Shown piece after piece: positions 1 through 64,000 of a stretch of 64,000 bases of DNA; position 1 is the first letter of the stretch, and every line of letters begins with the position of its first letter. The translations under genes were made by a program, and so were the position numbers. Below the pieces are notes generated by a model. That model made no database searches, had not been told where the DNA came from, and was given only the letters and a program-made list of their open reading frames with translations. Origin of the DNA: Gammaproteobacteria bacterium HGW-Gammaproteobacteria-11 (GTDB taxonomy: Bacteria > Pseudomonadota > Gammaproteobacteria > Pseudomonadales > Pseudomonadaceae); assembly GCA_002840055.1 (NCBI GenBank), contig PGZJ01000006.1, forward strand, positions 62,001 through 126,000, given 5' to 3'.

Positions 1-1030
<1,030 letters not shown>

Positions 1031-1212
1031 TTAGCGTTTCCGCCCAACTTCAGCCGACACATTACTGCCTTGGCTATTTAGTTTTAGCAGCTGGTTGGAT
1101 TGACGCAAGTAGGATTTTGGCACCAGTTTAATAGTTTTTATTAATGATCAGGCTGGGCAGCATCTGGCGCGGCACGGTGGCCGCTTTCAGCTCATGTGTG
1201 GGTACCTGCGTT

Positions 1213-1641
1213 TTAGCTGACCAACCGTTCAAGCGCAGCTCTCGGACCGGCTGGTATGGCGCAGGATTGGTTGCTGCTGCGCTCGACAAAGACATGCACG
1301 AAGCGGCCGAGCGCACAGGCGTCATCTGTGCCTGACTTGAATACGGCCAGTTCATAGTGCACTGAGCTGTTGCCCAGTTTGGTCACGCGCACGCCAATTT
1401 CAATGGTATCGGGGAAGGCAATCGGGGCGAAGTAATCGCAGCCGGAGCTGACCACAAAGGCGATCTGCTCGCCCTGATGAATATCCAGCCCGCCCTGTTC
1501 GATCAACCAGCTGTTCACGGCACTGTCGAAGTAGTTGTAATACACCACGTTGTTCACATGGCCGTAGACGTCATTGTCGTGCCAGCGGGTGGTGATGGGG
1601 TGCAGGTAGGGGTAGGCGCTGCGTTGGGGTTTGTTGCTCAT
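1213..1641 (-). CDS. Acyl-CoA thioesterase, 4-hydroxybenzoyl-CoA thioesterase (hotdog) family
   Basis: MSNKPQ...TRWHDNDVYGHVNNVVYYNYFD motif of hotdog thioesterases; start chosen inside the longer ORF. Confidence 0.85.
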   Translation of the reverse strand: MSNKPQRSAYPYLHPITTRWHDNDVYGHVNNVVYYNYFDSAVNSWLIEQGGLDIHQGEQIAFVVSSGCDYFAPIAFPDTIEIGVRVTKLGNSSVHYELAVFKSGTDDACALGRFVHVFVERSSNQSCAIPAGPRAALERLVS

Positions 1642-1693
1642 GTCAGGGTCTTCTCTCGGGAAACGTGGTTTCACTAATCACGGGGTCGGCATC

Positions 1694-1804
1694 GGCGGCC
1701 TTGGGCGACACCCTCCGTAGACACGCCGTAAACCCATCCCTGGGGGCTCGACTGCGCCCGTCCTGGGCGCAGATGGTCTACTGCGGGTATCGCCCAAGGC
1801 CGCC
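1694..1804. repeat. Structured intergenic repeat with 20-bp terminal inverted repeat and internal hairpins
   Basis: GGCGGCCTTGGGCGACACCC (1694-1713) vs GGGTATCGCCCAAGGCCGCC (1785-1804), 19/20 complementary; inner GTAGAC/GTCTAC; hairpin TGCGCCC-GTCCT-GGGCGCA (1753-1771). Confidence 0.85.
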
Positions 1805-1836
1805 TGACATTGGTGTTGTCTGCGAGACGTTAAAAA

Positions 1837-2997
1837 CTAAAACGCTGCGCGATAAATCGCCAGTGCATCTGCTTCGGTCAGTTCCCTTGGGTTATTGACC
1901 AGCAGGCGTTGTTGCAGCATCGCGTCCTTGGCCAGTTGCGGCAGGCTGTCTTCCGGTACGCCGGCATCGCGCAGGCGTGAGGGCAGGTTGCAGCGTGGGC
2001 TCAGATCGGCGAGGGCGGCGACCAGCTGTTCGGTCAGACTGGCGGCGGTGCCGGGCTTGAGATCGGCGACCAGCAGCGGTGCCAGCTCGGCATACAGATG
2101 CTCGGCAGCGGGCGCGTTGAAACCGATTACCGTGGGCAGTACCAGCGCATTGGACAGACCATGGGGGATATGGAAATGGCCGCCCAGCGGATAAGCCAGG
2201 GCATGGACCGCCGCGACCGGCGCGTTGGCAAAGGCCTGACCGGCCAACAGGGCGCCGAGCAGCATGGCCTGGCGTGCTTCGCGGTTGCTGCCGTTGTGCA
2301 CGGCTTCGTCGAGGTTGGCAGCCAGCAGGCGCAGGGCCTCGCGGGCGAGCATGTCGGACAGCGGGTTTTTCTTGATCTTGCTGGTGTAGGCCTCGATGGC
2401 GTGGACCATGGCATCAATACCGGTGGCGGCGGTGACGGCGGGCGGCAGACCCAGGGTCAGGTCGGCATCCAGCAGCGCCATATCCGGCAGCAGGATGGGG
2501 GAAACCACGCCCATCTTGGTGGTTTCGCCGGTGGTGATAATGGAGATCTGCGTGACTTCCGAGCCGGTACCGGCGGTGGTCGGCACCTGGATCAGCGGCA
2601 GGCGCTGGCCCCTGGCATTGCCGACGCCGTAGATATCCGCCAGCTTTTGTGTGCAATTTTGGTGGGCCAGAAAGGCGACCAGTTTGGCGACGTCCATGGA
2701 GCTGCCGCCACCAAAGCCAACGACAAAGTCGGCCTGCATGGCGCGGCCCTGTTCGACCGCGGCCATGACCACCGCTTCCGGCGGATCAGCCTGCACGGCG
2801 TCGAAGATCTCCACCGCCATCCCGGCCTTGGCAAAGCCCGGCAGGATGTCATTGAGCATACCCAGCTTGGTGATACCGGGGTCGGTGACGATCATCACCC
2901 GGGTGGCACCGCGCTCCTTGCACAGCTCGGCCAGACGCACGGCCGAACCGGATTCGCAAAGGATTTGCGCAGTGGTGGCAAACAGAAAAGGGGACAT
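1837..2997 (-). CDS. Iron-containing alcohol dehydrogenase
   Basis: MSPFLFATTAQILCESG..., GGGSSMDVAK and HGLSNALVLP motifs of group III Fe-ADH. Confidence 0.88.
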   Translation of the reverse strand: MSPFLFATTAQILCESGSAVRLAELCKERGATRVMIVTDPGITKLGMLNDILPGFAKAGMAVEIFDAVQADPPEAVVMAAVEQGRAMQADFVVGFGGGSSMDVAKLVAFLAHQNCTQKLADIYGVGNARGQRLPLIQVPTTAGTGSEVTQISIITTGETTKMGVVSPILLPDMALLDADLTLGLPPAVTAATGIDAMVHAIEAYTSKIKKNPLSDMLAREALRLLAANLDEAVHNGSNREARQAMLLGALLAGQAFANAPVAAVHALAYPLGGHFHIPHGLSNALVLPTVIGFNAPAAEHLYAELAPLLVADLKPGTAASLTEQLVAALADLSPRCNLPSRLRDAGVPEDSLPQLAKDAMLQQRLLVNNPRELTEADALAIYRAAF

Positions 2998-3033
2998 GGG
3001 GACCTCGGTGGCTGAGACAGTTTGGATTACTGT

Positions 3034-3206
3034 ACAAGCTTCAAGCGGCAAGCTACAAGCCGCAAGCAGCAAGTAAAAACCTTTCGCGGCGGGGCCGCCG
3101 CTCCCACCCAGCATGAGTTTCACTTCACTGGTAGGAGCCGCGGCCTCGCGGCGAAGGGGTTGGGCTTGGTTTAAGCTTGCGGCTTGTAGCTTGCCGCTTG
3201 TAGCGG
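3034..3206. repeat. Paired inverted heptad arrays (26-bp perfect inverted repeat) enclosing two inverted REP-like hairpins (REPIN)
   Basis: CAAGCGGCAAGCTACAAGCCGCAAGC at 3042-3067 is the exact reverse complement of 3175-3200; REP-like hairpins at 3081-3107 and 3131-3157. Confidence 0.9.
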
Positions 3207-3217
3207 CTGTGGAACGC

Positions 3218-4372
3218 TCAGAGGAATCCTTCGAGCAGATCATTGAGAAACAGCCGTCCGCGTTCGGTCGGGCGCAGTTGCTGGTCCCAGGGTTCCAGCA
3301 GGCCTTTGCTGACGGCCTGGTTCAATAGCGGGGCAATGCTGTCGAGGGACTGGCCGGTGCGGTCCTGGTAGTGGCTGGCGGGGACGCCGTCTACCAGGCG
3401 CAGGGCGTTCATCAGGAAGTCGAAGGGCAGGTCTTCCGGGCTCAGGTTCTTGCGGCCGGCGCAGTAGGCTTTGGTTGGGTCCAGGTAGTCCTTGGGCAGG
3501 CGGGTTTTCCAGTAGCGTTCGATGCGGCCATCCGGGTAACTGAGCTTGCCGTGGGCACCGGCACCGATGCCGAGAAAGTCGCCGTACTGCCAGTAGTTCA
3601 GGTTATGCCGTGCCTGCCGGTTGGCTTGGGCGTAGGCGGAGACTTCGTATTGGCTCAGCCCGACCTCAGCCAGGCGCGCTTGTCCGGCTTCCTGAATGGC
3701 CCAGAGGGTGTCTTCAATCGGCAGGATTGGCGGCTTGTTGTAGAACACGGTGTTGGGCTCCAGCGTCAACTGGTACCAGGACAGGTGTTCCGGGCCCAGC
3801 TCTATGGCCTGGTTGATGTCCGCCAGGGCGTCATCCAGAGTCTGGTCCGGCAGGCCGTGCATCAGGTCCAGATTGAGGTTGTCGAAGCCGGCCTGTCGCG
3901 CCATGGCCACGGCGGCCAGCGCTTCGCGGTTATCGTGAATCCGTCCCAGTGCCTTGAGGTGTTTGGCATTGAAGCTCTGGATGCCGATCGACAGGCGATT
4001 GATACCGGCGGCGCGGTAGCCGGCAAACTTGGCCTGCTCGAAGGTGCCGGGGTTGGCTTCCAGGGTAATTTCAATATCGCTGGCAAAGTTCAGGCGACTG
4101 GCCATGGCCTCCAGCAGGCGGCCAAGGCTCGCTGCGGAAAACAGACTGGGCGTGCCGCCACCGAAGAAGATCGAGGTCAACTCACGGCCTTGTGCGCCGG
4201 GCAGGTCCTGATCCAGATCGGCGATCAATGCGTCGATGTACTGCGCCTCCGGCAGACCCTGTTCGCTGACATGCGAGTTGAAGTCGCAATAGGGGCACTT
4301 GCGCACGCACCAGGGGATGTGGATGTAGGCCGCCAGGGGCGGCAGACCCTGAAGGGGAGCGTTCTGAGTCAT
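3218..4372 (-). CDS. hemW: Radical SAM heme chaperone HemW
   Basis: IHIPWCVRKCPYCDFNSH, FFGGGTPSL, HGLPDQT. Confidence 0.93.
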   Translation of the reverse strand: MTQNAPLQGLPPLAAYIHIPWCVRKCPYCDFNSHVSEQGLPEAQYIDALIADLDQDLPGAQGRELTSIFFGGGTPSLFSAASLGRLLEAMASRLNFASDIEITLEANPGTFEQAKFAGYRAAGINRLSIGIQSFNAKHLKALGRIHDNREALAAVAMARQAGFDNLNLDLMHGLPDQTLDDALADINQAIELGPEHLSWYQLTLEPNTVFYNKPPILPIEDTLWAIQEAGQARLAEVGLSQYEVSAYAQANRQARHNLNYWQYGDFLGIGAGAHGKLSYPDGRIERYWKTRLPKDYLDPTKAYCAGRKNLSPEDLPFDFLMNALRLVDGVPASHYQDRTGQSLDSIAPLLNQAVSKGLLEPWDQQLRPTERGRLFLNDLLEGFL

Positions 4373-4387
4373 TGAGCAGGCGCCTGC

Positions 4388-4547
4388 TTGAGGCTGAAGG
4401 CTGAACGCTGGAAGGTCGACATAGTGTGCTGGCTCTATCTTGTGTGATGGTCAGGCATGGCAATAACGGGCATGGCTGCAGGCGCGGAGTACCTGTCCTT
4501 CATCGATCGCGCTGAAGCCTGCCGCGTCAAAACTTCCAGCTTTCAGC
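4388..4547. repeat. Paired inverted heptad arrays (degenerate)
   Basis: Left TTGAGGC TGAAGGC TGAACGC TGGAAGG (4388-4415); right ACTTCCA GCTTTCA GC (4532-4547), opposite orientation. Confidence 0.65.
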
Positions 4548-5160
4548 GAGAGGGTTCGATCCCCAGGCGTACGCGCAGTTGCGCCATGGCCTTGGCTCGG
4601 TGGCTGAGGCGGTTCTTTTCTGCCGGGCTGAGTTCGGCGCTGGCGCAGTTGGCTTCCGGGACCCAGAACAGCGGGTCGTAGCCGAAGCCCTGTTCACCAC
4701 GGGGCTCGGTGAGTATGCGGCCGTGCCAGATGCCTTCGCAGATGATCGGCGTGGGGTCTTCGGCGTGCAGCATCAGCACCAGTACCGAGATGAAGCGGGC
4801 ATTGCGCTGTTCCGTTGGCAGGCCATCCAGCGCATCGAGCAACTTGCGGTTGTTGGCCGCATCGCCGCCACTGCCGGCATAGCGTGCCGAGTAGATGCCC
4901 GGCGCGCCGCCGAGGGCATCTACCGCTAGTCCCGAGTCGTCGGCCAGGGCCGGAAGGCCAGAGGCCAGGCAGGCGTGGCGGGCCTTGATAATGGCGTTTT
5001 CGACAAAGCTCAGGCCGTTTTCCACGGCTTCCTCGGCGACAAACTCGGACTGCGGACGAACCTTGACCTGTTCACCGAGCATGGCCTGCAGTTCCCGCAG
5101 CTTGCCGGGATTGCCACTGGCCAGCACCAGTTGCTCGAAGGGCAGGGTGTTACTGGTCAT
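4543..5160 (-). CDS. rdgB: RdgB/HAM1 non-canonical purine NTP pyrophosphatase
   Basis: [37 protein letters not shown]. Confidence 0.94.
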
Positions 5161-5593
5161 CGGGAAAGAATTCCTGCTGGAAGCGTACGGTCTGCGGCGC
5201 CGCACTGGCGCTGCGGCGGAACTCCACCTCAAAGCGCAACAGACCGCGTTGGGTGGCGGTGTAATTGGCGACAAAGTACACTGCCTCGCCTTCCTGCACG
5301 CGGATGAAGTCCAGCGGGGTTTTCTGTCCCAGCAGGTTGGTGACGCTGCCGTTGAGCAGGGCATCGACGGCTACCGGACCGTTGTCGGTATCCTGCTGGA
5401 TCGCCAGGTTCAGCACACCATGCCGTGGGCCGCGGATCAGGCCGGTGTTGGCGGCGATATCAGGTTGCAGATAGCTGCTGTTGAAGGTGGTGTGATAGAC
5501 CAGCAGGTCGCCAAAGCGTTGCGGGCTGACTTGCTGGGCCAGTAGCAGCGGGGCGTTCAGCAGCAACAGGGCACAGAGCAGGGCGCGGATCAT
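5150..5593 (-). CDS. DUF4426 domain protein, exported
   Basis: Signal peptide, [16 protein letters not shown]; adjacent to metW as in Pseudomonas. Confidence 0.75.
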
Positions 5594-5602
5594 CTCGAAC
5601 TC

Positions 5603-6193
5603 CTAGCGGGTAACGCGGTAGATGGCAATTTCGCCGAGCAGATTCGGCCACAGCGCGCTCAACCAGCTGCTGCGGTGCGTCTGATCCACCACCAGACGAT
5701 CAAGGATGCGGATCGAGCGCTGTCGGCACAGGTCCTCGAAATCCTTGAAGGTACAGAAATGGATATTCGGCGTGTTATACCAAGTGTAGGGCATGAACTC
5801 CGAGACCGGCATGCGACCCTTTGTACCCAGATATAAACGGCAGCGCCAATGGGCAAAGTTGGGGAAGGTAAGAATCGCCTCGCGGCCGATCCGCAGCATT
5901 TCTTCCAGCACCTTGTCGGGGTAGTGCACGGCCTGCAGGGCCTGGGTCATGAGCACGCTGTCAAAGCTGTTGTCGCCAAAGTTGCTCAGCCCGGTGTCGA
6001 GGTTCTGCTCGAGTACATTGACGCCCTTGTTGATGCAGGCGTTGATCTTCTCTGGGTCGATTTCCAGCCCGTAACCAGTCACCTTGCGGTGGTCGGAGAG
6101 GTAGCGCAGCAGTTCGCCGTCACCACAGCCGAGGTCCAGCAGACGGCTGCCGGGCTTGATCCATTCCTGAATGATGTCCAGATCCGCACGCAT
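5603..6193 (-). CDS. metW: Methionine biosynthesis protein MetW
   Basis: LDLGCGDGELLRYL; adjacent to metX. Confidence 0.93.
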   Translation of the reverse strand: MRADLDIIQEWIKPGSRLLDLGCGDGELLRYLSDHRKVTGYGLEIDPEKINACINKGVNVLEQNLDTGLSNFGDNSFDSVLMTQALQAVHYPDKVLEEMLRIGREAILTFPNFAHWRCRLYLGTKGRMPVSEFMPYTWYNTPNIHFCTFKDFEDLCRQRSIRILDRLVVDQTHRSSWLSALWPNLLGEIAIYRVTR

Positions 6194-6194
6194 G

Positions 6195-7334
6195 TCAGAG
6201 CACCTCGATACGGTTCATGTAGGCCTGAAAGGCCTCGATATAGCGCGGGATGGGCAGCAGGAAGGCATCGTGCCCCTGCGCCGCTTCGATTTCCAGATAG
6301 CTGACCTGCTTGCCCGCCGCCAGCAGCGCATCGACCAGCTCGCGTGAGCGGGCCGGGGAAAAACGCCAGTCGGTGGTAAAGGACATGACCATGCAGCGCG
6401 CCTGCACCGGCGCCAGGCTGGCGGCCAGATTGCCGCCGTGGGCGCCGGCCGGATCAAAGTAGTCCAGCGCCTTGGTCATCAGCAGATAGGTGTTGGCATC
6501 AAAGCGCTCGGAGAATTCCTGGCCCTGATAGCGCAGGTAGCTTTCGACCTGGAACTCGACACTGGTGAAGTCGTAGTTGAGCACGTCGCTGCGCAGTTCG
6601 CGGCCAAACTTCTCGCCCATCGAATCATCCGACAGGTAGGTGATATGCCCGACCATGCGTGCCAGCATCAGGCCGCGCTTGGGAATCACACCAAAGGCGG
6701 CGTAGTCACCGTTGTGAAAGTCCGGATCGGTGATGATCGCCTGACGCGCCACTTCATTGAAGGCAATGTTCTGTGCCGACAGCTTGGGCGCGGTAGCGAT
6801 GGCGACGCAGTTGCGTACCCGCTCGGGGTAGCGGATGGACCACTGCAGCGCCTGCATGCCGCCGAGACTGCCGCCGACCACCGCGGCCCAGCAGTCGATA
6901 CCCAGCACGTCGGCCAGCTGCGCCTGACTGTTGACCCAGTCTTCCACGGTGATCACCGGGAAGCTGGCGCCATAGGGTTTGCCGGTTTCCGGGTTGAGGC
7001 TGGAGGGGCCGGTGGAGCCATGGCAGCCGCCGATGTTGTTCAGGCTGACAACAAAGAAGCGGTTGGTATCAATCGCCTTGCCCGGACCAATGCAGGCATC
7101 CCACCAGCCGGGCTTGCGCTCGTCTTCAGTGTGAAAGCCGGCGGCATGGTGGTGGCCGGACAGCGCGTGGCAGACCAGCACCGCATTGCTGCGCGCAGCA
7201 TTCAGTGCGCCATAGGTTTCGTAGACCAGCTCATAGCTGGGCAGAGCCCTGCCGCAGGCCAGCTGCAGGGGCTCGGAAAAGGTCTGTCGCTGGGGCGTCA
7301 CCAGACCGACGGAATCGGCGGGGAATCTGGACAT
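6195..7334 (-). CDS. metX: Homoserine O-acyltransferase MetX
   Basis: [19 protein letters not shown]. Confidence 0.94.
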
Positions 7335-7432
7335 GCTGAACCTGTTCCTGTGCTAGGTCGGCGAGGTGGCCTTGAGGCGGTGCCGACAATCGAGGCGCCA
7401 GTCTAAAGAGGGTAGCGACCAGAGGCAATATA

Positions 7433-7750
7433 TCAGCCGGGCTGTATACCCAGTTCGGCGGGCAGTTGCTGTGGCCGGGCGACCAAAAGGCGCTTTTGCC
7501 GGCTCAGTTCACCGCTGAGCAGGCTGACCTGGTTTTTCCGGACGCCAAACTGCTCAGCCAGAAAGGCAATCAGCAGCGCATTGGCCTTGCCATCCACCGG
7601 CGGTGCGCTGATACGGATTTTCAGGCGTTCGCCCTGTAGCCCGGCAAAGCCCAGGGTTTTTGCCCCGGGTTGCAGGTGGCAGTCGAGCAGCAGATCCGCA
7701 CCGCGCCAGCTGTAAAAGCGCTGTGCAACTGGCCCGGTTTCAGAGGGCAA
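7433..7750 (-). CDS. DUF167 / YggU family protein
   Basis: LQPGAKTLGFAG...ISAPPVDGKANALLIAFLA. Confidence 0.88.
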   Translation of the reverse strand: MPSETGPVAQRFYSWRGADLLLDCHLQPGAKTLGFAGLQGERLKIRISAPPVDGKANALLIAFLAEQFGVRKNQVSLLSGELSRQKRLLVARPQQLPAELGIQPG

Positions 7751-8330
7751 TGGTCATGCTCTGGTACATGCCCATGGCAATGGCCGCTGGCAGCAGCACA
7801 TAGGTGGTCAGCAAGTGGATGGCAATAAAGGCAAAGATTGGTGACAGATCCAGACCACCGAGGGCCGGGATGATGCGTCGAATCGGTGCCAGTGCCGGTT
7901 CACAGATCTGCTGGATCAGCATGGCGCCCGGTGCGCGGCTGCCCGGTGCGACCCAGGAGAGGATGACGCTGATCAGCAGGGCAAAGAAGTAAATCCGCAG
8001 GAACAGGGCGGCAACGCAAATCACCGCCCAGCCTACAAAGCGCAACAGGTCCGGAAAGGCCGCGCTGCTGATCAGCAGAATGATCGACATCAGCGCCAGT
8101 TGCACCAGCAGGGCCAGCACCAGCGAGGCAAAGTCGATACCGCCGTAGCCGGGAATAAAACGCCGCAGTGGCATCAGCAGCGGTTTGGTGATGCGCACGA
8201 TGAATTGCGAAATGGGGTTGTAGAAGTCGGCCTTGGACAACTGCAGGACAAAGCGCAGCAGCACGGCAATCAGGTACAGGCTGCCCAATGTCTGGATCAC
8301 AAAGATGACGGGCTCGATCAGGCTGTTCAT
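7740..8330 (-). CDS. YggT family membrane protein
   Basis: Duplicated YggT repeats (NPISQFIVRITKPLLMPLRR; CEPALAPIRRIIPALGGLDLSPI). Confidence 0.88.
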   Translation of the reverse strand: MNSLIEPVIFVIQTLGSLYLIAVLLRFVLQLSKADFYNPISQFIVRITKPLLMPLRRFIPGYGGIDFASLVLALLVQLALMSIILLISSAAFPDLLRFVGWAVICVAALFLRIYFFALLISVILSWVAPGSRAPGAMLIQQICEPALAPIRRIIPALGGLDLSPIFAFIAIHLLTTYVLLPAAIAMGMYQSMTIAL

Positions 8331-8339
8331 CGGCTTTCC

Positions 8340-9158
8340 TCAGGCAAGTTCTTGTGACATGGCGGCGGCGCGGTCGGCAGCGGCCTGCATGGCACGGGCT
8401 ACGGCGCCGGGCAGATCATCGCGGACAAAGCTGTTGATCGCCTGCTCGGTGGTACCGCCGGGGGAGCATACGCGGCGTCGCAGTTCAGCGGCGTCAACAT
8501 CACTGTGTACCGCCATATCGGCTGCGCCCAGGGCGGTATACAGGGTCAGGCGTTCGGCGGTTTCCTTCGGCAGGCCCAGTTGCTGACCGGCGGCAATCAT
8601 GGCTTCCATCATCAGAAAGAAATAGGCCGGGCCACTACCGGAGACGGCGGTCACGGCGTCGATCAGTTCCTCGCGCTCCAGCCACAGACTGATGCCAACC
8701 GCGTTGAGGATAGCTTCGCTCTGTTGCCGTTGCGTGTCACTGACCTGGGCGTTGGCATACAGGCCACTGACGCCCTGGCCGCGCAGTGACGGGGTATTGG
8801 GCATACAGCGGACAATCGCGCTGTGCTCGCCCAGCCAGTGTTCAAGGCTGGCGCAACTGATGCCGGCGGCAATCGAGATGATCAACTGGCCGGGCTTGCG
8901 CTCGACGGGCAGGGCGCGGCACACCGTCTGCATGACCTGCGGCTTGACCGCCAGCACCAGGATGTCGCAGTCACGGGCCAGCAGCGCGTTATCGGTGCCG
9001 GTGCGAATGCCGAACTGGCTGCCGAGTTTTTCCGCCTGCTCCGGGCTATGGTCGCTGGCCAGCAGCTGTTCGGCCTTGACGTTGCGTGCCAGCATGCCAC
9101 CAATCAGGCTGGTGGCCATGTTGCCGGCGCCAATGAATCCAATGGTCGGGGCTGTCAT
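8340..9158 (-). CDS. proC: Pyrroline-5-carboxylate reductase
   Basis: MTAPTIGFIGAGNMATSLIGG; VSGSGPAYFFLMMEAM; SPGGTTEQAI. Confidence 0.93.
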   Translation of the reverse strand: MTAPTIGFIGAGNMATSLIGGMLARNVKAEQLLASDHSPEQAEKLGSQFGIRTGTDNALLARDCDILVLAVKPQVMQTVCRALPVERKPGQLIISIAAGISCASLEHWLGEHSAIVRCMPNTPSLRGQGVSGLYANAQVSDTQRQQSEAILNAVGISLWLEREELIDAVTAVSGSGPAYFFLMMEAMIAAGQQLGLPKETAERLTLYTALGAADMAVHSDVDAAELRRRVCSPGGTTEQAINSFVRDDLPGAVARAMQAAADRAAAMSQELA

Positions 9159-9871
9159 TCTTGATCCTTGTTCGGGTTGTGTTGAGCGCTGGGTTGGCTG
9201 TTGCGACGGCCAAACAGGGCGGTGCCGATGCGCACCAGGGTCGCGCCTTCGGCGACTGCCTCGCTGAGGTCGTCGGTCATGCCCATGGACAGCGTATCCA
9301 GTGGCAGCGCCAGTGACTCCAGGCATTCGCGCAGGGCGCGCAGCGGTGCGCGGCGGCTGGCTTCATCCTGGCCGGGGGCGGGAATCGCCATCAGGCCGCG
9401 CAGACGCAGATTCGGCATCCTGGCTACAGCCTCGGCCAGCGCTGGCAGTTGCTCAGGGCTGACGCCGGATTTGCTGTCCTCGCCACTGATATTCACCTGC
9501 AGGCAGATATTCAGCGGCGGCAGGCCAGCCGGACGTTGATCCGACAGGCGCTGGGCAATTTTCAGTCGATCGATGCTGTGTACCCAATCGAAATGCTCGG
9601 CGATCGCCTTGGTCTTGTTGGACTGGATCGGGCCGATGAAGTGCCAGGTCAGATCAAGGTCGCCAAGACTGGCCTGTTTGTCGAGGGCTTCCTGCAGGTA
9701 GTTCTCGCCGACATGGCGTATACCGGCGGCCCAGGCTGCACGAATATCCTCGGCCGGTCGGGTCTTGCTGACGGCGATCAGGGTAACGCTCTCCGGGCTG
9801 CGCCCGGCAGCGTGGGCGCAATGCCGAATACGATCACCAACGTTTGCAATATTCTCTGCTATCGTAGACAT
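9155..9871 (-). CDS. YggS family pyridoxal phosphate homeostasis protein
   Basis: LIAVSKTRPAEDIRAAWAAGIRHVGENYLQEA; MSMGMTDDLSEAVAEGATLVRIG. Confidence 0.92.
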   Translation of the reverse strand: MSTIAENIANVGDRIRHCAHAAGRSPESVTLIAVSKTRPAEDIRAAWAAGIRHVGENYLQEALDKQASLGDLDLTWHFIGPIQSNKTKAIAEHFDWVHSIDRLKIAQRLSDQRPAGLPPLNICLQVNISGEDSKSGVSPEQLPALAEAVARMPNLRLRGLMAIPAPGQDEASRRAPLRALRECLESLALPLDTLSMGMTDDLSEAVAEGATLVRIGTALFGRRNSQPSAQHNPNKDQE

Positions 9872-9947
9872 TACGGACATTACACCTTGCCAATAGAACA
9901 ATCGCTGCTGGCATTCTACATGCTTGCAGGCAGCAATGGGGAACCCT

Positions 9948-10982
9948 ATGGATATTACCGAGCTGTTAGCCTTCAGTGCCAAACAGGGCGCGTCGGACTT
10001 GCACCTTTCGGCCGGACTGCCGCCCATGATCCGCGTGGATGGCGACGTCAGACGCATCAACGTGCCCGCCATGGATCACAAGATGGTCCACGGGCTGATC
10101 TACGACATCATGAACGACAAGCAGCGCAAGGATTTCGAAGAGTTCCTCGAGACTGACTTCTCCTTTGAAGTGCCCGGTGTAGCGCGCTTCCGTGTCAACG
10201 CCTTCAACCAGAATCGTGGCGCCGGTGCGGTATTCCGGACCATTCCGTCCAAGGTGCTGAGCATGGAAGAGCTGGGCATGGGCGATGTGTTCAAGAAAAT
10301 TTCCGATGTGCCGCGCGGTCTGGTGCTGGTCACCGGGCCGACCGGGTCAGGCAAATCCACCACCCTGGCGGCCATGCTCGATTACCTGAACAACACCAAA
10401 TACCAGCACGTGCTGACCATCGAAGACCCGATCGAATTCGTCCATGAATCGAAGAAGTGTCTGGTCAACCAGCGTGAAGTGCACCGCGACACCCTGGGTT
10501 TTGCCGAGGCCCTGCGCTCGGCCCTGCGGGAAGACCCGGACATCATTCTGGTGGGTGAGATGCGTGACCTCGAGACCATCCGCCTGGCCCTGACGGCCGC
10601 GGAAACCGGTCACCTGGTGTTCGGCACCCTGCACACCACCTCGGCGGCCAAGACTATTGACCGTGTGGTCGACGTATTCCCGGCGGAAGAAAAGTCCATG
10701 GTCCGTTCGATGCTGTCGGAATCATTGACCGCGGTAGTGTCGCAGACACTGTTGAAGAAGATCGGTGGCGGCCGGGTGGCAGCCCACGAAATCATGATCG
10801 GTACCCCGGCTATCCGTAACCTGATCCGTGAGGACAAGGTGGCACAGATGTACTCGGCGATTCAGACCGGCGGTAACCTCGGCATGCAGACTCTGGACAT
10901 GTGTCTGAAGAGTCTGGTCGCCAAGGGTCTGGTCACCAAGGAAGCCGCCCGCGAGAAAGCCAAGTCAGCCGACAGCATGTAA
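9948..10982 (+). CDS. pilT: Twitching motility retraction ATPase PilT
   Basis: MDITELLAFSAKQGASDLHLSAG; Walker A GPTGSGKST; AIRNLIREDK. Confidence 0.96.
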   Translation: MDITELLAFSAKQGASDLHLSAGLPPMIRVDGDVRRINVPAMDHKMVHGLIYDIMNDKQRKDFEEFLETDFSFEVPGVARFRVNAFNQNRGAGAVFRTIPSKVLSMEELGMGDVFKKISDVPRGLVLVTGPTGSGKSTTLAAMLDYLNNTKYQHVLTIEDPIEFVHESKKCLVNQREVHRDTLGFAEALRSALREDPDIILVGEMRDLETIRLALTAAETGHLVFGTLHTTSAAKTIDRVVDVFPAEEKSMVRSMLSESLTAVVSQTLLKKIGGGRVAAHEIMIGTPAIRNLIREDKVAQMYSAIQTGGNLGMQTLDMCLKSLVAKGLVTKEAAREKAKSADSM

Positions 10983-11050
10983 AGGCGTACAGTCAGTCAT
11001 TCGGCAGGGCTCAAACAGCGCTGCCATGCAGGTAGAAGAAGAGGCTCAAG

Positions 11051-12190
11051 ATGGAGTTTGAAAAGCTGTTGCGTCTGATGGTCGAAAAGGGCTCATCGGA
11101 TCTGTTTATTACCGCGGGTGTCGCGCCCAGCATGAAGGTGCATGGCAAGATTCTGCCCGTCACCAAGACCCCGCTGTCACCTGAACAGACCCGTGAAACC
11201 GTACTCGGCGTCATGACTGAATCACAGCGCCGCGAGTTTGCCGAAAAGCGTGAGTGCAACTTTGCCATCAGTGCCCGGGGTATCGGCCGTTTCCGCGTCA
11301 GCGCCTTCTATCAGCGCAACCTGGTGGGTATGGTGCTGCGCCGTATTGAAGTCAATATTCCGAGCATGGAAGAGCTGCGTCTGCCGGAGATTCTGAAGAA
11401 ACTGGCGATGACCAAGCGCGGTCTGGTGATCTTTGTTGGCGCCACCGGTACCGGTAAGTCCACGTCGCTGGCCTCGATGATCGGTTACCGCAACAAGAAC
11501 TCCAGCGGCCATATCATCACCATTGAAGACCCGATCGAATTTATTCACCAGCACCAGAACTGCATTGTTACCCAGCGTGAAGTGGGTATTGATACCGAGT
11601 CCTTTGAAGTCGCCCTGAAGAACACCCTGCGTCAGGCTCCGGACGTGATTCTGATTGGTGAGGTGCGGACCCGCGAGACCATGGATCACGCGGTGGCCTT
11701 TGCCGAAACAGGTCACCTGTGTCTGGCCACCCTGCACGCCAACAACGCCAACCAGGCGCTGGACCGCATCATTCACTTTTTCCCGAACGAGATGCACCAG
11801 CAGGTGTGGATGGATCTGTCGCTGAACCTCAAGGCGATTGTTGCCCAGCAGTTGATTCCGACGCCGGATGGCAAGGGTCGGCGGGCGGCGATTGAAGTGC
11901 TGCTGAATACCCCGTTGGCCGCCGATCTGATCCGCAAGGGCGAGGTACATGAGCTCAAGCCGCTGATGGCGCGCTCCAACGAGCTGGGCATGCAGACCTT
12001 TGACCAGGCGCTGTACCGCCTCTACAGTCAGGGCGAAATCACCTATGAAGATGCCCTGGCTCACGCCGATTCGGCCAACGACCTGCGTCTGCTGATCAAG
12101 CTGGGTTCGGAAACCGATGGCAAGCATCTGATGGGCACCAACAACGACTTTGCCCTGGAAGCCGACGAAACCGCCGACCAGCGCCGCTGA
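11051..12190 (+). CDS. pilU: Twitching motility ATPase PilU
   Basis: PilT paralogue immediately downstream; GATGTGKSTSLASMI. Confidence 0.95.
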   Translation: MEFEKLLRLMVEKGSSDLFITAGVAPSMKVHGKILPVTKTPLSPEQTRETVLGVMTESQRREFAEKRECNFAISARGIGRFRVSAFYQRNLVGMVLRRIEVNIPSMEELRLPEILKKLAMTKRGLVIFVGATGTGKSTSLASMIGYRNKNSSGHIITIEDPIEFIHQHQNCIVTQREVGIDTESFEVALKNTLRQAPDVILIGEVRTRETMDHAVAFAETGHLCLATLHANNANQALDRIIHFFPNEMHQQVWMDLSLNLKAIVAQQLIPTPDGKGRRAAIEVLLNTPLAADLIRKGEVHELKPLMARSNELGMQTFDQALYRLYSQGEITYEDALAHADSANDLRLLIKLGSETDGKHLMGTNNDFALEADETADQRR

Positions 12191-12202
12191 GCTGTTATCA
12201 GT

Positions 12203-12237
12203 AAACCGCCAGCGCCTCAGGCCCTGGCGGTTTTTTT
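12203..12237 (+). terminator. Rho-independent terminator of pilTU
   Basis: AACCGCCAG..CTGGCGGTTTTTTT. Confidence 0.85.
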
Positions 12238-13507
12238 ATGCCTGAAATACCAGTTTGCCGTTACACAGAGTGTGGCTGACCTTGCCCGGCGCGGTCTGGC
12301 CAATGAACGGGCAGTTGGCACCCTTGGATAGCCAGTTCTGGCCAATCTGACTGTCGCTGGCTGGGTTGAACAGGGTGATATCCGCGCGTTCGTCCAGGGC
12401 CAGGCGTCCGGCCGGCAGGTTCAGTGCCTGGGCCGGACCGCAGGTCAGGCGCGAGAGCAGGGCCGGCAGCTCCAGCAGACCATCGGCCACCAGGGTCAGG
12501 GCCAGCGGCAGGAGAATCTCGATACTGCTGATGCCCGGCGCCGAGGCGGCAAAGGGGACGCGTTTGGCTTCCTGTTCATGGGGCTGGTGGTGCGAAGCAA
12601 TGGCCTGCACCACACCACTCTGCACCGCTTCACGCAGGGCGCGACGATCCTGACTGCTGCGCAGCGGTGGTTGCACATGCAGCAGGCTGGAAAAACCCTG
12701 CAGATCTTCGTCGCAGAGCAGTAATTGGTACATGGCCACATCGGCGCTGACGCGCAAGCCACGGGCCTGGGCGGTGGCCAGCATATCCATGGCGCGGGCA
12801 CTGGTCAGGCCGCTGAAGTGGGCCTGCACACCGGTCTGCTCGACCAGCAGCAGATCGCGGGCCAGCGCTACGGTTTCAGCGGTTTCCGGAATCCCGACCA
12901 GACCCAGGCGCGAGGCGGTCGGGCCTTCATGGGCGCTGCCGCCTTCGGCGATATCGGCGTCCTGGGGCATGAAAATCACCGGTAGATCAAAGCCGGCGGC
13001 GTATTCCAGCGCCCGACGCAGGATGCGGTTACTCTTCATCGGCGCCAGACCCTGGGTAAAGGCCACACAGCCGACATCACGCAGGGCCACCAGCTCGCTC
13101 AGGTGTTCGCCGTCCAGGCCGCGGGTCAGCGCGCCGAGCGGGAATACCCGAACCTGACCGGCGCGCTCGGCACGATCAAGAATCAGCTCGGCTACCGCCG
13201 GGGTATCCAGCACCGGCTGGCTGTCCGGCAGACTGCACAGGCTGGTCACGCCGCCCGCTGCTGCGGCGCGGGTTTCGCTGTCGATGGTGCCCTTGCGGGT
13301 GCGGCCCGGCTCACGCAGGCTGACGTTGAGGTCAACCAGGCCAGGGCTGGCGATCAGCCCACGGGCATCAATTTTCTGGTTGGCAACAAAACCGTCCGGT
13401 GCGGCACCGATGCCGACAATATGACCGGCGGCAATATGCAGATCGGTGATCTGGTCAAACTGGCTGGCCGGGTCTATGACCCGGGCGCCTTCAATGCTCA
13501 GTCGCAT
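12236..13507 (-). CDS. pyrC': Dihydroorotase-like PyrC' (non-catalytic ATCase partner)
   Basis: Dihydroorotase fold, but HxH replaced ([11 protein letters not shown]); next to pyrB. Confidence 0.88.
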
Positions 13508-14501
13508 GCTGTGCTTCCTGGTTATGCTGACGTTGGCTGCTCTGGCCGGCCATGGCCATGGACATCACGGCCATGCGTACGGCGATACCGTAGGTGACCT
13601 GATTGAGGATCACCGACTGCGGGCCATCCGCCACTTCCGATTCGATTTCCACGCCGCGATTGATGGGGCCCGGGTGCATCACCAGTGCGCCCGGTTTGGC
13701 CAGCGCCAGGGTCTCGCGGGTCAGGCCGTAGAGTCGGTAAAACTCGCCTTCGCTGGGCAACAGGCCGCTTTGCATGCGCTCCTTCTGTAGCCGCAGCATG
13801 ATCACCACATCGACATCGCGCAGACCGATGCGCAGGTCATTGAAGACCCGTACACCGTATTGCTCGATGCCGGCGGGCAGCAGGGTACGCGGAGCGATCA
13901 CGCGGATATCCGGACAACCCAGGGTCTTCAGCGCCAGCATGTTCGAGCGCGCCACCCGTGAATGCAGAATGTCGCCGACGATGGCCACCGAGAGGTTGCG
14001 GAAGTCACCGGCATGCCGGCGGATGGTCAGCATGTCGAGCATGGCCTGGGTCGGGTGGGCGTGATTACCGTCACCGGCATTGATGATCGCCACATCCGGA
14101 CACACGTGCTCGGCGATAAAGTGCGCGGCACCGGAGTCGCCGTGGCGCACCACAAACATGTCGGCAGCCATGGCCTCAAGATTGCGCAGGGTGTCGTACA
14201 GCGTCTCACCCTTGCTGGTCGAGGAGGTTTGAATGTTCAGGTTGAGCACGTCGGCGGACAGGCGCTTGGCCGCCAGCTCGAAGGTGGTGCGGGTGCGCGT
14301 GGAGTTCTCGAAGAACACGTTGCAGACGGTCTTGCCGCGCAGCAACGGGACCTTTTTCACCGCGCGCTCACCCACTTCGAGGAAGGAGTCGGCAGTATCC
14401 AGTAACTCGGTCAGGATCTCGCAGGACAGGCCCTCAATGCTGAGGAAGTGTCGCAACTGGCCCTGATGATTCAGTTGTAGGTGGCGTGATGGCGTACTCA
14501 T
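13491..14501 (-). CDS. pyrB: Aspartate carbamoyltransferase catalytic chain
   Basis: [37 protein letters not shown]. Confidence 0.95.
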
Positions 14502-14508
14502 GGGCCTC

Positions 14509-15021
14509 TCAGTGCTTGGCAGCGGGATTCAGGGTCAGTTGCAGCGGATCTGGACCGGTCAATTTTATCCGTTGCCCGGCGGGCAGGGCCAGTGTTGCGC
14601 CGAGGATGTCGGCTCGGATCGGCAGTTGCCGCGCTTCGATATCGACCAGGGTGACCAGGGTGACCGAGGCGGGTCGGCCGTAATCGAACAGCTCGTTCAG
14701 GGCGGCACGAATGGTGCGGCCGGTCATCAATACATCGTCGACCAGGATCAGATGGCGATCCTCGACGCTGAAGGGCAGGGCTGAGGGGCGTACGCCCTGG
14801 GGCAGGCCGTTCTGCTCGAAGTCGTCACGGTAGAAGGCGATATCCAGGGTGCCGAGCGGCGCATCAGGCAGGCACAGGGCCTGCAGTTGCTCGGCAATCC
14901 ATACGCCGCCGGTGTGAATGCCGACCAGCGCCGGGTCGTTGAATTGACGTTTGTGCAGGTACTCGGTCAGATCGCTGGCCATGCGCTGCAGCAGCGGTTT
15001 GACCTCGGGCAGGGTACTCAT
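14509..15021 (-). CDS. pyrR: Bifunctional pyr regulator / uracil phosphoribosyltransferase PyrR
   Basis: [27 protein letters not shown]. Confidence 0.92.
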
Positions 15022-15455
15022 GGCATCTCCTTGGGTTGGTCACCTAGCCAGGTTTCAAGCAGCAGGGCGGCAGCCAGGCTGTCGACCGGATTATCACGGT
15101 AACTGGCCGGGGTGCGGCCGCTGTCACGTACATGCTGTTTGGCTTCAAAGGTACTCAGGCGTTCATCAATGCAATGCACTGGCAGGTTGAAGCGGCCATG
15201 CAGGCGCCGGGAAAACTTCTCTGCCCGCGCGCTCATCTCGCTGGGGCTGCCATCCATGTTCAGTGGCAGCCCGACGACCAGGCAGTCGGGCTGCCATTCC
15301 TTGATCAGGCGGGCAATCTGTTCCCAGTCCGGCACGCCATCACGGGCCCGCAACACGCTGACGGGTTCGGCCCGGCCGGTCAGGGTGCCCCCCACCGCCA
15401 CACCGATCTGTTTGGTGCCGTAGTCAAAGGCCATGGCGCGGCGCGCTGCACTCAT
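15018..15455 (-). CDS. ruvX: Holliday junction resolvase-like RuvX/YqgF
   Basis: [34 protein letters not shown]. Confidence 0.92.
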
Positions 15456-16021
15456 GCGTGCCCGGCCTGGCTGGTCAGCAGGTGCAGATCAACGCCCAGG
15501 CTGCGTGCAGCAGCGGCCAGGCGTTGCTCGCTGGGCAGGTCGAAGAGGATATGGTCATCCGCCGGGCAACTGAGCCAGACGTTGTCGATCAACTCCTGAT
15601 CAAGCTGACCGGCACCCCAGCCGGCATAACCCAGGGCGATCAATGCGCGCTGCGGGCCTATGCCGTGGGCGATGTCCGGCAGCACATCCCGCGAGGTGGT
15701 CAGGGTCAGCGGACCCAGATCCATGCTGGCTTGCCAGCGCTGGCCGCCATCATGCAGCACAAAGCCACGATCGGTCTGTACCGGGCCGCCGTTGTAGATC
15801 GGCAGGCTGCAGCGCAGGTCCGGGGTATCAATGGCCGGCTGCAGTTGATCGAGTATGTCGCTGAGGTCCAGCTCACTGGGTTGGTTGACCACCAGCCCCA
15901 TGGCGCCTTCGGCACTGTGGTCGCAGAGGTAGATGAGGCTGTTGACGAAACGCGGGTCGGCCATGTGCGGCATGGCCAACAGAAAGTGGTGCTTGAGGTA
16001 GCTCGATGTGGTTTTGCTCAT
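15452..16021 (-). CDS. algH: YqgE/AlgH family protein
   Basis: FLLAMPHMADPRFVNSLIYLCDHSAEGAMGLVVNQP. Confidence 0.93.
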   Translation of the reverse strand: MSKTTSSYLKHHFLLAMPHMADPRFVNSLIYLCDHSAEGAMGLVVNQPSELDLSDILDQLQPAIDTPDLRCSLPIYNGGPVQTDRGFVLHDGGQRWQASMDLGPLTLTTSRDVLPDIAHGIGPQRALIALGYAGWGAGQLDQELIDNVWLSCPADDHILFDLPSEQRLAAAARSLGVDLHLLTSQAGHA

Positions 16022-16083
16022 GGCCCTAGTATTGGGCTTTGCAACCCAAGCTTCAAGCCTTGGCGCAGGTCGGCCTGGATGGG

Positions 16084-17001
16084 TCAGAAGCTGGAAACCC
16101 GGTCGCCCGGCTCGAAGCGCCAGGTGCGGATGATCTCCAGCACATCCACGTCCATCAGGTCGCCGGTAAAGGGGGCGTAGGGCGAGGCCAGGCGGACAAT
16201 GCGGATGGCGGCATTGTCCAGTACGCGGTGACCCGACGACTCAAGGATCTGCACGTCGCGCAGGGTGCCGTCGCGGTTGATCGCCACCAGCAGGCGCAGG
16301 CTGCCGTAAATGCGGTTTTCGCGGGCTTCGGCCGGGTAGTTCTGATTGCCGATGCGCTCGACCTTGCGGCGCCAATCATCCTTGTAATAGGCACCCTTGT
16401 CCTGCATGGTCGAGGCGGCGTTCAGGCGGTGCACCCGTGGGCGATTGGCGTACTGCTGGCGCTCTTCGGCCAGTTGCGCCTCGAGACTGGCAATCTCGCT
16501 GCTCAGGCGCTGGATGTCGAAACGCTGATTGGCCGGGTTGGCCGGGACCGACTCGGTCTGCGGCGCTTCCAGCTGCAGGCGTTCCGGGCTGGGTGCGCGG
16601 GTGGTGACAACCGGTAGTGCGACCTGGGGTTCAGGCGGCGGTGCGGTGGCTTCCTGGGGTGGGCTGACCTCGTTGATCTGGTCGCTCTGGAACACGGCTT
16701 CTTCTGTGGTGCTGGGCGCGGCTTTATGTTCGAGTGTGCCGCTGCCTTCCTGGTTGACCTGGGCCAGATAATCAGCCTGCTCCGGCGGCCGGTCGCTGGG
16801 CTGGGTCGCCAGGGTAATTTCCAGGGTTTTCGACAGTTCGCTGGGGCTGGGCAGATCAAAGGTGATACCCAGGATCACCAGCGCGTGGACGACCCCGGCG
16901 AGAAACAGGGTAAAGCCCAGGCGGTCACGTGCGGTAACCGTCACGCTGGCGGGGCTGGTGGTCAGATCCGGGGCTGTCGCTGCTGTATTCATGCTGTCCA
17001 T
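16084..17001 (-). CDS. tonB: TonB-like energy transducer
   Basis: N-terminal TM, Pro-rich centre, TonB C-terminal domain YPAEARENRIYGSLRLLVAINRDGTL; same position as tonB3 in P. aeruginosa (from memory). Confidence 0.85.
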   Translation of the reverse strand: MDSMNTAATAPDLTTSPASVTVTARDRLGFTLFLAGVVHALVILGITFDLPSPSELSKTLEITLATQPSDRPPEQADYLAQVNQEGSGTLEHKAAPSTTEEAVFQSDQINEVSPPQEATAPPPEPQVALPVVTTRAPSPERLQLEAPQTESVPANPANQRFDIQRLSSEIASLEAQLAEERQQYANRPRVHRLNAASTMQDKGAYYKDDWRRKVERIGNQNYPAEARENRIYGSLRLLVAINRDGTLRDVQILESSGHRVLDNAAIRIVRLASPYAPFTGDLMDVDVLEIIRTWRFEPGDRVSSF

Positions 17002-17054
17002 AGTGGCCGTTGCGGGCAATCCTGCCGAAGTCTGCCGCGCCGGCCGCTAAAAGT

Positions 17055-18017
17055 CTATGCACGCGTGCGTGCTTTGAGAAGCCGGTCAATGGCCTCCATC
17101 AGTTGGCCGCCGATATCGGTATTGTAAGCCGCATCAATTTCACGGATGCAGGTTGGGCTGGTGACGTTGATCTCGGTCAGGTAGTCGCCGATCACGTCCA
17201 GGCCGACAAACAGCAGGCCGCGTGCCTTCAGGCTGGGGCCGACCTGATTGGCAATCCAGCGGTCGCGCTCGGTCAGCGGGCGGGCCTCACCGCGACCGCC
17301 GGCGGCCAGATTGCCACGGGTTTCGCCCTGCTGGGGAATACGTGCCAGGCAATAATCCAGCGGCTGGCCATCAATCATCAGGATGCGCTTGTCGCCATCG
17401 ACAATCTCCGGCAGATAACGCTGCGCCATGATTTGCTGACGACCGTAATCGGTCAGAGTTTCAATGATCACGCTGAGGTTTGGATCCTCTTCGCGGATAC
17501 GAAATATCTGCGATCCACCCATGCCATCGAGCGGTTTGAGAATGACGTCACGGTGTTGTTTGGCAAAAGAGCGCAGAATGTCGCTGCGCCGGGTAACGAT
17601 GTTCTCAGGCGTGCACTGGGGGAACTGGGTAGCGAACAGCTTTTCGTTGCAGTCGCGCAGGCTGGCAGGTCGATTGACGATCAGCGCGCCTTCGCGCTCG
17701 GCAGCCTCGAGTATGTGGGTGGCATACAGAAACTCGTTATCGAAGGGCGGGTCCTTACGCATCAGGATCACATCCAGCGAGGCGAGCGACTGCTGGCTGG
17801 CGTCACCCAGCTCAAACCAGCGTTGCGGGTCGGCAAAGACCTGCAGGGGGCGTATGGAACCCATGGCCTGGCCGTTGGCCAGAAACAGGTCCTGGGGCTC
17901 CATGTAAAAGAGTGTCCAACCGCGTTTTTGGGCGGCGAGCAGCATGGCCAGGGAGCTGTCTTTCTTGTAGTGGATTGACTGAATCGGATCCATCACGATC
18001 CCAAGACGTATACTCAT
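17055..18017 (-). CDS. gshB: Glutathione synthase
   Basis: MSIRLGIVMDPIQSIHYKKDSSLAMLLAAQ; LKPLDGMGG. Confidence 0.95.
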   Translation of the reverse strand: MSIRLGIVMDPIQSIHYKKDSSLAMLLAAQKRGWTLFYMEPQDLFLANGQAMGSIRPLQVFADPQRWFELGDASQQSLASLDVILMRKDPPFDNEFLYATHILEAAEREGALIVNRPASLRDCNEKLFATQFPQCTPENIVTRRSDILRSFAKQHRDVILKPLDGMGGSQIFRIREEDPNLSVIIETLTDYGRQQIMAQRYLPEIVDGDKRILMIDGQPLDYCLARIPQQGETRGNLAAGGRGEARPLTERDRWIANQVGPSLKARGLLFVGLDVIGDYLTEINVTSPTCIREIDAAYNTDIGGQLMEAIDRLLKARTRA

Positions 18018-18269
18018 GCAATAAGGCTTCCGCTTCAAAGGGCTGGGAGTCACAGAGTGTACTCTCTGGTCGGGTCCTGGTGAAGGTTGACTAATGGCTC
18101 TGGATGTCTCATACCTGACGCATCGGGACAAAAAGCATAAAAACGCGTTGCTCAATAGATTGCCTGGATAAACTATGTTAAAAGTACGCGAAAAGGGATT
18201 GGCTGGTTGTACGCTTGGCGCCATGCCGTTTGCGCAAACGACCCACCATCAATAACAAGGGCTGGTCAT

Positions 18270-18683
18270 ATGGAAGAAAATTTCGAAAGCCTGAAAGTCA
18301 TGGTGATTGACGACAGCAAGACGATTCGTCGAACGGCAGAGACTTTGCTCAAGAAGGTTGGATGTACGGTCATCACCGCCGTTGACGGCTTTGACGCATT
18401 GGCCAAGATCGCAGACAACCACCCCGATATCATCTTTGTCGACATCATGATGCCACGGCTTGATGGCTATCAGACCTGTGCGCTGATCAAGAACAACAGT
18501 GCGTTCAGGTCCACGCCGGTGATCATGCTGTCCAGCAAGGACGGTCTGTTCGACAAGGCCAAGGGGCGTATCGTCGGCTCGGATCAGTATCTGACCAAGC
18601 CGTTCAGCAAGGAAGAGTTGTTGGGTGCAATCCGCGCCCATGTTCCGCAATCTGATGATTTAGCGGGTGCCTCCGGGGTTTGA
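18270..18683 (+). CDS. pilG: Response regulator PilG
   Basis: CheY-like receiver, first gene of Pil-Chp cluster. Confidence 0.94.
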   Translation: MEENFESLKVMVIDDSKTIRRTAETLLKKVGCTVITAVDGFDALAKIADNHPDIIFVDIMMPRLDGYQTCALIKNNSAFRSTPVIMLSSKDGLFDKAKGRIVGSDQYLTKPFSKEELLGAIRAHVPQSDDLAGASGV

Positions 18684-18718
18684 TCCTGGAGTACCCATCG
18701 CCATATCGGGGGAGTCAA

Positions 18719-19084
18719 ATGGCCCGCATTCTCGTAGTAGATGATTCGCCGACCGAGCTGTACAAGCTGACCGGCATGCTGGAAAAACATGGTCATGAAG
18801 TGCTCAAGGCCGAAAACGGTGCCGACGGCGTCGCGCTGTGTCGCCAGGAAAAGCCCGATGCCGTGCTGATGGATATCGTCATGCCCGGTCTCAACGGTTT
18901 TCAGGCCACCCGGCAGTTGACCAAGGATTCTGAAACAGCGCACATCCCGGTGATTATCGTGACCACCAAGGATCAGGAAACCGACAAGGTCTGGGGCAAG
19001 CGTCAAGGCGCGCGTGACTACCTGACCAAGCCGGTTGAAGAGGCTACGCTGATCTCGACCTTGAAGTCCGTGCTGGGAAGCTGA
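18719..19084 (+). CDS. pilH: Response regulator PilH
   Basis: MARILVVDDSPTELYKLTGML. Confidence 0.94.
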   Translation: MARILVVDDSPTELYKLTGMLEKHGHEVLKAENGADGVALCRQEKPDAVLMDIVMPGLNGFQATRQLTKDSETAHIPVIIVTTKDQETDKVWGKRQGARDYLTKPVEEATLISTLKSVLGS

Positions 19085-19127
19085 CCTTCCCCGCACATTG
19101 CCGCATAACAACCAGAACAGGCTCGGC

Positions 19128-19664
19128 ATGGCAGAAACAATACACCCCTTCGATATTCTTCGGCAGCTGGAGCAGCGGTGTCGCAGTCAGGCCATCGGTC
19201 TGCCTGCGCAGGACGTGCTCAGTGAAACCTGGAGCGGTGTCGGTTTCAGGGTGGCCGGCCAGCCCATGGTTGCGGCCATGGGGGAAGTCAGTGAAATCCT
19301 TCACGAACCCCGTTATACCGCTCTGCCCAGGGTCAAAACCTGGGTCAGAGGCGTGGCCAACGTGCGTGGCCGCCTGCTGCCGATCGTTGATCTCAGTCGT
19401 TTCTTTGGTTCTACCCTGACTATTCCACGCAAACAGCGACGCGTTCTGGTGCTTGACCGGGACGATCTGTTCGTTGGTCTGCTGGTGGATGAACTCCTGG
19501 GTATGCAGCACTTTCCGGTTAACCATTTTTCTACAGACTTGCCCACCCTCGACGAGGTCTTTCGACCCTTCGTGGTGGGAGCTTATGTCCAGGACACCCC
19601 CACATTGGTGTTCAACTTCCGGGCATTGGCACGTGATCAGGCGTTTCTTGATGTGGCGATCTGA
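19128..19664 (+). CDS. pilI: CheW-like PilI
   Basis: CheW domain, order in cluster. Confidence 0.93.
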   Translation: MAETIHPFDILRQLEQRCRSQAIGLPAQDVLSETWSGVGFRVAGQPMVAAMGEVSEILHEPRYTALPRVKTWVRGVANVRGRLLPIVDLSRFFGSTLTIPRKQRRVLVLDRDDLFVGLLVDELLGMQHFPVNHFSTDLPTLDEVFRPFVVGAYVQDTPTLVFNFRALARDQAFLDVAI

Positions 19665-19745
19665 TCAGGGGGCGACCGGCCAGTCCGGTAACGCGACAGA
19701 CATGAGTAACAACAAGAACCATGTGGTAGGCCAGGTAGGGGCCAG

Positions 19746-21782
19746 ATGATGAAAAAGCTCGATATACAGTTACTGTCCACCATGCGAAGCAATCGTACGC
19801 TCAGCGGCCTGTTCGTTGCGCTGATCCTTTCGTTGCTGCTGCTGTTCGTCAACTTCCTGTACCTGAACATCCAGAGTGGTTATGACACGGAATACATCGG
19901 TCACGCCGGTGAGCTGCGCGTACTCTCGCAGCAGATTTCCAAGACCGCTACCGAGGCTGCCGGTGGTAACGCAGAGGCCTTCGGCCAGCTGCGCGAAGCC
20001 CGCGACGGCTTCCAGGCCCGCTGGAACTACCTGACCGATGGTCGTCAGGAAACCGGTCTGCCCGCTACACCGTCCGCTTTGCAGGAGCCGCTCGCACTGG
20101 CCCAGGCTGACTGGGATCGGGTACGGGTCAATGCTGACAGTATTATCTCCAGCCAGACCACGGTACTGACACTGAATGAGGTTGCCCTGACCCTGGCTGA
20201 CACCATTCCGCAGATGCAGATCGAGTACGAAGACGTGGTGGAAGTGCTGATCGATATTGGCGCGCCAGCGGATCAGGTCGCCATCGCCCAGCGCCAGGCG
20301 CTGTATGCCGAACGAATCCTTAACTCGGTCAACAGTGTGTTGGCCGGTGGCGATGATGCGGTGATGGCGGCAGAGAACTTCCGGGTCGATACCAGCCTTT
20401 ACGGCGAGGTTCTGCAGGGCATGTTGCAGGGCAATGCGACCATGGGCATTCAGCAGGTAACCGACTTTGAAGCCGTGCTGCTGCTGGAGTCGATTGCCGA
20501 GCAGTTCACCTTCGTATCCGACTCGGTTGAAGAAATCCTGCTGACCTCCCCCGAACTCTATGACGTGAGCCAGGCGGCCACCAGCATCTTTGACGACTCA
20601 CAGTTGCTGCTGGAGAACGTGTCTACCCTGACCCAGGGTTTTGAAGCCCGCAGCAGTGCACGCTGGATCAACACCCTGTTCGGTTACGTTTTTGGTCTGA
20701 TCGCGTTGGGCAGCATTCTGCTGATCGGTGTGCAGATGACCCGCGAGACGCGCCTGCGTCTGGCCGAGACCGCCGAAAAGAATGACAAGAACCAGGCTGC
20801 GATTCTGCGTCTGCTGGATGAGATCGCCGACCTTGCAGACGGTGACCTGACAGCGGAAGCGACGGTATCCGAGGATTTCACGGGTGCCATTGCTGACTCC
20901 ATCAACTTTACCATCGACCAACTGCGCGCCCTGGTCGGCACCATTAACGAGACCGCCTTGCGGGTATCGACTGCCGCCCAGGAAACCCAGGGTACGGCCA
21001 TGCATCTGGCCGAAGCATCCGAGCACCAGGCGCAGGAAATTGCCGGGGCATCCGCCGCTGTGAACGAAATGGCCGTGTCGATTGACCAGGTATCCGCCAA
21101 CGCCGCCGAATCGGCAGCGGTAGCGGAGCGCTCGGTAGCCATCGCCGGTCGGGGTAACGAGGTGGTACAGAACACCATCACCGGCATGGATACCATTCGC
21201 GAGCAGATTCAGGACACCTCCAAGCGGATCAAGCGACTGGGTGAATCGTCCCAGGAGATTGGTGACATCGTAAGTCTGATTAACGATATTGCCGACCAAA
21301 CCAACATTCTGGCTTTGAACGCGGCGATTCAGGCCTCCATGGCCGGTGATGCAGGCCGAGGCTTTGCGGTGGTTGCGGACGAAGTACAGCGACTGGCAGA
21401 ACGTTCCTCAGCGGCGACCAAGCAGATCGAGGCACTGGTTAAGACCATTCAGACCGATACCAACGAAGCGGTTATCTCGATGGAACAGACCACCTCGGAA
21501 GTAGTCCGTGGAGCACGACTGGCACAGGATGCGGGTGTGGCACTGGAGGAAATCGAAAAGGTATCCACCAGCCTTGCAGCGTTGATTCAAAACATCTCCA
21601 ACGCAGCTCGCCAGCAGGCTTCTTCTGCGGGTCACATCTCCAACACCATGAACGTGATCCAGGAGATTACCTCGCAGACGTCCGCGGGTACTACCGCTAC
21701 CGCGCGCAGCATTGGCGATCTGGCCGCCCAGGCCGAGTCCATGCGCGAGTCGGTTGCCGGCTTCACGTTGCCCAATCAGTAA
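19746..21782 (+). CDS. pilJ: Methyl-accepting chemoreceptor PilJ
   Basis: MCP signalling hairpin [41 protein letters not shown]. Confidence 0.95.
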
Positions 21783-21824
21783 TACCAGGAGCGCGGGTGG
21801 CCTCAGGGCTGCCCGCCAGCCGGC

Positions 21825-22730
21825 ATGAGCGAAGGACATACTGTGCAAAGAACGCCTAATTGGTCATTGCAGCAACTGCCGGAGATGGATTCTCAGCAAT
21901 TCCATCAGTGGCAGTCGTTGCTTGAGGCGCGAACCGGTGTTTGCGTCAATGACCAGCGTAAGGTGTTCCTGCAAACCAGTCTCTGTGCGCGCATGCGTGA
22001 ATTGCAGATCAGCGATTACCAGGCCTACTACGAGCACGTTACCGACGGCCCTACCGGTGCCATCGAATGGTCTGCCCTGATCGACAAACTGACGGTGCGC
22101 GAAACCAGCTTCATGCGTCATCGCCCGTCCTTTGATTGCGTTTCCCGGCATCTGCAGAGTCTGCTCAAGACACGGCCGATTGACCGCCCGCTGCAGCTCT
22201 GGAGTGTGGGTTGTGCCAGTGGCGAAGAGGCCTACTCACTGGCCATCATCAGTGAGCAGAGTCTGCTCAGCCAGCCCGCCGAGCAACGTCCCGGCTACGG
22301 CATCTGGGCTACCGATATCAGCCTCAAGGCCCTGGAGCAGGGCCGTGCCGGACAGTTCAGTGCAGGCCGCCTGGGTGGCCTGACCGAGCTGGAACGGAGC
22401 AAATGGTTGCATCTTTCCGATAGCGGGCAGTACCAGATACTGCCGGCACTGCGTGAACGTATCTGCTTTACCAGGCTGAACATCCTGGAACTGGCCCAGG
22501 CCCCGATTCGGGACCTGGATATCATCTTTTGCCAGAACCTGCTTATCTACTTCCGCCGCTGGCGGCGTCGCGACCTGCTGAATCTGCTGGCCAAACGGCT
22601 GGCACCAGGTGGCATGCTGGTCATCGGCCTGGGTGAGATAGTTGACTGGAACAACCCCCTGCTGGAGCGTCTGCCCGATGAACGGGTACAGGCTTACGTG
22701 CGGCGGGATACTCATGAAAGTCTGGAGTGA
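21825..22730 (+). CDS. pilK: CheR-type methyltransferase PilK
   Basis: CheR fold: WSVGCASGEEAYSLAI; order in cluster. Confidence 0.92.
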   Translation: MSEGHTVQRTPNWSLQQLPEMDSQQFHQWQSLLEARTGVCVNDQRKVFLQTSLCARMRELQISDYQAYYEHVTDGPTGAIEWSALIDKLTVRETSFMRHRPSFDCVSRHLQSLLKTRPIDRPLQLWSVGCASGEEAYSLAIISEQSLLSQPAEQRPGYGIWATDISLKALEQGRAGQFSAGRLGGLTELERSKWLHLSDSGQYQILPALRERICFTRLNILELAQAPIRDLDIIFCQNLLIYFRRWRRRDLLNLLAKRLAPGGMLVIGLGEIVDWNNPLLERLPDERVQAYVRRDTHESLE

Positions 22731-22732
22731 AT

Positions 22733-25700
22733 ATGGGTGATCGGCATGATTATGTCGCCCTCGACTGGGTCAAAGGCGAAATTTCCGAGACGCTGAATCA
22801 GGCGCGTCAGGCCCTTGAAGCCTTTGTTGAGAATCCTGGCGACTCGACCCGGCTGCGTTTTTGTCTGACCTATATTCATCAGGTTCACGGCACACTGCAG
22901 ATGGTCGAGTTCTACGGCGCAGCCCTGCTCGCTGAAGAAATGGAAAAGCTGGCGCAGGCGTTGATGCACGGTGCGGTCAGTCGTGAGAACGAAGCGCTGG
23001 ATGTGCTCATGCAGGGCATCCTGCAATTGCCTACCTACCTTGATCGGGTCCAGAGTGGACGGCGCGATCTGCCGCTGGTTCTGCTCCCCTTGCTGAATGA
23101 CATGCGCACGGCCCGGGGTGAAAAGCTGCTCTCGGAAAACGCCTTGTTCAGCCCCGATGTCGACACCGGCAATCCGATTGATGAGTCGGAGCGGCTGACC
23201 AACTTCAATGACGAACATACCATCTGGCAGTTGCGCAAATTGCGTCAGGCCATGCAGGTTTCCCAGGCCGCGATCATTCGTTCGCAGGACGTGGAAGTCA
23301 ACGCACGTCAATTGGGCAAAGGCTACGGCCGCCTGCAATCCCTGTGTCAGGGTTCGGCCTATGCCGACCTGTGGGCAGCGTTTGCCGGCGTGGTCGAAGG
23401 GATTGAACACGGTACCATCGATAATGGCGCGGCTATTCGACAGCTGCTGCGTCAGGGTGATCGCGAAGTGCGCAGCCTGCTGGAGCAGGGTGCGGCGGCG
23501 CTGGACAACCCGCCGGCACCCGAGTTATTGCGTAATCTGCTGTTCTATGTGGCGAAAAGCCCGGGCGGCAGCGTGCGTCTGGATGCGCTCAAGCAGCGCT
23601 ATCAACTCAAGGCCCTGCTGACCGAAGACGATATTGCCAACCAGGCCACCGGCTCACGCCTGGTCGGCCCGGACCGCAGTGCCATGAAATCAGTGGTCGA
23701 TGCGCTGGGTGAAGAGCTCCTGCAGGTCAAGGATCAACTCGATCTGTTTGTCCGCAGTGACCGCCAGCAACTGGATGGTCTTGCTTCGCTGGCACCGGCG
23801 ATCAAGCAGATTGCCGATACCCTGGCCATGCTCGGTTTGGGGCAGCAGCGTCGGGTTCTGCTCGAGCAGGTTGACCTGGTCGAACAGATGGTGGGCGGTC
23901 GCTCGGCAGTGAATGACGGCGGCCTGATGGATATCGCCGGTGCGCTGTTGTACGTGGAAGCCAGCCTGCAAGGCATCCTGGGTATCGAGCGCAGTGACAA
24001 CAGTGCTGCGAACTCGGATATGCAGCGCCTGGCTGCCGCCCAGGATATGACCCTGGTGCACCAGCAGGTGGTTCAGGAAGCGCGTAATGCGCTGGAACAG
24101 ACCCGCGAAGCCATCAATGCCTTTATCGCCAGCCAATGGGATCACAGCCAGCTCGAGCCGGTCAGTGACCTGCTGAACAGTGTGCGTGGTGGTCTTGCCA
24201 TGTTGCCACTGGAACGTGCCGCTACCACCATCGGTGCCTGTCGCCGTTATATCAATCAGGAACTGCTTGAACCGCGCAAGGTGCCGGGCTGGGTGGAACT
24301 GGACGCCCTGGCGGATGTGATCACCAGCGTCGATTATTACCTTGAACGTCTGGCTGAAGACGATGCCGAGCGCAGTGACAATATTCTCACTGTCGCAGAA
24401 GATCGCCTGGCCACACTGGGCTATGGATTGAACGGCCAGCCGGCCAGGACGGACAGTGTCCAGCCGGTTGAAGACGAGTTGGGCGATGCAGCAGCGGATG
24501 TCGAACTGGACGAGTTGGCAGACGCTCTTGACGATACAGTCGAGAATGAAGAGCCGGAAATACTGGCCTTTGACAGTCCTGACCTGACCCTTGAGCTGGA
24601 TGAAGCAACCGACGATATGTCGGACCAGGCTGAGTTGCCGCCGGTCATCGAGGTTGAGGAAGAGCCGCTGCTGGAACTGGATGAGCCATCCTTTGCGGAA
24701 AGCGAGGAGCCAGACAGCGATAATACCGTTGAATTCGAATCCGATAGCATCGAGCAGGGCCTGTCGACCGAGGAAGACGCCCCTGTTGCAGATATGCCGC
24801 AGCCAACTGCCGCAGCCATTGAAGACGAAGATGAAGACGAGCTTGATGAAGAGCTGATTGAAATCTTTGTTGAAGAAGCGGGCGAGGTGCTCGACACCCT
24901 GACCGAATACACGCCGTTGTGGCAGGCTGATGCCGAGGATCACAAGTCCCGAGCTGAAGTGCGCCGTGCCTTCCATACCCTCAAGGGTAGTGGTCGGATG
25001 GTCAAGGCTAGTGTGCTGGCAGAGCTGGCCTGGTCGGTCGAGAACATGCTGAACCGGGTAATCGATCGCAGCATTGAGCTGACGCCGAGCATCTTCGAGG
25101 TAATGAATGCTGTACGGGGCTTGATGCCGCAACTGGTTGAGGACTTCTCCCAGGGTCAACAGCATATGCTGCCCGAGGTCGAGCGCCTGTCGCGTCTCGC
25201 CGATGCCTTGTCCCAGGGCGAGAGCATTGAGGATCTGGCAGAGCTTGCCGAGCCTGAGAGCTCGGCCGCAGAACAGAATGAAGAGCTGCTCGAAGAGCCG
25301 ATCACAGGCGAAGAGATTGAAGAGGTTCCGCTGGCCGACTTGCCGACGGACGAGCCGGACCGGGCGCTGCCCGAGGACGAGCAGGCGGACGCGGATGAAA
25401 CCGATGCCGCGACTGAGTGGGATACCCTGGGCGAGCTGCCGGTGGTTGAGGTCGAGGACCAGGAGCCGGTCGCAGAAAGCCTCGAATCCGAGCAGGAGGC
25501 CGTTGCCGAGCAGCCCGAAGCGCAGTCCTTTGAAGTCGGTGTCAGCCCCGAGATAGCCGCCGAAGGCGGGCTTGATCCGATCCTTCTGGATATTTTCCGC
25601 AACGAAACCCAGTCACATATCGAGCAGATCAACGCCTTTATCAGCCAGTGCCAACAGGCCTTGCCACGTCCGATCAGTGATGCCTTGCAGCGTGCCCTGC

Positions 25701-28700
25701 ATACGCTCAAGGGCAGTGCACATATGGCCGGCATTCAGCCGATCGCTGTGGTGGCAACGCCACTTGAACGATTGGCCAAGGACTTCAAGGCGAATCTGGT
25801 TCCGGCCGAGCAACCCCTGGTTGATTTGCTCAGTGAAGCCGTAGAGATGATCGAAGCCGGTATCGTGCAGCTTGAGCACGCGCCCGAGCTTGCATTGCCC
25901 GGCACTGAGAGTTTCCTTGCTCGGGTCGAAGCCCTGCGCGAAGCCGGTCTGGCTGCGCGACACAGCAGCCGCAGTGACCTGGACGAAGGTAGCGTTGGAA
26001 ATGCCGGTCTGCTGTCGATCTTCCTGACCGAAGGCATTGATCTGTTGATGGATGCCGCCGATCTGCTCGACAGTTGCGAGCCGGGTGACCTGTCCGTCAT
26101 TGATCTGCGCGACATGCGGCAAAGCCTGCGTGCCCTCGGTGAAGTGGCTGCCGAGGTGGATCTGCAGCCGATTGAAGGCTTGTGCCAGGCCCTCGAAGAT
26201 GTCTATGAAGCGGTCAGCAGCACTAGTATCGACGCTGATCAGACGGTTATTGATGCGTTGTCCGTTGGCCATGAACGCCTGATCGGCATGATGGATCAGG
26301 TAGCTGCGCATCAGCATATTGCCTCGGCGGCCAACGAATTGGCTGCGCTCCAGGCGCTGTTGCCACGTCCGGTCATCAGCGCACCCAGTGCTCCGGCGGC
26401 AACCTCCGTGGTGGCGGCCAGTGCACCGGCAGCGCTGGCGGGTGGGACCTGGAACCCCGGCGATGCCGGCACCGATGCCGAGCTGGTCGAGATATTCCTC
26501 GAGGAAGCACAGGAAATCATTGATAGCGCTTCTGCCAGTCTGCAGAAGTGGCTGAGCGATACCGGCAATACCCTGGCGGTAGAATCCCTGCAGCGTGACC
26601 TGCACACCCTCAAGGGTGGCGCGAGGATGGCCGAGATTCCACCGGTGGGCGATCTGGCGCATGAACTTGAATTCTTGTACGAGGGCCTCTGTGCCCAGCG
26701 CTATGAGCCCAGCGAGGGTCTGAGCGAACTGCTGCATGCCTGTCATGACAGCCTCGCCGATATGGTCGAGGGCGTGATTGCCGGACGGCCGATCAGCGAT
26801 GGCAGTGGACTGATCAACAGCATCAAGGGCTACCGCGCCAATCCGCACTTGCCGCCGCAATTACCGGGTAGCCCGGAAGCGGCGCACACGGATATGGTCC
26901 CAACCTCCGTGGCTGAACAGGCGAACACTGCAGAGCAAGCCGAGCAGAGCGCTGCGCCGAGTGATGATCCGCTGCTGGGCATGTTCCTTGAAGAGGCCCG
27001 TGAACTGCTGTCACCCTGCCCCGAGCTGTTGCTGCAGTCGGCTGAAGACAGTGCCTCGGCAGCGGACCTGCTGCACCGTATCCAGACGCTCAAGGGCAGC
27101 GCCAGAATGGCTGGCCAGGCAGCGCTGGCCAACAGTGCGCGTGATCTTGAAGCGGGTTTGCAGACCGGTCGTGATCCGCAGATGCTGGGTGCCCAGTTGC
27201 AGGCACTGATGGCGGGCATCGAGCAGCTCGGTCAAGGGGTCAGTGATGCCCCGGCCAACTGGAACATGCCGCAGGTCCAGCCTGCCGTTGCCGCGGCTCC
27301 GGTGGTGGATGCCTCGCGCCAGACCCTGGCGCAGGTCAAGCAGATACTGCAGCAGGCCATGCAGAGCGGTGAAACCGCTGAAGAAGCCGCCAATCAGCGT
27401 GTCAGCGGGCAGGAGACCGTCAAGGTGCCGGCCAAACTGCTCGAAGAGCTGGTAAACCTGGCGGGTGAAACCTCGATTTTCCGCGGCCGGGTTGAGCAGC
27501 AGGTCAGCGATCTGGGCGCTACCCTGAACGATATGGACAGCACCATCGAGCGTGTGCGTGATCAGCTGCGCCGCCTTGATATGGAGACCCAGGCGCAGAT
27601 TCTGTCGCGTCACCAGGACGAAATTGCACAGCAGGGTTATGAGGACTTCGACCCGCTGGAAATGGACCAGTACTCGCAGTTGCAGCAGTTGTCGCGCTCG
27701 CTGTTCGAGTCCGCGTCCGACTTGATGGATTTGAAGGAAACCATCGCCGCCAAGAGCCGCGATGCGGAAACCCTGCTGCTGCAGCAGGCGCGGGTCAATA
27801 CCGAGCTGCAGGAAGGTCTGATGCGCACCCGCATGGTGCCCTTTGACCGCCTGTTGCCGCGCATGCGCCGCGTTGTGCGCCAGGTTGCCGGGGAGCTGGG
27901 CAAGCAGGTTGCGCTGGATATTGGCAGTGCCGAAGGTGAAATGGATCGTAGCGTACTGGAGCGGATGATTGGTCCGCTGGAGCACATGCTGCGTAATGCC
28001 GTTGACCACGGTATCGAAATGCCGGATCTGCGCAGCACCCGCGGCAAGGGCGTGGAAGGCAAGATTCGCCTTGACCTGCACCGTGAAGGTGGTGAAATCG
28101 TTCTGACCCTGTCCGACGATGGTGCCGGTATCAACCTGGAAGCAGTGCGCCGCAAGGCCATCGAGCGCGGCTTGATGGATGCTGACGCCGACCTGACCGA
28201 TCAGGAAGTATTGCAGTTTATCCTTGAGGCCGGATTCTCCACGGCGGACAAGGTCACGCAGATTTCCGGGCGCGGTGTCGGCATGGACGTGGTCAATGCC
28301 GAGGTCAAGCAGCTCGGCGGCAGCATGAGCCTGGATACGCGGCCCGGCGAGGGCAGTACCTTCAGTATTCGTCTGCCCTTTACCGTATCGGTCAACCGGG
28401 CGCTGATGGTGTATTCCGGGGATGATCTGTATGCCATTCCGTTGAACACCATCGAGGGTATCGTGCGGGTTTCCGGCTATGAGCTGGAAGCCTACTACTC
28501 GCCGGATGCGCCGCCCTTCGAATACGCCGGCAAGCGCTATGATCTGCGCTACCTTGGCGACCTGCTGGTGACCGGCCAACAGCCGCGTCTGAGTGGTCAC
28601 AGTCTGCCCCTGCCGGTGATTCTGGTGCGCGGTGCCGACCACACGGTTGCGGTGCAGGTTGACTCCCTGGCTGGCTCGCGGGAAATCGTGGTAAAGGGTC

Positions 28701-29248
28701 TCGGCAAACAGTTTGCCGTGGTGCCGGGTATCTCCGGCGCGACCATCCTGGGTGACGGCCGCGTGGTGGTGATTCTTGATCTGCTGGCAGTAATTCGTGC
28801 GCAGCAGGCGTTGCAGTCGCAGCAGCGACTGGCCGCTGAACGAGCCCAGGCCGCGATCGAACTGGCTGATGAACGCCCTACTCTGGTCATGGTGGTGGAT
28901 GACTCGATTACCGTGCGCAAGGTGACAACACGCTTGCTGGAACGCCATGGCATGGAAGTCATCACCGCCAAGGACGGGGTTGAGGCTATCGCCCGCCTGC
29001 AGGATATTCATCCCGACATCATGCTGCTGGATATTGAAATGCCGCGCATGGACGGTTTTGAAGTCGCCACACTGGTTCGCCACGATCAGCGTCTCAAGGA
29101 TCTGCCAATCATCATGATTACCTCGCGTACCGGTGAGAAACACCGTGACCGAGCCAGGAGCATCGGGGTTAACGACTACCTCGGTAAGCCCTATCAGGAA
29201 AGCCAGTTGCTGGAAGCGATTGGTAACCTGGTCAAGGTTCGTGACTGA
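22733..29248 (+). CDS. chpA: Chemosensory hybrid histidine kinase ChpA (multi-Hpt, CheA core, receiver)
   Basis: Hpt motifs HTLKGS at residues ~750, 992, 1293; CheA dimerisation/ATPase/CheW domains; C-terminal receiver VDDSITVRK. Confidence 0.96.
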   Translation: MGDRHDYVALDWVKGEISETLNQARQALEAFVENPGDSTRLRFCLTYIHQVHGTLQMVEFYGAALLAEEMEKLAQALMHGAVSRENEALDVLMQGILQLPTYLDRVQSGRRDLPLVLLPLLNDMRTARGEKLLSENALFSPDVDTGNPIDESERLTNFNDEHTIWQLRKLRQAMQVSQAAIIRSQDVEVNARQLGKGYGRLQSLCQGSAYADLWAAFAGVVEGIEHGTIDNGAAIRQLLRQGDREVRSLLEQGAAALDNPPAPELLRNLLFYVAKSPGGSVRLDALKQRYQLKALLTEDDIANQATGSRLVGPDRSAMKSVVDALGEELLQVKDQLDLFVRSDRQQLDGLASLAPAIKQIADTLAMLGLGQQRRVLLEQVDLVEQMVGGRSAVNDGGLMDIAGALLYVEASLQGILGIERSDNSAANSDMQRLAAAQDMTLVHQQVVQEARNALEQTREAINAFIASQWDHSQLEPVSDLLNSVRGGLAMLPLERAATTIGACRRYINQELLEPRKVPGWVELDALADVITSVDYYLERLAEDDAERSDNILTVAEDRLATLGYGLNGQPARTDSVQPVEDELGDAAADVELDELADALDDTVENEEPEILAFDSPDLTLELDEATDDMSDQAELPPVIEVEEEPLLELDEPSFAESEEPDSDNTVEFESDSIEQGLSTEEDAPVADMPQPTAAAIEDEDEDELDEELIEIFVEEAGEVLDTLTEYTPLWQADAEDHKSRAEVRRAFHTLKGSGRMVKASVLAELAWSVENMLNRVIDRSIELTPSIFEVMNAVRGLMPQLVEDFSQGQQHMLPEVERLSRLADALSQGESIEDLAELAEPESSAAEQNEELLEEPITGEEIEEVPLADLPTDEPDRALPEDEQADADETDAATEWDTLGELPVVEVEDQEPVAESLESEQEAVAEQPEAQSFEVGVSPEIAAEGGLDPILLDIFRNETQSHIEQINAFISQCQQALPRPISDALQRALHTLKGSAHMAGIQPIAVVATPLERLAKDFKANLVPAEQPLVDLLSEAVEMIEAGIVQLEHAPELALPGTESFLARVEALREAGLAARHSSRSDLDEGSVGNAGLLSIFLTEGIDLLMDAADLLDSCEPGDLSVIDLRDMRQSLRALGEVAAEVDLQPIEGLCQALEDVYEAVSSTSIDADQTVIDALSVGHERLIGMMDQVAAHQHIASAANELAALQALLPRPVISAPSAPAATSVVAASAPAALAGGTWNPGDAGTDAELVEIFLEEAQEIIDSASASLQKWLSDTGNTLAVESLQRDLHTLKGGARMAEIPPVGDLAHELEFLYEGLCAQRYEPSEGLSELLHACHDSLADMVEGVIAGRPISDGSGLINSIKGYRANPHLPPQLPGSPEAAHTDMVPTSVAEQANTAEQAEQSAAPSDDPLLGMFLEEARELLSPCPELLLQSAEDSASAADLLHRIQTLKGSARMAGQAALANSARDLEAGLQTGRDPQMLGAQLQALMAGIEQLGQGVSDAPANWNMPQVQPAVAAAPVVDASRQTLAQVKQILQQAMQSGETAEEAANQRVSGQETVKVPAKLLEELVNLAGETSIFRGRVEQQVSDLGATLNDMDSTIERVRDQLRRLDMETQAQILSRHQDEIAQQGYEDFDPLEMDQYSQLQQLSRSLFESASDLMDLKETIAAKSRDAETLLLQQARVNTELQEGLMRTRMVPFDRLLPRMRRVVRQVAGELGKQVALDIGSAEGEMDRSVLERMIGPLEHMLRNAVDHGIEMPDLRSTRGKGVEGKIRLDLHREGGEIVLTLSDDGAGINLEAVRRKAIERGLMDADADLTDQEVLQFILEAGFSTADKVTQISGRGVGMDVVNAEVKQLGGSMSLDTRPGEGSTFSIRLPFTVSVNRALMVYSGDDLYAIPLNTIEGIVRVSGYELEAYYSPDAPPFEYAGKRYDLRYLGDLLVTGQQPRLSGHSLPLPVILVRGADHTVAVQVDSLAGSREIVVKGLGKQFAVVPGISGATILGDGRVVVILDLLAVIRAQQALQSQQRLAAERAQAAIELADERPTLVMVVDDSITVRKVTTRLLERHGMEVITAKDGVEAIARLQDIHPDIMLLDIEMPRMDGFEVATLVRHDQRLKDLPIIMITSRTGEKHRDRARSIGVNDYLGKPYQESQLLEAIGNLVKVRD

Positions 29249-30224
29249 TCAGGCTGCGCCGGCCGTCGCCCTGTTGGCGGCCAACGCCGAAAAACGCGCG
29301 CTGTTACAGCGGGTGCTTGGCGAGTTTGGCTACCAGGTAACCTTTGCCGGGGAGCCGAGTGGCCTGGACTGTGAGGCGCTGGCGAACATCTCGGCTGATC
29401 TCTGGTTGCTGGAGCTGCCGGATGAGTCAGCGCTGTCCGATTGGCTGCTCGAACACAGTGACGTACCTGTCTTGCTCGGTGCCGGAGAGGTGCCCGAGCT
29501 GGACAGCGAGGATTATCCGCGCTGGGAACGACGTCTGTATGGCAAGTTGATCCCCCTGCTCGGAGAGGTTGCGGGCGGCCGCATTCCGCGGCTCGCAGGT
29601 GGTCAGGATGCACCAGCCACTGCCGGCGAACAGCCGCATCAGGCGCCCAGCGTCTGGTTGCTGGCGGCATCATTGGGTGGCCCGGATGCGGTCAAAGCCT
29701 TTCTTGACCGCCTGCCCGCCGACTTACCCGTGGCCTTCGTGTATGCCCAGCATATCGATGCCGGTTTTGAAACGCGGCTGCCGACCATCATCGGGCGACA
29801 CAATGCCTGGCGTGTGATCAACTGCGTTCAGGGCGCGCCGTTGCAAGCCGGGGAAGTCTTGATTGCACCGATCAAGCGGCGACTGGGTTTCAGTCCACAG
29901 GGTTGCGTGGAGTTGCACGAGGACGGCTGGCCGGGACCCTACCAGCCGTCCATCGAAACCATGCTCGACGAGGTTGCCAGGGCCTTTGCTCCGGCCTGCG
30001 GGGCGATCATTTTCAGCGGTATGGGGGAAGACGGGGTGGGTGCCTGTGGGCGTTTACGCAATCAGGGCATACCGGTCTGGACCCAGGACGCAGGCAGTGC
30101 AACCTGTGAGGTGATGCCCATGGCTGTAGCCGATGCCGGTTACAGCAGCCTGCAGGGCTCGCCGCAGCTGCTCGCCGATGCATTGCGCGACTGGTTGGCG
30201 CAGGAATGGCCGCTGGCGCTGTAG
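29241..30224 (+). CDS. chpB: CheB-type methylesterase ChpB
   Basis: LAASLGGPDAVKAFL; FSGMGEDGVGA; GTG start overlapping chpA stop by 8 nt. Confidence 0.88.
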   Translation: MTDQAAPAVALLAANAEKRALLQRVLGEFGYQVTFAGEPSGLDCEALANISADLWLLELPDESALSDWLLEHSDVPVLLGAGEVPELDSEDYPRWERRLYGKLIPLLGEVAGGRIPRLAGGQDAPATAGEQPHQAPSVWLLAASLGGPDAVKAFLDRLPADLPVAFVYAQHIDAGFETRLPTIIGRHNAWRVINCVQGAPLQAGEVLIAPIKRRLGFSPQGCVELHEDGWPGPYQPSIETMLDEVARAFAPACGAIIFSGMGEDGVGACGRLRNQGIPVWTQDAGSATCEVMPMAVADAGYSSLQGSPQLLADALRDWLAQEWPLAL

Positions 30225-30252
30225 TGCCCATTGAATCAAGAGGAAGTTAGGC

Positions 30253-30720
30253 ATGTCCGATGCACTGGAAAGTTTGAACGGTCTGGTTGTTCCGCTGAGC
30301 GAGCAGGGCTTGCTGTTGCCCAACGTCGCGGTGGCCGAGTTGGTCGGCTTCAGGTTGACGCGGGTCGCCGACAACGCCCCGGCCTGGTTTCTTGGCTGGA
30401 CCCAGTGGCGTGAGCAGGTTGTGCCCCTGGTCGACCCCTACATTCTGATGGGCCAGACGCCGGCCAGCACCGAACGGCCACCGCGGACCTTGATTCTCAA
30501 CGCAGTGGGTGAGCGTGCCGGCGTGCATTTTGTCGGTCTGCGCATCTTCAGTATTCCGCGGTCACGCAAGGTGGTCCGCGGTGAGATCAATGCGCTGGAG
30601 CTGCACGGCGAGTATATCCAGCAGGCCGTTCAGTTGGCCGAAGAACCCGAGGTGCTGGTTATTCCGGATCTGGCCGCCATCGAGGATGAACTGGATAAAG
30701 CCGGATTGCTGCGCCCCTGA
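30253..30720 (+). CDS. chpC: CheW-like ChpC
   Basis: CheW-like domain, SD GAGGAAG, order in cluster. Confidence 0.87.
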   Translation: MSDALESLNGLVVPLSEQGLLLPNVAVAELVGFRLTRVADNAPAWFLGWTQWREQVVPLVDPYILMGQTPASTERPPRTLILNAVGERAGVHFVGLRIFSIPRSRKVVRGEINALELHGEYIQQAVQLAEEPEVLVIPDLAAIEDELDKAGLLRP

Positions 30721-30726
30721 AGTTGT

Positions 30727-32028
30727 TCAGATCGGAAAACTCAGGCGCGCTTCGGTACCGCCACCCGTGCGATTCAGCAGTTGTACCGTAGCACCATGTG
30801 CCTCGGCAATCCGCTTGACGATGGCCAGGCCCAGTCCGGTGCCCTTGGTCGTTCGGGCGCGATCGCCACGGGTGAAGGGGGTAAAGAGTGCCTCACACTC
30901 AGTCGGATCGATACCCGGTCCCCGGTCAAGCACGGCAACGACCAGATAGGGCTTGGCGGCTGCGCGGGTCACATAGGTACAGACCTCGATGCCATCGCGG
31001 CCATGGGTCAGGGCGTTCTCGATCAGGTTGGCCATCACCCGCTTCATTGACAGGCGTCGCAGCGGAATGCGCGGCACTGGTTCCAGACACAGTCTGACGT
31101 TCTCCTCACCGGTATTCAGCGGCGCAATGACCTCGCGAATGATCTCGTTGATGTCTTCGGGATCAGCAGACTCGGTACTGCCATCGCGCATGAAGGCCAT
31201 GAACTGATCAAGAATTGCATCCATGTCCTCGATATCGCGAATCATGCCTTCGGTCAGATCGGGTTCAGCGCTGGACAGCAGCTCGGTGGACAGGCGCATG
31301 CGCGTCAGTGGCGTACGCAGATCGTGCGAGACGCCTGCCAGCAACAACGATCTGTCGCGATTGGCCTGTTCGACATCGTCGGCCATCTGGTTGAAGGCGC
31401 GGTACACCTCGGCAATTTCCGCCGGACAGCTGGTGTCCAGCAGGTGCACACTCTGGCCGCGACCAATACGCTGGGCGGCCTGTTCAAGCTTCTTCAGGGG
31501 TTGGTTCAACTGCCGCACAAAAATCCATGCGGCGGCGGTCGACAACACACCAATCAGACCCAGCCAAAGCACCACCATCCAGACCCGTGCTCCGCGCAGG
31601 GGGTGGGCATACAGCGGCACTTTCAGCCAATGGCCCTGGTGGCTGGGTTGATGAACCCAGATGGCCGGTTCACCCTGAATACGCACGCGCACATCGGTCT
31701 GATCACCGAGTTCATGGCGCATTTGCTTGGTAAAGATGCCGGTGTAGGGCCAGTGGACTTCCCCGCGCGGAACCTCGTCGTGGGGGACCAGCTGCATGCC
31801 GGTCATCATTTCAATGTCGTCGCGGGTTTGCTCGTCACTGGCCCAGTAGGCGCTGATCAACATGGCCGTACCGTGGCTGTACTGACGGTCCACCAGCAGG
31901 TCTTCGTTGCTCATCAGATAGAGCATGGTCAGGAGCTTGGAGAACAGCGTGACCAGGAGTACCAGCAGGATGGTCCGGGCAAAAAAGCTGCGTGGCAGCA
32001 GGGGATGCCAGCCCGGGCCACCCTTCAC
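30727..32028 (-). CDS. envZ: Sensor histidine kinase, EnvZ/AmgS type
   Basis: HAMP, GVSHDLRTPLTRMRLSTELL, N-box NLIENALTHG. Confidence 0.9.
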   Translation of the reverse strand: MKGGPGWHPLLPRSFFARTILLVLLVTLFSKLLTMLYLMSNEDLLVDRQYSHGTAMLISAYWASDEQTRDDIEMMTGMQLVPHDEVPRGEVHWPYTGIFTKQMRHELGDQTDVRVRIQGEPAIWVHQPSHQGHWLKVPLYAHPLRGARVWMVVLWLGLIGVLSTAAAWIFVRQLNQPLKKLEQAAQRIGRGQSVHLLDTSCPAEIAEVYRAFNQMADDVEQANRDRSLLLAGVSHDLRTPLTRMRLSTELLSSAEPDLTEGMIRDIEDMDAILDQFMAFMRDGSTESADPEDINEIIREVIAPLNTGEENVRLCLEPVPRIPLRRLSMKRVMANLIENALTHGRDGIEVCTYVTRAAAKPYLVVAVLDRGPGIDPTECEALFTPFTRGDRARTTKGTGLGLAIVKRIAEAHGATVQLLNRTGGGTEARLSFPI

Positions 32029-32759
32029 GAATGTTTGCCGTCCGGTACAAAGACGTATCCCACACCCCAGACAGTCTGGATATAGCGTGGCTTGGATGGA
32101 TCAGGCTCGAGCATGCGGCGCAGACGCGATATCTGCACGTCAATCGAGCGCTCCAGCGCATCCCACTCACGGCCACGGGCCAGTTGCATCAGCTTGTCAC
32201 GGGTCAGAGGTTCGCGCGGATGCTGGACCAGGGCCTTGAGCACGGCAAACTCACCGGTGGTGAGCATGTGTACTTCATCGCCACGGCGCAGCTCACGGGT
32301 AGCCAGACTGAGCAGAAACTCGCCGAAGGTGACTTCCTCGTCCTCACCGCCGGGCGCGCCGGGTACCTGGGGTGCCTGACGGCGCAGTACGGCCTTGATG
32401 CGGGCCACCAGCTCACGCGGATTGAAGGGTTTGGGTAGGTAGTCGTCGGCGCCCTGTTCGAGACCGAGAATACGGCTGGTCTCGTCACCCTTGGCCGTCA
32501 GCATGATGATCGGCGTGGTGTTTTCCTGATCGCGCAAACGCTTGCAGGCGGTCAGGCCATCTTCGCCGGGCAGCATCAGATCGAGCACAATAAGAGCGTA
32601 GAGTTCACGGGCCAGCAGGCGGTCCATCTGCTCGGTATTTTCCACCGCACGGACCCGATAACCCTGTTCGGTAAGAAAGCGTTCGAGCAAACGACGCAAA
32701 CGCACATCGTCATCAACAATCAGGATTTTCTCGCCTTCGCTGGTCATACCTGTACTCAC
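32025..32759 (-). CDS. ompR: OmpR/AmgR response regulator
   Basis: Receiver plus winged-helix; IQTVWGVGYVFVPDG. Confidence 0.92.
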   Translation of the reverse strand: MSTGMTSEGEKILIVDDDVRLRRLLERFLTEQGYRVRAVENTEQMDRLLARELYALIVLDLMLPGEDGLTACKRLRDQENTTPIIMLTAKGDETSRILGLEQGADDYLPKPFNPRELVARIKAVLRRQAPQVPGAPGGEDEEVTFGEFLLSLATRELRRGDEVHMLTTGEFAVLKALVQHPREPLTRDKLMQLARGREWDALERSIDVQISRLRRMLEPDPSKPRYIQTVWGVGYVFVPDGKHS

Positions 32760-32936
32760 CTTGTTTAAGTTGTAAGCATTGTGGCTGAAGCCGCCTGTTT
32801 TGTAGCTCAGGCATTGTTACAAGAGGTTTCTTTTGTACAAGTTTTTGGCGCAAATGGCCATCCCCTGATGCTCACCCCATGGCTTGATCAGTCGGTTATA
32901 CTCCCCGGTCAGCCAGTTGAAGCGGATATTGTCAGT

Positions 32937-35261
32937 ATGGATTCCATTGTCTCGCGCATCGCCAGTGAGTTGGCCGTCAAACCCGAGCAGGTCGATGCCA
33001 CAGTCAAGCTACTCGATGAGGGTGCCAGCGTGCCTTTCATTGCCCGTTACCGCAAGGAGGTAACCGGCAGTCTGGACGACACCCAGCTGCGCTACCTGGA
33101 GGAGCGCCTGCGCTATCTGCGCGAGATGGAAGAGCGTCGCCTGAGCATCCTCGCCAGCATCACCGAACAGGGCAAGCTGACCGCCGAGCTTGAGCGCGAT
33201 ATCCGTCAGGCGGATACCAAGACCCGCCTGGAAGATCTCTATCTGCCCTACAAGCCCAAGCGCCGCACCAAGGGTCAGATTGCGCTGGAAGCGGGGCTGG
33301 GGCCGCTGGCCGAAGCACTGTATGCCGATCCCGAACTGAATCCGGAGAGCGAGGCACAGGCCTTTATTGATGTCGACAAGGGCGTGGCTGACATCAAGGC
33401 GGCACTGGACGGTGCCAAGTACATCCTGATGGAACGCTTCAGCGAGCAGGCCAGCCTGATAGATAGTCTGCGTCAGGCCCTGCGTCAGGATGGCCGGGTG
33501 GTCTCCAGGGTGGTGCCGGGCAAGGAGGAGGAGGGGTCCAAGTTCCGCGACTACTTTGAGTATGCCGAGGCCCTGAGCAAGGTACCCTCGCACCGTGCGC
33601 TGGCGATTCTGCGCGGCCGCAACGAAGGGATCCTGAGCATTGCACTGGAATTGGGCGAGGCTGATACACCTGCCAGCGCCATGCACCCCTGTGAAGGCAT
33701 CATTGGCCAGGCCGTGGGTATTCGCGATCAGGGTCGTGCCGCCGACAAGTGGCTGGCCGAGGTGGTGCGCTGGACCTGGCGGGTCAGGCTGCTCGGGCAT
33801 CTGGAAACCGAATTGCTCGGTGACTTGCGTGAGGCCGCTGAAGATGAGGCCATCCGCGTGTTCGCCAATAACCTCAAGGATCTGCTGCTTTCAGCCCCGG
33901 CCGGCCCGCGGGTTACGCTGGCGCTGGACCCGGGTCTGCGCACCGGGGTCAAGGTGGTGGTGGTGGATGCCACCGGCAAATTGGTGGACTACACCACCAT
34001 CTTTCCGCATGCCCCGCGCAACCAGTGGCAGGAATCCCTGACTGTGCTGGCGGCGCTGTGTCAGAAGCACAAGGTCAGCCTGATCGCGATTGGCAATGGT
34101 ACGGCCTCGCGGGAGACCGACAAACTGGCGGCTGATCTGATGGCACTGTGCAAGATCCCCGGCCTGCAGAAGATCATGGTTTCCGAAGCGGGTGCTTCGA
34201 TCTACTCGGCCTCGGAACTGGCGGCCAAGGAGTTTCCCGATCTGGATGTAACCTTCCGTGGCGCCGTCTCCATCGGTCGCCGGCTGCAGGATCCCTTGGC
34301 TGAACTGGTGAAGATCGAGCCCAAGTCGATTGGCGTTGGCCAGTATCAGCATGACGTGTCACAGGTGAAGCTGGCGCGCAGTCTGGATGCGGTGGTCGAG
34401 GATTGCGTAAATGCCGTGGGCGTGGACCTGAATACCGCCTCGATGCCGTTGCTGACGCGGGTCTCGGGTCTGAATCCGAGCATTGCCCAGAACATTGTGG
34501 ACTACCGTGACCAGCACGGCGCCTTTCGCAGCCGCAAGGAGCTGCTCAAGGTCAGCCGCCTGGGTGACAAGACCTTTGAACAGGCGGCCGGCTTTCTTCG
34601 GGTAATGGATGGCGACAATCCGCTGGACGCCTCCGCCGTACACCCGGAGGCCTACGTACTGGTCGAGCGCATCGCCAGTCAGACCGGCCGGGATATTCGC
34701 AGTCTGATCGGTGATTCGGCCTTCCTGCGCAAGGTCGACCCCAAGGCCTTCACCGATGAGCACTTTGGTGTGCCGACCATCACCGATATTCTCAAGGAAC
34801 TGGACAAGCCTGGCCGCGACCCGCGCCCTGAATTCAAGGCCGCCGCCTTTCAGGAGGGGGTTGAGAGTCTGAAGGATCTGAAACCGGGTATGCAGTTGGA
34901 GGGGGTGGTCAGCAACGTGGCCAACTTCGGCGCCTTTGTCGACATCGGTGTACACCAGGATGGTCTGGTGCATATCTCCATGCTCTCGCATCAGTTCGTC
35001 AAGGATCCCCGCGAGGTGGTCAAGGCCGGTGATATCGTCCGGGTCAAGGTCATGGAGGTGGATATACCCCGGCAGCGCATCAGCCTGAGCATGCGCATGG
35101 ACGATGAGCCCGGTGCCGGCAAAGCCCAGCCTGCCGAACGCGGCCGTCCCGAACGGAGTCGCGAGGCTGGTCGCAACGCGGTAGCTGCTGGCAAAACGCC
35201 TGAGCCGAGTGCTACCTTTGCCAACCTGTTTGCCAATGCCAAGAGTCTGAAGAAGTCCTGA
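32937..35261 (+). CDS. tex: Tex family RNA-binding transcription accessory protein
   Basis: [42 protein letters not shown]-terminal S1 domain. Confidence 0.95.
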
Positions 35262-35262
35262 C

Positions 35263-35664
35263 ATGAGCCTGCACCCTAATCTCGACGAGTTCGCGAGGAA
35301 TCGCATGAGCGCCTTTACCAAATTGCTGGGGCTGGAGTTCCAGTCCATCGACAAGGGCACCTGTACCCTGTCGTTGGCCATTACCGAATCGCATTTCAAC
35401 TCCACGGCGCGGGTCCATGGCGGGGTGATTTTCTCCCTGCTTGACTCGGCCATGGGCGCGGCCGCCTTCAGCGTACTGGAACCTCACGAAAGCACGGCTA
35501 CAGTGGAATGCAAGATCAATTACACGCGTGCAGTCACCGGCGGCGAGTTGCGTTGTGTTGGCAAGGTGGTGCATGCCGGTACCCGCACCGTGGTGGTGGA
35601 TGGTGAAATCTGGCAGGACGGCGCCCTGGTAGCCAAGGCGCTGGGCACCTTTGCCCGGATCTGA
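35263..35664 (+). CDS. PaaI-type hotdog thioesterase
   Basis: VHGGVIFSLLDSAMGAAAFS. Confidence 0.88.
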   Translation: MSLHPNLDEFARNRMSAFTKLLGLEFQSIDKGTCTLSLAITESHFNSTARVHGGVIFSLLDSAMGAAAFSVLEPHESTATVECKINYTRAVTGGELRCVGKVVHAGTRTVVVDGEIWQDGALVAKALGTFARI

Positions 35665-35727
35665 ACAACCCCAGCCGCTGACGCAGTCTGTGCGTCAGCG
35701 CAACTGACTTTCTGAGGAGTGGCAGCA

Positions 35728-37311
35728 TTGTCACCAACGTTAAGCGATACCTTGATTCTGCTGGCTGAACCGGCCCAGCGCGAACGCCTGCGCGGTTGCC
35801 AGCACGGCATCGAGAAGGAAAGTCTGCGCACCACCCCGAGAGGGGAGCTGGCGACCACAGCGCACCCGCTGTCCCTCGGTTCGGCCTTGACCCATCCGAG
35901 CATTACTACCGATTACTCCGAGGCCCTGCTGGAGCTGATCACGCCGGTGAGCACCAGCCTCGAGACCTTGTTTGAACATCTCGACACGACCCACCGCTTT
36001 GTCTATGCCGAACTGGGTGAGGAGTTGTTGTGGACCGAATCCATGCCCTGCCGCTTGCCTAAGGTGGACGCGGATATCCCGATTGCCTGGTACGGCACCT
36101 CGAATGTCGGCATGCTCAAGCATGTCTACCGCCGTGGTCTGGCCATCCGTTATGGCAAGGCCATGCAGTGCATTGCCGGTATTCACTACAACTTCTCGCT
36201 GCCACCGCAACTCTGGCGCATTCTGCAGGAGCAGGAAGGCGACACGCGCTCGGCACAGGACTACCAATCGGATCGCTATATGCGGCTGATCCGCAACTTC
36301 CGCCGCTATGCCTGGCTGTTGATGTATCTCTTTGGGGCCTCGCCAGCGGTTTGTGCGAGTTTTCTGCAGGGCCGGGATCACAAGCTGTTGCCACTCGGTG
36401 AGAAAAGCCTGTACTTGCCCTATGCCACCAGCCTGCGCATGAGCGACCTGGGCTACAACAACAACGCCCAGTCCGGCCTGAACGTCTGCTACAACAACCT
36501 CGACAGCTACATTGGCAGCATGCTCGAGGCCATCAGCCTGCCCTATGAGCGTTATGCGCAGATGGGTACCCATGATGCCCAGGGTGAGTGGCAGCAGTTG
36601 AATACCAACCTGTTGCAGATCGAGAACGAGTTCTACAGTCCGATCCGGCCCAAGCGCGTGACCCTGAGCGGTGAAAAACCGGTGCATGCGCTGGCGTCTC
36701 GCGGCGTGGAATACATAGAAGTGCGCTGCATGGATATCGATCCCTTTGTGCCCCTGGGTATCGAGCCGTCGACCGCACATTTCCTCGACAGCTTTCTGCT
36801 GTTCTGTGCGCTGGACCAGAGTCCGGCTCTGACCGAGGACGGCTGCAACGAAACCTCGGCCAACTTTGCCCTGGCGGTCAAACGAGGTCGTGAGCCGGGT
36901 TTGCAGTTGCGTGATGAGGGGCAGTCGCGGAGCCTGAAAGACTGGGGTTTGAGCCTGCTTGAGAGTATTGCCGCCTGCGCAGGCTTGCTGGACAGCACGC
37001 ATCAGACTCAGGCCTATTCAGAGAGCCTGGTATTGCAGCGCAACAAGCTTGAGGATGCCTCGCTGACGCCTTCAGCACGGGTGCTGGAGGCTATTGCCGC
37101 GCAAGGCAACAGCTTCTTCCGCTTTGCCCTGAGTCAATCCGAGGCGCATCGTCGGCATTTCCTTGATCGGCCTCTGAGCGCCGATCAGACAGCGCTGTTC
37201 CATTCTCAGGCGGCGGCTTCGCTGGCGGCCCAGGCAGATCAGGAAGCAGCTGACGACATGCCCTTTGCAGACTTTGTCAGGCGCTTTCTGGAGCAGGGTG
37301 TAGACGGCTGA
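35728..37311 (+). CDS. gshA: Glutamate-cysteine ligase
   Basis: GIEKESLRTTPRGELA; YIEVRCMDIDPF; TTG start preferred because GAGGAG (35714-35719) is 8 nt upstream; GTG at 35719 is the alternative. Confidence 0.9.
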   Translation: MSPTLSDTLILLAEPAQRERLRGCQHGIEKESLRTTPRGELATTAHPLSLGSALTHPSITTDYSEALLELITPVSTSLETLFEHLDTTHRFVYAELGEELLWTESMPCRLPKVDADIPIAWYGTSNVGMLKHVYRRGLAIRYGKAMQCIAGIHYNFSLPPQLWRILQEQEGDTRSAQDYQSDRYMRLIRNFRRYAWLLMYLFGASPAVCASFLQGRDHKLLPLGEKSLYLPYATSLRMSDLGYNNNAQSGLNVCYNNLDSYIGSMLEAISLPYERYAQMGTHDAQGEWQQLNTNLLQIENEFYSPIRPKRVTLSGEKPVHALASRGVEYIEVRCMDIDPFVPLGIEPSTAHFLDSFLLFCALDQSPALTEDGCNETSANFALAVKRGREPGLQLRDEGQSRSLKDWGLSLLESIAACAGLLDSTHQTQAYSESLVLQRNKLEDASLTPSARVLEAIAAQGNSFFRFALSQSEAHRRHFLDRPLSADQTALFHSQAAASLAAQADQEAADDMPFADFVRRFLEQGVDG

Positions 37312-37318
37312 GCCCTGG

Positions 37319-37717
37319 CTACTGGGTGATCAGGTTGGTAAACAACAGATCATCCACCAAAGGGGCGCCTTCTTCTTCCTCCAGGACACTGCGAACCGCC
37401 GCCAGCGCGTCGGCGCGCAGTGCCTCCTTGCCCTCCAGGCTGGCCAGACCATCAGCAGTCTGTTTGCCGAACAGCGTAACCAGAGCGTTGCGGATCAAGG
37501 GATCATGGTACTGGATGCGTGCCACCGCAGCGGGATCGTTGGCGCGCAACGCCACGTCGGCCTTCAGGTACTGGATGCGTGGCCCCGGGCCAATGGTGCC
37601 AACGAAGGACGGCGTCAACTCGATGTACTGGGTTCCGGCAGCGGGCGCCGGCGTCTCCGCCAGCAGCGATGACGACAGGCTTACAAGCAGGGCAAACAGG
37701 GCAAATCGGCTGAGCAT
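37319..37717 (-). CDS. Orphan FliL-like exported protein
   Basis: Signal peptide then YIELTPSFVGTIGPGPRIQYLKADVALRANDP, FliL-like; not near flagellar genes. Confidence 0.7.
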   Translation of the reverse strand: MLSRFALFALLVSLSSSLLAETPAPAAGTQYIELTPSFVGTIGPGPRIQYLKADVALRANDPAAVARIQYHDPLIRNALVTLFGKQTADGLASLEGKEALRADALAAVRSVLEEEEGAPLVDDLLFTNLITQ

Positions 37718-37876
37718 CCTGGGGACTCCTTTAGGTTGCAGACAGAATAGCCGACTCCGCCTGCATCGCCAAACGCCGTCAGGCCTTATGGTGTTTGATC
37801 AATCAACGGCATTGTGATTGACCCGGCTCCCCCGCTTGCGACTAGACTGTGGCAAACCCCTGATAATGGAGACATC

Positions 37877-38854
37877 ATGAAAGCCGTATTGTGCAAAGCC
37901 TATGGCCCCGCCAGCAGCCTGGTTCTGGAAGAAACCGCTGATCCGGTGGCCAAGCCGAATGAGATCGTCGTCGATATCCACGCCGCTGGTGTGAACTTCC
38001 CGGACACCCTGATCATTGAAGGCAAATATCAGGTCAAACCGCCTTTTCCCTTCTCTCCGGGTGGCGAAGCAGCCGGTGTGGTCGCCAGCGTGGGTGACAA
38101 GGTCAAGCATGTGAAGCCCGGTGACCGGGTCATGTGTCTGACCGGTTTTGGCAGCTTTGCCGAAAAGATCGCCGTGGACGCCATGCGTGCGCTGCCGATG
38201 CCGGCGGATATGGATTTTGTCACCGCGGCCGGTTTCAGCATGACCTACGGTACCTCGATGCACGCCCTGAAGCAGCGTGGCGAGCTCAAGCCGGGCGAGA
38301 CCCTGTTGGTGCTGGGCGCCTCCGGTGGTGTGGGTCTGGCCGCAGTGGAAATCGGCAAGGCCATGGGCGCACGGGTTATTGCCGCCGCCTCCAGTGCCGA
38401 AAAACTGGAAGTGGCCAAGGCCGCAGGCGCCGACGAGCTGATCAACTACAGCGAAGTCAGCCTCAAGGATGCAGTCAAGGAACTGACCAATGGCCAGGGC
38501 GCCGATGTGATCTATGATCCGGTCGGTGGTGACCTGTTCGACCAGGCCGTGCGTTCGATCAACTGGAAGGGACGTTTGCTGGTCGTCGGTTTTGCCAGCG
38601 GCCGAATCCCCGAGTTTCCGGCCAACCTGGCGCTGCTCAAGGGCTCATCCATTGTTGGCGTGTTCTGGGGTGCCTTTGCTGCCCGCGAGCCACAGGTCAA
38701 CCTGGAGAACTTCCAGCAACTGTTTGCCTGGTTCAGCGAAGGCAAACTCAAGCCGCTGGTATCGCAAACCTATGCCCTGAACGAATACGAAGCCGCGCTG
38801 GAGATTCTCAGCTCGCGCAAGGCGGTTGGTAAGGTAGTCGTCAAGACCCGCTAA
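37877..38854 (+). CDS. NADPH:quinone oxidoreductase, zinc-binding ADH family
   Basis: MKAVLCKAYGPASSLVLEE; GASGGVGLAAVEIGKAMGARVIAAASSAEKL. Confidence 0.9.
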   Translation: MKAVLCKAYGPASSLVLEETADPVAKPNEIVVDIHAAGVNFPDTLIIEGKYQVKPPFPFSPGGEAAGVVASVGDKVKHVKPGDRVMCLTGFGSFAEKIAVDAMRALPMPADMDFVTAAGFSMTYGTSMHALKQRGELKPGETLLVLGASGGVGLAAVEIGKAMGARVIAAASSAEKLEVAKAAGADELINYSEVSLKDAVKELTNGQGADVIYDPVGGDLFDQAVRSINWKGRLLVVGFASGRIPEFPANLALLKGSSIVGVFWGAFAAREPQVNLENFQQLFAWFSEGKLKPLVSQTYALNEYEAALEILSSRKAVGKVVVKTR

Positions 38855-38864
38855 CGCGGGTCTT
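38843..38864 (+). terminator. Terminator-like hairpin with the CDS stop codon in its loop
   Basis: AAGACCCGC-TAAC-GCGGGTCTT, perfect 9-bp stem, short T tract. Confidence 0.55.
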
Positions 38865-38868
38865 TGGC

Positions 38869-39062
38869 TGGAAGCTGGAGGCCGGAAGCTTGAAGTAGCC
38901 AGTGGGGGTAGGAGCAGATCGTTATAGCTGCGAGATAGGTGTTGACAGCTGTAATGCTAGCCTCAGACTTTTCCAGCTTCCAGCTTCCAGCTTCCAGCTT
39001 CCAGCTTCCAGCTTCCAGCTTCCAGCTTCCAGCTTCCAGCTTCCAGCTTCCAGCTTCCAGCT
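38869..39062. repeat. Paired inverted heptad arrays; right arm is 13 perfect tandem copies of TTCCAGC
   Basis: Left TGGAAGC TGGAGGC CGGAAGC TTGAAGT (38869-38896); right (TTCCAGC)13 at 38971-39061; degenerate REP-like GTAGGAGCAGATC..CTGCGA in the core. Confidence 0.95.
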
Positions 39063-39070
39063 CGGCGCGC

Positions 39071-39535
39071 TTACAGCGCGCCGTCGTACCCCTGCTGGCG
39101 CCAGGCCTCGTAAATCAGTACGGCGGCACTGTTCGACAGGTTCAGGCTGCGACTATCCGGCATCATGGGTATGCGCAGCACTTGCTCGGGCGGCAGGCTG
39201 TCACGGATCGCGGCCGGCAGGCCGCGACTCTCCGGGCCAAACAGAAACAGATCGCCCGCGCCGAATTGCACTTCACTGAAACCCATCTGACCCTTGGTAC
39301 TCAGGGCAAATACCCGTGCCGGTTTGACGGCTGCCAGACAGGCATCCAGATTGGCGTAGGTCCGCACGGCGGCAAACTCATGGTAATCCAGTCCGGCCCG
39401 ACGCAGCCGCTTGTCATCCAGCTCAAAGCCCAGCGGTTCGATCAAATGCAACTGGCAGCCGGTATTGGCGCACAGGCGAATGATATTGCCGGTATTGGGC
39501 GGGATTTCGGGTTCGAGCAGGGCGATATGGAACAT
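39071..39535 (-). CDS. trmL: tRNA (cytidine(34)-2'-O)-methyltransferase TrmL
   Basis: [54 protein letters not shown]. Confidence 0.95.
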
Positions 39536-39614
39536 GGCGGGCGCGCGCTTTGGAGGGTGGGGGTGTGGCGCAGTTTAGGGTGTGGCGCGCGCAGCGGCAA
39601 GTCGGAGGGGGGGC

Positions 39615-39768
39615 TTTCGGCTGAAGGCTGAAGGCTGAAAGCCAGAAGCCGTCCGAGATTGCTTGAAAGAGGATGCAAGACAAGGAGTATCGCTTGACTG
39701 CTGGAACCCAGAACATAAGTTGTTCAGCCTTCAGCCTTCAGCCTTCAGCCTTCAGCCTTCAGCCTCTT
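39615..39768. repeat. Paired inverted heptad arrays
   Basis: Left TGAAGGC TGAAGGC TGAAAGC CAGAAGC (39622-39649); right five exact GCCTTCA copies (39727-39761) with partial flanking units. Confidence 0.9.
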
Positions 39769-39779
39769 TTCCGCAGGCA

Positions 39780-39819
39780 TAAAAAAAGGCGACCCCAGCC
39801 TGCCTGAACCGGAGTCACC
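39780..39819 (-). terminator. Rho-independent terminator of ntrBC
   Basis: On minus strand GGTGACTCC...GGGGTCGCC followed by TTTTTTT; stem with G-U pairs. Confidence 0.7.
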
Positions 39820-39877
39820 CCAAATACACCCAATTTATCTAAAGCATCAAGCGTGCCAAGTAGCCAAAGGCCAGCGG

Positions 39878-41308
39878 TTATTCGCTGTCATCCTCGTCGC
39901 TGCCATCGATATTCATGCCCAGTTCCTTGATCTTGCGGGTCAGGGTATTTCGCCCCCAGCCCAGTAACTGCGCGGCATCGCGGCGTCTGCCGGCGGTGTG
40001 CTTGAGGGCCGTTTCGATCATGATGCGCTCAAAGGCAGGTACCGCTACATCAAGCAGATTGCTCACGCCGCGGGTCAGTTCCTGGTCTGCCCAAATGCGC
40101 AAACTGTGCTCCCAGTGCCCATCCGGTGCACTGTCGTGGTGCTGAGTGAGCATTTCCGGGGGCAGGTCTTCAATCAGTACTTCGCGGCTGGAGGCCATCA
40201 CGGTGATCCAGCGACAGGTGTTCTCCAACTGCCGCACGTTGCCCGGCCAGGGTAGATTGCGCAGGTAGTCCTGGGTCTGCTGCTTGAGCACCTTGGGCTC
40301 GACGGCCAGCTCCTGGGCCGCGCGGGCAAGGAAGTGCTGGGCCAGCGCCGGGATGTCTTCGCGGCGCTCCGAAAGCTTGGGAATATGAATACGGATCACG
40401 TTGAGGCGGTGGAACAGATCCTCGCGAAACTTGCCGGCCTGGACCAGACCCTCAAGGTTCTGGTGGGTGGCGGCGATGATGCGCACATCGACCTTGATCG
40501 GCGTATGCCCACCGACGCGGTAGAACTCGCCATCGGCCAGCACACGCAGCAGGCGTGTCTGGGTTTCCGCCGGCATGTCCCCGATTTCATCGAGAAACAG
40601 TGTGCCGCCATCGGCCTGTTCGAAGCGTCCACGGCGTTGCACGGCAGCACCTGTGAAGGCGCCTTTTTCATGGCCGAACAGTTCAGACTCCATCAGATCC
40701 TTGGGGATCGCCGCCATGTTCAGGGCGATAAAGGGGTTGCGCGCGCGCGGGCTGTGGCGGTGCAGGGCGTGAGCAACCAGCTCCTTGCCGGTACCCGATT
40801 CGCCATTGATCAAAACCGTGATATTGGAATGCGAGAGGCGACCGATAGCGCGGAATACCTCCTGCATGGCCGGCGCTTCACCAATGATTTCCGGGGTGCG
40901 GGCCTGGGTTGATTCCGGCTCCTGCTCTTCCTGCTCGCGGCTGTGCGCCAGTGCACGGCGCACCAAGGCGACGGCCTCGTCGACGTCAAAGGGCTTGGGC
41001 AGATACTCGAAGGCACCACCCTGGTAGGAGGCCACCGCGCTATCCAGATCCGAGTGCGCGGTCATGATGATCACCGGCAGTTTCGGGTGTTGTTCACGGA
41101 TCTTCGCCAGCAATTCCAGCCCGCTGGTGCCCGGCATGCGGATGTCGCTGATCAGTACATCGGGATGCTGGCGCTGCAGGCGAGCCAGAGCACTGTCGGC
41201 GGTATCGAAGCAGACCGGCTCCATGCCTTCCTGTTGCAGGGCTTTTTCCAGTACCCAACGGATTGATCGGTCGTCATCAACAATCCAGACATTTTCGGCT
41301 CGGCTCAT
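39878..41308 (-). CDS. ntrC: Nitrogen regulator NtrC (sigma54 activator)
   Basis: GESGTGKELVAHALHRHS, GAFTGA, Fis-type HTH C-terminus. Confidence 0.95.
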   Translation of the reverse strand: MSRAENVWIVDDDRSIRWVLEKALQQEGMEPVCFDTADSALARLQRQHPDVLISDIRMPGTSGLELLAKIREQHPKLPVIIMTAHSDLDSAVASYQGGAFEYLPKPFDVDEAVALVRRALAHSREQEEQEPESTQARTPEIIGEAPAMQEVFRAIGRLSHSNITVLINGESGTGKELVAHALHRHSPRARNPFIALNMAAIPKDLMESELFGHEKGAFTGAAVQRRGRFEQADGGTLFLDEIGDMPAETQTRLLRVLADGEFYRVGGHTPIKVDVRIIAATHQNLEGLVQAGKFREDLFHRLNVIRIHIPKLSERREDIPALAQHFLARAAQELAVEPKVLKQQTQDYLRNLPWPGNVRQLENTCRWITVMASSREVLIEDLPPEMLTQHHDSAPDGHWEHSLRIWADQELTRGVSNLLDVAVPAFERIMIETALKHTAGRRRDAAQLLGWGRNTLTRKIKELGMNIDGSDEDDSE

Positions 41309-41312
41309 AGGA

Positions 41313-42392
41313 TTAGTCTCCCGGTACGGGTTCCAGAGGCAGGAACAGGGTGAATACGGTGCGGCCAGGCTTGCTCTCACATTCGATCAGACCCTGATGC
41401 TGGCTGATGATGTTCTGGGTGATCGAGAGCCCCAGCCCGGTGCCTTCGGCACGGCCGCTGACCATGGGATAAAAGATGCTTTCAATAATCTCTTCGGGTA
41501 TGCCCGGTCCGTTATCAATGACTTGAACCCGGCAGACCAGACGATGGCGCGTCTGGCCAATGGTGAACTGTCTGAGTGAGCGCGTACGCAGGGTGATCTG
41601 CCCCTGCTCGAGCCCGCCGTGTTCTGCCAGCGCTTGCATGGCATTGCGCACGATATTCAGCAGTGCCTGTATCAGCTGCTCGCGGTCGGCCATGATGTCC
41701 GGGATGCTCGGATCGTAGTCGCGCATCAACTGTAACTGGCCCTGGGTTTCCGCTTCGATCAGGCTGTAAACCCGTTCGGTGATTTCATGGATATTGATGG
41801 GCTGCAGGTTCGGTGGTCGGTAGGGTCCGAGCATGCGGTCGACCAGGTTGCGCAGGCGGTCGGCCTCTTCAATGATCACATCGGTGTAGTCGCGCAGCCC
41901 GGCATCCGGCAGTTCACGGGCAAGCAACTGGGCTGCACCACGAATGCCGCCGAGGGGATTCTTGATCTCATGGGCCAGGCCACGCACCAGCACCTTGGTG
42001 ACTTCCTGCTTGGACAGCTGGGCCTCTTCCTTGGTGATGCGCAGCAAGCGGTCACGCGGATGCAGCTCCATCAACAGCCAGTGCACGTCGCCGGCAATGA
42101 TCGGCGTGACGGAATAGTCGACCATCAGCAAGTGACCATTATTCAGGCTCAGTTGGGCCTCGCGCTTGGTAAAGGGGTGGCCGTTATCAATTGCATGCTG
42201 CAATGATTCCAGTGCTACCTGGGTGTCGTTGAACAGTTCGCCAACGTGCTGGTGAGAGACGCGTTGGCCGCTGACGGCAAGCAACATTTCTGCCGCCGGA
42301 TTCATGTAACTCAGGTGCAGCCGTTTATCCAGCAACAGCACAGCTGTGGTCAGGTTATCGAGAATCTGGCGAAGAAAACGGTCTGGCAGCAT
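41313..42392 (-). CDS. ntrB: Nitrogen sensor kinase NtrB
   Basis: PAS; RGLAHEIKNPLGGIRGAAQLL; start at MLPDRFLRQILDNL. Confidence 0.93.
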   Translation of the reverse strand: MLPDRFLRQILDNLTTAVLLLDKRLHLSYMNPAAEMLLAVSGQRVSHQHVGELFNDTQVALESLQHAIDNGHPFTKREAQLSLNNGHLLMVDYSVTPIIAGDVHWLLMELHPRDRLLRITKEEAQLSKQEVTKVLVRGLAHEIKNPLGGIRGAAQLLARELPDAGLRDYTDVIIEEADRLRNLVDRMLGPYRPPNLQPINIHEITERVYSLIEAETQGQLQLMRDYDPSIPDIMADREQLIQALLNIVRNAMQALAEHGGLEQGQITLRTRSLRQFTIGQTRHRLVCRVQVIDNGPGIPEEIIESIFYPMVSGRAEGTGLGLSITQNIISQHQGLIECESKPGRTVFTLFLPLEPVPGD

Positions 42393-42420
42393 AAGGGTTT
42401 CCCTGGTTTGTGCAGACAAA

Positions 42421-42436
42421 TGCAAGAAGCGAACCA
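42421..42436 (-). promoter_or_regulatory. Putative sigma54 -24/-12 promoter of ntrBC
   Basis: Minus strand TGGTTCGCTTCTTGCA vs consensus TGGCACGNNNNTTGCW, correct 16-bp spacing, two mismatches. Confidence 0.6.
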
Positions 42437-42677
42437 ATTCAGGGCGTTGTTGCCATAACTGTCTGTGCTGCGGCTGCTGTGCCATCCAGGTCTGACGCTC
42501 GGTCGCCTGTCGGGAACTGATAAATCAGCGTGAAAGCCTGCTGTGTAAAGGCTTTCTGTTGACGGCAAGGAACAGCAGGAGTCTGTATCGAAGAGCCAAT
42601 CAGGTCATGATCCTGGCTATCATTCCGACACGTGGCTATGGTCATTGCACAAAATCAGACGCCTATGCACGGCAGTA

Positions 42678-42694
42678 TGCACCCAAATGGTGCA
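42678..42694. promoter_or_regulatory. Putative NtrC binding site
   Basis: TGCACC-CAAAT-GGTGCA perfect dyad. Confidence 0.75.
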
Positions 42695-42735
42695 TGCGTC
42701 ATTGGCAATGCCCTGTGCTGATCAGGCAGGCGCTG

Positions 42736-43332
42736 TCAGGGGGCTGGTTTGGGTGCGGGGGCAGTGGGTTGGCGACCGGGCTGATTGATCGATGTGCGTT
42801 GCAGGTGCACGGTGATGCTGCTGCTGCGTTGCACGACCTCGCCACGGGCATTGACTACCACAGCGCTGAGGTTGTGAGTGCCGCGATCAACATTGTTGAT
42901 ACTCAGTGTGGCGCTGGTCTGGCCATTGGCCGGTAATGCAGGGCCAACTAACTGGCCGTCGAGCTCCGCGCGCAGCAAATGGCCGGCATCCATGGCGGGT
43001 TCGATCTGCACTTGCAGGTTGAGCAGACCTTCATTACTGCGGATCGACTCGTCGTCGGCCGGGCTGACAATGTTCAGGCTGGTGTAGCTGGCCTGCTCGG
43101 CAGTGTCCCCGTCCTCCGGTTGTCCATACCCATTGCTTTGATAGGCCGGTTGGCGCGTTGGCTGAACCACGTTGGTTGGTGGCAGATCAATAGCCTGGGC
43201 ATCCGGGTGTGGCTGATCGGAAAAGATCGTATTGCCTTCGGCATCTTTCCAGGTATAGATCTGTGCCGTTGCAAGGGTCGATAGCAAGGCGAATGCGGTG
43301 CCAAAAAGAATCGGCATGATGATCTTGGGCAT
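42736..43332 (-). CDS. DUF4124 domain periplasmic protein
   Basis: Signal peptide then IYTWKDAEGNTIFSDQPHPDA. Confidence 0.82.
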   Translation of the reverse strand: MPKIIMPILFGTAFALLSTLATAQIYTWKDAEGNTIFSDQPHPDAQAIDLPPTNVVQPTRQPAYQSNGYGQPEDGDTAEQASYTSLNIVSPADDESIRSNEGLLNLQVQIEPAMDAGHLLRAELDGQLVGPALPANGQTSATLSINNVDRGTHNLSAVVVNARGEVVQRSSSITVHLQRTSINQPGRQPTAPAPKPAP

Positions 43333-43407
43333 GCTGTGTCACTCCTGTGAGTCTGTAAACAAGACTTGCACCGAATGGCCATGAAGGCAAGATGTGGCGG
43401 ACAGGCG

Positions 43408-43443
43408 AAAAAAAAGGGCGTCCGAATGGACACCCTTTTTGTT
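43408..43443 (-). terminator. Rho-independent terminator of glnA
   Basis: AAAAAGGGCGTCC-GAAT-GGACACCCTTTTT. Confidence 0.75.
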
Positions 43444-43461
43444 TGCGCCGTAGCGCCAGAA

Positions 43462-44865
43462 TCAGACGCTGTAGTACAGGTCGTATTCCAGCGGGTGCAC
43501 AAAGGTGCGCACCTTGATTTCTTCAGCGGCTTTCAGCTCGATGTAGGCATCGATGAACTCATTGGTGAAGACGCCGCCCTTGGTCAGGAACTCGCGGTCT
43601 GCATCCAGTGATTCCAGAGCTTCCTTCAAGCTGCCACAGACCTGTGGGATCTGCTTGGATTCTTCCGGCGGCAGGTCATACAGGTTCTTGTCGGCTGCAT
43701 CGCCAGGGTGAATCTTGTTCTGGATACCATCCAGGCCGGCCATCAGCAGCGCTGCGAAGGCCAGGTAGGGGTTGGCAGCCGGATCAGGGAAGCGTGCTTC
43801 GATACGGCGGGCTTTCGGGCTGGAAACGTAAGGAATACGGATCGAAGCGGAACGGTTGCGGGCCGAGTAGGCCAGCATCACCGGGGCTTCAAAGCCGGGG
43901 ACCAGACGCTTGTAGGAGTTGGTCGACGGGTTGGTAAAGCCGTTCAGAGCCTTGCCGTGCTTGATGATACCGCCGATGAAGTACAGGGCAGTGTCGGACA
44001 GGCCGGAGTAACCTTCGCCAGCAAAGGTGTTCTTGCCATCCTTGGAGATGGACATGTGAACGTGCATGCCGGAGCCGTTATCGCCATACAGCGGCTTGGG
44101 CATGAAGGTTGCGGTCTTGCCATAGGCATCGGCAACGTTGTGTACGCAGTACTTCAGGGTCTGAACTTCGTCAGCCTTGGCGGTCAGGGTGTTGAACAGC
44201 ACACCGATTTCGTTCTGGCCGGCTGTTGCCACTTCATGGTGGTGAACTTCAATGGTCAGGCCCATCTCTTCCATGGCATTACACATGGCAGTACGGATTT
44301 CGTGGTCGTGGTCGACCGGCGGAACGGGGAAATAGCCGCCCTTGACGCCTGGACGGTGACCTTTGTTGCCGCTTTCGAAGTCGGCGTCAGTGTTCCAGGA
44401 AGCCTGCTCAGAGAAGATCTTGAACATGGAGCCGGAAATGTCGGACTTGAATTTGACTTCATCGAATACGAAGAACTCGGGCTCGGGACCAACGAAAACG
44501 GTGTCGCCAATGCCGGTTGACTTCAGGTATTCCTCAGCGCGCTTGGCGATGCCGCGCGGATCGCGCTCGTAGCCCTGCATGGTGGAGGGTTCGATAATGT
44601 CGCAAACGATGATCAGGGTGGGCTCTTCGGTGAAGGGGTCGAGAACCGCAGTGCTGTCGTCGGGCATCAGGATCATGTCGGAAGCTTCAATGCCTTTCCA
44701 GCCAGCGATCGACGAACCGTCGAACATCTTGCCTTCTTCAAAGAAGTCATCATTGACGTCACGGGCCGGCATGGTCACGTGCTGCTGCTTACCTTTGGTA
44801 TCGGTGAAGCGCAGGTCAACCCACTTCACGTCAAACTCTTTGATCAATTGAATCGCTTTCGACAT
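43462..44865 (-). CDS. glnA: Glutamine synthetase type I
   Basis: [33 protein letters not shown]; adenylylation loop NLYDLPPEE. Confidence 0.97.
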
Positions 44866-44959
44866 GGTTTCCTCCAGAAGGAATCGTTTGCCGGACATTG
44901 GGTCCGACGCTGCTAAATTCGAGCGGACCAGACTTGGATGTCCGCTTGCCTTACAAGTG

Positions 44960-44975
44960 AGCAAAAGCTGTGCCA
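44960..44975 (-). promoter_or_regulatory. Sigma54 -24/-12 promoter of glnA
   Basis: Minus strand TGGCACAGCTTTTGCT, near-perfect consensus. Confidence 0.85.
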
Positions 44976-45049
44976 TTTCGGAGCATTTGCGCAAAGCCCC
45001 ATGGCAAAGGGCTTTCAGCGAAAGGCTGGGGCAGATGCACCTGAATGAA

Positions 45050-45064
45050 GCACTGCATCGGTGC
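45050..45064. promoter_or_regulatory. Putative NtrC site 1 upstream of glnA
   Basis: GCACT-GCATC-GGTGC. Confidence 0.7.
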
Positions 45065-45080
45065 ACTGATGCGTGATCTC

Positions 45081-45095
45081 GCACCATAATAGTGC
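45081..45095. promoter_or_regulatory. Putative NtrC site 2 upstream of glnA
   Basis: GCACC-ATAAT-AGTGC, 31 bp centre-to-centre from site 1. Confidence 0.7.
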
Positions 45096-45313
45096 GAAGG
45101 CAGTTGCTTGGTTCGTCCCCACGCTGTGTGAGGCCGCCTATAATGCGCTGCTTTGTGACATCCTGCATCAACGGCGTGAAAAATGGCAGGGAGACAGGGT
45201 TTTAAAAGCGGAAAATCCCCGGCTGCGTACAAAAAACATACACTGTCATCGTCATCTCTGTATAATCCCCACCTCTTTTTTCAGTTAGTCCGGCCGTTGT
45301 CGGGCAATCCAGG

Positions 45314-47134
45314 ATGTCCATTGTGATCGAGAATCTCCGCAACATTGCCATTATCGCCCACGTTGACCACGGTAAAACTACCCTCGTCGACAAACTCTTG
45401 CGCCTGTCCGGCACCCTGGACCGCAAGGAACTGGAAAGTGAGCGGGTGATGGACAGCAACGACCAGGAGAAGGAACGGGGCATTACCATCCTGGCCAAGA
45501 ACACCGCACTGAAGTGGAATGGCTACGATATCAACATCGTTGACACCCCCGGCCACGCCGATTTCGGTGGTGAAGTCGAGCGCGTCATGAGCATGGTTGA
45601 CTCGGTACTTCTGGTGGTGGATGCCCAGGATGGCCCGATGCCGCAAACCCGCTTCGTGACCCAGAAGGCGTTCAAGGCCGGTCTGCGTCCGATCGTGGTG
45701 ATCAACAAGATCGACCGTCCCGGTGCTCGCCCTGACTGGGTTGTCGATCAGATCTTCGATCTGTTCGATAACCTCGGTGCCACCGAAGAGCAACTGGACT
45801 TCCCGATTGTCTATGCCAGCGCCCTGAACGGTATCGCCGGTATGGACCACGAAGCCATGGATGACCACATGGATGCCCTGTTCCAGGCCATCGTTGACCA
45901 TGTGCCGGCGCCGGCAGTGGACTCTGAAGGTCCGTTCCAGATGCAGATTTCCCAGCTCGACTACAACAGCTTTCTGGGTGTCATCGGTATCGGTCGTATC
46001 GCCCGTGGCAAGGTCAAGACCAACACCCCGGTGATCGCCATTGGTGCTGACGGCAAGAAGCGTCAGGGCCGCATCCTGAAGATCATGGGTCACTCCGGTC
46101 TGCAGCGTGTCGAAGTCAACGAAGCCCAGGCTGGCGATATCGTCTGCGTCAGCGGTATGGACGAGCTGTATATCTCCGACACCCTGTGCGACATGAATAA
46201 CGTTGAGGCCCTGCCGCCGCTGTCAGTCGACGAGCCCACCGTATCCATGACCTTCCAGGTCAACGACTCACCTTTCTGCGGCAAGGAAGGCAAGTTCGTG
46301 ACCAGCCGTAATATCAAGGAGCGTCTGGAAAAGGAGCTGCTGCACAACGTTGCTCTGCGCGTTGATGAGGGCGACTCGGCTGACAAGTTCAAGGTATCCG
46401 GCCGTGGCGAACTGCACCTGTCGGTACTGATCGAAACCATGCGCCGTGAAGGCTTCGAACTGGCGGTAGGCCGTCCTGAAGTAGTGATCAAGGAAGTCAA
46501 TGGCGAGAAGCAGGAACCCTACGAGAACGTCATCATCGACATCGAGGAAACCCACCAGGGTGCCCTGATGGAGCAGATGGGTCTGCGCAAGGGTGATCTG
46601 ACCAACATGGTCCCGGATGGCAAGGGTCGTATCCGTCTGGAGTACACCATTCCGGCACGTGGACTGATTGGCTTCCGTAACAGCTTCCTGACCATGACCT
46701 CCGGCTCCGGCATCATGACCAGTACCTTCAGTCACTATGGTTCGATCAAGCTCGGTGAAGTGGGCCAGCGCCAGAACGGTGTGCTGGTCTCCATGGCCAC
46801 CGGCAAGGCACTGACCTACTCGCTGGAAACCCTGCAGAGCCGCGGCAAGCTGTTCCTGGAGCCAGGTCAGGAGGTCTATGAAGGCCAGCTGGCTGGTATC
46901 CATGCCCGCGACAACGATCTGGTCATCAACCCGACCAAGGGCAAGAAGCTTGATAACATGCGCGCCTCCGGCAAGGACGAAGTCATTGCCCTGGTACCGC
47001 CGATCAAGTTCACCCTGGAGCAGGCACTGGAGTTTATCGACGACGACGAACTGGTTGAAGTTACGCCCAAGTCCATTCGTCTGCGCAAGAAAGTCCTCAA
47101 CGAGAACGAGCGCAAGCGCGCCAGCAAGGGCTAA
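45314..47134 (+). CDS. typA: Ribosome-associated GTPase TypA/BipA
   Basis: [20 protein letters not shown]. Confidence 0.97.
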
Positions 47135-47195
47135 GCCCGGTTGTCGTGATCCGGCCTGCCTGCAGGTTGGGTTATCGAATCTCGATTGACATGAA

Positions 47196-47227
47196 GCCCC
47201 GCCGGTTTGCGCCAGCGGGGTTTTTTG
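47196..47227 (+). terminator. Rho-independent terminator of typA
   Basis: CCCCGCCGG-TTTGCG-CCAGCGGGGTTTTTT. Confidence 0.85.
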
Positions 47228-47348
47228 TGGCTGACTATCGCGGATAGGGAGTGACACCAGCTTCTGGCAGTCTCCTGTGCTTGTCAGCGGCATTATCGTC
47301 CCCTAGTATCAGCACCCAATTGCCTGTATCCATGGAAGGACGATCTGA

Positions 47349-48185
47349 ATGTCATGGGACTCTTTTGCCTACCTGTGTCGCCGCGCTGCCCACGAACTGG
47401 GTGACGCAGAGCCGCTTTCTGCCTGTTTCCAGCGCCTCTCGCAAGCACCCTCCGCCAGACTCTATGGTGCCCCTCCAGTTGCCGACTCGCTGACGGCAGA
47501 CCTGCTTGCCCGGCTTGTGGCTGAGCCGGACCGGGACAAGGCCCTCATCGCCCTGCGGGCCTATGCCGGCATGGGTCAGCTGAGTCTGGTGGACCGGGCC
47601 ATGCAGTTCAAACGGGTGCTGATCTATCTGGGTTTTGTCGCTGTGATCTTTTTCTTCATGAGCGCGATTTACCAGATCAAGGTATTGCCGACCTTTATTG
47701 AAACCTTCAAGGCCTTTGATGTGCCCTTGCCCGCCAGTGTGTTCTTTCTGCATGAGTACTGGCACGTGTTTTCCCTGAGTGTGCTGCTGTTATTGCTGCT
47801 GGCGCTGGTGATCGGTTTGTCCCTGCGCAGGTTGATGCGCTTGCCGATGGTGGCTGACAGAAAGTTGCCCCTGGGCTTTCTTCTCTTGCCTGGCATCAAG
47901 CGTGCGTACCTGTCCTTGCAGGACATTCTGACTTTTCCTTTGCGCCCGTCGCTGGACAGCAGCAGTGTCATCGACACGCACCTGGCCGATATTCAACGCA
48001 GTGGTCTGGATCTGGGGCGTGAAATGCAGATCATGTCGGGCATTGCCCTGCAGGAACTGGTTCAACAGTGTGAGCGGCAGATGCGCGTCATCTCAGTAGC
48101 TGTTGCTCTGCTGGTGGTTGCCAATGTGCTGTTTTTCATCAACAGCGCCTATTCACCGATTTTCATGTTAGGAGAGGTGGTATGA
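47349..48185 (+). CDS. Half-size GspF/PilC-like membrane protein
   Basis: One T2SSF-like unit: IKVLPTFIETFKAFDVPLPASVFFL and C-terminal TM ending YSPIFMLGEVV; SD AAGGA. Confidence 0.6.
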   Translation: MSWDSFAYLCRRAAHELGDAEPLSACFQRLSQAPSARLYGAPPVADSLTADLLARLVAEPDRDKALIALRAYAGMGQLSLVDRAMQFKRVLIYLGFVAVIFFFMSAIYQIKVLPTFIETFKAFDVPLPASVFFLHEYWHVFSLSVLLLLLLALVIGLSLRRLMRLPMVADRKLPLGFLLLPGIKRAYLSLQDILTFPLRPSLDSSSVIDTHLADIQRSGLDLGREMQIMSGIALQELVQQCERQMRVISVAVALLVVANVLFFINSAYSPIFMLGEVV

Positions 48186-48667
48186 GCAGGATACGCGGCT
48201 TTACCCTGATAGAACTGATGGTCGTGGTGTCGATAATCGGAATTTTGGCGGCCATATCCTTGCCGGCCTACCAGGTTTATATTCAGCGTAGCGAAGTCAC
48301 TGAGGCCTTCAGCATGGCCAGCGGCGTGCGCTCCAAGGTCAATACGCATTATGAAGAGCATCTGGATTTTCCTGCGAGTAATGCCGCAGCAGGTCTACCG
48401 ATGCCGTCGCAGCTGATCGGTAATCGTATTACCGGCGTGGTACTGGAGCAGGGCGCCATCCATGTCACCATGGGCAACAAGGCTTCAACTGCACTCCAGG
48501 GCAAGACCTTGAGCTTTCGTCCGGCGGTGGTCATTGGTAGTCCGACCAGCCCGATTTCCTGGTTATGCGGTTATGATGAGGCCGTAGAAGGCATGCAGGC
48601 GATTGGTGAAAATCGCACCGACCTGGAGTCCGAGTTTCTGCCCGCCATTTGCCGACAACGCGGCTAG
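48182..48667 (+). CDS. Type IV pilin (PilA-like) with C-terminal Cys pair
   Basis: Prepilin signature RGFTLIELMVVVSIIGILAAISLPAYQVYIQRSEVTEA; WLCGY...AIC. Confidence 0.88.
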   Translation: MSRIRGFTLIELMVVVSIIGILAAISLPAYQVYIQRSEVTEAFSMASGVRSKVNTHYEEHLDFPASNAAAGLPMPSQLIGNRITGVVLEQGAIHVTMGNKASTALQGKTLSFRPAVVIGSPTSPISWLCGYDEAVEGMQAIGENRTDLESEFLPAICRQRG

Positions 48668-48715
48668 TCCGGCTGCCCCTCAACAGGGGAGAGCATGACC
48701 TCCACCCTTGATTGC

Positions 48716-48749
48716 CCTGCGCAAGCGATTATCTTCAGGCTTGCGCAGG
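48716..48749. other. Perfect 11-bp stem-loop downstream of the pilin gene
   Basis: CCTGCGCAAGC (48716-48726) / GCTTGCGCAGG (48739-48749); no T tract. Confidence 0.7.
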
Positions 48750-48998
48750 TCCATGTCTGACTGCCTCATCCCTCTTTTGATTCATCCCATGCCCGTTGCA
48801 TAGCGGTCTCATTGCCGAGAGTAATCCACGCCTGAGATCCAGATTGCCATCCGCAATACAAATATCGCCCGAACGGGGTATGGGACGAAATGTCTCGATT
48901 GGTTCTAATGATCTCGCGCGCAATATTGCTCATTTCGAGGCACTAATTGAAAGCGCAGCAATATGCAAAAACAACTACAAGATGAAATTGGAGCTCTT

Positions 48999-49925
48999 AT
49001 GAAAGCCAACCTAATCAGCAGATCATTGTTTTCTGCCCTTGCCGTAGGTGCCCTGGCGCTGTCAGCCTCGGTTATGGCGTCCAACCCCACTCCGCCACCC
49101 ACCAATCCTGATCCGGGCAACAGCGAGTATCAGCGCGGACCTAATCCTACCCTGTCCTTTGTTGAAGGCTCTCGCGGCCAGCACAGCGTGTCGACACGCA
49201 GTGTCTCGGGTCTGGTGAGCGGTTTTGGTGGCGGCACAATCCACTATCCGAACAACACCACAGGCACCATGGCTGCGGTCGTTGTTATTCCGGGTTTTGT
49301 CTCGGCCGAGTCGTCCATCGACTGGTGGGGCCCCAAGCTGGCGTCCTATGGTTTCGTGGTCATGACCATCGACACCAACAGTGGCTTTGATCAACCGCCG
49401 AGCCGTGCACGTCAGATCAACAGCGCACTGGATTATCTGGTCAGCCAGAACAGCGCCAGCGGTAGCCCGGTACGCGGCATGATTGATACCAGCCGTCTGG
49501 GTGTGATTGGTTGGTCCATGGGTGGTGGTGGCACTATTCGTGTTGCCGGTGAGGGCCGCATCAAGGCCGCTATTCCGTTGGCACCCTGGGATACCTCCTC
49601 CTACTATTCGCGTCGCGTATCAGCACCGACCCTGATTATCGCCTGTGAGTCCGACGTCATTGCGCCTGTGCGCAATCACGCGTCACCCTTCTACAACAAC
49701 ATTCCGAACAGCATCGAGAAGGCCTTTGTCGAACTGGACGGCGGTAGCCACTACTGCGGTAATGGTGGTGGTTTTGGCGCTTACGATGCTGAGCTGGGTC
49801 GTTTCGGCGTATCCTGGATGAAGCGCTTCCTGGATGAGGATACCCGTTACAGCCAGTTCCTCTGTGGTCCGAACCACGCATCGGATCGTGATATTTCCGA
49901 GTACCGCGGTAACTGCCCTTACTAA
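48999..49925 (+). CDS. PETase-like polyester hydrolase / dienelactone hydrolase-family cutinase
   Basis: Signal peptide; [73 protein letters not shown]-terminal Cys pair. Confidence 0.9.
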
Positions 49926-49974
49926 CAGGGCGACAGGGCGCCGGCTGACACCGGTGCCTTGAATCGCAGGTAAT

Positions 49975-50009
49975 AAAAAACCCGCTACGTTCAACGCAGC
50001 GGGTTTTTT
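49975..50009. terminator. Bidirectional terminator between PETase-like gene and DUF805 gene
   Basis: AAAAAACCCGCTACG-TTCAA-CGCAGCGGGTTTTTT. Confidence 0.8.
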
Positions 50010-50035
50010 ATTCTAACGCTGAAACCCTGTTCGAC

Positions 50036-50389
50036 TCAGAGAGCGCCGGCCTTGGGGTTCGGTCCATATTGGTTGTCTTCTGGCTGAGTATCCGACACCA
50101 GGAAGACAATCAGCACAATGGCGCCAATCAGCGGGATAATCGCAATCAACTGCCACCAGCCGGAACGGTTGGTGTCATGCAGACGGCGGGCAGCGATGGC
50201 GATACTGGGGATCAGCAGAGCCAGAGCAAAGAGCGCGGTCAGCAGGTTCATGCCGATGATGTAATCAATAACGCCCAGACCAATGTAGATCAGGATGTAA
50301 AACAGAGTGTACATCCAGTATTGCGTGCGGGTGGCTCGCCCTGTGAAGTCAGCATAATGCAGCTTGATTGCGTTGACGAAGTGCTCCAT
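50036..50389 (-). CDS. DUF805 family membrane protein
   Basis: GRATRTQYWMYTLF...RRLHDTNRSGWWQLIAIIPLIGAIVLIVFLV. Confidence 0.9.
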   Translation of the reverse strand: MEHFVNAIKLHYADFTGRATRTQYWMYTLFYILIYIGLGVIDYIIGMNLLTALFALALLIPSIAIAARRLHDTNRSGWWQLIAIIPLIGAIVLIVFLVSDTQPEDNQYGPNPKAGAL

Positions 50390-50545
50390 GCAACTCTCCT
50401 TGTGAGTTGTTTTTTAGTATTAAGAGAACGTAAGCGTCCTGTTCCCCGTTTCAAAATGTAACGTGTAATGCCCTCGAAGGGAATGCCGTTCTGGCATCTC
50501 CTTAATATTAAAAGAAAACGCTGCGTGTAAGAGGCCCGGGCGCGC

Positions 50546-50926
50546 TCACTGTCTGCGACCTGACCTGATGAACAAATAGCCAGCCAGCGCCCCGGCAGCG
50601 GCGATAGCCATGCCTGCAATCGCAGCCAAAACCAATGCCAGGGGCCAGAGGTTGTGTCGAGTTGGATGGAACAGGGTTTCAACCAGGACACGCGCCATAT
50701 AGCAGGCTGCAGGGGATAAACCGGACAGCAGTATTGCCTTGAACACAGGCCCTTTGCCGCTGCCGGTAAACCACGCGGCTGTTGCAAAAACCACCAGACT
50801 ACCGAACAGGCCGAAACTATTCGGGATGTTGGCTTGCGCGTAGGGGGTGGTCCACATGGTCAGGCCAACGGCCAGAAAGGGAATGGCAAAAGTAGCAACC
50901 TTTGCCTGGGAAGGGGTCAGGGGCAT
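50546..50926 (-). CDS. Hypothetical multi-TM membrane protein
   Basis: 126 aa, about four hydrophobic helices. Confidence 0.6.
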   Translation of the reverse strand: MPLTPSQAKVATFAIPFLAVGLTMWTTPYAQANIPNSFGLFGSLVVFATAAWFTGSGKGPVFKAILLSGLSPAACYMARVLVETLFHPTRHNLWPLALVLAAIAGMAIAAAGALAGYLFIRSGRRQ

Positions 50927-50978
50927 GGCGTTCCTCCATAGACCTTTTGAGCATAGCGCAACAGAGACTGTCTGCTAT

Positions 50979-51374
50979 TCAGACGGCCGGCCGATAAGGG
51001 CAGAAGCCTGGACGCGGTCCGACCTGTGGGTGGTTGCGGCAGGTATCCGGGCGCCGGGCATAGACAGTGCAGCGCCTGCTGACCGGGTCCAGATACAGGC
51101 AGTCATTGTTGGCCATACGGCTCAGGGTGAAGACCTCTGTGCCGTGGTTGAAGCGCTCCACCTCGCCGCTCTTTTGCAAGCGCCGGGCAATCAGCCTGAG
51201 CGGCTCAGCGCGTTCGAACTCGTCAACCAGGCCCAGGCGGATCAAATCGTTCAGGCGTACTTCCACCGGCAGGGTGCAGCAACTCGCATGGCAGCTGTCG
51301 CACAGGCCCTTGCGGTAGCGTTGCCAGGTGTCGGTGCGGTCAATATCGGCGGCTTTGATCAGAGGTGGTTTCAT
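50979..51374 (-). CDS. YkgJ-family cysteine cluster protein
   Basis: GLCDSCHASCC...CLYLDPVSRRCTVYARRPDTCRNHP. Confidence 0.88.
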   Translation of the reverse strand: MKPPLIKAADIDRTDTWQRYRKGLCDSCHASCCTLPVEVRLNDLIRLGLVDEFERAEPLRLIARRLQKSGEVERFNHGTEVFTLSRMANNDCLYLDPVSRRCTVYARRPDTCRNHPQVGPRPGFCPYRPAV

Positions 51375-51602
51375 GCTCGCAACCCAGGGTGATCGAGATC
51401 GCATGATAATCGATGAACGAGGCTGCATGCAGGGGATAACGCACAAATGGGTGACTGTGCAGGGCTGTCCGGTCACGCACAATGGTCAGGCGTTAGTGCG
51501 CTGTTGTTGGTGATCTGCCATGCGCTGCAAAAACCGGATCCGGTTCAGGCAGTGTCTGGACTCATGATCCCTTGATGACCAACAACAACGAGGACCTCGT
51601 CC

Positions 51603-52727
<1,125 letters not shown>

Positions 52728-52736
52728 GTCTCCGGA

Positions 52737-53405
52737 CTACTCTGGCTGCTGCGACTTGCGCAGCCAGAGCTGCTTGACCAATGCCCCCAGAATCATCAGT
52801 CCAGCGAATATGAACAGCGGCAACATGGCGTAGACGCTCAGCGCCTGTTCCGCCTGGTTGGCCGAGACCATGCCATGTACCGCATGGGTATACAGGCCCC
52901 ACTTGATGCCCAGACCCAGTAGCGCAGCCAGGCTGAAGGACAGCAGCGGCAGATGCAGCACACCGCCAGCCAGGTTGATAAAGGCATGTGGAAAACCGGG
53001 CAGGATGCGCAGTGCGCACTGCGTGAGAAAGTCACTGCGCTTGCCCAGCAGGCGCAATATCTGTCGTGCGTATTTGTCCGGCCGCCAGGTGTCACCCAGC
53101 CTCTTGCCGACGCGATAGGCACCCAATGCACCGCCGATGCTACCGACCAACAGCATGCTGGTGCTTAGCCAAGGCACATGAAAGGGGGCGATGATCCAGA
53201 ACAGCAGGCTGCCAGGCAGGCCAAAGCTCATCATCACGGCCATTAACACCACGATGCCAACGATAGCCAGTGGGTGTCCAGCCAGTTTTGCACCCCACTG
53301 CCATAAATCGCCTACGCTGATGGGTAGCAGAGCGGCAATCAGTAGCAACAGGGCAAAGCCGATCAGAATCAGCATGGGCAGGCGCGGGTGGCTATATCTG
53401 AACAT
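52737..53405 (-). CDS. TVP38/TMEM64 (DedA-like) family membrane protein
   Basis: FGLPGSLLFWIIAPFHVPWLSTSMLLVGSIGGALGAYRVGKRLG; RILPGFPHAFINLAGG. Confidence 0.85.
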   Translation of the reverse strand: MFRYSHPRLPMLILIGFALLLLIAALLPISVGDLWQWGAKLAGHPLAIVGIVVLMAVMMSFGLPGSLLFWIIAPFHVPWLSTSMLLVGSIGGALGAYRVGKRLGDTWRPDKYARQILRLLGKRSDFLTQCALRILPGFPHAFINLAGGVLHLPLLSFSLAALLGLGIKWGLYTHAVHGMVSANQAEQALSVYAMLPLFIFAGLMILGALVKQLWLRKSQQPE

Positions 53406-53556
53406 GTTGAATGCCCTGATGGGATCGGGTACTGATGGTGACAAGCAACCCTGGTAAAAGCAACAGCGCGACACCTGGCGTAACCCCTATGCAGTGGGTT
53501 GAACGCAGTGCTTGGTTGGGTGTCTGAGATGGAGCTTAATCTGACGGAGAAAGACC

Positions 53557-54879
53557 ATGCGGTTTTTGACTGCCTTGACCCTCACCGGCTTGACCATTCT
53601 GGTCGGCTGCAATGACGACAGCGATACCGCCGCACAGCGCAGCGAGGCTGAAACGCCCGTTTCTGAACAGGCAGTCGAGCAGCAGCAAAGGTTCACGGGT
53701 AGCCTGACCTACCGTGCCCGAATTGCTCTGGCGCCCGATAGCGAGGTGGTGCTGGAGCTGCGTGATCCCGAGGCAGCCAGCCCGGCAGACGCGCTACGGG
53801 CTGAAACCCGCTTCAGTCTTGATGGTCGTCAGGTGCCGATCAGCTTTGATTGGCCGGTGGTGGTTGAGCCTGAATACAGCGGTACGGCCTATCAATTTCG
53901 CGCGGGTATTCGTGAGGGTGGACGGCTTGCATGGCTGTCCGAGCCGATTAATCTGGAGCTGACCGCAGGCCCTACCGAGCTGGGTGAGTTGATGCTGATG
54001 CCGTACCGCAGCAGTGCCTTCAGCAGCGTGATGCAGTGTGGTGGCCTGCAGATCAGTGTCGGCTATGAAGGCACTACGCTGGTTCTTGAGGCGGCGGGCG
54101 AGACGTACAGCCTGTTGCCCGTGGTTGCGGCTTCGGGTGCACGCTATGAGGCGCAGGCCGATCCGGACACCCACTTCTGGAGCAAGGGCAATCAGGCGCA
54201 ACTGAGTCTGAATGGCCAGGCTTACCCAACCTGTGTTGCTCCCGGCGATATTGTTGAACCCTTCAGCGCCCAGGGTAACGAGCCGTTCTGGCAGTTGCAG
54301 CTGGATCAGGGCCAGGCGCGCCTGCAGCGGCTGGACGCAGAGGCACCGGTTTCGGCGGCCTATCAGCGTGGCGAACCCTCAGGCGGGATCTTGCCGTTGC
54401 AGATCGGTGAAGGCGATAACGCCATGCAAGCATCCATCAAGGCGCAGCTCTGTCATGACAGCATGACGGGTATGCCGTACCCGCATGACGTTGAGTTGAA
54501 GCTGGCAACCGGCGAGCAGTTGCAGGGCTGTGGCGGTGAGCCAGCGCGTCTGCTGCAGGGCATTGAATGGGTGGTTGAGGACGTTAATGGCGGCGGCATT
54601 ATCGATCGGTCGCGCATCACCCTGAATTTTCTGCCTGAAGGCCGCGTGGCCGGGATGGCTTCATGTAACAACTATTTTGCCGAGTACCGCCTGAGCGGCG
54701 AGGGTCTGAGTATTTCGTCGCCAGGCAGTACCATGAAGGCCTGTGCGCCCTCATTGATGGAGCAGGAGCAGCGGGTACTGACCGCATTGGCGGCTGTGCA
54801 GCGTTTTGATATCAGTGCTGACGGCGCCCTGATACTCTATGGCGACTCTGAACAGAGTTTGACCGCGCGCGTGCAGTAA
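53557..54879 (+). CDS. Multi-domain lipoprotein: YbaY-like, COG3650-like and META/HslJ domains
   Basis: Lipobox ILVGC; EPFSAQGNEPFWQLQ; LQGIEWVVEDVNGGGIID...GMASCNNYFAEY. Confidence 0.8.
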   Translation: MRFLTALTLTGLTILVGCNDDSDTAAQRSEAETPVSEQAVEQQQRFTGSLTYRARIALAPDSEVVLELRDPEAASPADALRAETRFSLDGRQVPISFDWPVVVEPEYSGTAYQFRAGIREGGRLAWLSEPINLELTAGPTELGELMLMPYRSSAFSSVMQCGGLQISVGYEGTTLVLEAAGETYSLLPVVAASGARYEAQADPDTHFWSKGNQAQLSLNGQAYPTCVAPGDIVEPFSAQGNEPFWQLQLDQGQARLQRLDAEAPVSAAYQRGEPSGGILPLQIGEGDNAMQASIKAQLCHDSMTGMPYPHDVELKLATGEQLQGCGGEPARLLQGIEWVVEDVNGGGIIDRSRITLNFLPEGRVAGMASCNNYFAEYRLSGEGLSISSPGSTMKACAPSLMEQEQRVLTALAAVQRFDISADGALILYGDSEQSLTARVQ

Positions 54880-54919
54880 GCGCGCCGGTTTCTGGCCCCA
54901 TTAGAACAAGGATAATTCC

Positions 54920-55501
54920 ATGCTGGCATTGATCATCGGTCTGCTTGTTTTCCTCGGCGTGCATTCAACCCGCCTGTTTGCGCCGCACTGGCGCGCAGCG
55001 CAGATCTCGCGCCGCGGTCTGTTGCCCTGGAAAGGGGTCTATGCATTGGTTTCGCTGGTCGGTCTGGCGCTGATCATCTGGGGTTACGGCGAAGCACGAT
55101 TGTCCCCCACCTGGCTGTGGGTGCCGCCGGTCTGGACGCGCCACCTGGCGGCATTGTTGACCATTCCGGCCTTTATTCTGCTGGCGGCGACCTACATCCC
55201 GGGTTCGCATATCAAGGCGCGGGTCGGTCACCCGATGCTGCTGGGTGTGAAGTTCTGGGCCATTGCTCACCTGATTGCCAACGGCACGCTGGCTGATGTG
55301 CTGTTGTTTGGTGGCTTCCTGGCCTGGGCCGTGGCGCTGTATATCGTCAGTCGCCGGCGTGATCGTCTGGCCGGTGTTGCGGCCGGGTCTGCGCGTGTCA
55401 GCATGGACATCGTGGTTGTCGTGGTCGGGTTACTGGCCTGGGTGGGCTTTGCCCTTTGGCTGCATGGCCTGCTGATTGGCGTCAAACCCTTCGGCGGTTG
55501 A
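54920..55501 (+). CDS. NnrU family membrane protein
   Basis: GVHSTRLFAPHWR; WIWGYGEAR-like motif; HPMLLGVKFWAIAHLIANG. Confidence 0.9.
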   Translation: MLALIIGLLVFLGVHSTRLFAPHWRAAQISRRGLLPWKGVYALVSLVGLALIIWGYGEARLSPTWLWVPPVWTRHLAALLTIPAFILLAATYIPGSHIKARVGHPMLLGVKFWAIAHLIANGTLADVLLFGGFLAWAVALYIVSRRRDRLAGVAAGSARVSMDIVVVVVGLLAWVGFALWLHGLLIGVKPFGG

Positions 55502-55538
55502 TCAGCCTCTAGGGGGGGGTTGGTCGCAGAACCTGCGA

Positions 55539-55967
55539 TCACTCCCAGGTCAGCCGGTGTAACAGCCACTCGCCATCCTCTTCCAGCCAGTTCAGCGTCA
55601 CGCTGTAGAGGCGTGTGCTGTCGGGAATAAAGCGTTGCGCACCGCTCAGATTGATCTGTGCCTGGGTGCGTGCCTGGCCGGTATACACAGGATCAATGCT
55701 GGTTTGCTGACTGATGACCAGCAGATTGACGCGCTGGTTCTGCAGGAACAGCAGGCTGGCGGTGCGCCTGGCCCAATCGCGGTCATACTGCTGGTTGGCC
55801 ATGAAATCCGGATGCAGGCGCGCCACCAGTTGATCGGCTGAGCGCGATTCAATCGCCTCCTGCAGCTGCGTCAGGCTCTGGTTCAGTCGTTCATCGGCAC
55901 TCTGCTGGCCACAACCGGCCAGCAACAGCACCAGCATCAACAGGGTAATACAGCGTGTAGGTGACAT
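55539..55967 (-). CDS. Hypothetical lipoprotein
   Basis: Lipobox LLLAGCGQQ. Confidence 0.75.
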   Translation of the reverse strand: MSPTRCITLLMLVLLLAGCGQQSADERLNQSLTQLQEAIESRSADQLVARLHPDFMANQQYDRDWARRTASLLFLQNQRVNLLVISQQTSIDPVYTGQARTQAQINLSGAQRFIPDSTRLYSVTLNWLEEDGEWLLHRLTWE

Positions 55968-56042
55968 ATGCCTCGCCTGTCAGTAATGTTGTCGAATGAA
56001 CCTGCCGCCATCTAGGGCGGCCACCCAGGCCAGGAGCCCATC

Positions 56043-57017
56043 ATGCAGCTGTTGTACCCGGAGATCAAACCCTACGCCCGCCATGAACTGGCCGTCCAGG
56101 CACCCCACGTGCTCTATGCCGACGAGAGTGGTCAGGCCGAGGATGGTCTGCCGGTGGTGTTTATTCACGGTGGGCCTGGTGCTGGCTGTGACAGTCTCAG
56201 TCGGCGTTTCTTTGATCCCTCGGTGTACCGCATCATTACCTTTGACCAGCGTGGCTCGGGACGCTCCACCCCGCATGCCAGCCTGGAAAACAACACCACC
56301 CAGCACCTGATTGAGGATCTTGAGGCGCTGCGTGAGCACCTGGGGATCGACAAGTGGGTGCTGTTTGGCGGTTCCTGGGGCTCTACCCTGGCACTGGCTT
56401 ATGCCCAGGCCCATCCGGATCGGGTCATGGGCATGATACTGCGTGGTATTTTTCTCTGCCGGGATCAGGATATTCACTGGTTTTACCAGGAGGGCGCCAG
56501 CCACGTGTTTCCCGATTACTGGGAAGACTACCTGTCACTGATCCCCGAGGATGAACGTCATGACATGGTTGCGGCCTACTACCGGCGCCTGACCGGTGAC
56601 GACGAGATCTGCCGCATGCACGCGGCCAAGGCCTGGTCGATCTGGGAAGGTCGTTGCGCCACCTTGCGACCCAGCTCGCAGGTGGTCGATCGCTTCAGCG
56701 ATGCGCGCCGCGCCTATGCCATTGCCCGTATCGAATGCCATTACTTTATCAACAAGGCCTTTCTCGAGCCGGATCAACTGCTAGCCAATATGCAGCGTAT
56801 TGAACATATCCCCGGCATCATCGTGCATGGTCGCTACGATATGGTCTGCCCCCTGGATAATGCCTACAGTCTGCATCAGCGTTGGCCTGGCAGTGAGCTG
56901 AAGATTATCCGTGATGCCGGTCATGCGGCCTCCGAGACCGGCATAGCCGATGCCCTGGTGCGCGCCACCGAGACGCTGTCGCGGCAACTGCTCAACCTGC
57001 CCCCGCTGGTCGAATAA
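56043..57017 (+). CDS. pip: Proline iminopeptidase
   Basis: IHGGPGAGCDSLSRRFFDPSVYRIITFDQRGSGRSTPHA; GGSWGSTLALAYAQAHP. Confidence 0.95.
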   Translation: MQLLYPEIKPYARHELAVQAPHVLYADESGQAEDGLPVVFIHGGPGAGCDSLSRRFFDPSVYRIITFDQRGSGRSTPHASLENNTTQHLIEDLEALREHLGIDKWVLFGGSWGSTLALAYAQAHPDRVMGMILRGIFLCRDQDIHWFYQEGASHVFPDYWEDYLSLIPEDERHDMVAAYYRRLTGDDEICRMHAAKAWSIWEGRCATLRPSSQVVDRFSDARRAYAIARIECHYFINKAFLEPDQLLANMQRIEHIPGIIVHGRYDMVCPLDNAYSLHQRWPGSELKIIRDAGHAASETGIADALVRATETLSRQLLNLPPLVE

Positions 57018-57023
57018 GCGCGC

Positions 57024-57461
57024 ATGAAGGCACTGTTGCAACGGGTCAGTCAGGGCCGTGTTGAAGTCGCAGGTGAGGTGGTTGGCGCCATTGACCAGGG
57101 CTTGCTGGTGCTGGTCGGTATCGAACCGGAGGACGATCAGGCCAAGGCTGACCGTATGCTGGCGCGCCTGCTTGATTACCGCGTTTTTGCCGATGCCGAG
57201 GGGCGCATGAACTGCTCACTGAGGGATATCCACGGCGGCTTGTTACTGGTGTCGCAGTTCACCCTGGCCGCCGATACCCGCAAGGGTCGCCGGCCCGGGT
57301 TTTCCACGGCCGCCGCACCGGATCAGGCCGAGGCGCTGTTCAACTACATGTTGCAGTGCGCCCGGCAAACCCATCCGCAGGTTGCCAGTGGCCGCTTTGG
57401 TGCCGACATGCAGGTGCATCTGGTCAACGACGGCCCGGTCACCTTTCTGCTGGAGATGTAA
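57024..57461 (+). CDS. dtd: D-aminoacyl-tRNA deacylase
   Basis: MKALLQRVSQGRVEVAGEVVGAIDQGLLVLVGI; LLLVSQFTLAADTRKGRRPGF. Confidence 0.96.
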   Translation: MKALLQRVSQGRVEVAGEVVGAIDQGLLVLVGIEPEDDQAKADRMLARLLDYRVFADAEGRMNCSLRDIHGGLLLVSQFTLAADTRKGRRPGFSTAAAPDQAEALFNYMLQCARQTHPQVASGRFGADMQVHLVNDGPVTFLLEM

Positions 57462-57480
57462 GCCGGGCCGGCCTGGCTGC

Positions 57481-58068
57481 TCAATCCTGTAACGCCTCTT
57501 CAACAAACGTCAGGCGATCCTGACCAAAGAACATTTCTTCGCCGACGAACAGCGTAGGGGCACCGAACACGCCACGTTCTATGGCTTCTGCCGTGGTGTT
57601 TTTCAGTTGCTCCTTGACCTGCGGATCACTGAGCCGCTGCATCACGGCCGCCACATCAAAGCCTGCCCGTGACAGCACCTCGGCGACAATCTCCGGTTGG
57701 CCCATATCCTTTTCCTCGACCCACATGGCGTTGAATACCGCGGTCAGGTAGCGCTGGAAATCCTCGGTACCCAGATAGGCGGTGGCGCCACGCATCAGTT
57801 GCAGGGTGTTGATCGGAAAGTAGGGATTGTGCTTCAGCGTCACCCCGTAACGGCGGGCAAAGCGCTGGAAATCCTGGCGGCTGTAGTTACCCTTGGCCGG
57901 CACCGTGGCCGGTGAACTGTTGCCGGTGGCCTGGAACACGCCGCCCAGCAGCATGGGTTTCCAGACAATGCTCGCAGCATGTCGTGCGGCCAGAGCCGGC
58001 AGCTGGGTCCAGGCCAGATAACTGGCCGGGCTGCCAACATCAAAGAAGAACTCGATCTGTTTGCTCAT
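57481..58068 (-). CDS. 2-hydroxychromene-2-carboxylate isomerase / DsbA-family kappa GST-like
   Basis: MSKQIEFFFDVGSPASYLAWTQLPALA; VFGAPTLFVGEEMFFGQDRL. Confidence 0.9.
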   Translation of the reverse strand: MSKQIEFFFDVGSPASYLAWTQLPALAARHAASIVWKPMLLGGVFQATGNSSPATVPAKGNYSRQDFQRFARRYGVTLKHNPYFPINTLQLMRGATAYLGTEDFQRYLTAVFNAMWVEEKDMGQPEIVAEVLSRAGFDVAAVMQRLSDPQVKEQLKNTTAEAIERGVFGAPTLFVGEEMFFGQDRLTFVEEALQD

Positions 58069-58096
58069 GGATGATGTGCCTGTGTTGTGTGTGTGG

Positions 58097-58825
58097 TCAG
58101 AAGGTTTCCATCCAGGGCCGCAAGTCCAGCTCCTGGGTCCAGCAATCGCGCGGTTGGCAATGCAACTGCCAGTACTGCTCGGCAATGTGCTGGGGATTGA
58201 GGATGCCGTCCTGATCCTTCAGGGCATAGCGTTCCGGGAAGGTATCACGGATAAAGGCGGTATCGATGGCGCCATCAATGATCGGATGCACCACATGAAT
58301 ACCCTGTGGTCCGAGCTCCCGCGCCATGCTCTGGGACAAGGCGCGCAGGGCAAACTTGGCGCTGGCAAAGGCGGCAAAGCCACTGCCGCCACGCAGTGAG
58401 GCGGTGGCGCCGGTGAGAATGATGGTGCCGCGACCGCGCGGCAGCATGACCCGGGCGGCTTCCCGCCCGGCCAGAAAACCGGACAGCGCCGCCATTTCCC
58501 AGACCTTGCGGTAAACCCGCTCGGTGGTCTCGGTAATGCCAAAACGCACATTGGCGCCGATATTGAATACCATGACTTCAATCGGCCCGATATCCCGTTC
58601 GATCTCGGCGAACAGGGCCAGGGTCTGTTCTTCGCTGCGGGCGTCGCAGCCAAAGGCATGGGCCTTGCCGCCGCTGGTCTGGATCTCATCAACCAACGTC
58701 TGCAGCTGTTCGGCATTGCGGCGGGTGACGCACAGGGTAAAGCCTTCGCGGGCAAAGCGTTTGGCCACGGCACCGCCGGTGGCATCGCCGGCACCAATGA
58801 CCAGTGCAACGGGGGATCGGGACAT
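58097..58825 (-). CDS. Short-chain dehydrogenase/reductase
   Basis: ALVIGAGDATGGAVAKRFAREG; FNIGANV. Confidence 0.88.
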   Translation of the reverse strand: MSRSPVALVIGAGDATGGAVAKRFAREGFTLCVTRRNAEQLQTLVDEIQTSGGKAHAFGCDARSEEQTLALFAEIERDIGPIEVMVFNIGANVRFGITETTERVYRKVWEMAALSGFLAGREAARVMLPRGRGTIILTGATASLRGGSGFAAFASAKFALRALSQSMARELGPQGIHVVHPIIDGAIDTAFIRDTFPERYALKDQDGILNPQHIAEQYWQLHCQPRDCWTQELDLRPWMETF

Positions 58826-58845
58826 GCTGGACTCCTCGATTAGTT

Positions 58846-58891
58846 AGTTCCTTTTTGAAACTAACTGAATAGTCAGTTTCTTTTTGGAACT
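58846..58891. promoter_or_regulatory. Two-site palindromic operator between divergent SDR and HxlR genes
   Basis: AGTTCCTTTTTGAAACT (58846-58862) and AGTTTCTTTTTGGAACT (58875-58891). Confidence 0.75.
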
Positions 58892-58932
58892 TGTCAAGCT
58901 ATTGTAGACCTACTTTGTCAAGGGGAATCGAC

Positions 58933-59418
58933 ATGCGTTGGGAAGACCTGGATCAGCAGCCTTGTTCGCTGGCGCGTACCCTGTCGGTGATCGGCGACCG
59001 CTGGACCCTGTTGATACTGCGTGACTGCTTTCTTGGTGTGCGCCGTTTCGACGGCTTCGAGCAGCGCCTGGGTATCACCCGCCACCTGCTGGCTGACCGG
59101 CTGAAAAAACTGGTGGAGCATGGCGTGTTGCAACGAGTGCCCTATCAGCAGCGTCCTCTGCGTGAGGAGTATCGGCTGACCGAGAAGGGCCTGGACTTGC
59201 ATCCGGTGTTGCTGACGCTGGTCAGTTGGGGCGACCGGCATATGGCCGATCAGCGCGGCGCGCCGATTCGCCATGTGCACAAGACCTGCGGTCAGGTCAT
59301 GCGCCCGGTACTGGTCTGCTCCGAATGTGCCGAGCCGGTTGGCGCGCGGGATATTCGCGTGGAAGTGGGCGAGGGCTGGGAAGAGGGTTCCATCCTGCCT
59401 GCGCGAGCAGCAGATTAG
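58933..59418 (+). CDS. HxlR family transcriptional regulator
   Basis: MRWEDLDQQPCSLARTLSVIGDRWTLLILRDCFLGVRRFDGFEQRLGITRHLLADRLKKL. Confidence 0.93.
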   Translation: MRWEDLDQQPCSLARTLSVIGDRWTLLILRDCFLGVRRFDGFEQRLGITRHLLADRLKKLVEHGVLQRVPYQQRPLREEYRLTEKGLDLHPVLLTLVSWGDRHMADQRGAPIRHVHKTCGQVMRPVLVCSECAEPVGARDIRVEVGEGWEEGSILPARAAD

Positions 59419-60122
59419 AACAGTCGGCCGATCAAGGCGGTCACCGCCGTTTCCACCCTTAGAATCCGTTCACCCAGCTGCACCGGCTCAAAGCCCGCGG
59501 CGCAGAGCATGTCGACTTCATAGGGAATCCAGCCGCCCTCGGGACCAATCGCCAGGCAACAAGGCTGATCAATTGCCCGGGGACAATCCGGATACTCACC
59601 CGGGTGGGCAAGCAGCCCCAGCTTGCCTTTGAGCAAGGCGGGCAGGCGGTCCTCGACAAAGGGCTTGAAGCGCTTTTCGATCTGCACCTGTGGCAGCACC
59701 GTATCGCGCGCCTGTTCCAGGCCCAGCAGCAGATTCTGCTCTATCTGCTCGGGCTGCAGAAAGGGCGTCTGCCAGAAGCTTTTCTCTACCCGGTAGCTGT
59801 TCAGCAGAATGATCTCGGTAACGCCGAGGGTAGCGCAGTGCTGCAGAATGCGGCGAAACATCTTCGGTCGCGGCATGGCCAGCAACAGGGTCAGTGGCAG
59901 TTTGGCCGGTGGAGCCTTATCCAGGGTGACCTGCAGTTCCGCCTGCTCCGCGTTCAGGCTGAGCAGCCTTGCTTGCCCCATCAAGCCATTCATGCGTCCG
60001 GCGCGCAGGCTGTCACCGACGCAGGCCTGATGCACGCGGATCAGGTGTTGCAGACGGCGACCGCGCAGACAGACCCGGTCGGCGGCAACAAAGTCAGCGT
60101 CATGCAGCAGCAGCAGGTTCAT
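59415..60122 (-). CDS. rsmE: 16S rRNA m3U1498 methyltransferase RsmE
   Basis: [45 protein letters not shown]. Confidence 0.95.
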
Positions 60123-60922
60123 GCCGGGGGCGTGTCATCCGCCGGTTCCCTGCGCTTGATCAGCAGACTGAACAGGATGCCGACTTCATACAGAAGCCAC
60201 ATGGGCACCGCCAGCAGGGCCTGGGAGATCACGTCCGGGGGGGTCAGCAGCATGCCGATAACAAAACAACCGACCACCACATAGGGCCGTATTTCCCGCA
60301 GTTTGGCTACATCGACCGCGCCAGCCAGCACCAGCAGTACGGTGGCCACCGGGATTTCAAAGGCCAGACCAAAGGCCATGAACAGGGTCAGGACAAAATC
60401 CAGATACTTGTTGATATCGGTCATCACCGTGACGCCTTCCGGCGCGGCGCTGGTGAAAAAGCCGAAGACCAGCGGAAAGACCACATAGTAGGCAAAGGCC
60501 ATGCCGGCATAAAACAGAAAGATGCTCGAGGCCAGCAGGGGCACAGCCAGGCGCTTTTCATGCTTGTACAGGCCCGGTGCGATAAAGCCCCAGACCTGAT
60601 GCAGAACAAAGGGCATGGCCAGGAACAGGGCACTGACCAGCGCCAGCTTGAACGGGGTGAGGAAGGGCGACGCCACATCGGTGGCAATCATGCTGGTGCC
60701 TTCCGGCAGAAATACCCGTAGCGGCTCGGAAATGAAGCTGTACAGATCGTTGGCAAAATAGAACAGCCCGGCAAAGATCAGCATCCACAACAGCACGATG
60801 CGCAACAGCCGTGAGCGCAACTCGGTCAGGTGGGCAACCAGAGGCATGTCGTCGGCCAGTTTGGCCGGGGTGCGCTTGTCACTCATGGGGCTGGGCTTTG
60901 GCAGGGGTGGTTGCGCAGTCAT
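60119..60922 (-). CDS. tatC: Twin-arginine translocase subunit TatC
   Basis: [33 protein letters not shown]. Confidence 0.96.
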
Positions 60923-61271
60923 CGGGGCTTACTCTGGCGCCGGGCTCTGCAGTGTCGCCGGGCTCTGTGACAGGCGCATTACCGTCCAGTGACGCTGGCG
61001 TGTCGGCGGCAGCGGTGTCTTCGGAAGTGTTCTCGGCCTTGTTCCTGGACTTGGCCAGATCGGCCAATATGCGCTCGTTGTGCAATTGCTGGCGGATCTC
61101 GTCAGCACCGATTTCACGCTCGACCTGACTGCGCACCTCGGCAAAGCTGCGCTTGATTCGACCAATCATCAGCCCGGCTGTCCGCACGGCACCGGGCAGG
61201 CGCTCAGGCCCGAGCACCAGCAGGGCGACGATGCCGATCACCAGCAGTTCCAGAAAGCCCATGTCGAACAT
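60879..61271 (-). CDS. tatB: Twin-arginine translocase subunit TatB
   Basis: [33 protein letters not shown]. Confidence 0.95.
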
Positions 61272-61277
61272 GCTGAA

Positions 61278-61511
61278 TCAGTCTCCGGACTGGCTGTCCT
61301 GCTTCTTTTTTTGCGGCTCAACGTCGAGGGTTTCACCGGGCTTGTTCTGCACCGGGGGTTTGTCCTCCTCGGTATTCACCGACTTGCGGAAGCCCTTGAT
61401 CGCCTCGCCCAGGTCCGAGCCAATGCCTTTCAGGCGCTTGGTACCAAACAGCAGAATGACGATAAGCAGAATGATCGCCAGTTGCCAGATGCTGATGCCG
61501 CCGAATCCCAT
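61278..61511 (-). CDS. tatA: Twin-arginine translocase subunit TatA
   Basis: [41 protein letters not shown]. Confidence 0.95.
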
Positions 61512-61534
61512 TGCAATTCTCCCGGGCCAGAGCC

Positions 61535-61867
61535 CTAATCAGGTTGACGTGCTGCTTTTTCCGCCAGACCGGAGAGGTCAAAGCGCCGCTCCAGTTCAGT
61601 CAGTATGTCCTGCGGGCCCAGGCCCAGATGGCTGAGCATCACCAGGCTGTGAAACCACAGGTCGGCTGTTTCATAAACAAGGTCGGACTTGTCCGCGCTG
61701 TGCTGGCAATCCTTGGCCGCCAGCAGTGTTTCGGTGCATTCCTCGCCGACCTTTTCCAGAATCTTGTTCAGGCCCTTGGCGTGCAGACTGGCGACATAAG
61801 AGCTGTCGGCGCTGGCCTGTTTGCGTTGCTCAAGCACGTCGGCCAGACGGGCCAGGGTGTCAGTCAT
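61535..61867 (-). CDS. hisE: Phosphoribosyl-ATP pyrophosphatase
   Basis: [31 protein letters not shown]. Confidence 0.95.
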
Positions 61868-62273
61868 GTTTGTGTGCATAAATCTGCTCCGGATCCTTGA
61901 TGACCGGGTCAACCACCTGCCATTGGCCATCGCGATAGACACGGTAGAAACAGCTTTCCCGGCCGGTGTGACAGGCCATGCCACCGACCTGCTCGATCAT
62001 CAGAATGATCACGTCGGCATCACAGTCCAGGCGCAACTCATGCACCTTCTGAATATGCCCGGACTCCTCGCCCTTGCGCCAGAGCTTCTGCCGCGAGCGC
62101 GACCAGTAAATGCCACGGCCCTCCTCAGCGCTCAGCTGCAGGGCTTCGCGGTTCATCCAGGCCACCATCAGTACGCGCTGGGTGTGCACGTCCTGGGCAA
62201 TGGCGGGAACCAGGCCATCGGCATCCCATTTGATGCTGTCCAGCCAGTCGGTAGTGGTGTTTGCGTTGGTCAT
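61860..62273 (-). CDS. hisI: Phosphoribosyl-AMP cyclohydrolase
   Basis: [47 protein letters not shown]. Confidence 0.95.
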
Positions 62274-62324
62274 GGGCGAAGTGTGCCAGTTATGGGGTCA
62301 GGTGTGCCAGTGCTTTGCAGCGGC

Positions 62325-63917
62325 TCAGGGACGGCGCAGGATCAGCCAGCCACCGAGCAGAATCATCAGCCCCTGGGTTGCTGAGGCATCCAGCCACTGG
62401 CTCGGGTCGGCACCCAGACTGCTGGCGCCGAGCAGGGTCAGCAGCAAGCCGGCCAGACGCAGTGCGGTACTGCCACGGGCCGGGGTAGCTGGCGCGGTGT
62501 CCATGGGCAGTCGATCCAGGGCCTGACGGGCACTGTGCAGCAGCGGCGGAATCTGTTCCAGCTGCTGTTGCCAATGCTTGAGTTGCTGCGGCGGCAGGGC
62601 GCGCTCGCGCATCCAGCGCTCCAGATAGGGTTGCCCGGTATTCCACAGGTCCAGCTCGGGGTACAGCTGGCGGCCCAGCCCTTCAATATTCAGCAGGGTC
62701 TTTTGCAGCAGGACCAGTTGTGGCTGGACTTCCATATTGAAGCGCCGTGCGGTCTGGAACAGCCGCAGCAGCAACTGGCCAAAGGAAATGTCCTTCAACG
62801 GGCGCTCAAAAATCGGTTCGCAGACACTGCGGATCGCCGCCTCGAATTCATTCACCCGGGTATCCGCCGGCACCCAGCCCGAATCAATGTGCAGCTGGGC
62901 CACACGGCGGTAATCGCGCTTGAAGAAGGCCATCAGGTTGCGCGCCAGGTAGGTCTGATCTTCCGGTGTCAGGCTGCCGACGATACCAAAGTCCACGGCC
63001 AGGTATTGCGGCTCCCAGGGATGACTGCGCGACACAAAGATATTGCCCGGGTGCATGTCAGCGTGGAAAAAGCTGTCACGGAACACCTGGGTAAAGAAGA
63101 TTTCCACGCCGCGCTCGGCGAGTTTTTTCATGTCGGTGCGTTGATCCTGCAGCCCTGCCATATCGGTCACGGCCAGACCGTTGATCCGCTCCATCACCAG
63201 CACCTTGTGGCGGCACCAGTCCCAGTGGATCTTCGGGATATACAGCAGCGGCGAATCTTCAAAGTTGCGGCGCAACTGCGAGGCATTGGCTGCTTCACGG
63301 TACAGGTCCAGCTCATCGAAGATGGTGTGCTGGTAATCGCTGACCACCTCGACCGGGCGCAAGCGCCGACCTTCAACCCACAGGCGCTCAAGCAGGCGAG
63401 CGGAGAGAAACAGCCACTGCATATCCTGGTGAATGACCTGGCCGATGCCTGGACGTATGACCTTGACCACCACATCGCTACCGTCCTTCAGACGCGCAGC
63501 ATGCACCTGGGCGACCGAGGCCGACGCCAGGGGTTGATCGGTAAAGCTGGAAAACACACTGTCAATCGACTGCCCGAGTTGCTCCTCGATACGTTGCCGT
63601 GCCTGTTCAGCGGGGAAGGGCGGTACCTTGTCCTGCAGGCGCGCCAGCTCTTCGGCAATATCATCGGGCAGCAGATCACGGCGGGTGGACAGAATCTGGC
63701 CGAATTTCACAAACACCGGGCCAAGATCTTCACAGGCCAGCCGCAGACGTGCACCGCGCCCCAGATCGCGCGGCGTGCGGTGCAGACGCCAGGGACCGAC
63801 TTTCAACAGCAGGCGCCCGTACCAGGGTAGTGGAACGTCCAGCACTAACTGATCAAGGCGGTAACGGCAGATGATCTGCAGAATACGCAGCAGGCGAAAC
63901 AGGGCAGTCAGGTTCAT
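62325..63917 (-). CDS. ubiB: Ubiquinone biosynthesis kinase-like UbiB
   Basis: [37 protein letters not shown]. Confidence 0.96.
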
Positions 63918-64000
63918 GTGTCGGGTGATTCCGGGTCGGGTTGCTCAAGCTGTTGCACGCGGGCTTCCAGCCGTTCCAGGTCCAGGCGTAATTGATAGAG
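63914..64000 (-). CDS. ubiJ: UbiJ C-terminus (partial, runs off window edge)
   Basis: Minus translation [32 protein letters not shown] overlap with ubiB; assigned by position. Confidence 0.7.

Follow-up and report, generated by a model that had tools for sequence, protein, structure and literature searches.

Is the nested palindrome that lies between hemW and the gene for an iron-containing alcohol dehydrogenase (ADH) a new composite mobile element, or do two unrelated kinds of hairpin share one intergenic spot? The original prediction described an exact 26-bp inverted repeat, built of heptad units, that encloses an inverted pair of REP sequences (a REPIN), and suggested that the whole was a larger composite unit. 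The window analysed here, a stretch of 64,000 nucleotides, corresponds to C54:62001-126000 of a draft genome (G000) of 3.24 Mb in 82 contigs, which is 76% complete. The genus is probably Halopseudomonas, because the ADH gene is closest to named species of that genus, its nearest named relatives including Halopseudomonas yangmingensis (87%) and H. formosensis (82%). For comparison within the genus, 36 further genomes were used.

Anatomy of the element

The REPIN and the heptads are located between hemW and the ADH gene, both of which are on the - strand (Table 1); for the subfamily of the ADH, every NCBIfam match was below its cut-off. The exact 26-bp inverted repeat and the inverted REP pair inside it were both confirmed, and with one mismatch allowed the arms lengthen to 30 bp (3038-3067 / 3175-3204). 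The free bases of the left array read, in order, TT GG TA CG AG, and 13 bp separate the right array from the hemW stop codon. The compensatory change noted in the original prediction is also real: stem pair 9/20 of REP 2 is flipped from G-C to C-G relative to REP 1. The element folds far more stably than shuffled sequences, both as RNA (-114.8 kcal/mol, z -11.5) and as DNA (z -10.1).

Table 1. Positions, within the window, of the features at the hemW-ADH intergene
Feature	Position	Strand	Description
ADH, 386 aa	1837-2997	-	iron-containing alcohol dehydrogenase; downstream of hemW, same direction
TACTGTA	3028-3034	-	TACAGTA on the - strand; conserved ahead of the ADH gene in many members of the genus
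Left heptad array	3035-3073	+	CAAG at 3035, 3042, 3049, 3056, 3063 and 3070
Left 26-bp arm	3042-3067	+	exact reverse complement of 3175-3200
REPIN	3081-3157		inverted REP pair, inward GTRG tags (TT dimer), 23-bp spacer
REP 1	3083-3107	-	GTGGGAGCGGCGGCCCCGCCGCGAA; GTGG tag at 3107, stem GCGGCG/CGCCGC, loop GCCC (G000:C54:65083-65107)
REP 2	3131-3155	+	GTAGGAGCCGCGGCCTCGCGGCGAA; GTAG tag at 3131, stem GCCGCG/CGCGGC (G000:C54:65131-65155)
Right heptad array and arm	3175-3204	-	free bases GG TA CG read on the - strand
hemW	3218-4372	-	radical SAM heme chaperone, TIGR00539 399.7 bits; 3' end toward the element

The inverted REP pair and its cognate RAYT

G000 holds 53 exact copies of the REP (pattern GTRGGAGC-N12-GCGAA) and at least 14 inward-facing inverted pairs of the focal type. 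Among 23 distinct copies, 99.3% of the stem cells are paired, and 22 stem cells are changed on both sides, as against 5.8 in shuffles. The genome carries two main RAYT genes, one of which (C56:3896-4348; 149 bits to NCBIfam REP_Tyr_transpos, with a cut-off of 80) has focal-type REPs on both sides; the RAYT gene that was to be sought elsewhere in the genome is thus present. Orthologs of this RAYT, with 70-77% identity, are found in G030, G013 and G014, in which the REP pattern has 61, 24 and 37 matches, respectively; in the closely related G006, no RAYT match and only four REP copies were found.

In all defining features that were open to testing, the focal inverted REP pair is a genuine REPIN: a GTRG tag is followed by a short palindrome, the stem covaries, inverted pairs recur, and a RAYT gene is flanked by the same REPs. 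With the described REPINs (REP doublets that form a hairpin; PMC3116915), the GTAG-tagged REP superfamily (PMC3733652) and the RAYT systems (PMC2817692), the locus shares the GTRG tag, the short covarying stem, the inward inverted pair, the short spacer, the intergenic site, the many copies and a cognate, REP-flanked RAYT gene. There is no essential difference from known REPINs, the stem GCGGCG/CGCCGC (with variants) being this lineage's own. The focal REPIN is an ordinary, already known kind of mobile hairpin, unusual in its placement.

Two other arrangements in G000 were observed. The second RAYT gene (L001, C17:257574, about 970-2500) lies amid tandem repeats of about 109 bp that hold GTCGAGATGGAACTCGAC palindromes, and its surroundings are not of the focal REP type. 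At C17:290300-295500 (L094 and L095), an array of tandem copies, each of about 137 bp, has REPs alternating with GGTCGAGATGGAACTCGACC / GGCCGAGTTCCACCTCGGCC palindromes and has the look of a BIME that combines two RAYT families.

A family of heptad hairpins that includes the arms

Of 199 Pseudomonadaceae genomes, 114 contain AGCNNCA triplets, and 13 of the 19 genera are represented among them; the reversed pattern, used as a control, gave almost no matches. Single genomes have up to about 400 matches to the AGCNNCA pattern, and example loci of the hairpins are L063-L088 and L210-L249. In stretches from G000, G001 and G076, each of the 67 array pairs is convergent (CAAGC ... GCTTG), and there is no divergent pair. 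The order of the genes around the pairs was -- in 29 cases, ++ in 17, +- in 12 and -+ in three, and the hairpins start at a median of 10 bp from 3'-facing gene ends, as against 25 bp from 5'-facing starts, the gene calls being made in three genomes with a home-made codon score. The loops have no common sequence; their 5' edge is A-rich (45%, as against 20% inside) and their 3' edge T-rich (48%, as against 22%; p about 1e-17 in Fisher's test for either edge), and one loop (L064) contains a textbook terminator. The class is characterised by a constant AGC..CA and by freely varying NN and copy number. The focal element, with its convergent CAAGC arrays close behind the hemW stop codon, fits this family.

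Between the arms of a pair, the free NN bases agree no better than in shuffled pairings (29 matches as against 32.4 +/- 4.3), so that the pairing of the arms rests on the fixed AGC..CA positions, and the idea that heptad hairpins in general have exactly pairing arms was rejected. In one locus (L078; G000 C33:156105-156414) the arms have been homogenised separately, with 12 TG units on one side and nine CA units on the other, and another (L088) has 13 TG units on one side, which suggests frequent slippage. How surprising, then, is the exact identity of the focal arms? Because five of the seven positions are fixed in the family, much of it is automatic. The free bases of the focal arms agree in three consecutive units (GG, TA, CG), and this is the only one of the 67 pairs with three consecutive matching free dinucleotides; when arms were shuffled among pairs, at least one such three-unit match arose in 15% of trials, and the identity over 26 bp is therefore only mildly unexpected.

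The focal region had no match in Rfam, and for eight heptad loci the Rfam matches at the hairpins were far below the family thresholds. In open-access full text, no paper was found that names the heptads or prints their sequence, and the AGCNNCA hairpins apparently lack a published name. Heptameric intergenic tandem repeats are known from Xanthomonas (GGGAATC) and Nostoc (GGGGAYT) (PMC4692102); these share with the AGCNNCA arrays the seven-base unit, the intergenic site, a variable copy number and the occurrence of inverted repeats. The AGCNNCA arrays, however, have another sequence, are not of the G-quadruplex type and, unlike the Xanthomonas and Nostoc heptamers, are paired head-on behind stop codons. 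Elsewhere in the window, (GGCTGAA)3 at 39619-39639 faces (TTCAGCC)6 at 39723-39765 across an 83-bp loop, and (TTCCAGC)13 is found at 38971-39062; these suggest that there are several sequence classes of heptad hairpins.

Composite unit or chance nesting

Heptad arrays were absent from 14 other REP stretches of G000, 11 of which have inward-facing pairs, and REPs were absent from the arms and loops of 26 other heptad stretches, a sample of the heptad loci of that genome. A search for heptads followed, within up to 30 nt, by a REP, in 37 genomes of the genus and 399 of the family, returned a two-sided composite only at the focal locus and at its G014 ortholog; four one-sided matches with two heptads were found in three other genomes. 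This is the outcome that the original prediction had itself named as counting against it, since the association was found only at the focal locus and in its G014 ortholog, and the claim of a larger composite unit has to be given up: REPs and heptads are otherwise separate in the sampled loci. The REPIN in the heptad loop is most likely a chance nesting of two unrelated kinds of hairpin rather than a new composite mobile element.

A composite mobile unit, in which the RAYT or another transposase would move the REPIN and the heptad arms together, had in its favour the perfect 26-bp arms, with a run of matching free dinucleotides that no other pair shows, and, on contig 17 of G000, tandem copies of 137 bp in which REPs alternate with another palindrome. 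It also has precedents, in that REP dimers lie within longer palindromes in Anabaena variabilis (GTAG-15), Halothiobacillus neapolitanus (CGTC-1) and T. roseum (GTAG-23) (PMC3733652). In those cases, however, the association recurs in many copies, whereas the focal one is limited to one orthologous locus, and outer palindromes of the focal type are common without REPs. No second copy exists outside the orthologous site in the sampled G000 loci or the 399 family genomes, the arms of the orthologs vary in free bases and in length, and G013 has no arms yet retains its REPIN. Already largely refuted, the composite unit was rejected on its failure to recur at non-orthologous sites, and we regard it as highly improbable. 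A preference of REPINs for heptad hairpins as landing sites, with the RAYT targeting hairpin loops exposed as single-stranded DNA and REPINs entering them above chance, is also improbable, if slightly less so. RAYTs are related to single-stranded DNA transposases (PMC3116915), REPINs and heptad hairpins both occur in intergenic gene ends, and a rough estimate that assumes about 350 kb of intergenic DNA gives 0.05-0.1 expected coincidences as against the one seen; yet only one independent two-sided event was found in hundreds of genomes, many of them with numerous heptad hairpins, and a preference cannot rest on one event.

History of the hemW-ADH site

Comparison of the hemW-ADH intergene among relatives, proposed with the original prediction as a search for precise insertion or excision, showed the REPIN present, absent or collapsed in different orthologs, and no clean empty site, that is, an intact heptad hairpin without a REPIN, was seen among the orthologs compared. 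The alignment of the four orthologs is loose outside the REPs. The G014 ortholog carries heptads to the left and to the right of its REPIN, and their free bases differ from those of G000; that of G013 has an intact REPIN and its heptads are gone; in that of G006 the left heptads are kept, there is no right array, and the REPIN is reduced to CCCTTCGCCGCG-TAAGGG, its flanks being still recognisable. This collapsed form resembles the decay route in which an internal deletion leaves a single long palindrome (PMC3116915). In a phylogeny of the two genes that flank the site, the four group as (G000,(G013,(G006,G014))).

The simplest reading of these orthologs would be a single REPIN insertion before the four species split, followed by decay. 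Both heptad arms were probably ancestral at the site as well, because the two genomes that have both of them, G000 and G014, lie on either side of the root, with independent growth of an arm as a possible alternative; since no intact empty site was found, the REPIN may have entered the hairpin or the arms may have grown around the REPIN. We consider it unlikely, although less so than either of the readings weighed above, that the arms came after the REPIN, through expansion of the ADH-side heptads by slippage and templating of the second arm by intrastrand copying. Templated copying would account for the exact 26 bp, homogenisation within arrays is common elsewhere (as in the unequal arms of L078), left arms occur in G000, G014 and G006 and right arms only in G000 and G014, and most REPIN-free members of the genus keep a single GGCTGCAAG-like word at this place. 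Against this stand the presence of both arms on either side of the clade root and the chance-level likeness of arms elsewhere, which means that templating is not general. The REPIN presumably entered an existing heptad hairpin, and the site appears to be old, vertically inherited and decaying rather than a moving unit. The four species thus provide a decay series for a REPIN, in one of which the RAYT was lost together with the collapse of the REPIN.

In another genome, G031, which has no REPs of the focal pattern, the hemW-ADH intergene (L038) contains a palindrome, CCTTCGCGGCAGTGCTGCCGCGAAGG, beside GCTGGAA heptads; this palindrome could be what remains of an old REPIN that collapsed at this site.

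A putative 3'-end structure of hemW

Since the right arm starts 13 bp behind the stop codon, as in the heptad family, the element is best read as a hemW 3'-end structure with a REPIN in its loop, two independent kinds of hairpin having come to occupy one spot; we put the probability of this reading at roughly three in four. The outer arms would be one copy of the family-wide convergent AGCNNCA element, able to fold in transcripts from either strand. The hemW transcript would form a 26-bp stem capped by the REP hairpins, and such a stem would be expected to impede the progress of RNA polymerase or of 3' exonucleases; it could serve in transcription termination, in protection of the hemW mRNA end, or in both, setting the ADH gene apart from hemW. 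The RAYT, acting on single-stranded DNA, presumably placed the REPIN in the loop in the ancestor of the four related species, after which REPIN and heptad pair would have been inherited vertically while decaying. The REPIN would then be a passenger, able to lengthen the stem-loop, whose own mobility belongs to the RAYT system. Both the termination or mRNA-end function and the transposition by the RAYT are inferred.

The heptad hairpins share with intrinsic (bidirectional) terminators a stem-loop just after the stop codon, and their loops likewise start A-rich and end T-rich. Unlike intrinsic terminators, however, they have the stem outside the A/T tracts, and most loops have no obvious terminator hairpin; a scan of the focal loop for intrinsic terminators, in the form of a G+C-rich hairpin with a T run behind it, found none that was clean on the hemW (-) strand, and its single weak site lay on the opposite strand. 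A broader reading, which we hold tentatively and at a little under even odds, is that the arms belong to an undescribed class of 3'-end elements found throughout the Pseudomonadaceae, namely length-variable structures for two-way 3'-end formation or termination that occasionally become landing pads for REPINs. Should these hairpins prove to end transcription or to shield the ends of mRNAs, the variation in heptad copy number would allow read-through within operons to evolve quickly in a large bacterial family. The main value of the locus is that it led to these abundant paired heptad hairpins at gene 3' ends.

The region upstream of the ADH gene

The conserved TACTGTA directly abuts the left heptad array. 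Most other members of the genus have neither element, and carry the GGCTGCAAG-like word near the TACTGTA before the ADH gene; word and heptamer together form a putative -35/-10 region of that gene. Since a consensus scan of the hemW-ADH intergene found no promoter, it is conservation on which the proposed -10 box rests. At 3010-3034 of the window and in the orthologs, TGAGACA-N9/10-ACTGTA is conserved upstream of the ADH gene in many members of the genus, and is possibly a promoter or an operator.
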